Positions 1 through 64,000 of a stretch of DNA of 64,000 nucleotides are shown here, one piece after another. The number at the start of each line of letters is the position of its first letter. Position 1 is the stretch's first letter. Made by a program: the position numbers and the translations under genes. The notes beneath the pieces were generated by a model. It did no database searches and had not been told where the DNA came from. It saw only the letters and a list, made by a program, of their open reading frames with translations. This DNA comes from an uncultured Myxococcales bacterium (GTDB lineage: Bacteria > Myxococcota_A > Polyangia > Polyangiales > Polyangiaceae). Location: positions 1-64,000 of the forward strand of contig CALMUT010000343.1 in the NCBI GenBank assembly GCA_937872925.1. Reading direction: 5' to 3'.

Positions 1-2432
1 TTGCGCATCGACGTGCCGCGGGCACGGAGCGAGTCGTAGACGCGGGTGCCGTCGGCGGCGGCGAGGGGGACGCTGTCCGCGAGGGCGACGGCGTCCGGCG
101 TTTCAGCGTTGCGCAGATGCGTGGCGTGCTCCATCGCACGCGCGACGGCGCGCGCACCGCTGCCGAGTTGGGCGAGTTCATCCAAGGCACTGAACACGGC
201 GTTTGGATCCGGGACGCACAGGGATTGCGCCAGGGAGATTGCAGCGCCGACCGCCGTCGCGTCCCGCTCGCCATCCAAGAAGCTCGGCAGCCCACCGTCG
301 GCGTCTTTCGTCAACTCCAGGGCGAAGCGTTCGAGACGCGCCACCGCGGGGTCTCGCTCCGCGGACGCTTCCAACGCCCGGCGCCGAGCATCCACCGAAT
401 CCGGATCCGCTGCACGCAGCGCCCAAGAGAGCAGGGCACGCCCCGAGCGCCCGACTTGACCCGTCGCCCGCTGGAACGCGTCCACGGCCTGGCTGCGATC
501 TCCCGCTTGCCAGTGATAGATCCCGGCTTCGAGGGCCAGGGCGGCGGCGGTATCCGAGTCGTCCAGCGCCAAAGACGCCGTGCTCAAGGTCGCGGCCGCT
601 TGCGCAAAGTCTTCTTTACGCTTGGCCATGCCTGCGAGCGCGACGGCAGCAAGCGTGTCCCCAGCGTCGTCGTCAAAGAGCTTGCGCAGGTTCGCCAGAC
701 TCAAGTCCGGATCGCCCGATGTAGCGGCACGCAGCGCCGCCGCCAACAGCAGCGCCCGCTTGTCCTCAGGGTCCAGCGCGGCGTCGCCCAGAGCGGTCAA
801 GGCGTCTGCGCCGGTCTTCGGTTCGCTCAGTGCCAGTACGTAGGCTCCAAGCAAGTGCGCGAGACGTGCCCCGCCCGCTGCGGTCGCGAGTCCGGACAGG
901 GTTTGTCGAGCCGCGTCGACGTCTCCGCGTGACAGGCGTGCCCGTACGAGCTCGTACCAAAGCCCCGGAAGCTCGCTTTCCGTCGCCCCTGCCGCCAATA
1001 GGCGTCGTGTGGCTTCGTCGTACCACGCGGCTTCGCCGGTCAGTGAGGACAAGTACCGAGACACGCGCGCGACGGTGCCCGGTGACGCCCCGACCATGCC
1101 GGCCTGGGAGAGCGCCGCTTTTGCGCCGGCCGTGTCCCCAGCGCGGCGCGCCCAAGAATCCGCGGCGAGAAGAAAACACCGCGCGCGCGCTTCATCGGTG
1201 GTCAAGCGCTCGTGGGCATCTTCTAATGCGGATGCAAACGCAGCAGGGTCCGTCGCCGAGCAAAGATCGAGCTGGAGCACGCGCGCAGGAATGCACTCCG
1301 CATCGTTTTCCAGAGCGTGATTGACGGCATCGAGGGCGCCGGCTGCGTCGCCGAGTTCCGCGGCGCGTTCCGCGACACGCATCCAGAGCGCCGCCGCGAG
1401 ACCTCCTTTGGCGCCGCGTTCCAAGGCCGCCCGGGCAAAGGTGGCGGCGGTTTCCGTGTCGCCTCCGGCTTGCGCCAGGCTGATCCGTGCGCGCGCTAGC
1501 ACCGGTTCGTCCGGCGCCAGCGCTTGGGCGCGTTCAAGCGCCGTGGTTGCTTCCAGAACTTCGCCGCGCCGGCGATGGGCTTCGGCGGCGCGGTAGAGGG
1601 CGTCTGCCGCATGGGCGGTGGTGCGCATATGTGCGGGCACGCCGAATTTGTCCCCGGCGTCTGAAGACTCGAGGGTTGAAGACAGCACCGCAGCTTGGGC
1701 TTCCAGCGCCCGGGCCAGCACGTCGTCGCGGCCCAGTTCCCGCGCCACATCTTCGAGGGTCTGCAAGATCAAGAAGGTGACCTCGGATTTCGCTTCGAGC
1801 GCGGCGTCCAAGTCCGCGAGGGCGCCCTCACCATCTCCCGAGTCCAAGCGCAAACGCGCAGAGCTGCTGCGCAACAGGGATTGCCACGTCGGATGTTTGC
1901 AGGCTGCGGCGCGTGCTGCCAATGCACGCGTACGCAGCTCGGGGTCTTCCGCGTCTACTGCGCAGAGTTCCAGAAGCAGCCACAGTGTTGCATCGTCCGG
2001 TCGCTCGGTCGTCGCCTCTTCGAGCGCCGAGATGGCGCCGGCGAAGTCCCGGTCCTCTTCGTACAAATAACGTGCGCGCTCCAGCAGAGCGCGAGCACGT
2101 TCTTCGCTTCCGTCGGCAACTTCGACGAGTCGCTCCAGTAGCTTCTCGAGATTCTTCTGGGAGCCGCGTCCGCGCAGGATCGCGATCAGGCGTTCGAGGG
2201 GTTCGGAGAACTCCGGCTCTGCGTTGATGGCTTCCAGGTGGTCCCGGGCCGCGCTCGATTCGTCTCCGCGTGCTTCTTCGAGCAGCGCGATCTCGTGCAG
2301 CAAGACGGCACGCGTTGTTTCGCCTTCGCACCAGTCCAGTTCCTCGCGCAACCTATCGAGGGCCTGCGCCGTCGCGTTGTCATCTGGCGGGCTCTGTAGC
2401 CCCGCGCTCGGGGGTCTGGCGACTTCGGTCAT
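1..2432 (-). CDS. Large TPR-repeat protein (C-terminus beyond the window)
   Basis: The reading frame is open to the left edge, so the C-terminus is missing; 810 codons are visible from an ATG at 2432. The product is almost all Ala/Leu/Glu/Asp/Arg-rich helix, with short repeated helical pairs of TPR type, such as HRRRGEVLEATTALERAQAL and GDAAGALDAVNHALENDAEC. Codon third positions are strongly G/C throughout. The N-terminus (MTEVARPPSAG) has no signal peptide or membrane segment, so a cytoplasmic scaffold is likely. TPR proteins usually hold protein complexes together; no partner can be named here. It lies 79 bases downstream of the PpiC-like gene on the same strand, so the two may be co-transcribed. 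The repeat class is clear; the function is unknown. Confidence 0.75.
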   Translation of the reverse strand, partial: MTEVARPPSAGLQSPPDDNATAQALDRLREELDWCEGETTRAVLLHEIALLEEARGDESSAARDHLEAINAEPEFSEPLERLIAILRGRGSQKNLEKLLERLVEVADGSEERARALLERARYLYEEDRDFAGAISALEEATTERPDDATLWLLLELCAVDAEDPELRTRALAARAAACKHPTWQSLLRSSSARLRLDSGDGEGALADLDAALEAKSEVTFLILQTLEDVARELGRDDVLARALEAQAAVLSSTLESSDAGDKFGVPAHMRTTAHAADALYRAAEAHRRRGEVLEATTALERAQALAPDEPVLARARISLAQAGGDTETAATFARAALERGAKGGLAAALWMRVAERAAELGDAAGALDAVNHALENDAECIPARVLQLDLCSATDPAAFASALEDAHERLTTDEARARCFLLAADSWARRAGDTAGAKAALSQAGMVGASPGTVARVSRYLSSLTGEAAWYDEATRRLLAAGATESELPGLWYELVRARLSRGDVDAARQTLSGLATAAGGARLAHLLGAYVLALSEPKTGADALTALGDAALDPEDKRALLLAAALRAATSGDPDLSLANLRKLFDDDAGDTLAAVALAGMAKRKEDFAQAAATLSTASLALDDSDTAAALALEAGIYHWQAGDRSQAVDAFQRATGQVGRSGRALLSWALRAADPDSVDARRRALEASAERDPAVARLERFALELTKDADGGLPSFLDGERDATAVGAAISLAQSLCVPDPNAVFSALDELAQLGSGARAVARAMEHATHLRNAETPDAVALADSVPLAAADGTRVYDSLRARGTSMR

Positions 2433-2511
2433 GCGGAATCGGCCGGCGAAGCAGCCTCTACTGTAGGTCGACACGCGACGAAATCGCGAGCATTACCGAC
2501 ACATGCACGGG

Positions 2512-3060
2512 CTACTCGGTACGTTTCACGATCCAGAAACCGCGCGGGGTATCCAATGGCTGGTCGTGAACTTTGCCCTTTTCCAGGGTGAATAGCACCT
2601 GCTCAATGCTGGGCTCGAGCACTCCCCGGGGAATGCGCCCGGCGTTCAGGACCGAGCCCTTGTCGCCCTTTTTTACGGCCTTTTCGAAGTCCTCCTGGGC
2701 TTCGCCGGCCAGCTGCGCGGCCAACTCCTGGGCCTCCTTCTTGGAGCGCGCGTCGCCTTTGGCGAACTGCGCGCCGCGGTAGGTGACCAAAATGACCCCA
2801 AATCGCACGGCTTTTGGGGCGCCCGGGGGCAGCTTCGTGGCGCTGGGTTCCTCGGCGTCCTCCGCAGGCGCGGGCTCGAGCTCCGGGGCAGGGATCGGGT
2901 GCGTTTCCGTGGGCACGTCGGCCGCGGGGGGCTCAACGGGTTCGGGCACTGCACTGGGCGCAGCTTTCTGTGCCGCGCTCTTGGGTCGGGCAGAGACCGC
3001 CAAAACGACCATGCCTACGGCAAATACGAGGCCTAAGACGACGGAGGACCAGCGCTGCAT
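2512..3060 (-). CDS. Membrane-anchored PpiC/parvulin-like peptidyl-prolyl isomerase
   Basis: The 182-residue product starts at an ATG (MQRWSSVVLGLVF) directly before a hydrophobic segment at about residues 5-24. A Pro/Glu/Ala-rich linker of some 55 residues follows, then a C-terminal domain of about 95 residues. That domain has the parvulin pattern: a beta strand (FGVILVTYRGAQ), helical KKEAQELAAQLAG, then GSVLNAGRIPRGVLEPSIEQ and a final strand GFWIVKRTE. Parvulins catalyse cis-trans isomerisation of prolyl bonds, and anchored forms help fold exported proteins in the periplasm. A GTG at 3081 would add seven residues but starts further from the hydrophobic segment. The gene is divergent from the zinc-ribbon/TPR gene and upstream of the TPR gene. 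The fold is fairly certain, the substrate unknown. Confidence 0.8.
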   Translation of the reverse strand: MQRWSSVVLGLVFAVGMVVLAVSARPKSAAQKAAPSAVPEPVEPPAADVPTETHPIPAPELEPAPAEDAEEPSATKLPPGAPKAVRFGVILVTYRGAQFAKGDARSKKEAQELAAQLAGEAQEDFEKAVKKGDKGSVLNAGRIPRGVLEPSIEQVLFTLEKGKVHDQPLDTPRGFWIVKRTE

Positions 3061-3147
3061 GGCAGGCCGAGCGAGTAGCACGGAAACGCGTTGTCAGAAA
3101 CCGCGACAAAGGAGGAGCTTCCCTGCTATCCATGCAAGTCAGGGCCG

Positions 3148-6100
3148 ATGTTCAAGGTCGAGTGCCCCAGCTGCAGTGCACCCTATCAAGTCGATGAGCG
3201 CCGGATTCCATCCGGTGGCTTGAAGATGCGCTGCCCAAAGTGCGGCGGGTCGTTCCAGGTCGACCCACCCACAGATCCGCGCACCACCGGCCCCAGTCCC
3301 GTGCTGGGTGGGGCCCTTGGCGGTGGAGCGGCTCCTGGGCGCCCTGCGCCGAAGCCCCCCATGCTCGGGGTCGCAGGACCGCCGCCGGCGGGGCCGCCAC
3401 GGCCGGCTCCACCTCGCCCCGCGCCGCCACGGCCAGCTCCGATGGCAGATCTTCCCGCGCCGGTCGCCGCAAAACCTGCGCCGTCCGCGCCCAAGCCTCC
3501 GCCACCCGCGGCGAAGCCGCCGGATAGCATTGACCTCGACGATCTGGACTTGCCCGCAGTAGGCGGCGGGCGCCGCGAGGAGCCGGGTCTCCCCGCTCCG
3601 ATCAAGAGCAACAAGGCAACGCAATTTGGTATCGGCGAGTTTGGGGATCTCGACCTGCCCGGTGCAGAGCTTCCCGCAGCCGTGCGACCCCGCAATCCGT
3701 CACCGGGTGAGTTGGACTTGGACCTGCCGGTGGTCGGCGGACGCCCCCGCGCGCCCAGTTTCGACGACGAGCTTGGCCTGCCAGCGCCGAGGCAGCCCGA
3801 AGCCATTGCGGGTCCAGACTCCATCGATCTCCCGTCTGTCGGAGGGGCTCCGAGCTTCGGCGAAATTGATCTGCCCATCGCCGGTGAGGGGTATGGAGGT
3901 GGCGATCTGCCAAGTCCTACTGGCAACGCGCGAGCTGGCGGCGCTGGCGTGGGCCTGCCTGCGGTACCGGACGCGGGGCCGCCGGCGCTTGCTGGTGACC
4001 TGCCCACTGCTTCCGCAGCGTTGCCGCAAGTCTCCGCCGGTTTGCCCACCGCTGCTGCAGGCCTGCCCACCGCCGCGGCCGGTCTTCCCACTGCCGCCGC
4101 CGGTCTCCCGCAATCGGCTGCGGGTCTCCCCAATCCAGCCGCCGGTTTGCCAACCAACGCTGCCGGCTTGCCAACCAACGCCGCCGGCTTGCCAACCAAC
4201 GCTACCGGCCTGCCAATCCCCGGTGGCGGTGAATTTGCTCCTGGCGCGGGGGAGTGGGGTTCCGAAGCCGCGCTGGGCGGGGAACCGGGCGGCGTCGTGC
4301 GCCAAGAAGGTGGTGGCGGCACGGACTTTGGGGAGGTGAATCTCGACATGGGCGGCGGCGGCGAGGTTTCTCTCGACGCCGAGGGGCCTGGTCCCGCGCG
4401 TAGCGAAGACGACATGGAGTTCGGCGGGATCCCGCAGGAGCTGCCCGGCGGTCCTCAGGCATCGGGGGCTCCGCGTGGTATCGCGCCGATCCAACTCGCG
4501 CCCCCGCCAGCGAAGAAGCGCGTGGGCTTGCGCGCCATCGCCGCAGGTGTCGTGGTCTTTGTCGTCGGCGGCGCGGCGCTCTCGCTCGTGCCAGACGTCG
4601 GGCCTTTCGGTGCCTACTGGATCCTCGACAAGCTCCAGAGTGGGGAGCATGAGCGCCTGCTCGAAGACACGAAGACCCGCACCCGGGAGCTGCTGGGCAA
4701 AGACACGTCTGCGGACGCAAAGAAGGCGCTGGCGCTGGTCGCAGACGCGCGTAAGAAGGCGCGCCGCCTGCCCGCACTGCCTGCGTATGCCGCCTATGTC
4801 GCGTACATCGCGGAGCTTCGGTTTGGAACCAACCCCGAAGAGAGCGCGCGCGCCAAAGTTCTGCTCGACGAACTCGTCGAGGTGAAAGACCTGAAGGAGC
4901 TCGACCTGGCGCGCGCTGCACAGCAAGCGGCGGGGGGACAGGCCGACCGAGCACGCCAAATGCTCCAGGGCATCAAGAGTCAAGGCAACGCGCCCGTCGA
5001 CGCGCTCGTGCTCGAGGGTGAGATGGAGCTGGGCGCGCGGGATGCCGCGGCCGCAGAACGCGCCTGGCAGGCCGCGGAAGCCATCGAAAAAAGCCCGCGC
5101 ACGGCCTTTGGCTTGGCTCGGGCCAAGCGCGCCGCCGGGGCGCTTTTGGAAGCCAAGAAGTTTGCCCAGAGTGCGCGCGAGCGCAACGCCGACCACGTGG
5201 GTGCCAAGCTGCTGGTGGCGGACGTCATCTGGCGCACGGAGCGCAAAGAAGATGAAGCACTCAAGCTCGCCGAGGACGTCACCAAGAAAGCAGAGCTTGC
5301 GAGCAACGGCGAGCGGGTGCAAGCCTTCACACTGCTGGGCGAGATCCACCTGACGCGCTCGCGTATCTCACACGCAGAGACCGCCTACGCCGAAGCGCTC
5401 AAGATCGATCCAAAGGCGGCCGAAGCCCTCGCGGGTCTTGGGGATGCGCTGTTCCGTTCCGGGCGCTTCTCCGAGGCCCTGGCTCGTTTCGAAGCCGGCA
5501 CCCAGGCCGACCCTGAGAGCGTGAACGCCAAAGTCGGCGTGGCCAAGTCGATGCTAGCGCTGGAGCGTCTGCAGGACGCCAACGCCATGACCAAGAAGCT
5601 GCTCGCCGCGAACCCAAAGTCGATGCGAGTTTTCTACTGGCATGGGCGCGTGCAAGAGGCGATGGGAGCCCGCAAAGAAGCGACCGAGGCGTATCGCAAG
5701 GCCATTGAATTCGGGGGCAAAGACGCCGAGGTGGTCGACGCCTACATTGCCCTCGCACTGCTGGAAAACCAGGCGGGCCAGGTCGAGGAGGCGCAGAAGA
5801 TCCTGGGCGAGGCCAAGGAAAAGCTGCCGGAAACCGCAGCCCTGCACGTTGCTTTTGGCGACTTGGCGATGACCCAAGGTCGGTATGCCGATGCCATCAC
5901 CGAACTCTCGGCAGCGCTGAAATTGGACACCGACGACGTGGGTGCGAAATTCCGGCTAGGCGTCGCGCACCGCAAGGAAAAGCAATTCGACGCTGCCGGA
6001 AAATACTTCGACGAAGTCGCCAAAGTCGACAAAGAGTACCCGGGCCTTGCCCTTGAGCGCGGCCTGCTCTTCGAGGCGTCCGGCAAGACCGAAGAGGCCC

Positions 6101-6936
6101 TGAAGGCCTACGAGGGAGCGTTGAAGCGGGCTCCGAAGGATCCGGATCTCATGTTGCGCGTAGGCTGCGGCTACGCAGCAAGCGGACAGGGCAAGAAGGC
6201 CGAGCCGCTCTTGCGCAAAGTCCTGCATCAGCGACCGTCGTCAGCGGAATCCCACCACTGTCTCGGCCGTGCACTGCTCGTGGGTGGTTCCAACTTGGCC
6301 GAGGCGCTCAAGACGCTGGAGCGCGCTTCTGATCTGGATCCCAACCGCGCCGAGTACCATATGTTCGTGGGTTGGGCCGCCATCGAAGCGGGGCGCATGG
6401 GCCGCGCTGAATCCGCGCTCAAGCGCGCTCTCGAACTCGACCAGGGCTTGGCAGATGCCTACTGGCAGCGCGGTGTGTTGAAACATCGCGGCGGCGCCGT
6501 GCGCGACGCGGTGAAAGATCTCACGAAGGCCTTGGAACTCAAGCCTTCGCGCTTCGAGGCCCACGCTGCACTGGCCGACACCTATGCGGACATGGGCCGC
6601 GAAGCCGACGCCATCACCGAGTGGCAGAAAGCCATTGCGGCCGACGGGGAGAACCCGACCTGGCGCTACCGTTACGGGCGGCTGCTCGTGGACAACCGCC
6701 GTCCCGCCGAGGCCCAAGAGCAGCTCGGCAAGGCCATCGAACTCGGCGAAAAACTCGACCCCCGACCGCGTTGGATGTGGGAAGCCCACCACCGCATGGC
6801 CCGGGCTTTGGGGCGCAGCCCCGCCGCCGCGAAGCATTGGCAAGAGTTCCTCAAGCTCGGTCCGCGGGATTCGCCGTACCGGGACGAAGCCATCAAGGAA
6901 CTCGCGGCGCTCGGCAAGCCGTGGGACGGTGACTGA
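3148..6936 (+). CDS. Zinc-ribbon, single-pass membrane, TPR-repeat protein
   Basis: This 1262-residue protein opens with an MJ0042-type zinc ribbon: Cys6, Cys9, Cys29 and Cys32 in two CxxC pairs. A long Pro/Gly/Ala-rich region follows (about 35-455) with a recurring acidic motif (DLDLPAVGG, LDLPVVGG, IDLPSVGG, IDLPIAGEG) and a GLPTAAA repeat block. One hydrophobic segment lies near residues 460-480, and the remaining 770 residues are successive TPRs with canonical signatures (AEALAGLGDALFRSGRFSEA). By charge, the N-terminal part should be cytoplasmic and the TPRs periplasmic. Myxobacterial gliding-motility protein GltJ also joins an MJ0042 ribbon to a membrane segment, so a trans-envelope scaffold is plausible, but this is inference. 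ATG 3148 was chosen because it places the ribbon at the N-terminus; TTG 3091 is an alternative. The 3' end overlaps the GTPase gene by 8 bases. Confidence 0.82.
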   Translation: MFKVECPSCSAPYQVDERRIPSGGLKMRCPKCGGSFQVDPPTDPRTTGPSPVLGGALGGGAAPGRPAPKPPMLGVAGPPPAGPPRPAPPRPAPPRPAPMADLPAPVAAKPAPSAPKPPPPAAKPPDSIDLDDLDLPAVGGGRREEPGLPAPIKSNKATQFGIGEFGDLDLPGAELPAAVRPRNPSPGELDLDLPVVGGRPRAPSFDDELGLPAPRQPEAIAGPDSIDLPSVGGAPSFGEIDLPIAGEGYGGGDLPSPTGNARAGGAGVGLPAVPDAGPPALAGDLPTASAALPQVSAGLPTAAAGLPTAAAGLPTAAAGLPQSAAGLPNPAAGLPTNAAGLPTNAAGLPTNATGLPIPGGGEFAPGAGEWGSEAALGGEPGGVVRQEGGGGTDFGEVNLDMGGGGEVSLDAEGPGPARSEDDMEFGGIPQELPGGPQASGAPRGIAPIQLAPPPAKKRVGLRAIAAGVVVFVVGGAALSLVPDVGPFGAYWILDKLQSGEHERLLEDTKTRTRELLGKDTSADAKKALALVADARKKARRLPALPAYAAYVAYIAELRFGTNPEESARAKVLLDELVEVKDLKELDLARAAQQAAGGQADRARQMLQGIKSQGNAPVDALVLEGEMELGARDAAAAERAWQAAEAIEKSPRTAFGLARAKRAAGALLEAKKFAQSARERNADHVGAKLLVADVIWRTERKEDEALKLAEDVTKKAELASNGERVQAFTLLGEIHLTRSRISHAETAYAEALKIDPKAAEALAGLGDALFRSGRFSEALARFEAGTQADPESVNAKVGVAKSMLALERLQDANAMTKKLLAANPKSMRVFYWHGRVQEAMGARKEATEAYRKAIEFGGKDAEVVDAYIALALLENQAGQVEEAQKILGEAKEKLPETAALHVAFGDLAMTQGRYADAITELSAALKLDTDDVGAKFRLGVAHRKEKQFDAAGKYFDEVAKVDKEYPGLALERGLLFEASGKTEEALKAYEGALKRAPKDPDLMLRVGCGYAASGQGKKAEPLLRKVLHQRPSSAESHHCLGRALLVGGSNLAEALKTLERASDLDPNRAEYHMFVGWAAIEAGRMGRAESALKRALELDQGLADAYWQRGVLKHRGGAVRDAVKDLTKALELKPSRFEAHAALADTYADMGREADAITEWQKAIAADGENPTWRYRYGRLLVDNRRPAEAQEQLGKAIELGEKLDPRPRWMWEAHHRMARALGRSPAAAKHWQEFLKLGPRDSPYRDEAIKELAALGKPWDGD
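4039..4215 (+). repeat. 21-base tandem repeat encoding GLPxxAA units
   Basis: Nine GLP tripeptides occur at exact 21-base spacing, separated by four residues that drift through TAAA, QSAA, NPAA, TNAA and TNAT. The last three units are nearly identical in DNA while the earlier ones differ mainly at silent sites, suggesting recent slippage at the 3' end of the array. It lies in the disordered linker of the zinc-ribbon/TPR protein, so copy-number change would keep the frame. Confidence 0.85.
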
Positions 6937-7922
6937 GACGGCGCAGACGGGCGCTGTTCCCTGCACGCTGCTTGGCGGATTTTTGGGGGCAGGCAAGACC
7001 ACCCTGCTCAATCACATCCTGACCAGCAACCACGGTGAGCGCATTGCCGTCGTCGTGAACGACTTCGGTGAAGTCAGCATCGACGAATCGCTGATCGCGC
7101 ATCGCGACGAAACCCGGATCGTGCTGGACAACGGTTGCATCTGTTGCACCGTGCGCGGCGACTTGATCGACGGCGTGCGTGAGCTCTTGCTCAGCGAACC
7201 CCGCCCGGAACGTATTGTGGTGGAAATGAGCGGTATCGCCGACCCAGGGACGGTGACCCGCACCTTCCGACTGATGCAGCGGCGCTGGCCCCTTGAGCTC
7301 GACGGCGTGGTTGCCCTGGTGGACGCCGAGAATTTCCCCCCGGAGCATTCCGAGCACCACATCCTGGCGCGGGACCAGCTTGCCGTGGCTGATCTGGTGA
7401 TCTTGAACAAAACAGATCTGATCGGAGCCGACGCCACAAGGGCCCTCGAACAGCGTCTCCGTGGCTATGTGCCCCACGCGCGGCTAATGCGCGCCCAACA
7501 CGCCGTGGTCCCGTTGGAGGTGCTGCTAGGGCTGCATGTGCCCGGCGCGCTTCAGAACGAGTCTGCACCTGTGGATCACGCTGGCTTCGTGACGCATACC
7601 ACCAGGTTTGCGCCGGCACTGGCGCTGGAGCTGCTGCGCGAGGTGAGCCTGGAACTCCCAGCTAGCGTGTATCGCGCCAAGGGCATCGTGCACCTTGCTG
7701 ACAAACCGGAGCACCGCATGGTGCTGCAAATCGTCGGGCGCCGGGCGGCGCTGTCCCTCGGCGAGCCCTGGGGCGAAACGCCGAAAGGCTCCACCATCGC
7801 ATTCGTCGGCAGCCAGGACATAGATCGCGCCGGCCTCGACGCCCTGATCGCAAGTGCCGTGGACACAGACAAAAAAAAGACGGCGCCGTGGTCCGGCGCC
7901 GTCCATTGGCTCAGAGAGCGCT

Positions 7923-7936
<14 letters not shown>
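6929..7936 (+). CDS. CobW/P47K-family GTPase (metallochaperone type)
   Basis: The product has 335 residues, typical for the family. It has a P-loop ([14 protein letters not shown]) near residue 15, the invariant metal-binding motif [11 protein letters not shown] (CxCC), a switch region (EMSGIADPG), the guanine-specificity motif NKTD, and a C-terminal CobW_C domain (residues about 215-315). Family members insert or deliver zinc or other metals using GTP. The start is GTG 6929, which overlaps the upstream TPR gene by 8 bases; longer in-frame extensions only read the TPR gene in a shadow frame. The 3' end overlaps convergent rpoD by 14 bases, and its last 65 bases contain the rpoD terminator. 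The family is certain; which metal or client it serves cannot be read from the sequence. Confidence 0.93.
7871..7903 (-). terminator. Intrinsic terminator of dnaG-rpoD, inside the GTPase coding region
   Basis: Read on the minus strand, a perfect 9-bp GC stem (GACGGCGCC / GGCGCCGTC) with a 7-base loop is followed at once by eight Ts, 19 bases after the rpoD stop. On the plus strand the A tract encodes Lys-Lys-Lys of the GTPase. There is no T run on the plus side, so it should work in the rpoD direction only. Confidence 0.9.
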
Positions 7937-10076
<2,140 letters not shown>

Positions 10077-10080
10077 TTTT

Positions 10081-11985
10081 CTACCTCTCTTCGAACCCGT
10101 GTCGCTCTCGCGCACGCCGCATTTGTTCGCGCAAGAGCTGCATCTCTTGCTCGAAATCTCCGCTCTTTTGAGCGCGCTCCAAGTCTTCCAACTCTTCGCT
10201 GTTTTGCCGCCTCAACTCGAGACGCTTCAACTTGTCCAAGTTTTCAATTAGCTCGCCTCTCGCGTCCTCGAGCCGCTCGTGCTTGGGCGCAGCCAACCGC
10301 GAAGCCGCGAATGGATGGATCGAAGCAGGCAGCTTCGCAAGCACAACTTCTGGCTTTTCGAGCATGTGGGCGTCATAGGCTTGACGCAGCGCAGCAATTG
10401 CCGCCGCACAGTCCCCCGTCAACCACTCCGCCCCGGCCACAGCTTCCTGTGTAGTCAGAAGCTCCGGATAGTCCAAAAAAGCGCCGAAAATAGCTGTTCC
10501 TAACGCGTCCTCGGGGCGGCTTGCCCGGGTGCCCGCCGGGCGAGACGGCGCGTCGGGGGCGCCTCCGCGGGCCGGACGCAGTGCCCGGAGGATTTCTGCG
10601 CGCAAGGCACGAAAAGTTCGCGCGTCGGCGATTCCGAGGCGCGCGGCGATGCGGTCGGCGTGCTGCTCCGCCAAGGCCCGGACCGCTGGATCTGGCGTTG
10701 CGGCTAGAATTTCCACCACTTCCTTGATCTTGGCGGCCTGCGCCTGGGCGTCCCCGGCGGAGAATCCGCTGTCCAAAGCGCTGTCGATCAAGTGCTCTAC
10801 AATGCCCTGAGCGCCGTGCACCAAGCGGCGGATAGATTCCGCGCCATGCTCCCGCACGAGATCGTCCGGGTCCGTGCCTTTAGGGAGGCTCGCCACCCGC
10901 GTCATGAGCCCGGCCTGCTGACAGGGCTCCCGCGCTGATGCGATGGCTCGCTGCCCCGCGCTGTCCCCGTCAAACATCAGCACGACGGTCGGCACATAGC
11001 GCTTCAGCTGAGTGGCCTGGTCGCTGGTGAACGCCGTGCCCAAAGGAGCAACGACATTGCGAATGCCCCGCGCGTGCAGACTGACGACGTCAAAGTTGCC
11101 TTCAACGACGACGCACTGCCCTTCCGTGCGCAGCGCTTGGCGCGCCTGGTACAGTCCGAAGACCACCTCGCGTTTTCGATAGATCGGCGATTCCGGAGAG
11201 TTCACGTACTTGGCCGGCGGCTCCGTGCGCGCCGACATCAAGGGTTCAATTTTGGCCTCTGCCAACTCGGAGTCTGACGGTTCGTCCAAGCAGCGGCCGG
11301 AGAACCCAACCACTCGTCCCGACGAGTCGATCACCGCGAACATCAAGCGATGCCGAAATCGATCGTAGTGCCCGCCGCCACCTTTGCGCGGCACACACAG
11401 CCCGACGCTCTCCGCGGCGCGCGGACTATGGCCAAGCTCTTTGAAGTGATCCGCCAGCCCCGACCAGCCGTAGGGCGCATACCCCACACGAAAGCTCTGC
11501 AATGCGTCGGCCACCGCGTCGGTGGCGCTGTCGGCATGCAGACCCCGTCGTTCGAGCTCCCTGGTAGCGTACGCGCCCAGGGGATGCTCCAAGAGCATGC
11601 GCTCGAAATACGCGGCCGCAATATTCGAAGCGTCGTACAGCTCGTCCCTCCGCCGCCGGGCTTCGGCGTTGCGTGCTTGGTCCGCCGCGCTGGCGTTTTC
11701 GTCGACCTCGATGCCGGCACGTTCCGCTAGCCGACGAATGGCTTCCACGAAGGACATGCCTTCGGTCTCCATCACGAACTTGAAGACGTCTCCAGAAACG
11801 CTGCAACCAAAGCAGTGATAGAAGCCGCGCTCTTCGTTGACGTGAAAGCTTGGCGTCTTCTCCTTATGGAACGGGCACAAGCCGACGAAGCTGCGTCCGC
11901 GTCGCACGAGCTTTACAGACTCACCGATCAGGGACACGATCCCTGTCTGTCGGCGAACCCGATCAATGGTGTCCTCGGCGATCAC
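10081..11985 (-). CDS. dnaG: DNA primase DnaG
   Basis: DnaG makes RNA primers at the replication fork with DnaB helicase. The 634-residue product has the CHC2 zinc finger near the N-terminus ([17 protein letters not shown] then YHCFGC), the primase core, and a TOPRIM domain ([20 protein letters not shown], then [11 protein letters not shown]). A less conserved helical C-terminal part should contact DnaB. The start is GTG 11985 ([20 protein letters not shown]), matching the usual start of the family; the open frame runs another 69 codons upstream but those lack conservation and codon bias. The ribosome site is weak. It ends 4 bases before rpoD and is divergent from the esterase gene across about 200 bases that must hold both promoters. 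Confidence 0.97.
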
Positions 11986-12186
11986 AGGCGGTGAGGCATA
12001 CTCCAAACTCGCGCAAAGCCAAGGGTTGCGTTGCCTTAGAGCACGGCATCCAGATTGCATTGCATTTCTTGGCACTGCCCTTGCACCGCGCATGAATTCG
12101 ACGCCGGCGTCCGCGGGCGCAGGGCTTTTTGGCTGCGGCCGCCGGGCGCAGTGGAGCGCCCCGTGGGCCGTGCTAGAGCGCGCGCC

Positions 12187-13548
12187 GTGCAAAGAAACTT
12201 TTTTTCTCCGGCGCTTTTACTGCTTGGACTCACCGCAGCGTGCGGCGATGACGCTTCGGAGCCCGCAAACGCTGGCGGCGGCAGCGGTGGCGTTTCGGCC
12301 ACAGGCGGCACTGCCGGAAGCGGCAATGCGGCCGGTAGCGGTGGCGATGCGGCGGCCGCAAGCGGCGGCGTTGCCGGGCAGGCAGGCGGCGCGGGTTCCG
12401 GTGGCGTCGGCGGCACGCAGAGCCAAGAGCTCAAGACCTTCGACGACATCAAGAGCGGTGCGACGAAAGCCAGCGACGGGTTGCTTGCCATCGCACAGGC
12501 CGGTGGATTCCCCATCCCTTCGCCGGCTGGTTTCGTTTTCGCTCGCGTGGATGACGGCAAGGGCCCCTATGCCCTGGCCGGCGACTTCAACGGCTGGACG
12601 CCTGCGCCCATGCAACTCACCCAGGGCATGTACTGGATATCAGTCGCCGTGCCGACTCCGGACGGCGCCAAGTACAAGTTCGTCGACGGCGGCCAGACCT
12701 TTGCCGCAGATCCTTACGCGCGTCGCTACGGCTGGGATCAAAATGGCGAATACTCCTTGGTGCTTTCATCCGCGCCGCACCGCGAGCGCTTCCCGGAGAT
12801 GAGCGGCAACGGCCGCCCGCCGCGCACCGTGCGTCTTTGGATCTCCCAAGCCAAACCCACGCACCACCTCTACACCCACGACGGACAGAATCTATTTGAG
12901 CCCACCTCCATTTTCGGTGGCTGGAAGCTGGATCAAACTGCCGGCGCCAAGACGTTGATCGTCGGCATCGACAACATCGGCGCGGGCCGCATGGACGAAT
13001 ACACCCACATCTCTGACAACATCGGTAGCGGCCCCGTCGGCGGCAAGGGCGACGACTACGCGGACTTCGTCGAACAGGTGGTGCGCCCCGCCGTCGAAAA
13101 GCGCTACGGCACGCCGTCCAAAGTGGGCGTGATGGGCTCATCCCTCGGCGGCTTGATCGCCATCCACCAGGTGCTGCGCCACCCCGGCCGTTACGACTTC
13201 GCCGCCAGTCTCTCCGGCACCCTCGGCTGGGGCAGCTTCGGCCCTCACAAAGAAACTCTCATCGAGCGCTTCGAAACAGCCGGCAAGCAGACCACCAAGA
13301 TCTACCTCGACTCCGGCGGCGGGCCCGGCAGCGGCTGCATCGACAGCGACAGCGACGGGATCCAAGATGACGCCGCTGGCGCCAAAGACAACTACTGCGA
13401 AACGGTCCAACTCCGTGACGTGCTGAGCGCCGCTGGCTACACCTTCGACACAGAGCTCTGGCACTGGTACGAATCCGGCGCACCCCACAGCGAAACCGCC
13501 TGGGCGGCCCGCGCTTTCCGTCCTTTGAGCGCCTTCGAAGCGCTGTAG
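12187..13548 (+). CDS. Secreted esterase lipoprotein with N-terminal CBM48/E-set domain
   Basis: The 453-residue product has a lipoprotein signal (SPALLLLGLTAAC) and then a Gly/Ser/Ala-rich linker of about 70 residues. Next comes an immunoglobulin-like CBM48/E-set domain (YALAGDFNGWTPAPMQL, residues ~123-200) and a C-terminal alpha/beta hydrolase of the enterochelin-esterase (Fes-like) family. The nucleophile elbow is GVMGSSLGGL near residue 315 and the likely catalytic His is in SGAPHSETAW near the C-terminus. A DxDxDG-type loop (DSDSDGIQDD) may bind calcium. GTG 12187 was chosen because it starts the signal peptide. It probably hydrolyses an ester on the cell surface; the substrate (siderophore, polysaccharide ester or other) is open. 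It stands alone on the plus strand, divergent from dnaG. Confidence 0.85.
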   Translation: MQRNFFSPALLLLGLTAACGDDASEPANAGGGSGGVSATGGTAGSGNAAGSGGDAAAASGGVAGQAGGAGSGGVGGTQSQELKTFDDIKSGATKASDGLLAIAQAGGFPIPSPAGFVFARVDDGKGPYALAGDFNGWTPAPMQLTQGMYWISVAVPTPDGAKYKFVDGGQTFAADPYARRYGWDQNGEYSLVLSSAPHRERFPEMSGNGRPPRTVRLWISQAKPTHHLYTHDGQNLFEPTSIFGGWKLDQTAGAKTLIVGIDNIGAGRMDEYTHISDNIGSGPVGGKGDDYADFVEQVVRPAVEKRYGTPSKVGVMGSSLGGLIAIHQVLRHPGRYDFAASLSGTLGWGSFGPHKETLIERFETAGKQTTKIYLDSGGGPGSGCIDSDSDGIQDDAAGAKDNYCETVQLRDVLSAAGYTFDTELWHWYESGAPHSETAWAARAFRPLSAFEAL

Positions 13549-13639
13549 GTCTCCAGTGGTCTTCGGTCGTGGCGCGTGCGCGCCGCGGGTTTGACCCACG
13601 GGCGCTGGCGGGGGATCCTGGAAATGGAGGCCTTCCCTT

Positions 13640-14158
13640 ATGCGACGCACTCTCGTGATGCTCTTCGGCGTGCTGTCCAGCGGCTGCTTCTCCATGGTGT
13701 ACGACGCACAAGCAGGCGCCGTATCGTCGACGCGCTTCACGCAGGGGCGCTACGGCGGCGCGGTGCAGTTGGCCGCCGGTGGAAACCTGAGCGATCGTGA
13801 CAGGTCGGCGGAGAGCGTCGGGCCGGGGCTCGACGTCCGCGGGAAGTTCACCGAAGACATCCAACAAGTATCCTTCGGCCCCCACCTGTACTTAATCAGT
13901 TCGTCCTGGGTCACGCCCTACGCACGTGCGGGGGCCACCTTGCTTGAGGTGGGCAGCGTCGACGGCGCCGGCACCTTCGGCTCCCTCGGGCCTCGCGGCG
14001 AGGTCGGGATGTTCTTCGGCCCCTTCGTGATCTCGACCTTCGCCGAATACGACCTTCGCTGGACTTCCCAGGATCACGAGGGTTTCGTGGGTGTGATGGC
14101 AGGCATCGGCACTGCCGTGTCCAGCAAGTCGCCTCGGGAGGCGTTGCAGATCCCATAG
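13640..14158 (+). CDS. Small outer-membrane-type lipoprotein of unknown function
   Basis: The 172-residue product has a short signal peptide with a lipobox (MRRTLVMLFGVLSSGC). The rest is rich in Gly and alternating hydrophobic residues (FGPHLYLISSSWVTPYARAG, GEVGMFFGPFVISTFAEYDL), which looks like an amphipathic eight-stranded beta barrel. A good GGAGG ribosome site lies 9 bases before the ATG. I recognise no family motif. It is 91 bases after the esterase gene and followed by a repeat copy and the RCC1 gene pair. Confidence 0.75.
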   Translation: MRRTLVMLFGVLSSGCFSMVYDAQAGAVSSTRFTQGRYGGAVQLAAGGNLSDRDRSAESVGPGLDVRGKFTEDIQQVSFGPHLYLISSSWVTPYARAGATLLEVGSVDGAGTFGSLGPRGEVGMFFGPFVISTFAEYDLRWTSQDHEGFVGVMAGIGTAVSSKSPREALQIP

Positions 14159-14188
14159 AAACGCCACGCGCGGCGAGTTGCTCCGCGA

Positions 14189-14220
14189 TCGGATGCCCAG
14201 CGTCGACGCGAAACCCCATG
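14189..14220. repeat. Left copy of a 32-base direct repeat flanking the RCC1 pair
   Basis: This block matches 17769-17800 with 29 of 32 bases identical and the same orientation. Its centre is the perfect palindrome GCGTCGACGC. Weaker similarity (GCTCCG upstream, ATG-CCT-CCC downstream) extends the match to about 45 bases with small gaps. It sits in the gap between the small lipoprotein gene and the first RCC1 gene. Confidence 0.8.
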
Positions 14221-14317
14221 CCTTCCCCATCGCTGCCGCTTCCAGGGGAGCGGGCGGGCGCTTGTCAGCTTCTTGTCCGTGGACCACGCAAGCAAGATGT
14301 AGTGCAGTAATAGGCGC

Positions 14318-15934
14318 GTGGGACCGAACCTGGCAGCATCGATCGGCGTGAGCGTGGCCATAGCGGTCGCCACGACCGCCTGCGGCAAAAGTGAACGTGA
14401 TCCGTCGACGGCAACGGGTGGCGCTGAATCGGGCGGCGGCGGGGGTGCCCAGACGGGTGGAGTCGCTGGCGGGAGTGGCGGGGTCGCTGGGAGCGGCAGT
14501 GGCGGGGCAGCTGGCGGCGGCAGCGGTGGCGCCGGGGCCGGCGCCATGGGGGGCGCCTCTGCAGGCGCGGGTGGCGGGTGCTCAGCGACCGAGTTGCAGT
14601 GCGCGGGGGCGTGCGTCGATGCGGCGACGGACGCCAACAACTGCGGCGCGTGCGGCAGTGTCTGCGCGAGCGGAGCCGTGTGCGTGAAGGGCACGTGTGC
14701 GTGCCCGGACACACAGACGCTATGCGGTGGAGCGTGCGCGGATACAAACGCGGACGCGAGTAACTGCGGTGATTGCGGCCAGACCTGCCTGAGCGGCGGG
14801 CTGTGTCTCGCGGGCAAGTGCGCCTGCCCCGACGCTCAAATGGAGTGCGGCGGCGCGTGTGTGGACGCGGAACGGGATGTCGCGAATTGTGGAAGCTGCG
14901 GCAATGCGTGCGCGACGAACTTGACGTGCATTGAGGGCACATGTGGTCCATGGGCGGAGCAAGTTGCGCTTTCCGAAACCGGAGACGCTTGCGCGCGGTT
15001 CAAAGATGACACCGTCCGTTGCTGGAAAATCGGAGTCGCGCCGACGGCTCCCTTCAGTCTGCCGGGCGTGGTCCAAGTCGAGAAAGGCCATGATTCTTCA
15101 TGCGCCTTGCTTAGCGACGGCACAGTTCGCTGCTGGGGATGGAACTTCTACGGGCAGCTCGGCGACGGTACGAACGTGGACAGGCTGGCCCCTGTCGCCG
15201 TCAAGGGATTGGAGGGCGTGCAGCAAATCTCCACCGGAGAGTATCACTCTTGTGCACGCCTGTCGGATGGCACGATTCGATGCTGGGGCAGCAACCTCAG
15301 TGGTGAAATTGGCGGAGGCGGCGGCACCTGGAAAATGCACGCGACGCCGGTGCCAGTGCCTGGCGTGTCACAGGTGGCTGCCGTCGCAGCTGGGACCCGA
15401 CATACCTGCGTGGGCCTGAACGATGGCGGCGTTCGCTGTTGGGGAACGAGTTACAAAGGCGGCCTAGGGGTTGGTCCCACTGACGGCATTGTAGTCAAGC
15501 CGACCACGGTGCCCTTTCTTCCCGGTGTCATACAGGTAGCTGCCGGCCTCAATAGTACTTGCGCGCTGCTCGGCACTGGCTCGGTCAAATGCTGGGGGCA
15601 AGGGTACTTTGGTAGCCTCGGGAATCACTCTTCACCGAAGTCCATCGTCGGGTTGAGCAATGTCGCGCAGATCGCAACCAGCGGCGCGCACCACTGCGCG
15701 CTCGACAAGGATGGCAGCCTGCGGTGTTGGGGCAAGAATCACGGCGGCCAGGTTGGGGACGGAACGACCACGGAGCGTCTGGCTCCAACACTCGTTTCTG
15801 CCATCGCGGAAGTGAAGCAGGTTGCTCTGCAGCCGATGGGCAACACCTGTGCGTGTCGTGCGGACGGCGCCGTGTTCTGTTGGGGATACAGTGCGAGTGA
15901 GCCTGCGCCGATCCCGACGCGGGTGAAGTTTTGA
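14318..15934 (+). CDS. RCC1-repeat lipoprotein with Cys-rich modules (first of pair)
   Basis: The 538-residue product has an export signal ending at Cys22 (AVATTAC, a weak lipobox), a Gly/Ala/Ser linker, then three tandem Cys-rich modules of the form CxGxCxD(x)7NCGxCGxxC (residues about 88-210). After these come seven RCC1-type repeats with the core SCARLSDGTIRCWG, ending near the C-terminus; seven is the number in a closed propeller. Nearly every blade has one Cys before and one in CWG, suggesting a disulfide per blade. It is probably displayed on the cell surface as a binding protein; no ligand is known. GTG 14318 is assumed; a GTG ten codons later would shorten the signal. Its stop overlaps the next gene's TTG by 4 bases. 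Confidence 0.85.
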   Translation: MGPNLAASIGVSVAIAVATTACGKSERDPSTATGGAESGGGGGAQTGGVAGGSGGVAGSGSGGAAGGGSGGAGAGAMGGASAGAGGGCSATELQCAGACVDAATDANNCGACGSVCASGAVCVKGTCACPDTQTLCGGACADTNADASNCGDCGQTCLSGGLCLAGKCACPDAQMECGGACVDAERDVANCGSCGNACATNLTCIEGTCGPWAEQVALSETGDACARFKDDTVRCWKIGVAPTAPFSLPGVVQVEKGHDSSCALLSDGTVRCWGWNFYGQLGDGTNVDRLAPVAVKGLEGVQQISTGEYHSCARLSDGTIRCWGSNLSGEIGGGGGTWKMHATPVPVPGVSQVAAVAAGTRHTCVGLNDGGVRCWGTSYKGGLGVGPTDGIVVKPTTVPFLPGVIQVAAGLNSTCALLGTGSVKCWGQGYFGSLGNHSSPKSIVGLSNVAQIATSGAHHCALDKDGSLRCWGKNHGGQVGDGTTTERLAPTLVSAIAEVKQVALQPMGNTCACRADGAVFCWGYSASEPAPIPTRVKF

Positions 15935-17763
15935 CGTACCCGAAAATTCGCGGTTGGCCGGCGCTCTGGGTTGCCGTTGCGCTCGGAACGCTCCCGCTGG
16001 CTTGTGGAGCCAGCGACGGTCTCGCGCCGGGCATGCAGACCGATGCAGATGCGGGTGGCAGCGGCGGGGCGGCTGGGGAAACACCTGATTCTGGGTGGGG
16101 CGCGGGCACCGGCAGTTCGGGCAGCTCGGGAGTCGGCGGACAGGGCGGTGCTACTGGTGGCAGCTCGGGGGCTGCTGGCGTGGACGCGGGCGCGGCCGGG
16201 GCAACGGGAGGCAGCGCTGGCGCGGCGGGAGCCGGCTCGGGAGGAGCCGCGGGTGCGACTGGCGGCAGCGCCGGCGCGACCGGTTGCGCCGGTGCCGCGG
16301 CGCTCTGCAGTGGGCTTTGCACCGACACCACGGGCGATCCCAACAACTGCGGCACGTGCGGGAATGTCTGCCCAAGCGGCGCGAGTTGCTCGGCGGGACA
16401 ATGTGCCTGCGCCAGTGGGGCCGTGGTGTGCAAGGGGGTGTGTGCGGACACCAGCGTAGACGTGAGCCACTGCGGTACGTGCGGGAACGCGTGTGTGTTC
16501 GGGGCCGTTTGCACCCTGGGTGTGTGCGAATGTCCCGGCACGATGTGCGGCGCGCATTGTCGACACACCGACGTGGACTCAGAGAATTGCGGTGCCTGTG
16601 GCAAGGTATGCGCGCCCCATCTGGGCTGCGCAGGAGGCACCTGTGCTTGCAGCGTGGGCAGCACGGATTGTGGGCCGTTCTGTGTAGCACCCGGATCCGT
16701 TTGCCCTGTCCCGGTGCAGATTTCCGTTGGCGGCCAGCACACCTGCGCACGGCTCAGTAATGGGCTCGTCCTCTGCTCGGGATCGAACGTGGACGGGCAG
16801 GTCGGTGACGGTTCCGCTGGCTTCCCAAACTGGGACAAGCCCTATCCTGTGTTCGTGGTGGGGCTAAGCGGCGTTGCGCAAGTCGTGGCAGGCGGCACCT
16901 TCAGCTGCGCACGCATGCTGGACGGCTCCGTGAATTGTTGGGGTGGTGGCGAAGGGTTGGGGAACGGTACCTGGGGAAACAAGCTGTTGCCGACGCCCAT
17001 TCCCGGGTTCTCCGGCGTGGCGGAACTGGCGGCAGGTGGCATGCACAGCTGCGCTCGGATGGCGAACGGTACGGTGCAGTGTTGGGGGAACAACTACTCT
17101 GCCCAACTAGGTGACGGTTCCACGACCCACAGGGCTTCTCCTGGCCCAGTCCCGGGCGTGGTCGGCGTGGCGGGGATCGCGGCGGGAACCGGCCACTCCT
17201 GCGCGCGGCTCAATGGCGGGACGGTTCAATGCTGGGGAAAGAACGACTCCGGTCAGCTCGGGGATGGCACGACGATCGGACAACCCCTGGCCGTGGCAGT
17301 GCCCAAGCTCGCCAACGTGGTGGAAGTTTCACTCGGCTGGAACCACAGCTGCGCTCGGATCGCCGATGGCAGCGTTCAGTGCTGGGGTGACAACACTCAC
17401 GGGCAGCTCGGCGACGGGACCAAAGCGAACCGGGCGTCGCCGGCGCCAGTTGTCGGGTTGAGCGGCGTTGAGCAGATCGCGCTCGGCGGCGAACATTCTT
17501 GTGCCCGCATGGCCGGAGGCACTGTCCGCTGCTGGGGACAGAACGCCGCTGGCCAACTTGGGGATGGCACGACGGACGACAAGCTGTCCCCGACGCCGAT
17601 CCCGGGCCTCAGTGTGGTCGAAATCGCGCTCGGGGGCTATCACTCCTGCGCGCGACTGAAGGACGGCTCCGTGTACTGCTGGGGCGAGAACGACCATGGG
17701 CAACTTGGCACTGGAGTGGTGTCCCCGGTGCCGAGTCTGATTCCGACTCTCACGCTCTGGTAG
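15931..17763 (+). CDS. RCC1-repeat lipoprotein with Cys-rich modules (second of pair)
   Basis: This 610-residue protein is a diverged paralogue of the gene before it. It has a signal peptide with a good lipobox (ALGTLPLAC), a long Gly/Ala/Ser linker (to about residue 120), Cys-rich modules (NNCGTCGNVC, SHCGTCGNAC, ENCGACGKVC), and seven RCC1 repeats with consensus HSCARLxDGTVQCWGxNxxGQLGDGT. These repeats are more regular than those of its neighbour. The start is TTG 15931, inside the TTGA overlap with the preceding stop, so translation is likely coupled; no better in-frame start precedes the signal peptide. Surface display is inferred from the lipobox. The enzyme or binding role is unknown. 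Confidence 0.85.
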   Translation: MTYPKIRGWPALWVAVALGTLPLACGASDGLAPGMQTDADAGGSGGAAGETPDSGWGAGTGSSGSSGVGGQGGATGGSSGAAGVDAGAAGATGGSAGAAGAGSGGAAGATGGSAGATGCAGAAALCSGLCTDTTGDPNNCGTCGNVCPSGASCSAGQCACASGAVVCKGVCADTSVDVSHCGTCGNACVFGAVCTLGVCECPGTMCGAHCRHTDVDSENCGACGKVCAPHLGCAGGTCACSVGSTDCGPFCVAPGSVCPVPVQISVGGQHTCARLSNGLVLCSGSNVDGQVGDGSAGFPNWDKPYPVFVVGLSGVAQVVAGGTFSCARMLDGSVNCWGGGEGLGNGTWGNKLLPTPIPGFSGVAELAAGGMHSCARMANGTVQCWGNNYSAQLGDGSTTHRASPGPVPGVVGVAGIAAGTGHSCARLNGGTVQCWGKNDSGQLGDGTTIGQPLAVAVPKLANVVEVSLGWNHSCARIADGSVQCWGDNTHGQLGDGTKANRASPAPVVGLSGVEQIALGGEHSCARMAGGTVRCWGQNAAGQLGDGTTDDKLSPTPIPGLSVVEIALGGYHSCARLKDGSVYCWGENDHGQLGTGVVSPVPSLIPTLTLW

Positions 17764-17768
17764 CTCCG

Positions 17769-17800
17769 TCGGATGCCAAGCGTCGACGCGAAGCCCGATG
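17769..17800. repeat. Right copy of the 32-base direct repeat
   Basis: It pairs with 14189-14220 (three mismatches, same orientation, 3580 bases apart). It begins 6 bases after the second RCC1 stop and ends exactly where recognisable alpha/beta hydrolase coding sequence on the minus strand breaks off. Confidence 0.8.
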
Positions 17801-17802
17801 GC

Positions 17803-18060
17803 CTAGCCCGGCATGTCGACTACCGCCGCGCCGCATATAGCGGTGATCCGGGGCAGGACTCGCTCCCAATCGACCACCGAGCCCGGATTGCCATGGAGCA
17901 GGAGGCACTTGGGTCGATTGCTTTGGCTCGGGTCGGGGCGCACAATCGCGCGGACCCTGCGGCCCGACGAAAGCGTCAGTTCAACGGATTCGTCGTAGGG
18001 GCTAGTCACGTCGTCCGCGCGGACTCTAGCAGAGCCGCCTACCGGCATCTGAGTCGACAC
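17803..18060 (-). pseudogene. Truncated alpha/beta hydrolase (N-terminal remnant)
   Basis: The 85-codon frame looks like the start of an alpha/beta hydrolase: a strand region (SVELTLSSGRRVRAIVR), the oxyanion-hole motif LLLHGNPGSVVDWERVLPRI, then AAVVDMPG, after which a typical member continues with GxG and some 200 more residues. Here a TAG follows at once, and the nucleophile, acid and His parts are absent from the neighbouring sequence. The break coincides with the border of the direct repeat. It may start at GTG 18060 or ATG 18048. A real short protein cannot be excluded, but loss of the catalytic half makes a relic more likely. Confidence 0.6.
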
Positions 18061-18131
18061 GAGCGCCGCCGTCGAAACCCCCGTGCGCCGCGGCGGCGGA
18101 AGATTTCCCGACGCCGTGCGTATTTGGGGCG

Positions 18132-18545
18132 GTGAAGGGCCCAGTTCGTCTGCTGGTCGGTGCGCTCACGCTGCTGCCATTGGTTGCCGTCTTTGGGGTG
18201 GCGTGCGTGGCGGCGTATTTATTGGTGCAAAGTGAGCTTTCGACCCATGGCAGGCTCCGGGATCCGTTCACAGCGCTGCTGGAGATGGATCGGGAAATCT
18301 GGTTCGTGATCGTGGCCGCCGCGTTCTTCATCGCCATCTACGATCTTCTGCTCGCCTTCGGGCTCATCGTGCACGCCTTCACCCGGGCGTATATGTCCAT
18401 CGGCGCCAAGCTTGCCTGGTCTTTCGGCCTGGTGTTCTTCGGCTTTGCAGCGGCGCCATTGTACTGGCTGGTGCATCTGGCGCGCGCTGTGCCCAGGCCG
18501 CTGGCGCAAAGTTTCACCGGGTCCGTGCCGGCTGCACCCGCGTGA
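18132..18545 (+). CDS. Small integral membrane protein, unknown function
   Basis: The 137-residue product has three clear hydrophobic segments (about residues 6-30, 52-80 and 90-115; the middle one is long enough to span twice). Charged loops include STHGRLRDPFTALLEMDREI. The GTG start at 18132 has only a weak G-rich ribosome site. It is not in an operon: the truncated hydrolase lies divergent upstream and DUF924 converges downstream. No family is recognised. Confidence 0.65.
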   Translation: MKGPVRLLVGALTLLPLVAVFGVACVAAYLLVQSELSTHGRLRDPFTALLEMDREIWFVIVAAAFFIAIYDLLLAFGLIVHAFTRAYMSIGAKLAWSFGLVFFGFAAAPLYWLVHLARAVPRPLAQSFTGSVPAAPA

Positions 18546-18642
18546 AGGGGCGGCGAACGCCTGGGATTAGTGGCCCAGTGCGCCCCAGCGCCACGACCCA
18601 AACCCACCCCAGGTCAACGACGGCGGGGATGTCGTGGGAGGT

Positions 18643-19257
18643 TTAGAAGCTCGAGCCTGGCTGCTTCAGGAACTCGGCTTCTTCAGGCGTGCTCTCGCGC
18701 TCCAAGATCGCGTTGCGATGCGGGAAGCGCCCAAAGCGACGCACGATGTCGCGGTGTTTCTCTGCGAAGCCGACGGCGCCGGACACGGACTCGCGGGCGG
18801 GGCCTGCGGGCGTCTTGTCGGCGAGTTCTTGGAAGAGCTCCACGCAGCGCTCTTGGTCGGCTAGCGCTTCCGAGTGCATGTAGGGCATCAACATGAAGTA
18901 GCCGTAGCAAACCGGCACTTTGTATTGCTCGCCAGCCGCGACGGCTTGTTTGCTCTGCGTCAGCGCCAAGGCGTCACTGCCGAAGGAACGCGCCGTGCCA
19001 CGAAAGACGTTTCGGGAAAACTGATCGAGCAGCACGATGAACGCCGTGCGCCCCTCAGGCGACTTGGTCCAGTCGTCGAGCTTGCCAGCGAGGGCGGCCT
19101 CGATGCTTGGCTGAAAGCGCTCGCGGCATTCGGCGTCGAAGGCGTCGCTCTTCTTCCACCAGCGCGCGGAGATCCCTTCCTGCGCGGTGCCATTGTCCTG
19201 CACTTCTCCAAACCAAAACGTGAGCACGTCTACGGGAGCCAGCATGCCTACAGGCAT
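18643..19257 (-). CDS. DUF924 family protein
   Basis: The 204-residue product matches the DUF924 pattern along its length: an N-terminal VDVLTFWFGEV, then RWWKKSDAFDAECRERF, the core LLDQFSRNVFRGTARSF, then MLMPYMHSEALADQERCVEL, and FGRFPHRNAILERESTPEE near the end. The family is widespread, all-helical and TPR-like; its biochemical role is not established. ATG 19257 is used; ATG 19245 is equally possible. Upstream in-frame codons (Arg-rich) have no family similarity. It is 25 bases after the CBM9-like gene on the same strand, so the two may form a transcription unit. Confidence 0.88.
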   Translation of the reverse strand: MPVGMLAPVDVLTFWFGEVQDNGTAQEGISARWWKKSDAFDAECRERFQPSIEAALAGKLDDWTKSPEGRTAFIVLLDQFSRNVFRGTARSFGSDALALTQSKQAVAAGEQYKVPVCYGYFMLMPYMHSEALADQERCVELFQELADKTPAGPARESVSGAVGFAEKHRDIVRRFGRFPHRNAILERESTPEEAEFLKQPGSSF

Positions 19258-19282
19258 ACCACGTCTGGCTTTTCGCCGCGGC

Positions 19283-20113
19283 TTACGGCGCAAAACGCAG
19301 CACGCCAAAGCGGCTGGCGCGATGGAAGTTGCCTTTGCCCAAGATCGGCGACCAGGCGAGCGCGTCGGCCTGCCCATCGCGAAAGGTGTAAAGATTCATG
19401 CGCCATTTGGATCCCGCCGCGGGCGGCGTGGGAGTGCGCGCGGTTTTCAATTGGGCAAAGGGCAGGGCGAGTTCCACCACGTAGCCCCAGCCATGACGCT
19501 GGGTCGCGCGTTCGATGCCGCTCTTCCACTCTTGGTGACCGAAGCGCACGTCTTGGGGATCCTTGGCCTGGCGCACAGGTGCATTGTAGTCGTCGAAGCG
19601 CGTGTCCCACACCGCGCCGCCCACTTCGACCTGCACTTCGAAGTAATCGCGATTGTCGGTGAAGTCGCCGGGAGCGAGCATCAACTCGACGCCAGACGCC
19701 TTAGACCAGATGTGCGGGTCGACGGCGTCGCGGGCAAAGGCAGAGGCGGGCGCCGCGTCCAACACCTCGAACGCGACGTACAAGTTCGTCGCGTCGTAGA
19801 GCACGCGCGCTCGGGCCTGCACCTTTGACTTGGATGCAGGCTTGCCACTGCCCGGCGCGACAAAGGGGCCGGTGTCGCCAGCGTTGCGCCAGGCGCTTTC
19901 ATCCAGCACGCCGTCGATCTTCGGCGGCTCCGCGGTGCGCGGGAGGGTCAGTTCCGGCAGCGTGCCGTCGCCGCGATCCTGCGATTTGCCCAAGCGGTCT
20001 GCGGCGCGGTCGCAGCCTGCGGCCACCAGGGCCACCGCCATCGGCACGGCCGTCGGGACAACGCAGCCGCGAACGATCGCCTTCAGTTGCCGGCACCAAG
20101 CTGCGATACGCAT
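19283..20113 (-). CDS. Lipoprotein with CBM9-like domain
   Basis: The 276-residue product has a signal peptide and lipobox (MAVALVAAGC) at about residue 33, then a single domain of the family-9 carbohydrate-binding-like fold. Recognisable parts are the opening KIDGVLDESAWRNAGDTGPF, the central LYDATNLYVAFEVLD, the NRDYFEVQVEVGGAVWD strand pair, and a closing WRMNLYTFRDGQADALAWSP. Such domains bind sugars or act in surface enzymes; alone on a lipoprotein it is probably a binding protein. ATG 20113 is preferred for a GGTGG site just upstream; ATG 20125 adds four residues. It is divergent from the MYXO-CTERM gene across about 125 bases. Confidence 0.82.
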   Translation of the reverse strand: MRIAAWCRQLKAIVRGCVVPTAVPMAVALVAAGCDRAADRLGKSQDRGDGTLPELTLPRTAEPPKIDGVLDESAWRNAGDTGPFVAPGSGKPASKSKVQARARVLYDATNLYVAFEVLDAAPASAFARDAVDPHIWSKASGVELMLAPGDFTDNRDYFEVQVEVGGAVWDTRFDDYNAPVRQAKDPQDVRFGHQEWKSGIERATQRHGWGYVVELALPFAQLKTARTPTPPAAGSKWRMNLYTFRDGQADALAWSPILGKGNFHRASRFGVLRFAP

Positions 20114-20200
20114 TCGCCACCACATTTAGCTGCACCGGATTGCGCTGGCGGCACAATTTTCGGATTTGACTGCGGATATTTCGGAAAAATCGTACAAAAC

Positions 20201-20226
20201 GTAGGTAGTCCGATGTAGGTGTAGGT
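20201..20226 (+). other. Three GTAGGT repeats in the leader of the MYXO-CTERM gene
   Basis: Copies at 20201, 20215 and 20221 lie directly before the AAGGAG ribosome site (20229-20234). The upstream stretch 20166-20200 is unusually A/T-rich for this genome and contains TTGACT, a plausible -35 element, but I see no convincing -10 at the right distance. Confidence 0.4.
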
Positions 20227-20240
20227 GGTAAGGAGTGCGC

Positions 20241-22442
20241 ATGACTCGTCGCTTTTCACGCGCCCACTCGGCGCTCACCCTCGGACTCTTTGCTTCTTCC
20301 CTGGCCGCCAGCACGGCGGCGGCACCCCCCAAACTGCGCCACCAGGCGGACCAGCAGGGCGACGTGCTCGTGCTCGGCAGCACGCTGGCCCTGGACTGCT
20401 CGACGGCATTGCCCGCCCCTCCCAGCGGGACCACCACCGCGTGCGCCACGCAGACCCAGATCGACGATACGGCGCCGGACCTGTACTGGCGCGACAACTT
20501 GGCCAACACGACGATCACGTCGGAGCAAGCGCGCACCAGCGCCACCTTGACCTTGCCCGCCGGCGCGCAAGTTACCTACGCGCGGCTGTATTGGTCGGCG
20601 CTGAAGGTCGGCAATAGCGCGGACCAGCAAGTGACCTTCGACATGAAGGGCGGCGCGGTCCACACCGTGAATTCCGACGCCTCCTGGGTCGAGAGCTACG
20701 GCTTCGCCACTCACCCGGATTGGTACTACTATCAGTCCACCGCGGACGTGACGAACATCGTCGCCGCTTCCGGCGCCGGTGACTTCCGCGTTTCTGGCGT
20801 GACAGGCTTGCCGCTTACTGGCGTTGAAGTCGACCGCGCGTTTTCGGCGTGGACCCTGGTCGTATTCTACGAGAACAAGGGCGACGAACTGCGTAACCTG
20901 GCGCTCTTCGATGGTTTTACTTCCATCGACCCGGGCTTCGCCGGCCAAGAAAAGGCCGAAGTCACTCTGAGCGGCTTCTTGGTTCCGCCGGGTTTTTCCG
21001 CGCGCATGACCGCCTTCACCTACGAAGGAGACACCGTCTACAAGGGCGACTCCTTCACCTTCAACGGGCAGAAGCTGTCCAACGCGCAAAACCCCATCGA
21101 CAACTTTTTCAACGCCGGTCGCAGCTACCTTGGCAATCCCGTGAGCGGCGCGCTCGACGTGCCCAAGCTCAGCGGCGCCCCCGGCACCATGGGCGGCTAC
21201 GACTTAGACACCGCCGACGTGACGTCTCTGGTCAAAGCCGGCGACACCCAGGCCATCGTCGGCGCCTCCAGCGACTTGGACATCTTCTTGCTCGGCGGCT
21301 TCGTCACTTCGGTGACCAACAAAGCTCCGGACTTCCTTGGCTTCGAAAAGAACGCCACGGACTTGAACGGCGGCGCGCTGCGCCCCGGTGACGAAGTCGA
21401 GTACGTGCTTTCCGCCAAGAACGGCGGCAACGATCCGTCCGTCGGCACTGTGCTGACCGACGTGCTTGATTCAGGTCTGGACTACGTGCCCGGAAGCCTC
21501 GAGCTTGTGGCCGGTGGCAACGTTGGCATCAAGACCGACGCCATGGACGCCGACGAAGCGGAGTACGACGCCGCTACCCGCACCATTCGTGTGCGCGTGG
21601 GCAGCGGCGCCAGCGGAACCAGCGGCGGCAAGGTCGCCGTGGGCGAGACCGTCACCGTGCGTTTCCGCGTGAAGGTGGCCGCGCAGACCGGAAGCATCCC
21701 GAATCAGGGCGAAATCAAGGGCAGCGGCGAGAGCGGCAGCCCGGAGAAGTCTTGGTTCTCTGATGCCGATCCGCTCACACCGGGCGCTCAGCCCACGATC
21801 ATCACCATCGAAGAGTGCAATACCAACGCGGATTGCCCGGCAAACAAGCCTTTCTGCGACACCACGACCAAGACGTGTCAGCCCTGCAGCGACGACTCGC
21901 ATTGCACGGATCCGAATGCGCCGGCGTGTCAGCCCGACGGCAGCTGCGGCGAGTGCTCCAGCACCAACTCCGTGATGTGCTCCGGCGCGAAGCCCGTCTG
22001 CAACACCATCAAGGGCCAGTGCGCGCCCTGCAACCCCGGCGCTCCGGATCAGTGCATTAGTGATCCCGGTGGACCCGTGTGCAAGGTGGACCCGAACAAC
22101 GACTCCTTCTGCGGCTGTGACAAAGATCCCGACTGCGGCAACCCCACCAGCGGCAAGGTCTGCAACGTGGGCGTGACGGATATGTGCATGGACGGCTGCC
22201 GGGGCAAGGACGGCAACGGCTGCCCGACCGGCTACCAATGCACCAGTACCGACGCGACGATTGGCCAGTGTGTTCCCGAGACGGGCAACAACGGCGATGG
22301 CAACGTCGACTCCGGCGATGACGGCAGCTGCGGTTGCCGCACTCCCGGATCCGACAACAGCACGCCCGTCGGCGGCAGCCTCGCGCTGTTGTTCGGCGCG
22401 GGTGTCCTGGTGGCGCGCCGCCGTCGTCAGCGCGGTCGCTAG
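20241..22442 (+). CDS. Surface protein with MYXO-CTERM-type sorting signal and Cys-rich repeats
   Basis: The 733-residue product has a Sec signal peptide (cleavage likely after STAAA), then a large beta-rich region (about 35-360). A DUF11/adhesin-like segment (VEYVLSAKNGGNDPSVGTVL, ~380-520) follows, with a Cys-rich region (NADCPANKPFCDTTTKTCQP and similar, ~525-690). The C-terminus has the MYXO-CTERM layout: a CGC motif (GSCGCRTPG), a hydrophobic helix (GSLALLFGAGVLVA) and a terminal Arg cluster. In Myxococcota this tripartite tail is known to mark proteins for processing and surface attachment. The start is ATG 20241, with AAGGAG six bases upstream. A strong hairpin follows the stop. The repeat layout suggests an adhesin or appendage protein; that is inference. 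Confidence 0.9.
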   Translation: MTRRFSRAHSALTLGLFASSLAASTAAAPPKLRHQADQQGDVLVLGSTLALDCSTALPAPPSGTTTACATQTQIDDTAPDLYWRDNLANTTITSEQARTSATLTLPAGAQVTYARLYWSALKVGNSADQQVTFDMKGGAVHTVNSDASWVESYGFATHPDWYYYQSTADVTNIVAASGAGDFRVSGVTGLPLTGVEVDRAFSAWTLVVFYENKGDELRNLALFDGFTSIDPGFAGQEKAEVTLSGFLVPPGFSARMTAFTYEGDTVYKGDSFTFNGQKLSNAQNPIDNFFNAGRSYLGNPVSGALDVPKLSGAPGTMGGYDLDTADVTSLVKAGDTQAIVGASSDLDIFLLGGFVTSVTNKAPDFLGFEKNATDLNGGALRPGDEVEYVLSAKNGGNDPSVGTVLTDVLDSGLDYVPGSLELVAGGNVGIKTDAMDADEAEYDAATRTIRVRVGSGASGTSGGKVAVGETVTVRFRVKVAAQTGSIPNQGEIKGSGESGSPEKSWFSDADPLTPGAQPTIITIEECNTNADCPANKPFCDTTTKTCQPCSDDSHCTDPNAPACQPDGSCGECSSTNSVMCSGAKPVCNTIKGQCAPCNPGAPDQCISDPGGPVCKVDPNNDSFCGCDKDPDCGNPTSGKVCNVGVTDMCMDGCRGKDGNGCPTGYQCTSTDATIGQCVPETGNNGDGNVDSGDDGSCGCRTPGSDNSTPVGGSLALLFGAGVLVARRRRQRGR

Positions 22443-22461
22443 TTCAGGGCGCGAACTCGAA

Positions 22462-22484
22462 CGCCGCGGCGCTCTGCCGCGGCG
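22462..22484 (+). terminator. Strong GC hairpin after the MYXO-CTERM gene
   Basis: A perfect 9-bp stem (CGCCGCGGC / GCCGCGGCG) encloses the loop GCTCT, starting 20 bases after the stop. No T tract follows, so it is not a textbook intrinsic terminator; it could stabilise the mRNA 3' end or act with Rho. Confidence 0.5.
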
Positions 22485-22521
22485 GATCGCACCGGGTGCA
22501 GCCCAGTCGGACTTCGAGTTC

Positions 22522-23220
22522 GTGTATCGGGTGCAGACGGGCGTCGCGCACGAAGTGCAACGTGTCGTTATCAACGCTGCTCCCGGAAGCGGCTCCGGTC
22601 CCAAATTCAAGTCCGTCCCCGTCACCAACCCCCTGGGCGCCGAAGTCAGCGCGTTTGGGCAGGTGGTCACGACCGCTCAGTTGCGTGCGTTCGTCGGCCA
22701 AGTGCCGAGCAAGAACGCCATTGTGCTCAACGTCGGCGAAAACAGCACGGACGCGCTTGGTGCGCAGTCCGAAGTGATGCTTCCGAACGCGCCCTGGGCT
22801 GCAGCGACGGCCTGGGGCAACCAGGTTGCGGCGCTGGTTCCCACCGCAGGCGGAGGCAGCTTCACGGTCGCCCGTCTCGAGAACGGAACCACGACCACAA
22901 CCACCATTGGCGACGTCGGTCCGACTTCGATTCAAGGCGCAGCGCTTGTCGCGCTTCACGACAGCCTCGTCGCCGTGCTGGGCACGCCGGGCGCGATCAC
23001 CCTGCAGCGGTTCCCCGGTGCGGGCTCCACGGTTTCGAAGAGCGCTGCGTCGGTCGAGAAAATGACTGTGGACACGACCTTGCTTCAGGGATTCGACGGC
23101 GTCCACGTGGCTGCGGCCGCGGCGCGCACGCGCATTGCGGTGGTGTGGACACGTTCCAGCCAACTGCAAAGCGGCCAGCCTGTCGGTGGCTGGGCCATCT
23201 TGCAGTGCGCGCCGGGCTAG
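22522..23220 (+). CDS. Hypothetical protein, probably 5'-truncated
   Basis: A frame with clear high-G/C codon bias covers about 232 codons and ends at TAG 23220. It is beta-rich with Gly/Thr/Val repeats (VARLENGTTTTTTIGDVG, LVALHDSLVAVLGTPGAI) and closes with RIAVVWTRSSQLQSG and WAILQCAPG, like the last blades of a secreted beta-propeller. It has no convincing start: the frame stays open back into the MYXO-CTERM gene, the coding bias fades upstream of about 22500, no signal peptide is present, and GTG 22522 or 22531 lacks a ribosome site. I read it as the 3' part of a gene that lost its 5' end, or a remnant joined to the previous gene by deletion. Confidence 0.45.
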   Translation: MYRVQTGVAHEVQRVVINAAPGSGSGPKFKSVPVTNPLGAEVSAFGQVVTTAQLRAFVGQVPSKNAIVLNVGENSTDALGAQSEVMLPNAPWAAATAWGNQVAALVPTAGGGSFTVARLENGTTTTTTIGDVGPTSIQGAALVALHDSLVAVLGTPGAITLQRFPGAGSTVSKSAASVEKMTVDTTLLQGFDGVHVAAAAARTRIAVVWTRSSQLQSGQPVGGWAILQCAPG

Positions 23221-23223
23221 GTG

Positions 23224-23511
23224 CTACGCACGCTGGCGTGCTCGGCGAGCGTCTGCTCTCGCCACAACTCGGAGCTGTCCCGGACCTGTAGTTCGGTCTG
23301 CGCCAAGCACGCGCTCGATCGCCTCGCATGTGTCCATATGTGGCGGCATGCCGACCCAGCCAATGCTCAGGGGTTGCATGATGGCAGCGGACGAACCCGG
23401 GGCCATCCGGCGCGACACCGCCTCCAACGCGGCGCGAGTGCGCCGCTGCACGCCTTTCCAAATCGGCTGCGACATGGCCGCGCGGATCGCTGGTTCTTCC
23501 CTCGCCGCCAT
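23224..23511 (-). CDS. Small protein downstream of fumarase, likely frameshifted
   Basis: From ATG 23511, 12 bases after the fumarase stop, the frame encodes MAAREEPAIRAAMSQPIWKG and continues with good codon bias to about MPPHMDTCEAIERV. The last ~25 codons of this frame (to 23224) lose the G/C third-position bias. The next frame from about 23290 down to a TAG at 23217 has excellent bias and reads ACLAQTELQVRDSSELWREQ. One single-base shift would join the two into a protein of about 98 residues. Either the gene is broken or the sequence has a one-base error. It is probably co-transcribed with fumarase. No family is recognised. Confidence 0.5.
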   Translation of the reverse strand: MAAREEPAIRAAMSQPIWKGVQRRTRAALEAVSRRMAPGSSAAIMQPLSIGWVGMPPHMDTCEAIERVLGADRTTGPGQLRVVARADARRARQRA

Positions 23512-23522
23512 GAGCGTCGCAC

Positions 23523-25163
<1,641 letters not shown>

Positions 25164-25217
25164 CGGTATCGTGTCCTTGGGTGCGTCCTGGGGCCGGAGC
25201 ATGCCACAATCCGCCGC

Positions 25218-26321
25218 GTGCGTTTCTTTGCTACGGCTCCCAAGGGAACCGAGACGGTTCTATTCGAGGAGCTGAGCGAGCTCTCTACTCCGCGCGCCCG
25301 CCAGCGCCCGGGCGGCGTCGAATTTGCGGGGCGGTTCATCGACGCGTACCGGGTGTGTTTGCACAGCCGCGTTGCTGGGCGAGTTCTGTGGACCCTTGAG
25401 GAATTTGGCGTGCGCGGGGAAAAGGACCTGTACGCCGCGGTGCGCGAGATCGGCTGGGAAGAGCACATCGACGCAGCGCGCACTGTGGCGGTGCGTGCGG
25501 TGGGGGCCGCAGAGGGACTGAGCCACACGAACTTCGTCGCGCAACGCACAAAGGACGCCATCGTGGATCGCCTGCGTGATGTCATTGGCGAACGTCCGAA
25601 TGTGGACCGAGAAGATCCGGACGTGTCCGTGTTTGTACGTCTGCACCGCGGCCGCGCCACCGTAGCGCTCGATCTTGCGGGGCAGTCGCTGCACAAGCGG
25701 GGGCTGCGCGCTGCGACGGGGCCCGCGCCACTGAAAGAGAACGTAGCGGCTGCCGTCGTGCGCCTGAGTGGCTGGGACAAGAAGAGCCCCTTCCTAGACG
25801 TGTTGTGTGGCTCGGGCACGCTGTGTATCGAGGCCGATCACATCGCCCGAGACGTGGCGCCGGGGCTGTTTCGCGAACAATACGGATTCCAGCGCTGGCT
25901 CTCCTACGAAAAGCGTCTGCTCAAAGACTTCACGCGCTTGAGAAAGCAGGCGCGGGCACGGGTAAAGAGCGAGGGGCCGGAAGTGCGCGGTTCCGACTTG
26001 GATCCGTCGGTGGTGGCGGCGGCCCGGGAGTACGCGGCAGCGGCGGAGTCGAAGGCAAGCTTCGACGTCATGGACGCGGCTGATCTGAAGAGCACGCTGC
26101 CAGCCGGCACCGTCTGCAGCAACACTCCCTACGGCGAGCGCCTCGCTGCGGATCCGGAGCTATTCCGTCGCCTCGAAGCCGCACTGACCTCGCTGGCGCC
26201 GGGACACCGCGTTGCGATGTTGCTCGGCCCCGAAACAGAGCTGCGGGTGCCGCCCTTCGCCACGCGCCACGAGATCTACAACGGCGCCCTGGAATGCCGC
26301 TTGGCGCGCTGGGTCACTTAG
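25218..26321 (+). CDS. THUMP-domain class I rRNA methyltransferase, RlmL-like
   Basis: The 367-residue product resembles the N-terminal methyltransferase half of E. coli RlmL, which methylates N2 of G2445 in 23S rRNA. It opens with the family start [18 protein letters not shown], has a THUMP RNA-binding domain (~55-150), an SAM-binding motif ([20 protein letters not shown], ~195), and the catalytic motif SNTPYGERL, with Thr where most relatives have Pro (NPPYGER). The RlmK half present in E. coli is absent, as in many bacteria. GTG 25218 was chosen because it directly precedes the conserved N-terminus. It converges on the DsbA-like gene with an 8-base overlap. Confidence 0.88.
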
Positions 26322-26967
26322 CGCCGCGCCGCCTCACGGCGCCCGCTGGCGGCGCGGGCGTGCGCAACAGCGGCGCAGGGGGATCACGACCTTCTACGGC
26401 CCGCTTCACGTACGCCAACTGATCACTGCCCCAGAACAGTTCTTCGTTCACGACGAAGGTGGGCACGCCAAAGACACCCTGGGCGATGGCGGCGTCAGTT
26501 TCCGCGCGCAAAGCCGTCTTCACTGCGTCTTCGGCGGTGCGCGCGGCGAGCGCTTGCCCGTCCAGCCCGGCTTCTTCGAGCACGCGCGCCACGGCTTCGA
26601 CACTGTCGACGGGTGCGGCGCGCATCCACGTTGCAGAAAACAGCGCGTCGATCACCGCCAGTTGCGCGTCTCCGGCAACCGTGGCCAAGCTGACTCGCAG
26701 CGCGGCCAACGGATTGAAGGGATGCACTACAGGTGGTCGTACCGCCACACCGGCATCGATGGCGCGTCGGGTCACGTCCCGAAACACGAAGCGTCGTTTA
26801 CTTTCGATCTCGGCGGGGCCCAGCTGCCCGTGATGATCCAACAGGCCGGCAAAGAGCACCGGTCTGGGCCGGAGGGTAAAACCGGGATCGTGTCGCCGTA
26901 GCTCGATCCACGCCAAGTAGGCGTAGGGTGAGAGGTAGTCGAAATAGAAGTCCACGCCGTCTGTCAT
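26314..26967 (-). CDS. DsbA-family protein, 2-hydroxychromene-2-carboxylate isomerase-like
   Basis: The 217-residue product has the thioredoxin-like kappa-GST fold of HCCA isomerases and related DsbA-like proteins. The N-terminal strand and active site are DFYFDYLSPYAYLAW, where the Ser of SPY replaces the redox CxxC. The middle has the helical insertion (RRAIDAGVAVRPPVVHPFNP), and the cis-Pro segment is GVFGVPTFVVNEELFWGSDQ. Family members use glutathione in aromatic-compound breakdown; no such pathway is seen nearby, so the substrate is open. ATG 26967 gives the normal family start; ATG 26988 would add seven residues. The gene is divergent from the amine oxidase. Confidence 0.88.
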   Translation of the reverse strand: MTDGVDFYFDYLSPYAYLAWIELRRHDPGFTLRPRPVLFAGLLDHHGQLGPAEIESKRRFVFRDVTRRAIDAGVAVRPPVVHPFNPLAALRVSLATVAGDAQLAVIDALFSATWMRAAPVDSVEAVARVLEEAGLDGQALAARTAEDAVKTALRAETDAAIAQGVFGVPTFVVNEELFWGSDQLAYVKRAVEGRDPPAPLLRTPAPPAGAVRRRGAK

Positions 26968-27044
26968 GCTTGGTTCGTGCCGCGGCATCCCTGAGTTGTA
27001 AAGAGCGCGGGCGAGCTCGGGATCCGTGGCACACTCGCGCCGCA

Positions 27045-28394
27045 ATGGAGTCTCAGGTGGATGTGGTGGTGATCGGCGCGGGACTCTCGGGCATTGCTGC
27101 CGCAACGCGGCTCAAGCAGGCCGGGCTTTCCGTTGCCGTGCTCGAAGCGCGGGATCGCGTCGGAGGGCGCCTCTTCTCGCGCGCTGTGGGCAACGGCGTA
27201 TTCGATCTTGGCGGTCAGTGGATCGGCCCCGGGCAGCGCAGAATCGCCCAGTGGGTCAGCGACCTTTCGCTGCAAACCTTTCCCACCTACGACGGCGGCA
27301 AGAAGCTCGTGAGCGTACGGGGCGCGCTGCGCACCTACTCAGGCACGATTCCCAAGCTCGGCCCCTTGGAACTGCTCGAGTTGCACCGTGCGCTCTCTCG
27401 CGTGGAGCGCATGCACAAGAAACTCAGTGCGCGCACGCCGTGGAAACACCCGGACGCCACGGCGCTGGACGCGCAGACCGTCGAAGCCGTGATGGGGCCG
27501 TCCCTGACCAGGCCCGGCGCGCGCGCGGCCTTTGACGCCGCGGTGCGCACGGTCTTCGGCGCCGAAGCTCGGGAGCTGTCCATGCTGCATTTCCTGGCCT
27601 ACCTCAGCGGCGGCGGCGGCTTGATGAACCTGGTCAGCGTGGCGGGCGGCGCGCAGCAAGACCGTATTGTTGGCGGGGCACAGCAGCTGGCGGCACTGGC
27701 GGCGGATCGTTTGAGCGGTGCGGTGCTGCTTGAGGCTCCCGTGCGTCGGGTGGTGGAGCGGAAGGCGCGGCTTTGCGTCGTGCACGACAAGGGCGAGGTG
27801 GGCGCGCGCTACGTCATCGTGGCCGTGCCTCCACAACTCGCGATGCGCATCGTCTTCGATCCGCCGCTGCCAGCGGCGAAGCGCCACGTGCTGGAAGGCG
27901 CGGCCATGGGCGCCACGATAAAAGTGCTGGTCACGTACGCGAGACCGTTTTGGCGCGCACGCGGACTGTCCGGCGAAGCGGTTTCGGACGCGCCGCCCTT
28001 CGCCGTGGTCTTCGACAACGCCGACGGCGATCGCCAAGCGGCGCTGCTCGGTTTTGTCGTGGGGCAACCGGCACGGGAGTTTTCCGCGCTCCCGCCGTCG
28101 CGTCGCCGCACCGTTGCGGTCGCTGAGCTGTGCCGACTTTACGGCTCCGACGCCGCGGACGTCCAAGACTACGTCGAGCACGATTGGTCCGAGCAGCCCT
28201 GGACGCTGGGTTGCCCAGTGGCTTCGCCGCGGCCGGGCGTGCTGTCCCTGAATGGCTCGGCGCTTCGAAGTCGTTGTGGACGCATTGGCTTCGCGGGCAC
28301 GGAGACGGCACGGGAGTATTGCGGCTACATGGAAGGTGCGCTGGAGGCAGCGGAGCGCGCCGCCGCGGAGGCCCTCGCGTTTCTCAAAGCTTGA
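27045..28394 (+). CDS. FAD-dependent flavin amine oxidase
   Basis: The 449-residue product starts (ATG 27045) directly on the dinucleotide-binding motif VVVIGAGLSGIAAATRLKQA, followed by LEARDRVGGRLFSR and the GGQWIG motif of monoamine-oxidase-type enzymes. A central substrate domain (~150-310) and the C-terminal FAD-binding part are in place (GRIGFAGTETAREYCGYMEG). These enzymes oxidise amines to imines with release of H2O2. No signal peptide is seen. It is plus-strand and followed after 31 bases by the radical SAM gene, so co-transcription is possible. The amine substrate cannot be predicted. Confidence 0.92.
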   Translation: MESQVDVVVIGAGLSGIAAATRLKQAGLSVAVLEARDRVGGRLFSRAVGNGVFDLGGQWIGPGQRRIAQWVSDLSLQTFPTYDGGKKLVSVRGALRTYSGTIPKLGPLELLELHRALSRVERMHKKLSARTPWKHPDATALDAQTVEAVMGPSLTRPGARAAFDAAVRTVFGAEARELSMLHFLAYLSGGGGLMNLVSVAGGAQQDRIVGGAQQLAALAADRLSGAVLLEAPVRRVVERKARLCVVHDKGEVGARYVIVAVPPQLAMRIVFDPPLPAAKRHVLEGAAMGATIKVLVTYARPFWRARGLSGEAVSDAPPFAVVFDNADGDRQAALLGFVVGQPAREFSALPPSRRRTVAVAELCRLYGSDAADVQDYVEHDWSEQPWTLGCPVASPRPGVLSLNGSALRSRCGRIGFAGTETAREYCGYMEGALEAAERAAAEALAFLKA

Positions 28395-28425
28395 GATCTG
28401 AGCGTGCGTTCAGTATATCGAGGGG

Positions 28426-29466
28426 GTGCGGCAGATCCCCATCGAAAACCCGCTGCAGCGCTTCCGCGGGGAGCACGTCGAGTATTTCGGCACGCCGCCC
28501 GTGGCAAATCTCGTGGTCTACGAGGATCACAGCGAGAGCGTGCTCAGTGAAAACAAGAGTCCGGATCTCTCCTTTCGCTACAGCCTGAATCCCTATCGCG
28601 GCTGCGCGCACGGCTGTGCTTACTGCTACGCCCGCCCCAGTCACGAGTACTGGGGATTCGGCATCGGCACGGACTTCGAGCGCAAGCTAATGGTCAAGCC
28701 CCGCGCGCCGGAGCTCTTGCGGGCCGCTTTCGAGAAGAAGTCCTGGCAGGGTGAGGTGGTGGTGCTCAGCGGCAATACCGACTGCTACCAGCCTCTTGAA
28801 TTGAAGTGGCAACTCACGCGGCGCTGCCTTGAGGTTTTTTTGGATTACACGAATCCGGTCGGCATCATTACGAAGAGTGCGTTGATCGAACGCGATATGG
28901 ATCTGCTCCAAGAGCTCAACGATAAGGCGCAACTCTGGGTCGCAGTCAGCATTCCGTTTTGGGACGCGGACGTCGCGCGGGGCATGGAGCCCTACGTGCC
29001 GACGCCGCAGCGCCGCATCGAAACGATCCGACGACTGGCGCGGCGGGGCATCGGAGTCACGGTGATGGTGGCGCCAGTGATCCCTGGGCTGTCGGATCGA
29101 GACATGCCCAAAGTGCTCGAACGCGCTGCCGATGCCGGCGCGCGCCGAGCCAGCTACACCATGCTGCGCCTGCCTCGGGGCGTGCAACAGGTCTTCGAAG
29201 AGCGCTTGACGCGGCACTTGCCGCTGGCAAAGGACAAAGTCCTGGCGCGCACCCGGGAGGTGCGCGGCGGCGCGCTCCACGACGGCGCATTCTTTTCGCG
29301 CATGCGGGGGCAGGGGCACTACGCCAAGACGGTGCGAGGGCTGTTCGAAAAGTCCGCAGCACGGCTCGGCCTCCTGCCCGAGGAGCCAAAGCAGTGCGCC
29401 GTCTCGACCTTCCGGCGACCCACGGACGCCGGCGGGCAGCTGCGGCTGTTTGCACAATGCGTCTAG
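28426..29466 (+). CDS. Radical SAM protein, PA0069/SplB-like
   Basis: The 346-residue product matches the PA0069 family of radical SAM proteins distantly related to spore photoproduct lyase. The [4Fe-4S]/SAM motif is CAHGCAYCYARPSHEYW (CxxxCxxC) at about residues 62-78, preceded by the family signature SLNPYRGC. SGNTDCYQPLELKWQLTRR and SIPFWDADVARGMEPYVPTP are further conserved blocks. A third Cys-containing stretch near the C-terminus (EEPKQCAVSTFRRP) is common in the family. The reaction is not known. The GTG start at 28426 matches the usual N-terminus. It lies between the amine oxidase and atpD. Confidence 0.9.
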   Translation: MRQIPIENPLQRFRGEHVEYFGTPPVANLVVYEDHSESVLSENKSPDLSFRYSLNPYRGCAHGCAYCYARPSHEYWGFGIGTDFERKLMVKPRAPELLRAAFEKKSWQGEVVVLSGNTDCYQPLELKWQLTRRCLEVFLDYTNPVGIITKSALIERDMDLLQELNDKAQLWVAVSIPFWDADVARGMEPYVPTPQRRIETIRRLARRGIGVTVMVAPVIPGLSDRDMPKVLERAADAGARRASYTMLRLPRGVQQVFEERLTRHLPLAKDKVLARTREVRGGALHDGAFFSRMRGQGHYAKTVRGLFEKSAARLGLLPEEPKQCAVSTFRRPTDAGGQLRLFAQCV

Positions 29467-29483
29467 CGCCGGGGGTGAGGTGC

Positions 29484-29500
29484 GGAGCCGACGAGGCTCC
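29484..29500 (+). terminator. Short GC hairpin between the radical SAM gene and atpD
   Basis: A 6-bp stem (GGAGCC / GGCTCC) with a 5-base loop starts 17 bases after the radical SAM stop. The downstream sequence is only mildly T-containing, so it is a possible weak terminator. The rest of 29501-29692 shows no gene I can support. Confidence 0.35.
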
Positions 29501-29578
29501 CCTCGGTTCTATGAAACCGGCCCGGGAAGGTGAAAGCGCGGAAAGCGGCGCCGGATCGTCCCCCGCAAGCGTCGCTAA

Positions 29579-31147
<1,569 letters not shown>

Positions 31148-31154
31148 GGCAACC

Positions 31155-31718
31155 ATGGGCGCACCAGACATTTTGCTAGAAATCGTCACACCCGAAGGTG
31201 TGGCCCTGACCGAGCACGTGCACGACCTGACCGCACCGAGCGTAAACGGTGAGTTCGGCGTGCTGCCTGGACATCGTCCGCTGCTCGCGGCGCTGAAGAC
31301 TGGCATCGTCTCGTACCACCTGACGGCTGGAGAAGAATCCCGGGTAGCCGTGGGGCAGGGCTTCGTGGAGATCATGAACAACCACGCCGTGCTGCTCACG
31401 GATCGCTTCATCAAGAAAGCGGATGTGGACCCAGTACGTGCGCGCTTGGATCTGAAGGAAGCCGACGAAGAGCTCGACAAATTCGACGGCGAGCCTGACA
31501 GCATTGAGTTTGCGGAGCTGGTTGCTCGGGAAGTGTGGGCCGCGACTCAGCTGGAGCTCTACGGCGATCCGCCACCAGCCACGGTGCGCAGCACCGAGCT
31601 GGGATTGGCTCCCAGCGAAAGCTTCGTGGAAGAAGGGCCGCATCTGTCCGAGGCCATCGTTGACGAGGAATCCGAAGCCGACGACCGCCGGGCCGAGCGC
31701 GAAGCCAAAGACAAGTGA
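31155..31718 (+). CDS. atpC: F1 ATP synthase subunit epsilon, with long C-terminal extension
   Basis: Epsilon belongs to the rotor stalk and can inhibit ATP hydrolysis. Residues 1-90 form the standard beta sandwich (ILLEIVTPEGVALTEHVHDL, GEFGVLPGHRPLLAALKTGI). At 187 residues the product is about 50 longer than usual. The helical C-terminal domain is altered (DPVRARLDLKEADEELDKFD), and an acidic tail follows (SEAIVDEESEADDRRAEREA). The change could affect how epsilon inhibits the enzyme, but that is inference. It follows atpD by 7 bases and overlaps the next lipoprotein gene by 4 bases (GTGA). Confidence 0.92.
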   Translation: MGAPDILLEIVTPEGVALTEHVHDLTAPSVNGEFGVLPGHRPLLAALKTGIVSYHLTAGEESRVAVGQGFVEIMNNHAVLLTDRFIKKADVDPVRARLDLKEADEELDKFDGEPDSIEFAELVAREVWAATQLELYGDPPPATVRSTELGLAPSESFVEEGPHLSEAIVDEESEADDRRAEREAKDK

Positions 31719-32470
31719 GGCCGGTGGGGCGCGGGCACTTAGAGCGGAGCGTCTCCAGATGCCTCTGCGGTCTGGGCCTCGTCGGTGGATTGGGCCTGCC
31801 AGTGGCTTGCGCGGGGCCACTACCCAGCGAGAGGCCCCTCGGCAAGGGACCGCTGTTCACGGCGGAAGAAAAGCAGCGAAAGAAGCGTGCCGCCGAGCGA
31901 GAGACGGCTCTAGCAAACGCCCCGGATGCGCCGCCGAAGCCGACTGCACAAGCACCCAAGGCGCGGCCGAAGTCAAAAAGCAGCGACGCGGGCGCTGGGG
32001 ATGCGCCAAAAGCCGTTGCGACGTCCACAGCGGACGCCCCCAAAGGGGACGCCGCCAAGCCACCCGCCACGTCCGTGGCCTACGCTGGCGTGTATGTGGG
32101 GCAGGACACGTCCCTATACAAGCTGAGTGGGCTGCCGGATCGCTCGGAGACGGATGCAAACGCCAAGACCCGCGTCGAAGACCGGCCGGACGGCGGCGTG
32201 TTTCTCATTCCCGTTGACAGTTCAAGCGGCAAGGACATTTGCAAGTTGCACGCGACGGTCAAAAACAAGTCGCAGAAGACCTTCGAGATCAACAAGGGCC
32301 AGCGCTGCTTCGAACCGGAGCAGGGCGGCGTGACCGGCACGGTGCGTTCCGGTTCCGCGAAGCTGGGCAGCGGCAAACTGGTATTTGACGTCGTGCTGGC
32401 CATTGAGGTCAACGCCGACAGCCAGGTCAACGGCAGCCTCGACTACCACTTCGAAGGCACGCGCCAGTAG
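31715..32470 (+). CDS. Lipoprotein of unknown function, coupled to atpC
   Basis: The 251-residue product has a signal peptide and lipobox (GLGLVGGLGLPVAC) and a charged Lys/Ala/Pro-rich linker (about 45-115). Its compact C-terminal domain of ~125 residues includes VAYAGVYVGQDTSLYKLSGL, GKDICKLHATVKNKSQKTF and SQVNGSLDYHFEGTRQ. Two Cys residues (DICKL and QRCFE) could pair. No family is recognised. The GTG start overlaps the atpC stop, which suggests a shared transcript; a functional link to ATP synthase does not follow from that. Confidence 0.75.
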   Translation: MRPVGRGHLERSVSRCLCGLGLVGGLGLPVACAGPLPSERPLGKGPLFTAEEKQRKKRAAERETALANAPDAPPKPTAQAPKARPKSKSSDAGAGDAPKAVATSTADAPKGDAAKPPATSVAYAGVYVGQDTSLYKLSGLPDRSETDANAKTRVEDRPDGGVFLIPVDSSSGKDICKLHATVKNKSQKTFEINKGQRCFEPEQGGVTGTVRSGSAKLGSGKLVFDVVLAIEVNADSQVNGSLDYHFEGTRQ

Positions 32471-32473
32471 CGT

Positions 32474-33724
32474 TCAGCGGTAGCGCTCGAAGAGCCGGGT
32501 CTGGCGGCTGGTCAGCGCCATTTTCCGGCCGCGAATGAAGACGGCGACCACCCGTGTCGAGAGCTCGAAGGGGTCACCACTCCACAGCACCAGGTTGGCA
32601 ACTTTGCCGGGCTCTACCCTGCCGACGCTGCGGTCTTGGCCGAAGATCTGTGCAGGCGCGAGGGTCACGGCCTCGAGCGCGCGATCGTGGCTCAGCCCGG
32701 CGCGCACGGCGTTGCCCGCGGCCTGACGTAGTTTGCGCACGTTGTGACTCTCGAAGGTGCTGAAGGCGACGCGGACTCCAGCGTCCGTAAGCAGCTTTGC
32801 GCTGTCCGCGCGCGCGCCGCGGGAGGCGAAGCTCGCCGGCAGGTTGTTCAGCGGGTCGACAATGACCGGGATCTTGGCGGCCGCGAGCTGTTTGGCTTGT
32901 TTCCAAGCTTCCGCTCCCGAAGCGATCACGACGTTGAGAGACAAACGCTGAGCCAACTCGATCACCCGTTGGATGTCGCTGGCGGCGTCGGCGTGCACCA
33001 CGAGGGGCAGCTTGCGTGCCAGCACGTCGCGACCCACCGCGAGGTCGAGACGACTTGCCGCGAGCTTGCGCATGCGATTCTTGTCGTAGTCGGCCGGAGT
33101 GTTTCCGTAGCTGCGCGCGTCCTCGAGAAACTCGCGCAAGCGCAGCAGTGCGCTGCCACGCCCCATGGGTTCGCCGTCCATGTGCGCACTGCCGAGCTTC
33201 ACGTGCAGCCCCATCGCTTCGTTCAGGAAGGGTCGCTCCGCGCCGGGCGGCAACAAATCCACCCATGCGCTCTGTCCGGAAATGAGCCCACCTTCCGGCA
33301 CAACGCCCACGGAAGTCACGCCACCTAGGCGCGTCACAGCCACCGCTGCGCTGCCGGCGTTGTAGCCGTCTGCCGCGCGGAACGCCGCGCGGATCGGGTC
33401 GTCCGTGCGGTGAGTCAGCCGGTTGGTCGAATCCTCCAAGCCGATGTCGATCAAACCCAAGGAGGTGGTGGCATCAATGAACCCCGGCGTGAGGGTCAGG
33501 CCCTTGCCGGACAAGACACCACTGCCCGAGGACGCGCCGCCGTCGCCCACCGTGCGGATTTGCTCTCCCGCGAATTTCACCGACACGTCGTCCCGGGCCG
33601 GTTGCCCCGGATTGAGCAGCCGCACGCTCGTGATGGTGTGTACGGCTTCGGCAGCATGACCGCCCCGGTGCGCGAACCACACGCCGGCGAGCGCGGCCAT
33701 GGCGCTGCGTCGGGACAGCCTCAT
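32474..33724 (-). CDS. Amidohydrolase-like protein lacking the HxH metal motif
   Basis: The 416-residue product has a Tat-like signal (MRLSRRSAMAALAGVWFAH) and the amidohydrolase scaffold: an N-terminal beta domain, LTPGFIDATTSLGLIDIGLE at the first metal site, LPLVVHADAASDIQ in the barrel, and the C-terminal GRVEPGKVANLVLWSGDP. The usual PGxIDxHxH is PGFIDATTS, so the HxH pair is gone, and the later barrel His and Asp are not in normal context. Classic amidohydrolases need these residues for one or two metals, so it may be catalytically altered or a partner subunit. It overlaps its paralogue upstream by ATGA, so the two are probably made together. Confidence 0.88.
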   Translation of the reverse strand: MRLSRRSAMAALAGVWFAHRGGHAAEAVHTITSVRLLNPGQPARDDVSVKFAGEQIRTVGDGGASSGSGVLSGKGLTLTPGFIDATTSLGLIDIGLEDSTNRLTHRTDDPIRAAFRAADGYNAGSAAVAVTRLGGVTSVGVVPEGGLISGQSAWVDLLPPGAERPFLNEAMGLHVKLGSAHMDGEPMGRGSALLRLREFLEDARSYGNTPADYDKNRMRKLAASRLDLAVGRDVLARKLPLVVHADAASDIQRVIELAQRLSLNVVIASGAEAWKQAKQLAAAKIPVIVDPLNNLPASFASRGARADSAKLLTDAGVRVAFSTFESHNVRKLRQAAGNAVRAGLSHDRALEAVTLAPAQIFGQDRSVGRVEPGKVANLVLWSGDPFELSTRVVAVFIRGRKMALTSRQTRLFERYR

Positions 33725-35337
33725 TGGGAGACCTCGAAGTCGCTGTCTGGGGCGGCGCCCCTTTCAAAGCGCAGGACTCCGTCGATGTAGACGCGTTCTG
33801 CCGTGCTGTACACGCTCAGCGGATCCGCGCTCCAGAGCACGACGTCGGCGTCTTTGCCTTTCGCCAGGGTGCCAACCCGCGCGTCGATGCCCAGCGCCCA
33901 CGCTGGGTTCTTGGTCACCCACTCGATTGCCTTTCCGGTGTCGATGGGGATCCCCGCGTGTCGCCCCGCCCACAGCGCTTTTGCGGCTTCTTGGTTCAGC
34001 CGCTGGATGCCTTCGACGGAGTCCGAGTGCACGACGGGCATGGCCTGCGCTTGGGATAAGAGCGCGATGTTCTCGGGAATGCCGTCGTAGGCTTCGACTT
34101 TGAAGCCCCACCAATCTGCCCAGGTGCTGACGGCGATCTTCCGGCGCGCTAGCTCCTTACGGATCTTGTAGGCCTCTAGAGCGTGGTGGAAGGAGCGCAC
34201 AGAAAAACCGACTTCATCCCCTAGGGCCAAGATGCGCGCCATGTCGTCGGCGCGGTAACAATGCACGTGCACCAAGATGCGCCCTTCAAGGGCGGCTGCG
34301 AGAGTCTCTTTCGCCAAGTCGCGAGCGGGCGGCAGCTTGGGACTCTTGGGTTCGGAGGTTTCGTCAGAAGCCTCCGACCAGGTGCGTCTCCACGCTGCAC
34401 ATCGCTTCTGACTCGTATGACTGCGGACCTTGCTGCACCAGGCTTCGCGCAATTTGCGCTGTTCTTGTTCCGCTTTTTCTATGGCGCGTTCTTTGGCGTC
34501 TTCGCTGCGTTCCTTCTGGTCTTCCTTGCGAAACTGATCCCATTCGTCGATCAGGCGCCGGGCGGCGAGAAACGCGCTGCGTTGGCCAGCCAGGTTGCCC
34601 ATGCGGGTGCTCGGCGCGGACTTACGTCCGCCGTACACCCGTTTCGGGTTCTCGCCGCAGGCCATTTTGAGCCCTCCGGGCGCCGCTTCGAAGACCATGT
34701 CGCGGGCACTGACGGCGCGGCGCAGCTTCAGGGTCACCGCGCGGCCGCCGACCAGGTTGGCGGACCCCGGCAAGACCTGGATCGTCGTCACTCCACCGGC
34801 GATGGCCCGTGCGATGGCGGGATCCTGCGGCCAAACGGCGTCGATGGTGCGCACATCTGGGGTCACTGGCGAGGTGGCTTCGTTGCCGTCGGAGTGGGCG
34901 TTCACGTGGGGCAACGGGTAGACGCCGATGTGGGAGTGCGTGTCGATCAACCCGGGCGTGACGAATTTGCCGCCCGCGTCGATGACCGTCGCATTTGCTT
35001 CTGGCGTACCGGGGCCCGTTCCCACGGACGTGATGCGCCCATTGGCAAACGCGATATGCCCGCTGGGGATTTCGCGTCCGTCGCCAAGCAAGAGCCGGGC
35101 GTTCTTCAAGAGCACGGGGCGGCTCTGCGTCGGCAGATCTTGGGTACGCCGTTCCGACGCTTCGACACGCCAAGGCGCGTCGACCGCAGCGGGCACGGTG
35201 TCGAACTGCGGCGCCACCTTCGGCGGCGTGTCGCTGACCTTGGGGGCGCACGCGGCAAAACCTCCCGCAGCGTACAGCGCGACGACCAAGCCCCAGCGGC
35301 TTTGCTGCGGGGACGGCTTGTCCTGAAAGCGCGGCAT
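33721..35337 (-). CDS. Amidohydrolase lipoprotein with intact metal site and a helical insertion
   Basis: The 538-residue product has a lipoprotein-type signal (YAAGGFAAC) and an imidazolonepropionase-like amidohydrolase fold. Metal ligands appear intact: FVTPGLIDTHSHIGVYPLP (HxH), ILVHVHCYRADDMARI, SFHHALEAYKIRKELA and MPVVHSDSVEGIQRLNQEAA (Asp). A highly charged insertion of about 80 residues (roughly 250-330, EEDQKERSEDAKERAIEKAE-like, with two Cys in a Trp-rich helix) interrupts the barrel. The enzyme probably hydrolyses a C-N bond in the periplasm, perhaps of a dipeptide or cyclic amide; the substrate is unknown. ATG 35337 is chosen over GTG 35352. It is coupled to the HxH-less paralogue. 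Confidence 0.88.
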   Translation of the reverse strand: MPRFQDKPSPQQSRWGLVVALYAAGGFAACAPKVSDTPPKVAPQFDTVPAAVDAPWRVEASERRTQDLPTQSRPVLLKNARLLLGDGREIPSGHIAFANGRITSVGTGPGTPEANATVIDAGGKFVTPGLIDTHSHIGVYPLPHVNAHSDGNEATSPVTPDVRTIDAVWPQDPAIARAIAGGVTTIQVLPGSANLVGGRAVTLKLRRAVSARDMVFEAAPGGLKMACGENPKRVYGGRKSAPSTRMGNLAGQRSAFLAARRLIDEWDQFRKEDQKERSEDAKERAIEKAEQEQRKLREAWCSKVRSHTSQKRCAAWRRTWSEASDETSEPKSPKLPPARDLAKETLAAALEGRILVHVHCYRADDMARILALGDEVGFSVRSFHHALEAYKIRKELARRKIAVSTWADWWGFKVEAYDGIPENIALLSQAQAMPVVHSDSVEGIQRLNQEAAKALWAGRHAGIPIDTGKAIEWVTKNPAWALGIDARVGTLAKGKDADVVLWSADPLSVYSTAERVYIDGVLRFERGAAPDSDFEVSQ

Positions 35338-35382
35338 GAGGGGACGGTACACCAGCGCCGCGTCACTCGGGAGGCGCGCGGC

Positions 35383-35913
35383 TTACTTGTGGGCTTTTGA
35401 CAGCAGTTCCGCGGTGCGCTCTTCGTCGATACGTGCGCGTTCCGCGCGTTCGTCTCTGCGACGCTGCTGCGGGTCGTACACCCAGATGGCGCGGTCTAGG
35501 GCCAGTTGATCGCCGACACGCACCCGCACGTTCCAAGTGCCCGGCGAGTCCTCGGGCACGAAGCGGATTTCCTGCTCGAATAGGCGCAGCCCGACCCGAG
35601 CTTCTGCCTCAGAGACACGCGTCAGCCGGCCGTAACCTCGCCGACCGGATGTGTCACGCACGCGTCGGCCTGCGCCGGGCATGTCGATTTCCCACCGCAC
35701 CGTCAGGGGTTCGCGCAGCGGCTCAGAAAACTGCAGGCGAAATCCTTGTGCTTGCTGCGCGCGGTCCAGCACCAAGGAAAGCTCCGAACGCTCTTGGATT
35801 TCTCCCCCAAAAAACACGCCGAGTTCGGCGCGCTCCAGCAAGGGTTTGGGCTCTGGGGCGTTGCACGAGAGGCAAAGGATCGCAGCAAGCCCAGTTCCGA
35901 GCAGACGGTTCAT
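35383..35913 (-). CDS. Lipoprotein of unknown function
   Basis: The 176-residue product begins with a lipoprotein signal (LGTGLAAILCLSC), followed by a beta-rich domain: GVFFGGEIQERSELSLVLDR, GFRLQFSEPLREPLTVRWEI and PGTWNVRVRVGDQLALDRAI. This resembles an immunoglobulin-like sandwich. A charged helix ends the protein (QRRRDERAERARIDEERTAE). Its ATG overlaps the rsmA stop (ATGA), so it is translated from the rsmA message; the amidohydrolase gene follows after 45 bases. No known family is evident. Confidence 0.75.
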   Translation of the reverse strand: MNRLLGTGLAAILCLSCNAPEPKPLLERAELGVFFGGEIQERSELSLVLDRAQQAQGFRLQFSEPLREPLTVRWEIDMPGAGRRVRDTSGRRGYGRLTRVSEAEARVGLRLFEQEIRFVPEDSPGTWNVRVRVGDQLALDRAIWVYDPQQRRRDERAERARIDEERTAELLSKAHK

Positions 35914-36761
35914 TTCGTGATCTCCTGCGCCATGCGCGCAAAGTCTTCGACCGCGAGGATTTCACCCCGTGCGGTCAGGTCGATATTGGCGCGCTGGGCT
36001 GCGGCGGCCACAGCCTCGCCGGACAGCCCGTGCACACCGCTCCAAGCGTTCTTCAAAGTTTTGCGCCGCTTTGCGAATGCGGCTTGCACCAAGGCACGGA
36101 ATGCCGGGGTCTCCGCGGCGCGCGGGGGTCGCAGTGCGTCGAAAACGACTACGGCGGAATCGACGCCGGGCTGCGGATGAAACGCGCCACGCTTGATGAC
36201 GAAGGCGCGCCGCGCGGCATACTGCGCCGCCACGAACACGGTCAGTGCGCCATAGACCTTGGAACCCGGCGCGGCGCACAGCCGGTTAGCGACCTCGAGC
36301 TGCACGAGGAAAACGACGCGATCCAGCCGTTCGGCCGCTCCGACCGCCAGCTCTATCAATGGGCCGGTGAGTTGGTACGGAAGGTTGCCACACAGCACGT
36401 GGGGCCGGGGCAGTCGCATCAGCAACGTCGGGATGTCGATTTCCTTCGCGTCTGCTTCCAGGATTTCTAGTGAGCCAGCGTCGAGGGCTTCGGCGAATTC
36501 TGTGCGCAGTGCGGGGATCAAGTCGCGATCCCGCTCCACGCTGATGACGCGACCGGCGTTACGCAGCAGGGGGCGTGTCAGGGCGCCGAGCCCCGTGCCC
36601 AGTTCGATGACGCCAACGCCGCTGCCGCCTTGGGTTGCCAACTCCGCAATGCGGGCCGCCAGGTTTTGATCGGCCAGGAAGTTCTGCCCAAAACTCTTCT
36701 TTGGGGAGAGGCCCAGGCGCACCAGCGCCGCTTTGGGGCTTTCAGCGGGGGGATCGTGCAT
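35910..36761 (-). CDS. rsmA: 16S rRNA dimethyladenosine transferase RsmA (KsgA)
   Basis: RsmA dimethylates two adjacent adenines in the 3' terminal helix of 16S rRNA during 30S assembly. The 283-residue product has the family start SPKKSFGQNFLADQNLAARI, the SAM-binding motif VIELGTGLGALTRPLL, the acidic loop SVERDRDLIPAL, the catalytic motif NLPYQLTGPL, and the C-terminal helical domain (FRALVQAAFAKRRKTLKNAW). It is a normal-length, intact copy. It overlaps the following lipoprotein gene by 4 bases and lies 124 bases downstream of the DUF58 gene. Confidence 0.97.
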   Translation of the reverse strand: MHDPPAESPKAALVRLGLSPKKSFGQNFLADQNLAARIAELATQGGSGVGVIELGTGLGALTRPLLRNAGRVISVERDRDLIPALRTEFAEALDAGSLEILEADAKEIDIPTLLMRLPRPHVLCGNLPYQLTGPLIELAVGAAERLDRVVFLVQLEVANRLCAAPGSKVYGALTVFVAAQYAARRAFVIKRGAFHPQPGVDSAVVVFDALRPPRAAETPAFRALVQAAFAKRRKTLKNAWSGVHGLSGEAVAAAAQRANIDLTARGEILAVEDFARMAQEITK

Positions 36762-36837
36762 ACCGTTGGAGTCCCACCCCAGTGAGCATTGTCACCAGAG
36801 CGGTGATTGGGCCAAGGTTTCGCGGGCTAAGTGCATC

Positions 36838-36851
36838 GATTCGGTCGAATC
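36838..36851. other. Inverted repeat upstream of rsmA
   Basis: GATTCG and CGAATC face each other across a 2-base spacer in the 124-base gap between the DUF58 and rsmA genes. The spacing is too tight for an RNA hairpin but fits a small operator. There is no other support. Confidence 0.25.
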
Positions 36852-36885
36852 CGCAGCCTGGCAGCCGCGCAGGGGTGGCCGATGT

Positions 36886-38457
36886 TCAGGGTTGGCTCGG
36901 GGGCGGGGGCGGCAGGGTGCGGCCTTTCAATCGCTCCACGTGCACGCCCAGGCTCCGAAGCGCTTGGGCCCCGCGCTCTTCTGCGACCCGTGCGCGGATC
37001 GAGAGCGCATCCGCCACGGCGGGCATCATCTCGGAGCCCTCCCGGGGCAGGTGCGCCCCGAGGCGGATGGCAACCCAGCGCACTTCGATGCGACGGCGCG
37101 GTAGCTTGGTGAGCGCGCGCTCGATTTCCGGCCGCGCTTGCATATCCGGGGGCGGGGACCAAACGTAGATCAGGCTCGGGTTCGGGCGGTCGCGCGCAGC
37201 GCGCCCCAGCGCGGTGGCCATTTGGCGGTCCGTCCGGCTGCGCTCTGGCTCAAGCCGCGCCGGGGACGGCAAGCCAAAGGCCGCCAGGTAGCGGCGCAAG
37301 GTGCGGCCACGCTTGTCTTCGGCGTATGCGTCGGCATCGGGGAACGGCGCTCGGGATCGCACCCGCTCTGCCCGGCGAGCGATGCGGTCGAGTTCCGCGC
37401 TGCGCACGCCGCGGGCCGCCGAAGGATCCAGGGGGCGCAGATGCTCAAGCACACGGAAGCCGACGTCCGCCTCATCCAGATCGCTACGATCCGCGTCGTA
37501 GGTTTGTGTCTTCTCCGCCAGGCTCGCCATGATCTTCATGGCGTGGGCGGCGCCGCGGTCAGGACGCAGCCATTCCAAGGTGCGCGCGCCGCTGATGCAG
37601 AGCCCGACGCGGTCGCCCCGCGCCAAGTGCCGTGTGGCAACCGCGGCAACTTCGTCGATGGCGATGTCTAAGGGCGCATTGCCGGGCATGCCAGACCAGA
37701 GCTCAACGGATGCGTCGAGCAGGAGCCAGACGACGTCTCGTTCTTCTCGTTCGTAGTCGCGCACCATCAGGCGTCCGCGGCGCGCTGAGGCTTTCCACGC
37801 AATGCGCTTGAAGGGATCCCCAGGCTGGTGCTCGCGCAGCTCGCGCAACTCCAAGCTCTCGCCGGACAGCGGCCCCGGGCGTCCGTCGTTGGCGCTATGC
37901 CGACTGCGCCCACCTCGGGGTGAGCGCAGCCGCGAGGCAAAGGCGCGCGGAAGTACCTCGAGGCCAAAGGGGTTCGCGAAGGTGAGCGGGACCTCGAATA
38001 GGCCCGGTGCACCAAAGACCTCAAGGGACAGGCCAAAGATGCCATGCCGACCCACTCGAGGCGCGGTGACGCGGATCTTCACGCCCAAACGGCCGCTGGC
38101 CGGTACTTCGCCGGCGGCCGGATCGAGCTCGACTTTCAGGTTGGGCGAGCACACTGGACGCAGCGCCACGTAGCGCGCTGCTCGGGAGTCGCGGTTGCGC
38201 ACTTCGGCTTCGAGTTCGATGCTTTCCCCGCGCGCCAGGCGTCGCACTCGGGGTTCGCTGCGCCACAGCATTTCGAAGCCCGCCGCGCGGATCCGCGCAA
38301 CGGAGACATGAGTGACCGCGCGCGCGACGGCTAGCCCAACAATCAATGCTCCACCCCAGCCGACCATGGCAGGCACTTGGAACAGCAGCCCCACCGCCAT
38401 GATCGCGAACCCGGCGACAGTGATGTCGACGGTGGTCTTGGTGGGATGGATCTGCAC
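36886..38457 (-). CDS. DUF58 membrane protein
   Basis: The 523-residue product has two hydrophobic helices near the N-terminus (VAGFAIMAVGLLFQVPAMVG and GGALIVGLAVARAVTHV). A beta-rich region follows, then the DUF58 core (GDPFKRIAWKASARRGRLMV at ~230-250) and a von Willebrand A-like segment (VWLLLDASVELWSG). The C-terminal 200 residues are longer than usual and charged. DUF58 proteins normally work with MoxR AAA+ ATPases; the moxR-like gene here is about 6 kb away rather than adjacent. The GTG start at 38457 is assumed. It may be co-transcribed with the Sel1-like gene 68 bases upstream. Confidence 0.9.
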   Translation of the reverse strand: MQIHPTKTTVDITVAGFAIMAVGLLFQVPAMVGWGGALIVGLAVARAVTHVSVARIRAAGFEMLWRSEPRVRRLARGESIELEAEVRNRDSRAARYVALRPVCSPNLKVELDPAAGEVPASGRLGVKIRVTAPRVGRHGIFGLSLEVFGAPGLFEVPLTFANPFGLEVLPRAFASRLRSPRGGRSRHSANDGRPGPLSGESLELRELREHQPGDPFKRIAWKASARRGRLMVRDYEREERDVVWLLLDASVELWSGMPGNAPLDIAIDEVAAVATRHLARGDRVGLCISGARTLEWLRPDRGAAHAMKIMASLAEKTQTYDADRSDLDEADVGFRVLEHLRPLDPSAARGVRSAELDRIARRAERVRSRAPFPDADAYAEDKRGRTLRRYLAAFGLPSPARLEPERSRTDRQMATALGRAARDRPNPSLIYVWSPPPDMQARPEIERALTKLPRRRIEVRWVAIRLGAHLPREGSEMMPAVADALSIRARVAEERGAQALRSLGVHVERLKGRTLPPPPPSQP

Positions 38458-38525
38458 CCAACGAGGCTAGCGCGGATCCCCAAGGCCGCCGCGAGAAATC
38501 TCGATGTGCCGCTGGCTCAGGGCAC

Positions 38526-39098
38526 TCAGGGCACTCGGGATTGCGTGGGTGCGGGACAGCCTGCACTGGGCCGCTGCTGACACAACAGCGCCGCTCGCGT
38601 TGCCAAAGCATCCGCCGTTGCGGTGTTTTGCTGAACTCCGGCGCCCCTGCGATACAGCTCTCCTAAGCGGGCGCATGCGCCTCCGTTGCGCTGTGCGCAG
38701 TGTTCGACCAGCTTCTGGACGGCGAGGCGTCGATGCAGTTGCGCGGCCTCCACATCTGCTGCGCGGTCGGCCAGGTCGGCTCGGGCGAGGCAGGCCACGG
38801 GATCCCCCCGAGCACAGTCCAGGGACAGCGCTGGAGCGTCCGCATCGGAGGGGGGGCGCGCCCCTGGGGCGACGGCGCTGTCCTTCAGCTCGATGATCGG
38901 CGGATGCGCGTCGGGGGTCGCTCGGGAGCGCGTGCTTGGCGCCGCGCCTGGCTCGATGCTGGCCGCAGGGGTGAAGGGCAGTGGCGCATGCTCTGGGCCC
39001 GGCGGCTTTGACGGTCCGGGGCCGACCACGGCAAGTGCGGCACCGAGGCTGGCCCCCAGCAAGACCGCCCACGAACTGGTTTTTGCCCCGGACTGCAT
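38526..39098 (-). CDS. Membrane-anchored Sel1-like repeat protein
   Basis: The 190-residue product has an N-terminal hydrophobic anchor (SSWAVLLGASLGAALAVVG), a Pro/Ala-rich linker (to about residue 95), and a short helical C-terminal part. That part ends in a Sel1-type repeat: ACARLGELYRRGAGVQQNTA then ATRAALLCQ. Several Cys residues recur at helix ends (LDCARGDPVACLARA, VEHCAQRNGGAC), as in Sel1 repeats with disulfides. Sel1 repeats mediate protein contacts; the partner is unknown. ATG 39098 begins the anchor. It is divergent from the alpha/beta hydrolase and may lead the transcription unit that includes the DUF58 gene and rsmA. Confidence 0.72.
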   Translation of the reverse strand: MQSGAKTSSWAVLLGASLGAALAVVGPGPSKPPGPEHAPLPFTPAASIEPGAAPSTRSRATPDAHPPIIELKDSAVAPGARPPSDADAPALSLDCARGDPVACLARADLADRAADVEAAQLHRRLAVQKLVEHCAQRNGGACARLGELYRRGAGVQQNTATADALATRAALLCQQRPSAGCPAPTQSRVP

Positions 39099-39187
39099 CG
39101 CCGGAGCGCAGCATGGCACGGCTGGCGACCCGGCTGAAATCGCACTCGGAGACTGTCGCAGCGTTTTTTCGCCTATGCTCGGCCGCG

Positions 39188-40342
39188 ATGAGCGTTTGGA
39201 CCGGCCTCGTGATTGCGCTTTTGGTCCTGACGGCGCTGCTCGTCGCCCAGTTCATCCACTCCCGCAGGGTTCTCGTCCGTGATCAGGACTACGCGGACGT
39301 CTTGGCGTTACCCACCGCCGATGGAGCGCGGATCGAGCTGCGGCGTTTGCCTCCTCCCGAGACCCCCCTCGGGCCGCCGGTGCTGTTGGTGCACGGGCTG
39401 GGCGCGAATCACCGCAACAACGACGCGTTGCCAAACCGCTCCTTGGCGCGCCATCTGTCGGCTCGCGGGCGAGACGTGTGGCTGGTGACGCTGCGCAGCG
39501 GGATGCCCGGGCTAAAGCGCAAGGATGCGCGAGGTGTTCGGTTCGAGAAGATGGTGGAGCAAGACCTGCCCCTTGCCGTGGAAACGATCCTGGAACGCAC
39601 GGGCCGCACCCAATTGGACTATGTCGGCTTTTCCATGGGCGGGATGGTGCTCTACGCGGCCATCGGCGAGACCGTGCCGCCGCAGGCACTCAGGCGGGTT
39701 GCCATCGTCGGGTCGCCGGCCTTGGTGCGTGCGCCTGGCGGATTTCGCGTGCCCCGCTGGGTGGCCGCGATCCCCTCCTGGGCCATGCCGACTCTGCGAC
39801 TACGACGCTGGTCCCTCGTCGCGGCGCCCCTGGCGGGACGGGTGGGCACGCATCTGCCTTCTGTGATCGCGAATACCAAGAACCTTGCCGCAGCAGACAT
39901 CGCGCCGACCATGGCAAACATCGTTGCAGACATTCCCGGTCCACTGCATGTGGACTTTGCGCGCTGGGCGGCGTCGCAGACCGGGGAGCTCACCTTCGAG
40001 GACAGACCCGTGCTGCCCACGCTCCGCGGACTGGAGGTGCCAGCCATCTATTTCGCGGGCACGGCGGACCAGTTAGCGCCGCCGAGCAGTGTGCGCGCGG
40101 CTCACGACGCCTGGGGGGCAGATGCGGCGGACTGCCCGCGCCAGTTCGTGCTGGTGGGAGTCGAAACTGGCTCGGCTCGGGACTACGGCCACGGCGATCT
40201 CGCCATCGGCCTCGATGTTGCGCGGGACATCTTCGATCCGCTGACGGCTTTCTTGGCCGTCGGTGCCACAAGCGAGGCCTCCCGAGTTGTGCCGACCCCC
40301 GGCGCGGGCCCGGCAGCCGCCGTGGGGAGGGCCCGGAGTTGA
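39188..40342 (+). CDS. Membrane-anchored alpha/beta hydrolase
   Basis: The 384-residue product starts with a hydrophobic anchor (WTGLVIALLVLTALLVAQFI). The hydrolase domain includes the oxyanion-hole strand VLLVHGLGANHRNNDALPN (~72), the nucleophile elbow YVGFSMGGMVLYAAIGE (Ser ~145), and a late acid region (VPAIYFAGTADQLAPPSS). The candidate His is in SARDYGHGDLAIGLDVARD. The arrangement resembles lipases and PHA-synthase-like hydrolases. The stop overlaps the start of the Omp85-like gene (TTGA), so the two are probably co-produced. Lipid or ester substrates are plausible, but none is shown. Confidence 0.88.
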   Translation: MSVWTGLVIALLVLTALLVAQFIHSRRVLVRDQDYADVLALPTADGARIELRRLPPPETPLGPPVLLVHGLGANHRNNDALPNRSLARHLSARGRDVWLVTLRSGMPGLKRKDARGVRFEKMVEQDLPLAVETILERTGRTQLDYVGFSMGGMVLYAAIGETVPPQALRRVAIVGSPALVRAPGGFRVPRWVAAIPSWAMPTLRLRRWSLVAAPLAGRVGTHLPSVIANTKNLAAADIAPTMANIVADIPGPLHVDFARWAASQTGELTFEDRPVLPTLRGLEVPAIYFAGTADQLAPPSSVRAAHDAWGADAADCPRQFVLVGVETGSARDYGHGDLAIGLDVARDIFDPLTAFLAVGATSEASRVVPTPGAGPAAAVGRARS

Positions 40343-42111
40343 AGCGCTGCAGGCTCCACGTCGCCCTGGTGCTCCTCTTGGCGACGGCGCTGGCGCCCCG
40401 GGCGCACGCTGGCGAGGAGTATTCGGAGTACGAGCAGAAGACCATCGACGCTGCTTTGCGGGAAGAGAACGCGGAAATTGAGCCAAACCCGGAGGGCAAA
40501 CGCATCGAGGACATTCGATTCATCACCCTCGATGTGATCGAAGAGCGCGACCCGTATCCGCGGTTCTTCAACATCTTTCACGCCACGACACGCCCCTACG
40601 TGGTCGAGCGTCAGCTCACGTTTCGTCGTGGCGAGATCTACGATCAGCGCCGGGTGGACGAGTCCGCGCGTGCCTTGCGCGGAGCACGTCAGCTGTCCCT
40701 GGTGCTGATCGTGCCGATGCAGGGCACCTACGACGAAACCATCAAATTGCTCGTCATCACGAAGGACGTCTGGAGCTTGCGTCTCAACACGAACTTCGAA
40801 GCGACCGACGGACGTTTGACTCGTCTGTTGCTCCAACCCGCCGAGGAAAACGTGCTCGGCACGCACACGATGGTGGGCGGATTGTTCGTGCTTGAGCCCG
40901 CGACCTACTCCCTTGGCGCTCAGTTCATCGATCGTCGTGTCGCCGGGAGCCGTATCCAGGGCATCGTGAGCGCGAACCTGATCTTCAATCGGGACTCGGG
41001 AAGTGCTGAGGGCTCTTTCGGAAGCTTCGCCTACGGCACGTCACTCTTCTCTTCCGAAACCGAATGGGCGTGGCGCACGCTGGTGACGTGGCGACAGGAG
41101 GTGTTTCGTTCCTTCATCGGCGCCGACCAGCGTACTTTCGATGCGGCGATCACCCCTGCGGACGACCGCATTCCCTACGAATATGACTCGTCCCGCTACT
41201 ATGGCGCGTACCTTTTGACGCGCTCGTTCGGCCGGCGCCTCAAGAACGACCTGTCTTTCGGCCTGGAGGTCGATCATCGAAAAGCCAAGCCCACGCAGCT
41301 TTCCGGCGCCGATCCCTTAGCTGCACGGGAGTTCGTGGCGACGGAATTGCCGGTCAACGACACGCGCTTTTCACCGCTGTTGCAAGCGCGTAGCTACACC
41401 TCGGACTACTCCCGCGTCTTGGACTTCGAGACCCTTGGACTGCAGGAAGACTACCGCGTGGGACACGAGTTGGTATTCCGCGTGTATCCAGCGTTTCGTG
41501 ACGTGGCTTCCTCTCGCTCGATGCTGGGGACCTTTGCTGCGGCCGGCTATACGGCTCCTTTCGGTGATGGGCTTCTGCGCGCCATCGTCAGCAATACGCT
41601 GGAGCTGTCGTCTCAAGAGCAGACGGATGCGCTCGCAAGCGCGAACATTCGCGTTGTCACGCCGCGCATTGGCTTGGGGCGCATCGTCTACGATTCGGTG
41701 CTGCTCAACCGCTACGAGAACTACTTGAACGAGCGCTTCACCATCGGTGGTGGAACGCGGCTCAGGGGGTATCCGCCCCAAGCCTTTCTGGGCAAGGACG
41801 TCGTGGCGAGCAACCTTGAATTTCGCACAACGCCCGTCGAGATCCTGCGCAGCCAAGTTGGCGCTGCGTTCTTTTACGACGTCGGTGACGCCTTTGACGG
41901 GGCCGACGACCTGCGCTTGAAGCAGTCCGTGGGCCTCGGCCTGCGCGCGCTGATCCCGCAGGCCAATCGCATCGTGTTTCGGGCGGACTACGGGCTGCCG
42001 GTGGTGGCCGGCCGCGCGGTCGGACCAGGCTCTCTGTTTTTGACCTTCGGGCAGGCTTTTGGGGTGCCCACGGTCACGCCGCCCACCCTTGCCAGCGATT
42101 TCCTGGATTAA
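40339..42111 (+). CDS. Omp85/BamA-superfamily outer membrane protein, short form
   Basis: The 590-residue product has a signal peptide (LHVALVLLLATALAPRAHA, cleavage after AHA) and then a short periplasmic region with one POTRA-like unit (RPYVVERQLTFRRGEIYDQR, then ARQLSLVLIVPMQGTY; ~75-135). A large beta barrel follows with surface-antigen features (RFTIGGGTRLRGYPPQAFLG, the RGY motif; FFYDVGDAF near the end). With a single recognisable POTRA it is not the main BamA but a TamA/patatin-type or secretion-type relative. The TTG start sits in a 4-base overlap with the hydrolase gene and has a GGGAGG site. A role exporting or assembling something with the hydrolase is inference. Confidence 0.85.
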   Translation: MKRCRLHVALVLLLATALAPRAHAGEEYSEYEQKTIDAALREENAEIEPNPEGKRIEDIRFITLDVIEERDPYPRFFNIFHATTRPYVVERQLTFRRGEIYDQRRVDESARALRGARQLSLVLIVPMQGTYDETIKLLVITKDVWSLRLNTNFEATDGRLTRLLLQPAEENVLGTHTMVGGLFVLEPATYSLGAQFIDRRVAGSRIQGIVSANLIFNRDSGSAEGSFGSFAYGTSLFSSETEWAWRTLVTWRQEVFRSFIGADQRTFDAAITPADDRIPYEYDSSRYYGAYLLTRSFGRRLKNDLSFGLEVDHRKAKPTQLSGADPLAAREFVATELPVNDTRFSPLLQARSYTSDYSRVLDFETLGLQEDYRVGHELVFRVYPAFRDVASSRSMLGTFAAAGYTAPFGDGLLRAIVSNTLELSSQEQTDALASANIRVVTPRIGLGRIVYDSVLLNRYENYLNERFTIGGGTRLRGYPPQAFLGKDVVASNLEFRTTPVEILRSQVGAAFFYDVGDAFDGADDLRLKQSVGLGLRALIPQANRIVFRADYGLPVVAGRAVGPGSLFLTFGQAFGVPTVTPPTLASDFLD

Positions 42112-42174
42112 ACGAACTCCCGAAGGGTTGAGTGACACCGGGACGAGCTCGGCGACGTAGGCACAATAGTGCCG

Positions 42175-42194
42175 AGCTGACTGGACGGTCAGCT
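42175..42194. promoter_or_regulatory. Inverted repeat upstream of the AraC gene (possible operator)
   Basis: Perfect 7-base arms AGCTGAC / GTCAGCT flank a 6-base spacer (TGGACG) 58 bases before the AraC start. The spacer resembles a -35 element, and A/T-rich TAATAA lies 17 bases further on (42205-42210). Autoregulation of the AraC gene would fit. It also lies 64 bases after the Omp85 stop, but no T tract follows, so a terminator is less likely. Confidence 0.45.
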
Positions 42195-42251
42195 TCTTAT
42201 CGGGTAATAAAATTGACCGAGCGTACAAGACCAGCGGGAGGAGCGCAGAAT

Positions 42252-43202
42252 ATGGACGTCTTAACTGATGTGCTGAACACCGTGCGCGTCTCGGCAGCTT
42301 GCCAGGGACGTTTGGAGCTCGGCGCGCCCTGGGGCGTCCAGGTGCCCGCGGGTGAGTATTCGAAGTTCCACGTGGTGATCGACGGGCGCGGCATGCTCGA
42401 GCTCGAGGGCGAGGCGGAGCCGATCTTGCTCGAGGAAGGCGATCTGATCGCGTTGCCCCACGGCGACGGGCACGTGATCCGGGACTCCCCGCGTACGTTG
42501 GCGCGTCCCATCGAGGAGTTGTTCCGGTCGAACGGACAGGCAAGCTGTGGGGGTGCCGTGCGCGTGCCGGGCACGGGTCCAACGACCAGCCTGGTCTGCG
42601 GTCGCCTTCAGTTCGAGGACCCGCGCAATCACCCCGTGCTGTCGGTGCTGCCGCGCGTGGTGCATTTGCGCAGCGCGGAGGGCAGGGCCATTCCGTGGCT
42701 AGAGTCGACGCTGCGCTTCATCGCTTGCGAATCTTCGTCGGATCGTCCCGGCGCGGACACCGTTGTCAATCGGCTGGCTGACATCCTATTCATTCAGATC
42801 GTGCGCGGCTACTTGGCGAGCACGCCAAACGACTCTCGCGGTTGGCTGCGTGCGCTGACGGATCCTCAAATCGGGTCCTCTCTTGGAATCATCCACGCGG
42901 AGCCCGAGCAGAGTTGGACGGTCGCAACTCTGGCCTCGAAGGTCGGCATGAGTCGCAGTACTTTTGCAGGACGGTTCTCCGAGCTCGTTGGCGAACCCCC
43001 GTTGCATTACATCACCCGCTGGCGCATGCAGAAGGCAGCGGCACTGCTGCGGGAGGGTCGGGCCACTTTGGCAGACATCGCCGATCGCGTCGGTTACGAC
43101 TCCGAAGCCGCGTTCAGCAAGGCATTCAAGCGCTGGATCGGCAGCGCTCCGGGTGCCTATCGGCGTGCGAGTCGCGGCACGGAACAACACGCGACTGCGT
43201 GA
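42252..43202 (+). CDS. AraC-family transcriptional regulator (cupin_6 type)
   Basis: The 316-residue product has an N-terminal cupin sensing domain (AGEYSKFHVVIDGRGMLELE, EEGDLIALPHGDGHVIRDSP) of the type common in AraC regulators next to oxidoreductase genes. The C-terminal two-helix-turn-helix domain is complete (TVATLASKVGMSRSTFAGRF; TLADIADRVGYDSEAAFSKA; FKRWIGSAPGAYRRA). ATG 42252 has a strong GGGAGGAG ribosome site 11 bases upstream; longer in-frame starts lack one. The target genes are not evident: the next gene converges, and the inverted repeat upstream may be its own operator. Confidence 0.93.
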   Translation: MDVLTDVLNTVRVSAACQGRLELGAPWGVQVPAGEYSKFHVVIDGRGMLELEGEAEPILLEEGDLIALPHGDGHVIRDSPRTLARPIEELFRSNGQASCGGAVRVPGTGPTTSLVCGRLQFEDPRNHPVLSVLPRVVHLRSAEGRAIPWLESTLRFIACESSSDRPGADTVVNRLADILFIQIVRGYLASTPNDSRGWLRALTDPQIGSSLGIIHAEPEQSWTVATLASKVGMSRSTFAGRFSELVGEPPLHYITRWRMQKAAALLREGRATLADIADRVGYDSEAAFSKAFKRWIGSAPGAYRRASRGTEQHATA

Positions 43203-43242
43203 TGTTCGGGCAACCCACTGGGGATACTTCGCGCTAGCCGGG

Positions 43243-44157
43243 CTAGGCGCCCGGGGATGCTTTGGCGTCGACGGCGTTCAGCAACTCTGAAAACGCCTTG
43301 TCGTACTCTTCGCCCAGGGCTTTGATGCGATTGTCTAGGTCCTTGAGCAGCTTTTCAGCGGCTTTGACCTCGACGTCGATTTGCTCTTTCGCCTTCATGG
43401 CGCGCTCCTTGCGCTCCGTGGCCTTCTTCTTGTCGCCCTCTTTGCGCGCCGCATCGGCTTCTGCCGTCTCAGCCTCCTGAATGACGCGGTCCAAAGTGGA
43501 GCGCACGTCTTTGCTCTCTGCGAGCTTTCGTTCGAGCTCAGCTTTGCTCTCGTGGGAAGCGACGCGTACCAGGTAGCTGGCGTAAGCGATCTCGTCAGCG
43601 TGTTTCTCCAGCTTCTCGCGATTGGCCTTGCCGAGCGCTTCCTCATTCGCATCGATGATGCCATGCGCTTCATTGTGGGCGCGCAGACGCTCTTCTAGTT
43701 GCTTTTCAACGCTCTTCTCCAGGGCGTGGGACGCTGGTCCGTAGACCTCGGCCTTGCATCCCTTTTGACTCGCCGCATAGTTCGCCGCGCCTGCAACCTT
43801 CTTGGAGATTTCGCCTTTTTCCTCTTCGAAGAAAGACTCGACGCTTCGGTTTTCCCTCGCGCGCGCCACGTAGGAGCCGCTGCGGCCCGCTGCGTCCGCT
43901 GCTGAGTAGACTTCCTTGACCCGGGCGAAGTCCGGCTTGTCCAATTCGCCGGGATAGTTCGCCAGGTTCTGCATCAGGGTGCGTGCACCGCTTTCCTGGG
44001 TCAGGAAGTCGTTGCGCGTCTTCGCCATTTCCTCTGGGTAGCGGGAAGCGTAGCCCGACTCCGACGCAGCGGATTCGACGACGACGCCGCTTTGTTTCGA
44101 ACCGCAACCGAACGCGCAGATGCTCAAGGCCAGGGTGGCCGCCCAAATCCGCCTCAT
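43243..44157 (-). CDS. Coiled-coil lipoprotein
   Basis: The 304-residue product has a lipoprotein signal (WAATLALSICAFGC) followed by almost uninterrupted charged helix rich in Glu/Lys/Ala. Clear heptad coiled coil occurs in the last 120 residues (EADAARKEGDKKKATERKER, EVKAAEKLLKDLDNRIKALG). One Cys in the mature part (SQKGCKAEVYGP) is isolated. It is anchored to a membrane and extended in the periplasm, perhaps as a spacer or scaffold. It lies 70 bases downstream of the moxR-like gene and may belong to that unit. ATG 44157 is used; the frame opens six codons earlier. Confidence 0.8.
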   Translation of the reverse strand: MRRIWAATLALSICAFGCGSKQSGVVVESAASESGYASRYPEEMAKTRNDFLTQESGARTLMQNLANYPGELDKPDFARVKEVYSAADAAGRSGSYVARARENRSVESFFEEEKGEISKKVAGAANYAASQKGCKAEVYGPASHALEKSVEKQLEERLRAHNEAHGIIDANEEALGKANREKLEKHADEIAYASYLVRVASHESKAELERKLAESKDVRSTLDRVIQEAETAEADAARKEGDKKKATERKERAMKAKEQIDVEVKAAEKLLKDLDNRIKALGEEYDKAFSELLNAVDAKASPGA

Positions 44158-44227
44158 GACGGGAAGTAGAGCCAACCCGCCTGCTCGCGGTCAACCGGCC
44201 CGTAGGCCGACGCGATCGGCCCGGGAT

Positions 44228-45199
44228 TTATACGCCGCGTGGGGCCTTGCGGTAGCCGACGCGGCTGAGTGCGTCGTCCACCACGCCTTGTCGCGCTCGG
44301 GAGTCACCTTCTAGTTCCGGCGACAGGATCAGCCGGTGCCCGAGGACCGGGCCGGCGACGAATCGCACGTCATCGGGAGTGGCAAAGGCGCGGCCGGAGA
44401 GCACGGCGTGGCCCTTGGCCGCTCGCAGCAGGGCAAGGGAGGCTCGGGGGGAGGCGCCGAGCACGACCCGGGGGTGAGCGCGGGTGAAGGCCGACAGCGC
44501 GACGGCGTAGTCGTAGATGTCGTCTTCGACGTGCACGCGCGCAGCGATGGACTGCAGTTGAGAAACGTCGCTGGCGCTTAGCACGCCATCGGGCTCTGGA
44601 GCGACGACGCCATGGGCGCGCAGCATGCGGACTTCGTCGCGCTCGGAGGGATAGCCCATGTTCACGCGCACCAAGAAACGATCGATCTGAGCCTCGGGCA
44701 GCGGATAGGTGCCTTCGAGGTCGATGGGGTTTTGCGTAGCCAATACGAAAAACGGATCCGGCAGATCGTAGCGGTCCCCTTCGATGGTCACCTGCCGCTC
44801 CTGCATGGCTTCGAGCAGCGCCGATTGGGTCTTCGCGGGCGCGCGGTTGATCTCGTCCGCCAAGACGACGTTGGCGAAGATGGGACCGGAGCGCAGCGTG
44901 AAGGTGCCGTCCTTTGGCGAAAGCACGTAGGTGCCTAGGATGTCCGCCGGCAAAAGATCCGGCGTGAACTGGATCCGGCGCACGGAGCAGCCCAGCGTGA
45001 CGGCGTAGGCCTTCACCAGGGTGGTCTTTGCGACACCGGGCACGCCCTCCAGCAACACATGGCCACGGGCGAGCAGCGCCACCAGCATGAGCTGCACTGG
45101 ACCGGGATCCCCAATGTAGACCTTGGCGACTTGGTCGCGAACTGCGCCAAGTCGTTCCTGGGCGGCTTGCACTTCATTGAGCTCGAGGGCGTGGCTCAC
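44228..45199 (-). CDS. MoxR-family AAA+ ATPase
   Basis: MoxR ATPases act as chaperones, often for partners with von Willebrand A or DUF58 domains. The 323-residue length is typical. The product has the Walker A motif GVPGVAKTTLVKAYA (~43), the strand FTPDLLPADILGTYVL, the Walker B/DEINRAPAKTQSALLEAMQE block, the sensor-1 strand FFVLATQNPIDLEGTYPLPE and the C-terminal lid (ASPRASLALLRAAKGHAVLS). The GTG start overlaps the stop of the DUF4350 gene by 4 bases (GTGA), so both are translated together. Confidence 0.95.
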   Translation of the reverse strand: MSHALELNEVQAAQERLGAVRDQVAKVYIGDPGPVQLMLVALLARGHVLLEGVPGVAKTTLVKAYAVTLGCSVRRIQFTPDLLPADILGTYVLSPKDGTFTLRSGPIFANVVLADEINRAPAKTQSALLEAMQERQVTIEGDRYDLPDPFFVLATQNPIDLEGTYPLPEAQIDRFLVRVNMGYPSERDEVRMLRAHGVVAPEPDGVLSASDVSQLQSIAARVHVEDDIYDYAVALSAFTRAHPRVVLGASPRASLALLRAAKGHAVLSGRAFATPDDVRFVAGPVLGHRLILSPELEGDSRARQGVVDDALSRVGYRKAPRGV

Positions 45200-46560
45200 G
45201 ACCGCGTCTTATCACGCTCTTGCACCTCCGCGAGCAGCGCGAGTGCACTGGCGCGGGCGGCCTGGACCTGGGCGGGCGTGACGCGCAGCGGCTGCGCCGC
45301 CATTACAGCCAGTTCCGCCTTGCGAAGCTCAGCGAATAGGCGTGCCAGCCGGTCGAGCCCCTGGGGGCTCAGCAGGTCCTTTTCCGCTGCGGCCGCCAGA
45401 AGCTGTTCCGGCGAAGATTTTTCGGACACGCCCAGCCGATGCGCCAGGTCCTCCTCCAAGGCCGCCTTGATTTCGAGCATGGGCAGGGCCCGGTGGGTCG
45501 TGGGGGCGGCCAGCACAGCCGCCCGGCCTGCCACGCCGCCTTGAGCCACCAAGGGCTGCTCCGCGGCATAGCGCGGCGACGCGCGTTTGTAGGGTTTGAG
45601 CGTGCGGCGGCCCACCCACAGGGCGCCGATGCCGGTGATCACCGCAGCCATGAGCAAAGCCAGGGGACCCGGGATCCCGTCCTGATGCATATCGCCCAGG
45701 ATCTCTTTGAAGTCCGAGAGGTATTCTCGGATTTCTCCCGACAGGCCCTGCTCGCCTCCGAAACTGCCTCGCTGCCGGAACGCGCCACTCACGATGTAGA
45801 GCTTGCCGCCGCGGGCGCCCCAGCTGTCGTCCTCTACCAAGTAGGTGACGAGCCCGTCGGCGAAAGAGCGGTTGCCCGGGTAGCGCAGCATCAGGTTGAT
45901 CACGACGCTGGGATCCCCCATGACGAACAGGCGCCCCCGGCTGGCGATCACGCCGGTCACCGCGAGGGTGGCGTTAGGCTCGCCGATCGCCGGTATGTCG
46001 AGTACGGGCGTCAAGTTGGGATGGGTGAGGCACGAAGGGTGGTTGGTGACGATCTCGCCAACGTCTTTGACGATTGGATGGCGGCCTTCTTCGTGGCCCG
46101 CCACCTGTTGCACAGCGGGCACGGCGACGGCGTATCCGGGGTTGTTGCGCAGCATGCGTGAAGGTTTGAGCGGCGCCGGAATGCGCCGGATCTGGAAGTG
46201 ATCCAAGAGCGCAGCACCTTTGCCGAAGTCGTCCAAGACTGCGACGCGTCCTCCGGCGCGCATGAACGCGCTGGTCTCGTCGTATTCGAGCTCGGATTCG
46301 GGATGCAGGACCAAGAGTCCGTCCGCGGCTTGAAGCGTCTCCCAATCGAGGGTGGCCACCAGCTCGACGCGCATGCTGCCGAGGCGCGCCCGCGCGATCG
46401 CCAGCAAGTCGGAGGTTCCTTCCCAAGTCGTATCGTTGGGCGCAAAGGGTTCCGCGCGCAGCTCCATGACAAAAAACATCGCCGCGAGTGAAACTGCAAA
46501 AAGTCTCAGCTTTGCGCGTGTTTTGGCCGGTGCGGAGCGCACAGGGATGGCATAGCGCAC
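45196..46560 (-). CDS. DUF4350 membrane protein
   Basis: The 454-residue product has an N-terminal hydrophobic segment (FAVSLAAMFFVMELRA) and a DUF4350 domain. That domain resembles a glutamine-amidotransferase-like fold (ADGLLVLHPESELEYDETSA, RAGGRVAVLDDFGKGAALLD, SRGRLFVMGDPSVVINLMLR). A second transmembrane helix follows (LALLMAAVITGIGALWVG, ~300-320), and the C-terminal ~120 residues are cytoplasmic and helical. DUF4350 genes typically accompany moxR and DUF58 genes in clusters of unproven function. The GTG start at 46560 is the first usable one; GTG 46542 is possible. It probably shares a promoter region with the plus-strand small ORF. Confidence 0.85.
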   Translation of the reverse strand: MRYAIPVRSAPAKTRAKLRLFAVSLAAMFFVMELRAEPFAPNDTTWEGTSDLLAIARARLGSMRVELVATLDWETLQAADGLLVLHPESELEYDETSAFMRAGGRVAVLDDFGKGAALLDHFQIRRIPAPLKPSRMLRNNPGYAVAVPAVQQVAGHEEGRHPIVKDVGEIVTNHPSCLTHPNLTPVLDIPAIGEPNATLAVTGVIASRGRLFVMGDPSVVINLMLRYPGNRSFADGLVTYLVEDDSWGARGGKLYIVSGAFRQRGSFGGEQGLSGEIREYLSDFKEILGDMHQDGIPGPLALLMAAVITGIGALWVGRRTLKPYKRASPRYAAEQPLVAQGGVAGRAAVLAAPTTHRALPMLEIKAALEEDLAHRLGVSEKSSPEQLLAAAAEKDLLSPQGLDRLARLFAELRKAELAVMAAQPLRVTPAQVQAARASALALLAEVQERDKTRS

Positions 46561-46681
46561 TGCGGCGTAGATAAGAATCTCCCAGAAGAAACGTTTTGGG
46601 GTTGAGCTGATCAGCCGTTCTTGCCCTATAACTGGGTGCGAGAGCCCGCGACCCGGGCGAAACCACGAGATAAACGCAAAC

Positions 46682-46709
46682 TTGACCTAGAATCCTACGG
46701 GATTAAATT
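46682..46709 (+). promoter_or_regulatory. Sigma-70-like promoter for the small ORF/lipoprotein/mutS run
   Basis: TTGACC and TAAATT are spaced 16 bases apart, 27 bases before the small ORF's ATG. The spacer holds an inverted repeat (AATCC-TACG-GGATT, 46691-46704), which could be a repressor site. The region is A/T-rich for this genome. The element is judged by eye only. Confidence 0.5.
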
Positions 46710-46735
46710 TGCAGTAGTAACCCTGCGAGGCGCCC

Positions 46736-46912
46736 ATGCTACCCCCCTTCATCATCGAGCAAATCCGTCGACGTGAAGAAGACGAGGCGCGCCGTGGCCA
46801 GGAGAACCAGCCCCGGCTGGAACTACCCCTCGACGCCTTTCCCCCCCGTCCCGCCCGGGACGATGATGACGACGATGAAGATCGCGGCGTCGTCATCCTT
46901 GATTTAGGCTGA
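46736..46912 (+). CDS. Small acidic protein of 58 residues, unknown function
   Basis: The ATG at 46736 follows a modest GCGAGG ribosome site and a good promoter. The peptide has three parts: a helical start MLPPFIIEQIRRREEDEARR, a middle segment QPRLELPLDAFPP, and a run of seven acidic residues followed by RGVVILDLG at the C-terminus. Codon third positions are mostly G/C. A similar start and hydrophobic end occur, to my recollection, in small proteins of other myxobacteria, but I could not check this. It has no signal peptide. It is 72 bases upstream of the first large lipoprotein gene and may lead its transcript. Confidence 0.7.
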   Translation: MLPPFIIEQIRRREEDEARRGQENQPRLELPLDAFPPRPARDDDDDDEDRGVVILDLG

Positions 46913-46984
46913 AAATCCAGGCTCGCAGGCGAGCGCGCAAGGTGATTGCGGCGCACTGCACAGATCACTAGGCTCCGGGCGCTC

Positions 46985-48643
46985 ATGCTTAGACTGCGTG
47001 CCCTTAGCTGCACAGCACTGCTCCTGTGCTCGGCTGGCTGTTTCGATCCCGGTGAAGGCGTCGAACCGCCGCTTTCCCGCATCTATTTTCCGGTCGGCAT
47101 CGCCGTATCTCCCGGTCACTCTCGTTTGTACGTGGCCAATAGCGACTTCGACCTCCAATACAACGGCGGTTCGCTCCAAGCCTTCGATCTGGAGCGCATG
47201 CGCAGCCTACTGCCGCGCTCCTGCAAGGCGGACGCCGATTGCTCCGCCGACGAACGCTGTGACAATGCGGCCAGTGATGCGAACGACGGTGTGCCGAGCC
47301 ACTGGTGCGTTGCGGCGGGCGGCGCCCACGCTGGCGAGCCTTGCCGTGGCTTGGGCGACAAGAGCGACGCCTCTGACGTGTTGATACCGGGACGCTGCGG
47401 CTACCTCGACCCGAAGAATCCCCCGGATGGGGGCGACCGCGTCCTGCTGGAGGCCGTCGGCATCGGCGCGTTTGCCACTGACGTACTATTTCGTTCTCGG
47501 CCCAACGGGCCCGGCGGGCGTTTGTTCCTGCCTGTGCGCGGCGACGCCACCCTGCATTACATCGACGTCAAGGACGACTCCGATACCGGCAGCGTTCCCT
47601 TCGAGCTCGAATGCGGTCAGGCGGAAAACGGCGGCGACTGCGACGATCGGCACCGACGCGGGGACGATCCCGACGAGGAAAACACTCGGGGATTGCGCCT
47701 ACTTCAGGAGCCCTTTGGCATTGCCGGCACCGAAAGTGGGGACGCGCTGGTCTTGACCCACCAAACCGAAGGCGCTGCATCCCTGTTCGTGAACGACGCG
47801 GAATCCTGGGGCGACGGTGAAAACAGTTTTGGCGTGGGACCCAAGCTCGAGTTTGCTGTCGGCGGCTTGCCGGAACGCCCCATCGGTGTCGCCGCCGTGC
47901 CCGAACCCAAGGTCGTCTCCGAAGCGGGTCTTTTCTACCAACCCGGGTTCCTCGTGACTTTTCGCAATGCTTCCGAGGTCCGACTGATCCGCTACTTTGA
48001 CGACGCGGCTTCGCAGCCCCCCCGCCCATTCATCCAGCCTTCGGGGGTGACCGGCATCAGCGTGAACTCCCTCAATTTCGACAGTCGCGGCATCGCCCTG
48101 GATGCGTCGCAACGCACGGCCTGCGAGTCAAGTTGTCCCGCGGACGCCGGCACGGCGCGCAGCGACTGCCTGGAGCAGTGCGCAGGCGTACCGCTGCGCG
48201 TTTTCGTGGCCAATCGGGCGCCGTCCAGTTTGCTCATCGGCCATACCCGCACCAACCAGAGCGCGACCTCCAGCGACGACTTGCCGCAGTTCTACGACAG
48301 CATCGCGCTGCCCTTTGGGCCCTCGCGCGTGGTCGTTGGCAACATCATCGACGCCGATGGCGTGCTCAAGCCTCGGGCGTTCGTGGTGTGCTTCGATTCC
48401 CGCAAGGTGGGCGTCTACGATCCCGATGCCCGGCGCATCGAAAAATGGATTGAAACCGGCCGAGGGCCTCATGCGTTTGCCGTCGACACCAAATTAGAGG
48501 CCGGGGAAGGCCACGCCTTGGCCTACGTCGGTCATTTTACGGATTCCTACGTCGGAGTTGTGGATTTGGACCAGCGCAACCGCACTTTCGGCAGCATGGT
48601 CATGGTGCTTGGGCGACCCAGCCCGCCGAGGTCCTCGAAATGA
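46985..48643 (+). CDS. Large lipoprotein, beta-propeller-like, with Cys-rich insert (first)
   Basis: The 552-residue product has a lipoprotein signal (LSCTALLLCSAGC). It then opens like a propeller (IYFPVGIAVSPGHSRLYVAN, then GGSLQAFDLERMRSLLP). An insert with six Cys follows (SCKADADCSADERCDNAASD and HWCVAAGG), and YVTN-type blades resume (PFGIAGTESGDALVLTHQTE, LAYVGHFTDSYVGVVDLDQ). A second Cys cluster (TACESSCPADAGTARSDCLE) lies near residue 380. It is probably periplasm- or surface-facing and anchored in the outer membrane. ATG 46985 begins the signal. Its end overlaps the second lipoprotein gene by 4 bases (ATGA). Confidence 0.82.
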   Translation: MLRLRALSCTALLLCSAGCFDPGEGVEPPLSRIYFPVGIAVSPGHSRLYVANSDFDLQYNGGSLQAFDLERMRSLLPRSCKADADCSADERCDNAASDANDGVPSHWCVAAGGAHAGEPCRGLGDKSDASDVLIPGRCGYLDPKNPPDGGDRVLLEAVGIGAFATDVLFRSRPNGPGGRLFLPVRGDATLHYIDVKDDSDTGSVPFELECGQAENGGDCDDRHRRGDDPDEENTRGLRLLQEPFGIAGTESGDALVLTHQTEGAASLFVNDAESWGDGENSFGVGPKLEFAVGGLPERPIGVAAVPEPKVVSEAGLFYQPGFLVTFRNASEVRLIRYFDDAASQPPRPFIQPSGVTGISVNSLNFDSRGIALDASQRTACESSCPADAGTARSDCLEQCAGVPLRVFVANRAPSSLLIGHTRTNQSATSSDDLPQFYDSIALPFGPSRVVVGNIIDADGVLKPRAFVVCFDSRKVGVYDPDARRIEKWIETGRGPHAFAVDTKLEAGEGHALAYVGHFTDSYVGVVDLDQRNRTFGSMVMVLGRPSPPRSSK

Positions 48644-51594
48644 GCGCGCAGTATCTTTGGGCCATCCCCTTCACTGCGCTGCTCGTGTTTCAGAGCGCTT
48701 GCACGGAGACGCCCGTGTCCTTGCCTTTGCGATCTTTGGAACGCAGCGGAGAGGTCTCCTTTGCATGCGTTTCTACCGATGGGGAAGGGGCCCACATCAA
48801 CGTCTGTCCAGACTTCGACGGCGAGCGCCGCATGCTGGCGTTGGTCACCCAGACACTGCGCGGTGAAGTTGCGGTCGTGGATCTCTCCGCGGGGAGTGTC
48901 GTCGACTACGATCCTTCGACCCCGGGCTTCAACTTCATTCCCGTTGGCGAGAACCCGGGGGATATCGTCACCACCCCGGGAGGGGTGGCCAGCTTCGTGG
49001 GCATCGGTGGCGCGGGGCGCGCCGGCATCATTGCTTTGCCGTCCAGCTGTCTGCGTCGTCCCGCACAAGATCTCACCGCTTGGCCCGCATGCTCGCTTCC
49101 GAAAGCTCCGGGGCAGATGCGCGTCTTGATCGACTCTGCGGACGATCAAGGGCGCATACGTGCCAGCTGCGACGTGACACCGACAACGGATGCGGCCACG
49201 CCTGGCAACGCCATCGCCGCAAGTCGTGAAGTGTGCCCGGCAGACTTGGCCTTGGAAATCGTCGAACCGGGGCGTCGCAAACTGCTGGTAGAAATTCCGG
49301 ACCTTGGCGGCATGGCGGTGATTGACGCCCAAGAACTGCTGGACCGCGCGCCAGGGTCTTTTGATCCTTGCAGCGTCGAACGTTTCTTGCCGCTGGAGGT
49401 GCAGCTACCGCCCGGCGACACGTTGCAGCCCATCCCCGACGATCTGCAGGCACCGGGCTGCGTTGCGCCGGAGGTCAACTATGGCCCGCCCGCCAACGGG
49501 TTTCTGCCGCGACCGGCCGGCTTCGAACTGGCGGACCATAAGCTGTACGTCGCTGACCTCGCCGCGCCCGTCGTGCACGTGATCGATGCCAAGGATCCCT
49601 GCGCACTGACGGAACAACCGCCGCTCTTGCCGGTCTCTTTCGAATCCCAGAACCGGCTGGTGACCTCGCGCAAGGTTGCGGTCAGCCCACCCACGCGCAG
49701 CGGCCAGCGCTTCCTCTACTCGATTGATGACTTCGAGGGCAGCGTCATGGTCTTCGACGTCACGCCTGGCAGCGTGAATCGCACGCCCATCGTGCGTCCC
49801 GGCTCCCCGCTGTTGCCCTTCGAGCCCGCGGATCGCATTGCCTTCTCCTCGCCCGCCCGGGACATCTCCTTCGCGCTTCGGGATGCGCCCATCACAGATC
49901 CCGTGACGGGCGTGGGCACCGTGGGCACGCTGTGTGATCCCGATCCGGACCTGGACCTGAACGCCCCCGGGGCCAAGTACCGGACGTCCCTGGATTACAC
50001 CCGCGGCGCGCGCCCCCGGCAGCTACGCGGCGTCTTTGGATTCGTCGCGCTGGCTAGCGGGCAGGTCGCCGTTGTGGACGTGGAAGACTGGGACGCGGCG
50101 TGCCGCCGGCCCGTGCAGGCCAATAGCGATCCGGCCGAAGATTTCCGTGGTTGTGCCGCTGACCCCAGCACGCCGAGCAACTACAGCATTGGGCCCGTCG
50201 AGGATGGCAAGCGCACCGTCTCCGGGGAGGCTTCGTGCCGCATTGTGCAGCAGCACCGCGCGCGTAGCGGCAGCATTGTCGACAGCAACAACGCGGTGGG
50301 CACGCGCGCGCCTGCAATCCGTTCGTTTCCGCGCCTGCGCGCACCGGCGGGTAGCAATCTGCCCACGGACCTGACCGAAGAAGGCCGGCAGAACCCGAAG
50401 CTGCTCGCAGTGGACTTCGCCGCGCCTGGCGGAGGCTCAGAGCCTGCGGAGATCTTCATCAGTACAAATCTGTACCAACGCGGCTCGAGCAACGCCGCCA
50501 ACGACCTGGTACTCGAGCCCGCCGAGGCGGAGCGACTCTCGCTCACGCTGATGCGCCGGCAACCACGCGCGTTTGCCGAGGAAGACGTGCTGGTTGAGTA
50601 CGAAGGTGTCTTGTCTGCGGAGCGCCCTGCGGGCTTTCTGCAGATTGGCGCGCCGGGTGCGGACAGCGTACTTCGGGATGTGGACGGCGGCTTCTGCAAC
50701 CGTGGCGTTGAAGACGAGGCCCTTGCCACGGAGGTCGCTGCGGAGCTGGGGGTCGCTGCGAACAAGCGGGCTGCCTACGCCGCCCGCCATGCGGACTACG
50801 TCCAAATCACGAGTGAGCTGCGCGGCGAGTCTGATCGCTACTGGACCGACGGTGCCGGCAAAGGTTGCCGGGGGACCACGACGGGTAAAGCCGCGTATTT
50901 CGGCTGCCGCCAAGCCTTCGGAAATGCCGAGACTCCTTTGGACCGGCGGGACTTTCGCATCGTTGCCGCCTATCAAAACGAGCTGATCGTCGAACCGCGC
51001 GGCGCGACGAGCTCGGCAGGTCGTCAGGAAGTGCTCGACGACCTCGCGTGTTGCTTCGGTGGTTCGGCGTTGCGCTACAAGTTGCGGGCCGGCCATCAGT
51101 GGATCGTGCGAGGCGAGCGCTCCGGCTTTCGCCACAATGTGGTCGCGGATCCAGATCTGCGCTGCATTCGTGATTGCAATCCTCGGCGCAGCCTATTGCG
51201 CAGTCGTATCCTCGAAGTCTCCAACAGCGCGTGCACCGGATCCGAATGCGGGATCGGTCCATCCACCAAGGCCGACGTGGCCTGCGTCGTCGGTAGCGAC
51301 AGCGCCCTTTCGCCGGGCGGTGCCGGGGCGGAATGCATTTTCGAAAACCTGCTGTATCGGTTTGCGATCTACCGCGGCAACCAGCCAAGCGTTCGTGATA
51401 TGGCGTTTTCGTACCAGTTGATTGGTGGCTTTTCGCCGCTGGTAGCGAATTTGGCTGCCCAGACCGCTGCGGTGTCGCCCCAGTCCATGACCTTCGTTCC
51501 GCAGCTGGGTCAGTTGGCGGTGGTGGACGGAGCGGCGGAGGGCCTGGTGTTGGTGAGCCTCGATACCGTCGGTATCTCCCGTCTGTTCTTCTGA
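48640..51594 (+). CDS. Very large lipoprotein, beta-propeller-like (second)
   Basis: The 984-residue product has a signal peptide and lipobox (ALLVFQSAC) and repeated propeller-like strands: LALVTQTLRGEVAVVDLSAG, GFELADHKLYVADLAAPVVH, FGFVALASGQVAVVDVEDWD and QLGQLAVVDGAAEGLVLVSL. Around 24 Cys, many in pairs close in sequence (DLACCFGGSALRY, RCIRDCNPRRS), suggest disulfides in an exported protein. It shares its domain style and gene order with its neighbour, so the two may form a complex. Translation is coupled to the first lipoprotein, and mutS begins two bases after its stop. The function is unknown. Confidence 0.82.
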   Translation: MSAQYLWAIPFTALLVFQSACTETPVSLPLRSLERSGEVSFACVSTDGEGAHINVCPDFDGERRMLALVTQTLRGEVAVVDLSAGSVVDYDPSTPGFNFIPVGENPGDIVTTPGGVASFVGIGGAGRAGIIALPSSCLRRPAQDLTAWPACSLPKAPGQMRVLIDSADDQGRIRASCDVTPTTDAATPGNAIAASREVCPADLALEIVEPGRRKLLVEIPDLGGMAVIDAQELLDRAPGSFDPCSVERFLPLEVQLPPGDTLQPIPDDLQAPGCVAPEVNYGPPANGFLPRPAGFELADHKLYVADLAAPVVHVIDAKDPCALTEQPPLLPVSFESQNRLVTSRKVAVSPPTRSGQRFLYSIDDFEGSVMVFDVTPGSVNRTPIVRPGSPLLPFEPADRIAFSSPARDISFALRDAPITDPVTGVGTVGTLCDPDPDLDLNAPGAKYRTSLDYTRGARPRQLRGVFGFVALASGQVAVVDVEDWDAACRRPVQANSDPAEDFRGCAADPSTPSNYSIGPVEDGKRTVSGEASCRIVQQHRARSGSIVDSNNAVGTRAPAIRSFPRLRAPAGSNLPTDLTEEGRQNPKLLAVDFAAPGGGSEPAEIFISTNLYQRGSSNAANDLVLEPAEAERLSLTLMRRQPRAFAEEDVLVEYEGVLSAERPAGFLQIGAPGADSVLRDVDGGFCNRGVEDEALATEVAAELGVAANKRAAYAARHADYVQITSELRGESDRYWTDGAGKGCRGTTTGKAAYFGCRQAFGNAETPLDRRDFRIVAAYQNELIVEPRGATSSAGRQEVLDDLACCFGGSALRYKLRAGHQWIVRGERSGFRHNVVADPDLRCIRDCNPRRSLLRSRILEVSNSACTGSECGIGPSTKADVACVVGSDSALSPGGAGAECIFENLLYRFAIYRGNQPSVRDMAFSYQLIGGFSPLVANLAAQTAAVSPQSMTFVPQLGQLAVVDGAAEGLVLVSLDTVGISRLFF

Positions 51595-51596
51595 AC

Positions 51597-54203
51597 ATGG
51601 CTGGGCCGCGCACCCCGGTCATGCAGCAGCACGCCCGCGCGAAGCAGGCGTACCCCGACTCCATCGTCTTCTTCCGGCTGGGCGACTTCTACGAGATGTT
51701 CGGCGACGACGCCGTGCTCGTTTCCAAATTGCTCGACCTGACGTTGACGAGCAGAAACCGCGGAAAGCCCGACGAAGTTCCGATGGCGGGGGTGCCGCAT
51801 CACGCCGCACACCAATACCTGGCAAGGCTTCTGGAGCTCGGGCACAAGGTCGCCATCTGCGAGCAGATGGCCGATCCGGCGACGGTCAAAGGCATCGTGC
51901 CGCGCGAAGTCGTGCGCGTCCTGACGCCGGGCCTCGTCACCGACGGCAACCACTTGGAAGCTCGGGCCAACAATTGGCTGGCGGCGTTGGATACCAGCGA
52001 ACACGGCGTGGGCGTCGCGCTCTTCGACTTGTCGACAGGGGAGTTGCTTGCCGCGGTGCTGCCGGATCTTGCTGCGGCTCTCGGCGAAATCACGCGCGCC
52101 GCCCCCCGGGAAGCGCTGCTGGGTCTCGCGTCCCCACCTGAGCGCGTCGCCCTGTTGCAGACGTTGGAAGTGACGCTGCCGAGTACGGCGCTGCGACAGG
52201 ATGCTGCACTGGCAGATGACGATGTGGCGGCGAGTCTGGGCCAACTCGCAGGGGAGGCCGCGGATCTTGCTGTGGCAGCCCGTCGTGCCGCTGCACGAGC
52301 GTTGCGCTTTGCACAGGGATGCCACCCGGGGCAGACCTTGCCGCTGCGACGCATCACGCGCTGGCAACCGGAGAGCGCCATGGCGCTCGACGCCACCGCT
52401 CAGCGGCACTTGGAACTCATCGAATCCGCGTCGGGCGCCAAAGACACCACGCTCCTGTCCATTCTGGACGCCACCCAAAGCTCCGCCGGGGCTCGGCTGT
52501 TGCGGCGTCGACTGCTTGCGCCACTGACGGACGTGCAGCGGATCCGTCGTCGACACGACGTGGTTGAGCTATTCGTGGTGCATTCACGGCTGCGCAAGCG
52601 CGCCAAGGCGGAGCTGGCGAAAGTCACGGACGTGGAGCGCGTTGCCACCCGCGCACTGCTCGCCGAAGCAACACCGCGAGATTTGGGGCTCTTGCGGGAC
52701 GGGTTGAACGCAAGTGCCGCGTTGGTGCGACTGCTCGTCGAAGGCTCAGACCCGGGAATGTTGGAGACGCTTCAACTTGCCGACGGCGAACCGGACGTCG
52801 TGGCGGATCTTGCCGAGCAGTTGAACCGCGCACTTTCGGAGCGACCACCGGCGCAACCCAAAGAGGGCCACATTTTCCTGCCTGGCTACGATGCGGAACT
52901 CGACGAGCTGTCCGCGCTCGCGCAGAGCGGCGCGGGCGCGATGGTCGACTTGGAAAGCCGCCTGCGCACGGAACTGGGGATTGCCAAGCTAAAGGTCCGC
53001 TACACCCGCGTATTCGGTTGGTACGTCGAAATCCCCAAGAGCCACGCTGGCAAGCTCCCCGGGGAGTTCCGCCGCAAGCAGACCGTCGCTGCGGGTGAAC
53101 GCTACACGCTGCCCGAACTCGACGACCTGTCCGAGAGCGTGCAACACGCCGAAGAGCGTCAGCGTGAACGGGAGCTGTACTTGCTCAAGTCCTTGGTCTC
53201 GCACGCGGCAGAAGCGGCGGAACGTATTCGTGATCTGTCCGCGCGAGTTGCGCGCTGGGATGTGGCGGTTGGCCTTGCGGAAGTGGCCCACCGCTACGAC
53301 TACTGCCGGCCCAGGGTGGACGACTCAGAAACCCTGGAACTGATGGAAGGGCGCCATCCCGTCGTTGAGCGCCTGTCCGCATTGGGGCGCTTCGTTCCGA
53401 ATGACGTTCGGCTCGATGTCGAAGCCGAGCGTTTGTGGCTGATCACCGGGCCCAATATGGCCGGCAAGAGCACGCTCTTGCGGCAAGTGGCGCTCACGGC
53501 GGTGATGGCCCAGCTCGGCAGCTTCGTGCCGGCATCGTCGGCACGGGTGGGCGTGGTGGATCGCGTGCTGTCGCGGGTGGGCGCCAGCGACGACGTCGCG
53601 CGGGGCGAGAGTACGTTCATGGTGGAGATGCGTGAAACCGCAGAGATCTTGCGGGTGGCCACCCGTCGTTCGCTGGTCATCCTGGACGAGATCGGACGCG
53701 GCACGAGTACCTTTGACGGCCTCGCGATCGCCTGGGCGGTCGCGGAGCATCTCGAGCACGCAGTGCAATGTCGTGCGCTATTCGCGACGCACTACCACGA
53801 GCTGACGCGTTTTGCGGGCGGCGGCAACCATGCGGCGAACTACAGCGTGAGCGCGCGGGAGGTCGGAGAAGACATCGTCTTTTTGCATCGTCTCGTGCCC
53901 GGCGCCGCGAGCCGTAGCTACGGCATCGCCGTGGCAAAGCTTGCGGGGCTGCCTGCCGGGGTCTTGGCGCGCGCCCAAGCGCTGCTGCAAAGCCTGGAAG
54001 CGGGGGAAGGCGCGGATCCGAGTGCGGACTTCGCGCGCCGGCAAAGCGACGCACAGCTAGATTTGTTCCAGGGCGCGCGCCCCACCTCGGGCACCGACAA
54101 AGAAGTGCTCGACACCTTGAAAGCGGCGGACGTGGTGCGCATGACGCCCCTCGAGGCGCTGAACCTGCTGTCACAACTCGTGAGCCGCCTGGACGACAAG
54201 TAG
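51597..54203 (+). CDS. mutS: DNA mismatch repair protein MutS
   Basis: MutS recognises base mismatches and recruits MutL. The 868-residue protein has every expected part: the mismatch-binding domain with the Phe-x-Glu motif (FFRLGDFYEMFGDDAVLVSK), the connector and lever domains, the clamp, and the C-terminal ATPase (GPNMAGKSTLLRQVALTAVM, LVILDEIGRGTSTFDGLAIA, CRALFATHYHELT) plus a short dimerisation tail. The ATG lies two bases after the large lipoprotein stop, so mutS seems to be the last gene of that run; neither MutL nor RecA is nearby. It converges with hrpB. Confidence 0.97.
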   Translation: MAGPRTPVMQQHARAKQAYPDSIVFFRLGDFYEMFGDDAVLVSKLLDLTLTSRNRGKPDEVPMAGVPHHAAHQYLARLLELGHKVAICEQMADPATVKGIVPREVVRVLTPGLVTDGNHLEARANNWLAALDTSEHGVGVALFDLSTGELLAAVLPDLAAALGEITRAAPREALLGLASPPERVALLQTLEVTLPSTALRQDAALADDDVAASLGQLAGEAADLAVAARRAAARALRFAQGCHPGQTLPLRRITRWQPESAMALDATAQRHLELIESASGAKDTTLLSILDATQSSAGARLLRRRLLAPLTDVQRIRRRHDVVELFVVHSRLRKRAKAELAKVTDVERVATRALLAEATPRDLGLLRDGLNASAALVRLLVEGSDPGMLETLQLADGEPDVVADLAEQLNRALSERPPAQPKEGHIFLPGYDAELDELSALAQSGAGAMVDLESRLRTELGIAKLKVRYTRVFGWYVEIPKSHAGKLPGEFRRKQTVAAGERYTLPELDDLSESVQHAEERQRERELYLLKSLVSHAAEAAERIRDLSARVARWDVAVGLAEVAHRYDYCRPRVDDSETLELMEGRHPVVERLSALGRFVPNDVRLDVEAERLWLITGPNMAGKSTLLRQVALTAVMAQLGSFVPASSARVGVVDRVLSRVGASDDVARGESTFMVEMRETAEILRVATRRSLVILDEIGRGTSTFDGLAIAWAVAEHLEHAVQCRALFATHYHELTRFAGGGNHAANYSVSAREVGEDIVFLHRLVPGAASRSYGIAVAKLAGLPAGVLARAQALLQSLEAGEGADPSADFARRQSDAQLDLFQGARPTSGTDKEVLDTLKAADVVRMTPLEALNLLSQLVSRLDDK

Positions 54204-54247
54204 GCTCAGAACTCGAAAAACGTCGCCAAAAACGGCTCAATTTCGCT

Positions 54248-54266
54248 ATGTTATCATTGATAACAT
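54248..54266. other. AT-rich palindrome between convergent mutS and hrpB
   Basis: Perfect 8-base arms ATGTTATC / GATAACAT surround ATT. In a genome where such A/T runs are rare, this looks like a protein-binding site, but it lies between two 3' ends (75-base gap), where an operator is unexpected. An A/T-only stem is a poor terminator. Confidence 0.6.
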
Positions 54267-54278
54267 TGCCGGGGCCCC

Positions 54279-56819
54279 CTAGCGGATCTTGCCGGGGGTG
54301 GGCGGGCGCGCGCTGGCGCCGTCCTCGGGCCAGAGGTGTTTCGGGTAGCGGCGCATCAGCGTCTTGCGCAGGGACGGATAGTGCCGCTGCCAAAAACCTG
54401 CCAGGTCCGTGGTGACTTGTACCGCGCGTTTGTTCGGCGCGAGTAAATGCAGCGTGAGCGGCACGCGGCCGGCGGCGACGGTCGGGCAGCGGCTCATGCC
54501 AAAGAAGTCCTGGAGCCGGGACGCGATGGAAGGAGGTTGCCCGTGCACGTACTGCACTTCCAGACTGCGGCCACCGTCCAGGGTGACGCGCTCTGGGGCA
54601 TAACGCGCGAGCAGGTCGGCGGTCTTCGGCGGAAGATGCGACAGCGCGAGGCTGGCAATGTCCAGGTCGCCGACTTCGACCAGACTGACCGCGCCGGCGC
54701 AAGCCGCTTGTAAGATCCTCCGCCGCACGTCGCCCTCGAGCTGCATTTCCCCAAGCTCTGGCATGGCCGAAGCGAGCAGCTCTAGCCGGGCCGTCAAGCG
54801 TTGGAAGGCTGCTTCCGCTTCGGGACGCGCCGACAATTTGGCGGCCAACGCTTCCGCCAACAGAGCGGAGGCTTGTTCCGACGGCGGCGCCGGCGACACG
54901 CTTTCGTCGAGCACGACGGAGCCCACGTTCAAGCGCGTGACCCGAACGACGCGTTTCGCGCTCGCGCTCCACTCCAGCCCGTCGTGTTCCCGGAGCAGCG
55001 TGTCGTAGCCCTCGAGCAGCCACTCGGGCTCGACGGCGCTCGCGATGCGCACGGTGCCGCCGCCGCGGCCGGACTCGTCGGCTTCCACCGCGCAGAGCAG
55101 CAGGGCGTCTTTGACGACACTCGCTTCGGATAGCGTCGCGCCTTTGCCTGACGCCAAGATCAGCTCCGCGCCCCCAGGACGTTTGCGGCGCGCCAAGCGA
55201 TCCGCAAAGCCCGCCAGCACCGCGCGCTGCATCGCGACGTCGGCGTCTTCGTATTCGGCGTCTTCGGCATTGCGACACATGCGCTGCACCCGCTGGACGG
55301 TCCGGTCTACTGCGCGCACGGCGCCGGCGTCCAAGTCCAGGGTCGCGAGGGCATGCCGTGCGAAGCGGGCGTCCCGGGCTTCTTCGAAGCGATCCATGCG
55401 CTCTTGCACGTCCGAAGGGCCGCGCACCACATCGTGCCCACCGCGCTCGCCGAAGCGCGTGCGTGCGCTGCGCATGATGTCGCGCTCCGACAAGATCGCC
55501 GCGGCGAGCGCGGCCTGGTCCGCAACGCCACGGCGCTCGCCTTCTACGAGCATGCGCGCCAGCCGTGGGTGCATGGGCAGACGCAACATGCGCTTGCCCA
55601 CCGGCGTGAGACCACCGGCGCTGTCTGTGGCCGAAAGCACCGAAAGTAGCTGCGCCGCCGCCGAGAGGGCGGCGGGCGTCGGCTCCGTCAGCCAGCGCAG
55701 CTCCGACGCCGCAGAGATGTTGCTCCCCAGGAGCGTGAGCAGGAGCTCTGCGAGATCCGCGCGTTCGATCTCCGGCGCGTCGAAGGCGGCGCGCCGTTCG
55801 AAACTACCGCGGGTGAATAGGCGCAGCACCCGACCCGGCGCCGTGCGCCCGGCGCGCCCCGCCCGCTGATCCGCCGATGCTTTGGAGATTTCCAGGGTCT
55901 GCAGTTTCGAAAGGCCGGACCAGGGACTGACTCGCGCCACCCGGGCCAAGCCCGAATCGATCACGGCGGTGACTCCGGGCACCGTCACCGACGATTCGGC
56001 AACGTTGGTGGCGATCACGACCTTGCGCTGCTTGCCGGGGGCCAGGGCGCGCACCTGTTCCTCCAAGGGAAGATCGCCGTGCAGCGCGTGCAGCGAAAGC
56101 TGCGCCTCCCGGGCCAGATTGCCCAATGTCTCCGACGCGGCGCGGATCTCCCGGGCGCCCGGCACGAAAGTCAGTATGTCCCCGGCGTGCTCTTCGAGCA
56201 CCAAGCGGCGCACCGCGCTGGCGACTTGTTTCTCCAGCGGGCGTTCGTCGATGTCGTCCTGGTGATCGATACGGAGGGGAAAGGCGCGGCCAGTTGCCTG
56301 AATGTGAGGGCAGTCCAGGAACGCTCCCACATGCGCGGCATCAAGGGTGGCACTCATCACGAGCAGTGCCAGGTCGCGGCGCTGCCCCCGGCGCAAGCGC
56401 TCTACCAGCGCCAGGGCCAGATCGGTGTTCAAGCTGCGTTCGTGCAGCTCGTCGAGCACGACCACGGAGACCTCGGGCAATAGCGGAGCGTCCAAGAGCT
56501 TGCGCACCAGCACGCCTTCAGTGACGTACCGCAGCCGCGTTTCCGCGCTGGTCACATCCTCGAAGCGCACGCTGTAGCCAACGCTGGCGCCCACGCGCTC
56601 ACCGCGTTCTTCCGCAACCCGCCGCGCGGCGAGGCGTGCGGCCAGGCGTCGCGGTTCGCTGACCCAGATCTGCCCCGGGTAGTGCGCGAGCAGCGCTGCG
56701 GGCACCCGCGTGGTCTTGCCCGCACCTGGCTCCGCGGAGAGCACCAACGCGCCCGCCTGCTTGAGCTTGTCGGCGATCTCAGTCAAATGCGCATCAATGG
56801 GCAGCGGCACGCGAGACAC
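54279..56819 (-). CDS. hrpB: ATP-dependent helicase HrpB
   Basis: HrpB is a DExH-box (DEAH/RHA-type) ATPase of uncertain cellular role, probably acting on RNA. The 846-residue product has the Walker A motif SAEPGAGKTTRVPAALL, motif Ia SEPRRLAARLAARRVAEERG, the Walker B VLDELHERSLNTDLALALVE (DELH), motif III VMSATLD, motif V NVAESSVTVPGVTAVIDSGL and motif VI QRAGRAGRTAPGRVLRLF. The HrpB_C domain follows, ending with the typical LPYNK-like end replaced here by HYPSLRKTLMRRYPKHLWPE. It is single-gene, minus strand, and divergent from the HAD phosphatase gene. Confidence 0.95.
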   Translation of the reverse strand: MSRVPLPIDAHLTEIADKLKQAGALVLSAEPGAGKTTRVPAALLAHYPGQIWVSEPRRLAARLAARRVAEERGERVGASVGYSVRFEDVTSAETRLRYVTEGVLVRKLLDAPLLPEVSVVVLDELHERSLNTDLALALVERLRRGQRRDLALLVMSATLDAAHVGAFLDCPHIQATGRAFPLRIDHQDDIDERPLEKQVASAVRRLVLEEHAGDILTFVPGAREIRAASETLGNLAREAQLSLHALHGDLPLEEQVRALAPGKQRKVVIATNVAESSVTVPGVTAVIDSGLARVARVSPWSGLSKLQTLEISKASADQRAGRAGRTAPGRVLRLFTRGSFERRAAFDAPEIERADLAELLLTLLGSNISAASELRWLTEPTPAALSAAAQLLSVLSATDSAGGLTPVGKRMLRLPMHPRLARMLVEGERRGVADQAALAAAILSERDIMRSARTRFGERGGHDVVRGPSDVQERMDRFEEARDARFARHALATLDLDAGAVRAVDRTVQRVQRMCRNAEDAEYEDADVAMQRAVLAGFADRLARRKRPGGAELILASGKGATLSEASVVKDALLLCAVEADESGRGGGTVRIASAVEPEWLLEGYDTLLREHDGLEWSASAKRVVRVTRLNVGSVVLDESVSPAPPSEQASALLAEALAAKLSARPEAEAAFQRLTARLELLASAMPELGEMQLEGDVRRRILQAACAGAVSLVEVGDLDIASLALSHLPPKTADLLARYAPERVTLDGGRSLEVQYVHGQPPSIASRLQDFFGMSRCPTVAAGRVPLTLHLLAPNKRAVQVTTDLAGFWQRHYPSLRKTLMRRYPKHLWPEDGASARPPTPGKIR

Positions 56820-56978
56820 CGCAACGTTCTAGGGCGTATCTCTCCGTTCTGAAAGACTGCGGCGCCGCGCTGACCCAATCTCGCGGGCGTCTGCGGGATC
56901 CTATGCGGGAAGCGAGACCCTGCGTGCCCCCGCGTCGCGACCCAAAAACCAAATGACTTCGGCCCGGGGGCACGCACT

Positions 56979-57647
56979 ATGCTCCCTCGGGTGGCGACGC
57001 GCTTTGCTCTCTTCGATATGGATCGCACCCTCGTGCGAGTGGACACCGCCACGCTCTACGTGCGCTACCAGCGCAAACTTGGCGAGATCAAGACGCGGGA
57101 CTCGATGCGACTGGCGTGGTGGCTGTTGCGCTACACCTTCGGCATGCTCGACCCGGCGACGGTGGCGGACAAAGCGTTGCGCGCGTATCGCGGCAAACCC
57201 GAGCGTTGGATGATCGAGCGCTGTGACACCTGGTTCGATGAATACGTCGTGCCCCACGTGGCTGACGCCGGAAAGCGCGCCGTCAAAGCACACCTGGAGC
57301 AAGGGCACGTCGTGGCGATCGTCACCGGCGCGACGCCCTACGCGGCGCGTCCCCTGGCGCGGCTGCTCGGCATTGAGCATGTGGTGTGTACGGAACTGGA
57401 GGTGGATGCCGCGGGGCGATTCACCGGTCGGGCGCGGCCGCCCCTGTGTTTCGGGAATGGCAAGCTGGCGCGGGCCGAAAGCTTCGTGGGCGCCGCCGGT
57501 GGCAGCTTGAAAGAGGCCGTGTTCTACACGGACAGCATCACGGACTTGCCGCTACTGGATCAGGTTGGAGAGCGGGTTGCCGTGAATCCGGACCCGCGCC
57601 TGCGACGCGTTGCGGAGCGTCGCGGTTGGCCGGTACAGCGTTGGTGA
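56979..57647 (+). CDS. HAD-IB family phosphatase (SerB-like)
   Basis: The 222-residue product belongs to the haloacid dehalogenase superfamily, subclass IB. The catalytic motif is FALFDMDRTLVRVD (DxD, residues ~9-22), with an all-helical cap (MRLAWWLLRYTFGMLD), the Thr motif AIVTGATPYAARPLARLLGI, the Lys GKLARAESF, and the acidic motif AVFYTDSITDLPLLDQVGER. Family members dephosphorylate small phosphorylated metabolites such as phosphoserine. It may start at ATG 56979 or GTG 56991. The 56820-56978 gap holds both divergent promoters, though I see no clear elements. Confidence 0.9.
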   Translation: MLPRVATRFALFDMDRTLVRVDTATLYVRYQRKLGEIKTRDSMRLAWWLLRYTFGMLDPATVADKALRAYRGKPERWMIERCDTWFDEYVVPHVADAGKRAVKAHLEQGHVVAIVTGATPYAARPLARLLGIEHVVCTELEVDAAGRFTGRARPPLCFGNGKLARAESFVGAAGGSLKEAVFYTDSITDLPLLDQVGERVAVNPDPRLRRVAERRGWPVQRW

Positions 57648-57651
57648 CGGC

Positions 57652-58371
57652 TTAGCCTTTGACGCGGATGGCCCAGGTGAGCTTCGCGACGCTCTTGAGC
57701 ACATTGGGCACCCGCTTGAATAGGTTGATGGAGGGTGGGCGCTTCTCCATGACGCGTACGGGGATTTCAACGACGTTTAACTCGGCGCGGTAGGCGCGAA
57801 TGACGAACTCGCTGGCGAAGACGTCCTTTTCGACCAGGCACGCTTGCACGATGTCGAGCAGGGCGTCGCGGCGAAAGGCTTTGAGGCCGTGGGTGTCCGT
57901 GCCGCGGAAGCCGAGCAGCTGGCGCAAGAGGCCGGTGTAGACGATGCTGGCGGCGTGACGCAGGAAGGGACGCTCGTCTTCGGCGCCGCCGATGAGCTTC
58001 GAGCCGATCACCATGTCGGCCTTGCGGGCATCGAGCAAGTCCACCGCGCGGCGATGGAAGTCCGTGTCACATAGGTCGATTTCTTCGCACAGCACGAGTT
58101 CGCCCCGGGCGTCGAGGATGCCGAGTCGCAGTGCTTTGCCGTAATTGGGTTCGCCAGCGGAAAGCGTGCGGACTTCCGGGTATTTCGCCGTGAGCTCTTT
58201 TGCGATCTCCACCGTGCGGTCTCGGGAGCCGTTTTCCGCGATGATGATTTCGTAGGACCAGCCGAAGGGCAGCAGACGCTCGCGCAAGTCCACGATCGCG
58301 GCGTGCAGGATGGCTTCCTCGTTGTAGACGGGAATGACGATGGAGATACGGGGAGGATTGCTGTCGTTCAT
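57652..58371 (-). CDS. Glycosyltransferase family 2 (dolichyl-phosphate mannosyltransferase-like)
   Basis: The 239-residue product is a GT-A glycosyltransferase: [20 protein letters not shown] at the start, [19 protein letters not shown], then [20 protein letters not shown] containing the metal-binding acidic motif. [20 protein letters not shown] occurs in the acceptor part. No membrane domain is fused, as in DPM1-type enzymes that move a sugar to a polyprenyl phosphate. The ATG overlaps the stop of the FAD oxidoreductase gene (ATGA), so both act in the same process, possibly making a sugar-lipid precursor; the sugar is unknown. Confidence 0.9.
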
Positions 58372-59681
58372 GGAAGGAGTTCCCGCGCGCGGCTTGCCGC
58401 GTCGCGACCAAAGAGTAAGGCGTCTTCCATCGAAGAGTAGTTCCAGCCGCCGTAGCGGCCGGAAGAGACGATGCGGTGTTGCTCTAAGAACTCGAAGACG
58501 GTTTCCGTTGCCGAGAAGTAGTTGTGGTCGAAAATAACGTAGGCGTGGTCGATCTTGCGCAACCGGGCAAACTCGATGTCCTCGGGCTTTTGGATGAAGC
58601 CCATCTCGATCAGGCCCGCGGCGACTTGCGGCAAGAGCGCGTCCATATCCGGTGCGTCCCGGGACGTGAGTTCAACGTACAGACCGGCCTTGCCCTTGGG
58701 GGCCATGGCCTCAGAAAAGTGCGAGTAACAGCCGACGCGGTAAAACGGATACTTCGCTTCGGGCACGTAGACCCAATGCACGTCTTTGCCGCAGGGCACG
58801 CCCAAGGCCACATCCAGGTAGTACAAATGGGTGCAGCGCAGCTGGGCGGCTTTCTCGGCGACGGCCGGGGGCAGATCTTGGATCAGACCCATCAATACGG
58901 ACAAGGGTGCCGTTGAGACCAGGACGTCGAAGGACAGCTCTCCGTCCGCCAGCACGAGCTTGCGCGCGGCCAAGTCGATGCGAGTGGGCGCGCGGGAAAA
59001 CTGCACGCCGGGCTGCTCCAGCAGCATGGCTTTGGGGAGCTCTCCGATCCCAAGACGGGGATAGGTGAAGCGCGTGTTGTAGCCGAGCTCGCGATCGTTC
59101 TTGCCGACGGCTCCAGCCAGCACGTCTTCCAGCTTGGGCAGCGGCACGAAGCGCTGGCACCAGTCGCTGGTGATCTCTTTGGGATGCACGCCCCAAAGCC
59201 GCGCGTTGTAGGGGATCATGAAGTGCCGGCTGATGCCCTCTCCAAAGTGGGCCAGGCAGAACTCCTCGAAGTTGGTTGGCGTGGGTTTGTTCGCGTTGAA
59301 GTGCGCGCGCACGAAGCCTTCCACACAGTCGTACGCCACGTCCGGGGGCAGGCCGAAGGTATTGGCTTGGAATGGGTAGCGCGTGTAGACGCCGTTGGAC
59401 CAGATCACGCTGCGGCGCTGGACTTCGACGACGTCCTTACCCAGCCAGCCGAGTACGAGCTTCTTGATCTCTGGATCTCGCAGGTGCAGAAGATGACCCG
59501 TGCGGTCGAAGCGGAAGCCGGAGTCTTCCAGAGTGATGGCGTGGCCGCCGGCGTGGGGCAGCTTCTCGAGCACTTGATGCTCGACGCCCGCGTCCGCCAA
59601 GTGTCGCCCGGCAGAGAGGCCGGTCAAACCGGCTCCAAGCACGACGACTCGGCTATGTTCCGATCGGAGCGGCGGGGCCAT
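58368..59681 (-). CDS. FAD-dependent oxidoreductase, protoporphyrinogen-oxidase/UDP-galactopyranose-mutase-like
   Basis: The 437-residue product has the FAD dinucleotide fold ([20 protein letters not shown]), then [20 protein letters not shown] and [14 protein letters not shown]. The substrate region ([40 protein letters not shown]) matches the UDP-galactopyranose mutase/amine-oxidase-like group found in glycan clusters. C-terminally [20 protein letters not shown] closes the FAD site. It probably acts on a nucleotide sugar or a related compound; haem synthesis is less likely because it is coupled to a glycosyltransferase. It starts 47 bases after polA on the same strand, so polA could lead the unit. 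Confidence 0.88.
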
Positions 59682-59728
59682 GGGACGTGCGGAAGCTAGG
59701 GAATGCCTGGGGGAAAGTCAAAGCAGCC

Positions 59729-62446
59729 TCAGTGGGCGTCGTTCCAGCTGGCTCCGTGCCCAATGTCGACCGAGAGGGGCACCTTGAGTTCCCACACTCC
59801 CTCCATTTTTTCTCGGATTTGCTGACAGGCGGCGGCCACTTCCGCCTCAGGCACCTCGAAGACCAATTCGTCGTGGACCGTGAGCACCATATGCGAGCCT
59901 GGGGTCACCGGCGCGGCCAGTGCGACCATGGCCAGCTTCAGCAGATCCGCCGCCGTGCCCTGGATGGGCGCGTTCATGGCAATGCGCTCCGCCGCCAGGC
60001 GCCGCGCCCGGTTGCCGCTGCGCACGTCAGGCACTAGGCGGCGACGACCGAGGAGCGTGCGTACCGAGTCGCTCTCTCGGGCGCTGGACAACGTGCGATC
60101 CATGAACGTGCGCACGCCTTCGTAGCGCTTGAAGTAGGCTTCGATGAAGCTTGCGGCTTCCGCGCGGGCAATGCCGAGGCTCTTGGCCAGACCGCTTTCG
60201 CCCTGACCGTAGATCACACCAAAGTTGACGGCTTTGGCCCGACGCCGGTGCTCGGCGGTCACGTCATCGGCAGCGAGTTCGAAGACTTCCATGGCGGTGC
60301 GCGTATGGATGTCCTGTCCGCGTTGGAAGGCGTCTAGGAGCACGGGGTCTTCGGAGAGATGCGCGAGCACCCGTAACTCGATTTGGGAGTAGTCCGCGCT
60401 GACGATCTGGTGGCCTGGCGGCGCGACAAAGGCGCCGCGGATTTCGCGCCCCAGCTCGGAGCGGATGGGAATGTTTTGCAGGTTCGGATCCGTGGAGGAA
60501 AGGCGACCCGTTGCGGCAATGGCTTGCTCCCAAGAGCTGTGGATGCGTCCGGTCTTTGGGTTCACCAGGGATGGCAGCGCGTCGATATAGGTACTTTTTA
60601 GCTTGGCGATCTGCCGGAGTTCCAAGATCAAGGCGGGCAGCGGGTGCTGCTCAGCCAGGGCTTCGAGGGTGGCGGCGTCCGTAGAGCGCGCGGTCTTGGT
60701 GCGCTTGATGGGTTTGAGTCCGACGTCATCGAACAAGATGCCTTCGAGCTGTCGTGGCGAGTTGACGTTGAACTCGCGGCCCGCCGCTTCGTGCGCGCGG
60801 GCTTCGAGGGCAGCCAGTTCCTTTTCGCAGCGCTTGCCGAGTTGCGCCAGGCGCTCGGTGTCGACCAGAACGCCGCGCGCCTCCATTTTGGCCAGCACCT
60901 TCGACAGCGGACGCTCCAGCGTCTCGAACAGCTCGGTGAGGGAGAGCTCGCTGAGGCGCCGCGCGTAACGCTCGCTGAGGCGCGCGACGCCATCTGCCCG
61001 CGCCGCGCAGAATGCCATTGCGTCTTGGGTCGGCACTTCGTCGAAGCTCAGGTGGCGGCCGCGGGTTGGATTCGTGAGCTGGCCCCGGGGTGCAAGCTCG
61101 AGGGCGGCTTCGGTTTTGGCCAACACCTCGATGCCGTGTTGGGTTTCCGGGTCGATCAAGTAGTGCGCGATCTCGGTGTCGAAGTCTTCGCCGGCCAGCG
61201 GCAAGCCGTGCCAGGCCAACAGCACTTCGGCTCGCTTGAGTCCGTGGCATTGTTTCTTGATCTTCGGATTGGCGAGCAGCGGACCGAGCGTGGCTTGCAC
61301 GGTCTCAAGGGTCAGGGGGCGCGGGCCATCGAGGCTGCGGTGGCCGATGGGCAGATAGAACGCGGTGCCGGGCGTGGCGCAGAGCGCGATGCCCGCAAGG
61401 CCTTCCCAGGGGCGCTCGGGGCGCACGGCCTCGGGCCAGAGCGCCAGGCTGCCCCCTTTCTGGAGGCTCTGGCACAGGGACTTTAGCTCGCCTTCGGTGG
61501 TCACGGCCGCGTAGTCCTGAAGCAAGGCTTTGGGAGGCGGGGCTTTCGCTACCGTCTGCGCCGGCTCAGCCCGTTGCAGCTCTGCCAACTGGCGCTTGAA
61601 GCCAAGCTCCGCGTACAGCGCCTTCAGGCCTTCCACATCGCGCCCGCCCCAGCGGAGCGCGTCGAGATCCAGAGACAGCTCGCAGTCGTCCTTCAAAGTG
61701 ACCAGCCTCTGGCTGAGCAGTGCTTGGTCTTTGTGGGTCTGCAAGTTCTCCTTCAGCTTCTTCTTCGTGATCTCCTCGACGTGCTCGTACACGCCTTGCA
61801 ACGTGCCGTATTCGTTGAGCAGATCCCGCGCAGTCTTGGGCCCGACGTGGGGCACGCCGGGCACGTTGTCCGATGAGTCGCCCATCAGCGCCAGGAGATC
61901 TCGAAGCTGGTCGACGCGCACTCCGTAGCGTTCTTCGACCTCGGGCACGCCGAAGATGCGATCCCGCATGGTGTCCCAAAGCACGACGTCTTTGGACACG
62001 AGCTGCATCAGGTCCTTGTCGGCTCCCACGACGACGACCTTCAGGTCTCGCTGCTGCGCGCGTTTTACAAGCGTCGCGATCAGGTCGTCGGCCTCGACGC
62101 CTGCTTCCTTGAAGGTGGGCACGCCGAACGCCTGCACCAGCTCTTCGCAGCGGCCGAACTGCACTTTCAAGTCGTCCGGGGCAGGGGGGCGATTGGCTTT
62201 GTATTCGCTGTAGATCTCTTTGCGAAAAGTGTCGCGGCCCGAGTCGAGGGCGACGGCCACGAAGCTGGGCCGGCGCTCACGCACGAGGCGCTCCAGCATG
62301 GTCATGGTGCCGTAGGTGGCGTGAGTCGGCTCACCGGAGGGGCTCGTGAGGGGAGCAATCGCGTGATAGGCGCGCAGCACGTAGCTGGAAAGATCGACGA
62401 TGAACAGAGTGTTGGCGTCGCCGACCGGCGGAAGAGCGCTGGGCAT
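59729..62446 (-). CDS. polA: DNA polymerase I (proofreading domain degenerate)
   Basis: PolA fills gaps and removes RNA primers during replication and repair. The 905-residue product contains the 5' nuclease domain (LFIVDLSSYVLRAYHAIAPL, VVVVGADKDLMQLVSKDVVL, PGVPHVGPKTARDLL), a central exonuclease-like domain (~300-490), and the polymerase domain with motif A VSADYSQIELRVLAHLS, motif B RRAKAVNFGVIYGQGESGLA and motif C VLTVHDELVFEVPE. In the central domain, the positions of the E. coli catalytic carboxylates read LALWPEA, GLKRAEV and CAARADG, so D355, D424 and D501 appear replaced. Proofreading is therefore probably inactive, as in several other bacterial Pol I enzymes. It is divergent from the kinase gene. 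Confidence 0.97.
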   Translation of the reverse strand: MPSALPPVGDANTLFIVDLSSYVLRAYHAIAPLTSPSGEPTHATYGTMTMLERLVRERRPSFVAVALDSGRDTFRKEIYSEYKANRPPAPDDLKVQFGRCEELVQAFGVPTFKEAGVEADDLIATLVKRAQQRDLKVVVVGADKDLMQLVSKDVVLWDTMRDRIFGVPEVEERYGVRVDQLRDLLALMGDSSDNVPGVPHVGPKTARDLLNEYGTLQGVYEHVEEITKKKLKENLQTHKDQALLSQRLVTLKDDCELSLDLDALRWGGRDVEGLKALYAELGFKRQLAELQRAEPAQTVAKAPPPKALLQDYAAVTTEGELKSLCQSLQKGGSLALWPEAVRPERPWEGLAGIALCATPGTAFYLPIGHRSLDGPRPLTLETVQATLGPLLANPKIKKQCHGLKRAEVLLAWHGLPLAGEDFDTEIAHYLIDPETQHGIEVLAKTEAALELAPRGQLTNPTRGRHLSFDEVPTQDAMAFCAARADGVARLSERYARRLSELSLTELFETLERPLSKVLAKMEARGVLVDTERLAQLGKRCEKELAALEARAHEAAGREFNVNSPRQLEGILFDDVGLKPIKRTKTARSTDAATLEALAEQHPLPALILELRQIAKLKSTYIDALPSLVNPKTGRIHSSWEQAIAATGRLSSTDPNLQNIPIRSELGREIRGAFVAPPGHQIVSADYSQIELRVLAHLSEDPVLLDAFQRGQDIHTRTAMEVFELAADDVTAEHRRRAKAVNFGVIYGQGESGLAKSLGIARAEAASFIEAYFKRYEGVRTFMDRTLSSARESDSVRTLLGRRRLVPDVRSGNRARRLAAERIAMNAPIQGTAADLLKLAMVALAAPVTPGSHMVLTVHDELVFEVPEAEVAAACQQIREKMEGVWELKVPLSVDIGHGASWNDAH

Positions 62447-62590
62447 CCCGACTGCCTACCAGAGCCACGCCGCGCGCAGGAGTGCCTGGGTGGGGCGGGC
62501 GCGCCTACCCGGGCGAATCCTGGGGAAAGCGTGCGGTTTTTGTCGTTCGCTCGCCCCGGAGCAGCAAGGGCAGTATCCTACGCAATCGTC

Positions 62591-64000
62591 ATGGCGGAAA
62601 CCGAAGGCGCAAACGACATCATCGCCGGCAAGTACCGCCTGACGCGCCTATTGGGGCAGGGAGGCATGGGCGCCGTCTGGGAGGGGGTGCACACCAGTCT
62701 CGGCACCCGCGTGGCAATCAAGTTCATCGACGTCGAGCACGCTGACAGCGAGGAGGCGCGCAGCCGTTTCGTCAATGAAGCCCATGCGGCAGCTCGACTG
62801 AATACCAAGCACGTCGTCAACGTGTATGACCAAGGCGTCACCGAGGATGGCCGCCCCTACATCGTGATGGAGTTTTTGGCAGGGGAGCCTCTTGATCGGC
62901 GCCTGACCCGCGTGAGCACGCTCTCTCCCGAGGCCACCGCGGTGATCCTGCAGCAGGTGTGCCGCGCGCTGACGAAGGCGCATAAGTCCGGCATCGTGCA
63001 CCGGGACCTCAAGCCGGAGAACGTCTTCCTGGTGTACGACGACGAAGACCAGACCGAGATCGCGAAGGTCGTCGATTTTGGTATCGCCAAGTTCACCGAC
63101 GCCAGCATGGGCGTGTCCTCCTCCACGCGCACCGGGTCTGTCTTGGGCACACCTTATTATATGAGCCCGGAGCAGGCACGAGGCCTGCGCAGCGTAGATA
63201 CCCGATCGGATTTGTGGTCCCTGGCCGTGATCGGATTCCGCTGCATGGTGGGCCGCTTGCCCTTCGAAGGCGAAGCCGTGGGCGATTTGCTGGTCAAGAT
63301 TTGCACGTCGCCGATCCCTGCGCCTTCGTCGATGAAGCCGGAGCTCTCCCCGCAGATCGATGCGTTTTTTGCCAAGGCCATGGCGCGCGAGCCCGACGAG
63401 CGGTTTCAGAACGCCGATGAGATGTCCGCTGCCCTCGGGGAAGCCACGGGCCTTGCGCCGCGTGCTCGTATGGGATCTCTGGTTGGCGATTATCCCTCCG
63501 GGCCCGGGCATGCCCTCCCGCCGCCGCCCGCGGACGCGTCCGGTCCAAACCCGATGGTGCCTGAGGCGCAAACCGTCAAAGCGTTTACCCAAAGCGCTTC
63601 GGTGCCAAAGCGGGGCGTGCCCCCAGTCTTGCTCGCGGCCGCGGCGGCTATGGGATTGCTCATGCTGGGCGGTGTTGCCTGGATCGCGGTGCGGGCCTCC
63701 GCGGCCAGCACGCCGGAAGTGGACGTGGCGACGGAGTCGCAGCCGGTGGTGGAGTCGCCCGCAGATTCGGCAAGTGCAGCGATTGCGATCGACGTACCAC
63801 CTACGGCCACGGAAGTCGTTCCGCCGGTGCCGAGTGCCGTGCCTGCTCCCTCGCAGAGCGCTGACGAGAAGCCAGCGGCGAAGCCGATCCGCTCGAATCC
63901 CGTTTCGAAGCCCGTCTCGAAGCCCGTCTCGAAGCCGGGCGCGAAACCCGTGGCCAAGCCCGCCCCCGCACCCGCCCCCGCACCGGCGCCAAAACCTGCC
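62591..64000 (+). CDS. Eukaryote-like Ser/Thr protein kinase (3' end beyond the window)
   Basis: 470 codons are visible, open at the right edge. The kinase domain (~12-275) has the glycine loop LLGQGGMGAVWEGVH, the catalytic Lys in TRVAIKFIDVEH, the loop IVHRDLKPENVFLV, DFG in KVVDFGIAKF, and the activation segment VLGTPYYMSPEQARG followed by DTRSDLWSLAVIGFRCMVG. All catalytic residues are intact, so an active kinase is expected. A single membrane helix follows (~345-362), and then a Ser/Thr/Pro-rich tail with repeated VSKP units runs to the edge. Such kinases are numerous in myxobacteria. ATG 62591 starts the normal N-terminus. Confidence 0.94.
   Translation, partial: MAETEGANDIIAGKYRLTRLLGQGGMGAVWEGVHTSLGTRVAIKFIDVEHADSEEARSRFVNEAHAAARLNTKHVVNVYDQGVTEDGRPYIVMEFLAGEPLDRRLTRVSTLSPEATAVILQQVCRALTKAHKSGIVHRDLKPENVFLVYDDEDQTEIAKVVDFGIAKFTDASMGVSSSTRTGSVLGTPYYMSPEQARGLRSVDTRSDLWSLAVIGFRCMVGRLPFEGEAVGDLLVKICTSPIPAPSSMKPELSPQIDAFFAKAMAREPDERFQNADEMSAALGEATGLAPRARMGSLVGDYPSGPGHALPPPPADASGPNPMVPEAQTVKAFTQSASVPKRGVPPVLLAAAAAMGLLMLGGVAWIAVRASAASTPEVDVATESQPVVESPADSASAAIAIDVPPTATEVVPPVPSAVPAPSQSADEKPAAKPIRSNPVSKPVSKPVSKPGAKPVAKPAPAPAPAPAPKPA
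63902..63961 (+). repeat. 12-base tandem repeat coding xxKP in the kinase tail
   Basis: Five units encode VSKP three times and then GAKP and VAKP; the first three are nearly identical in DNA, which suggests recent expansion. Pro/Ala dipeptide repeats (PAPAPA) continue to the window's end. The segment lies on the far side of the membrane helix from the kinase domain. Confidence 0.8.

Follow-up and report, generated by a model that had tools for sequence, protein, structure and literature searches.

Results

The window, a stretch of 64,000 nucleotides from an uncultured Myxococcales bacterium (contig CALMUT010000343.1, positions 1 to 64,000), contains a block of accessory genes (13549..18642) between convergent esterase and DUF924 genes, which end at 13548 and 18643, respectively; the whole block is absent from the same-genus genome G001. 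From left to right, the block comprises a gene for a 172-aa protein (13640..14158, plus strand), two RCC1-repeat lipoprotein-like genes of 538 aa (14318..15934, plus strand) and 610 aa (15931..17763, plus strand), an N-terminal fragment of an alpha/beta hydrolase gene (17803..18048, minus strand; 81 aa, then a stop), recognized by similarity to homologues, and a gene for a 137-aa membrane-like protein (18132..18545, plus strand). A direct repeat, with its left copy at 14177..14228 and its right copy at 17760..17809 (both plus strand), flanks the RCC1 genes.

RCC1 gene pair

The two RCC1 genes, identified from their reading frames and Pfam matches and, for the second gene, also by pairwise comparison, overlap by 4 bases, and their products are 42% identical over 469 aligned positions. 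RCC1 repeats scored above the Pfam gathering score in both proteins (PF13540, 145.7 and 201.4 bits; PF00415, 108.4 and 183.7 bits), which confirms the RCC1 part of an earlier sequence-only reading of this DNA; the lipoprotein part agrees with a lipoprotein-like N-terminus seen by eye on both proteins. Both also contain Stig1-like cysteine repeats. As other RCC1 proteins of the window genome and of G001 are only 42-48% identical to the pair, and over shorter stretches, the pair was not copied recently from a different RCC1 locus in the window genome.

Hydrolase fragment

The hydrolase fragment contains the sequence LLLHGNPG and ends with DMPG followed by the stop codon (17803-17805); the nucleophile motif and everything after it are missing. 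The homologues in two members of the family continue with GFGRSPR or GFGGSPR and have the nucleophile motif GQSHGGG or GHSHGGG. These two, at 42-44%, are the relatives of the N-terminus found in the family, and the other genes of the block are absent around them; sampling the phylum evenly yielded no additional match at an E value of 1e-6. The C-terminal half was found neither across the RCC1 pair nor elsewhere in the window or the genome, where only distant paralogues in long open frames were detected. The remnant is a dead fragment. The similarity ends at 17806, 6 bases from the edge of the core repeat and about 4 bases inside its gapped extension; the sequence-only reading, which placed this loss exactly at the repeat edge, was right to within a few bases. 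That reading had also proposed looking in a relative for an uninterrupted hydrolase gene lacking the RCC1 genes; among the relatives examined, none has an intact hydrolase gene at the locus.

Direct repeat

The cores of the two copies, detected as a self-match of the window, are 32 bases long (14189-14220 and 17769-17800), lie in the same orientation, and share 29 of 32 bases (91%). A perfect palindrome, GCGTCGACGC, is present in both (14200-14209 and 17780-17789). The block, its identities, its orientation on either side of the RCC1 genes, and its palindromic core are thus as first described from the sequence. Gapped alignment widened the similarity to 14177-14228 and 17760-17809 (53 columns, 81%), so that the left end of the right copy includes the stop codon of the second RCC1 gene. 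Dinucleotide-preserving shuffles of the window yielded no match like the 32-base pair, and eight Markov copies of the window yielded no direct pair of this quality. The edges are sharp: beyond them, on both sides, the flanking sequences resemble each other no more than random pairs do, and there is no longer duplication. The divergence of the copies implies either that the event was not recent or that the two have different origins. As a draft assembly (377 contigs, 9.39 Mb), the genome may contain an assembly error here, judging from the sequence alone.

In a pattern search of the whole genome allowing up to three mismatches, the pair in the window were the only places where the block occurs. 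A DNA search of the genome with a 71-base query found the second copy (E = 4e-6); all remaining matches were short, with E values of about 0.007, a level that the same query also reached in other genomes. Among 182 other genomes of the order, there were five matches with two mismatches, versus two for a reversed control pattern, and no copy comparable to the repeat in the window. A collection of 85,000 genomes gave six exact matches, all in Burkholderiales/Pseudomonadota MAG contigs and inside long open frames; the coding frame at these sites reads RFASTLGIL..., and five of the six appeared, by eye, to be type II secretion F-like sequences. The restriction of all six to Burkholderiales/Pseudomonadota MAGs at first suggested true relatives of the repeat; we rejected this, as every one of them falls within a long coding frame, and we interpret them as codon matches that arose by chance. 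Viral contigs gave no exact match.

Neither copy folds better than its shuffles or has a terminator, there is no Rfam match and hence no structured RNA was found, and the window contains no tRNA. An origin of the repeat as a remnant of the hydrolase gene or of the sequence behind the 172-aa gene was also rejected; the alignments were at shuffle level, with one marginal value among fourteen.

Comparison with relatives

G001 is the sole same-genus genome compared and also the nearest relative, with about 66-73% DNA identity. Its esterase and DUF924 genes are in the same order and face each other, with a stop-to-stop gap of 12 bp (L050 4702-4713) versus 5,094 bp in the window; all five members of the block, from the 172-aa gene to the 137-aa gene, are missing at the locus. 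The missing unit is thus larger than the segment bounded by the repeats and includes the hydrolase fragment itself. In G055, from a sister genus, the interval from the esterase gene to the next shared gene contains different genes, none of them from the block. This observation, together with the gene-free gap in G001, indicates that the place adjoining the esterase gene is variable in content.

Each gene of the block has its own distribution among the relatives. The 172-aa protein has homologues elsewhere in other genera, with about 60% identity at an unrelated place in the genus of G055 and none in G001; weak homologues of the 137-aa protein occur elsewhere in the family. Gain in the lineage of the window is more likely than loss in G001. 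Direct repeats are present at both ends of the RCC1 segment; no empty site with one copy of the repeat was seen at base precision, because even the nearest relative is only 66-73% identical in DNA.

Similar pairs elsewhere in the genome

We scanned 1.11 Mb of the window genome by self-comparison, with genes called by a simple heuristic of reading frames and third-position GC. A pair was regarded as clean if it had exactly two copies; short-range pairs, repeats with at least three copies, and pairs with one side fully coding were set aside by inspection. Five further unique direct pairs were found (71-209 bp, 85-100% identity), flanking 0.7-6.3 kb with accessory genes. They are located at C157 94456-94565 and 99936-100045 (110 bp, 100%), C129 84947 and 91291 (90 bp, 88%), C129 54003-54082 and 56823-56902 (80 bp, 85%), C81 47621-47826 and 53824-54032 (209 bp, 94%), and C198 43280 and 44044 (71 bp, 96%). 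The 110-bp repeat covers the 3' ends of mutM and of the gene facing it, and several of the pairs sit at the very ends of both flanking genes. No recombinase was found among the insert genes tested from these pairs.

By the same criterion, the scanned 1.11 Mb contained one inverted pair. The ratio of direct to inverted pairs, including the pair in the window, is thus 6:1, which with such small numbers corresponds to a one-sided p of about 0.06. Three of the five further pairs lie between convergent genes, or four of six if the window is included, where the 172-aa gene faces the hydrolase fragment; by the crude gene calls, 21% of junctions are convergent (p about 0.02, only a guide since orientation was tested after the first cases had been seen).

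As controls, 400 kb of G001 contained two short-range pairs and one pair belonging to a palindromic repeat with many copies, 200 kb of G032 contained no pair, and 200 kb of G055 contained one clean pair, a 57-bp copy of the 3' end of tRNA-Leu around a phage-type integrase gene. The scan therefore recognizes a classical island, from which the pairs of the window genome differ in that no integrase was detected. The samples are too small to claim that the window genome is exceptional in such pairs.

Discussion

We put the probability at about one half that the gap at 13549-18642 is a mosaic accessory block to which the RCC1 pair was added, together with a duplicated junction sequence, and with no recombinase. 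The RCC1 unit (about 14229-17759) would have entered where the 172-aa gene adjoined a hydrolase fragment that was already broken, and the sequence at this junction would have been duplicated on its entry, leaving one copy on each side. We infer two likeliest routes: a DNA circle with its own copy of the junction may have integrated by a single crossover, or foreign DNA may have been captured while a break with overlapping ends was repaired. The empty locus in G001 and the similar unique pairs in the genome support the accessory block; the addition of the RCC1 pair is supported by the five further direct pairs, two of which involve the 3' ends of mutM and groEL, versus one inverted pair. We prefer a process free of recombinase because the repeat sequence differs from pair to pair and a recombinase was not detected. 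Four observations count against this explanation: at the DNA identity of the nearest relative, no single-copy empty site was seen at base precision, G001 lacks all 5.1 kb and not just the part bounded by the repeats, the copies differ (81% over the whole alignment, 91% in the core), and the contrast between direct and inverted pairs is small in number. The cassette with flanking repeats that the sequence-only reading proposed is accordingly retained as an accessory block with repeats; its insertion into the hydrolase gene is not, as the C-terminus is missing, the repeat is not hydrolase sequence, and the block absent from G001 is larger.

The copies may instead be relics of an ordinary local duplication unrelated to the arrival of the RCC1 genes and only incidentally placed around them, one copy having been transferred to the adjacent gap at some point. 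Their divergence and the mismatch between the repeats and the block missing in G001 fit such an origin, which we nevertheless regard as rather unlikely, given the excess of clean direct pairs over inverted ones in the sampled genome and the position of several pairs at the very ends of both flanking genes. Still less probable, in our view, is that the repeats are attL and attR sites, belonging to a site-specific integrative element whose integrase has been lost. Tyrosine-recombinase islands typically have direct repeats of such a length at the 3' ends of genes, and our scan did find one such island in G055. However, a Pfam search that recognized the G055 integrase as a positive control revealed no recombinase or transposase domain in the RCC1 proteins and their neighbours, and the insert genes tested from the other pairs included no recombinase; every pair has its own sequence, and the copies in the window have diverged. 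The target is also not the 3' end of a tRNA or of a conserved gene, as the window has no tRNA and the right repeat abuts the hydrolase fragment rather than an intact gene. The usual target duplications of insertion sequences and transposons are far shorter than the repeat, at about 50 bp, and a search for repeats in the window found no inverted repeats at the ends of the RCC1 segment; in the absence of a transposase as well, we rejected this class of element.

It is very improbable that a cassette split an intact hydrolase gene and that the repeat is duplicated hydrolase sequence. The end of the hydrolase similarity within 6 bases of the repeat core is what such an insertion would leave, but the other half of the gene was found neither beyond the RCC1 pair nor elsewhere in the window or genome, and in alignments the repeat is unlike the following part of the homologous hydrolases. 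We give equally little credence to a dispersed intergenic or palindromic (REP-like) family that happened to lie in both gaps, or to a terminator or operator. The palindromic decamer in the core agrees with a REP-like element or an operator. Dispersed families (REP- or MITE-like) have many copies per genome, whereas this repeat has two, with none comparable in the 182 genomes of the order, and the six matches elsewhere sit in long open frames of Burkholderiales/Pseudomonadota contigs; the genome-wide search for many copies in ordinary gaps, by which the dispersed family suggested earlier could be recognized, thus refuted that suggestion. A terminator or structured element is contradicted by the folds, which are no better than shuffles, by the lack of a terminator at both copies, and by the negative Rfam search.

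The recombinase-free addition of the RCC1 pair resembles known systems in part. Integrase-borne islands at the 3' ends of tRNAs and genes likewise consist of an accessory segment of a few kb between direct repeats able to restore the 3' end; unlike them, the block has no integrase and the window no tRNA, and the repeats are diverged and of a sequence unique to the locus. In Arabidopsis, the direct repeats around transposed genes are homologous to the target site, and insertion of a circular recombination product has been proposed (Woodhouse et al. 2010, PMC2869330). There, too, genes at new positions lie between direct repeats; however, that case concerns a plant in which a close outgroup shows the target site, and ours a bacterium with no close outgroup. 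In Haloquadratum walsbyi (PMC3119063), strains differ by indels with short direct repeats and by insertions coupled to deletions; accessory segments there occupy defined positions and lack mobility genes, and some of them lie between direct repeats. Those repeats are 4-20 bp long and were read as deletion scars, whereas those of the window genome are about 50-209 bp. The literature on myxobacterial RCC1 lipoproteins and on integrase-less islands was of little direct use.

The locus has the appearance of a scar left when genes were gained in an ordinary way, with a few similar scars elsewhere in the genome. Taken alone, it is of modest significance, amounting to two lineage-specific genes for surface proteins and a dead hydrolase fragment. 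In large genomes of this kind, many accessory genes occur with no visible mobile element. If long, locus-specific direct repeats were the usual scar of arrival, they would make it possible to map where genes were gained and to infer the way in which foreign DNA enters. We consider it doubtful that the lineage gains accessory units by a route that is free of recombinases and leaves target duplications of ~50-210 bp, each specific to its locus and preferably placed where convergent genes end, so that both neighbours keep their 3' ends; the RCC1 pair would then be one such event.

Contents of the other repeat-bounded segments

The pair at C157 encloses 5.4 kb with genes for an ECF sigma factor, a FecR protein, and lipoprotein-like products. 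Between the 80-bp repeats of C129 lies a 2.7-kb segment of low GC, with a FitA-like/PIN toxin-antitoxin pair and a SUKH-family protein. At C81, the last ~140 bases of groEL (its 3' end) and the downstream sequence recur 6 kb on; the enclosed segment is slightly lower in GC, and the proteins tested from it had no Pfam matches. Genes enclosed by the further pairs also include those for a kinase with a sulfatase-modifying-factor domain and a Kazal-domain protein. The tRNA-Leu-integrated island of G055 (L254:2315-4927), with its Phage_integrase gene, is very small (about 2.5 kb).
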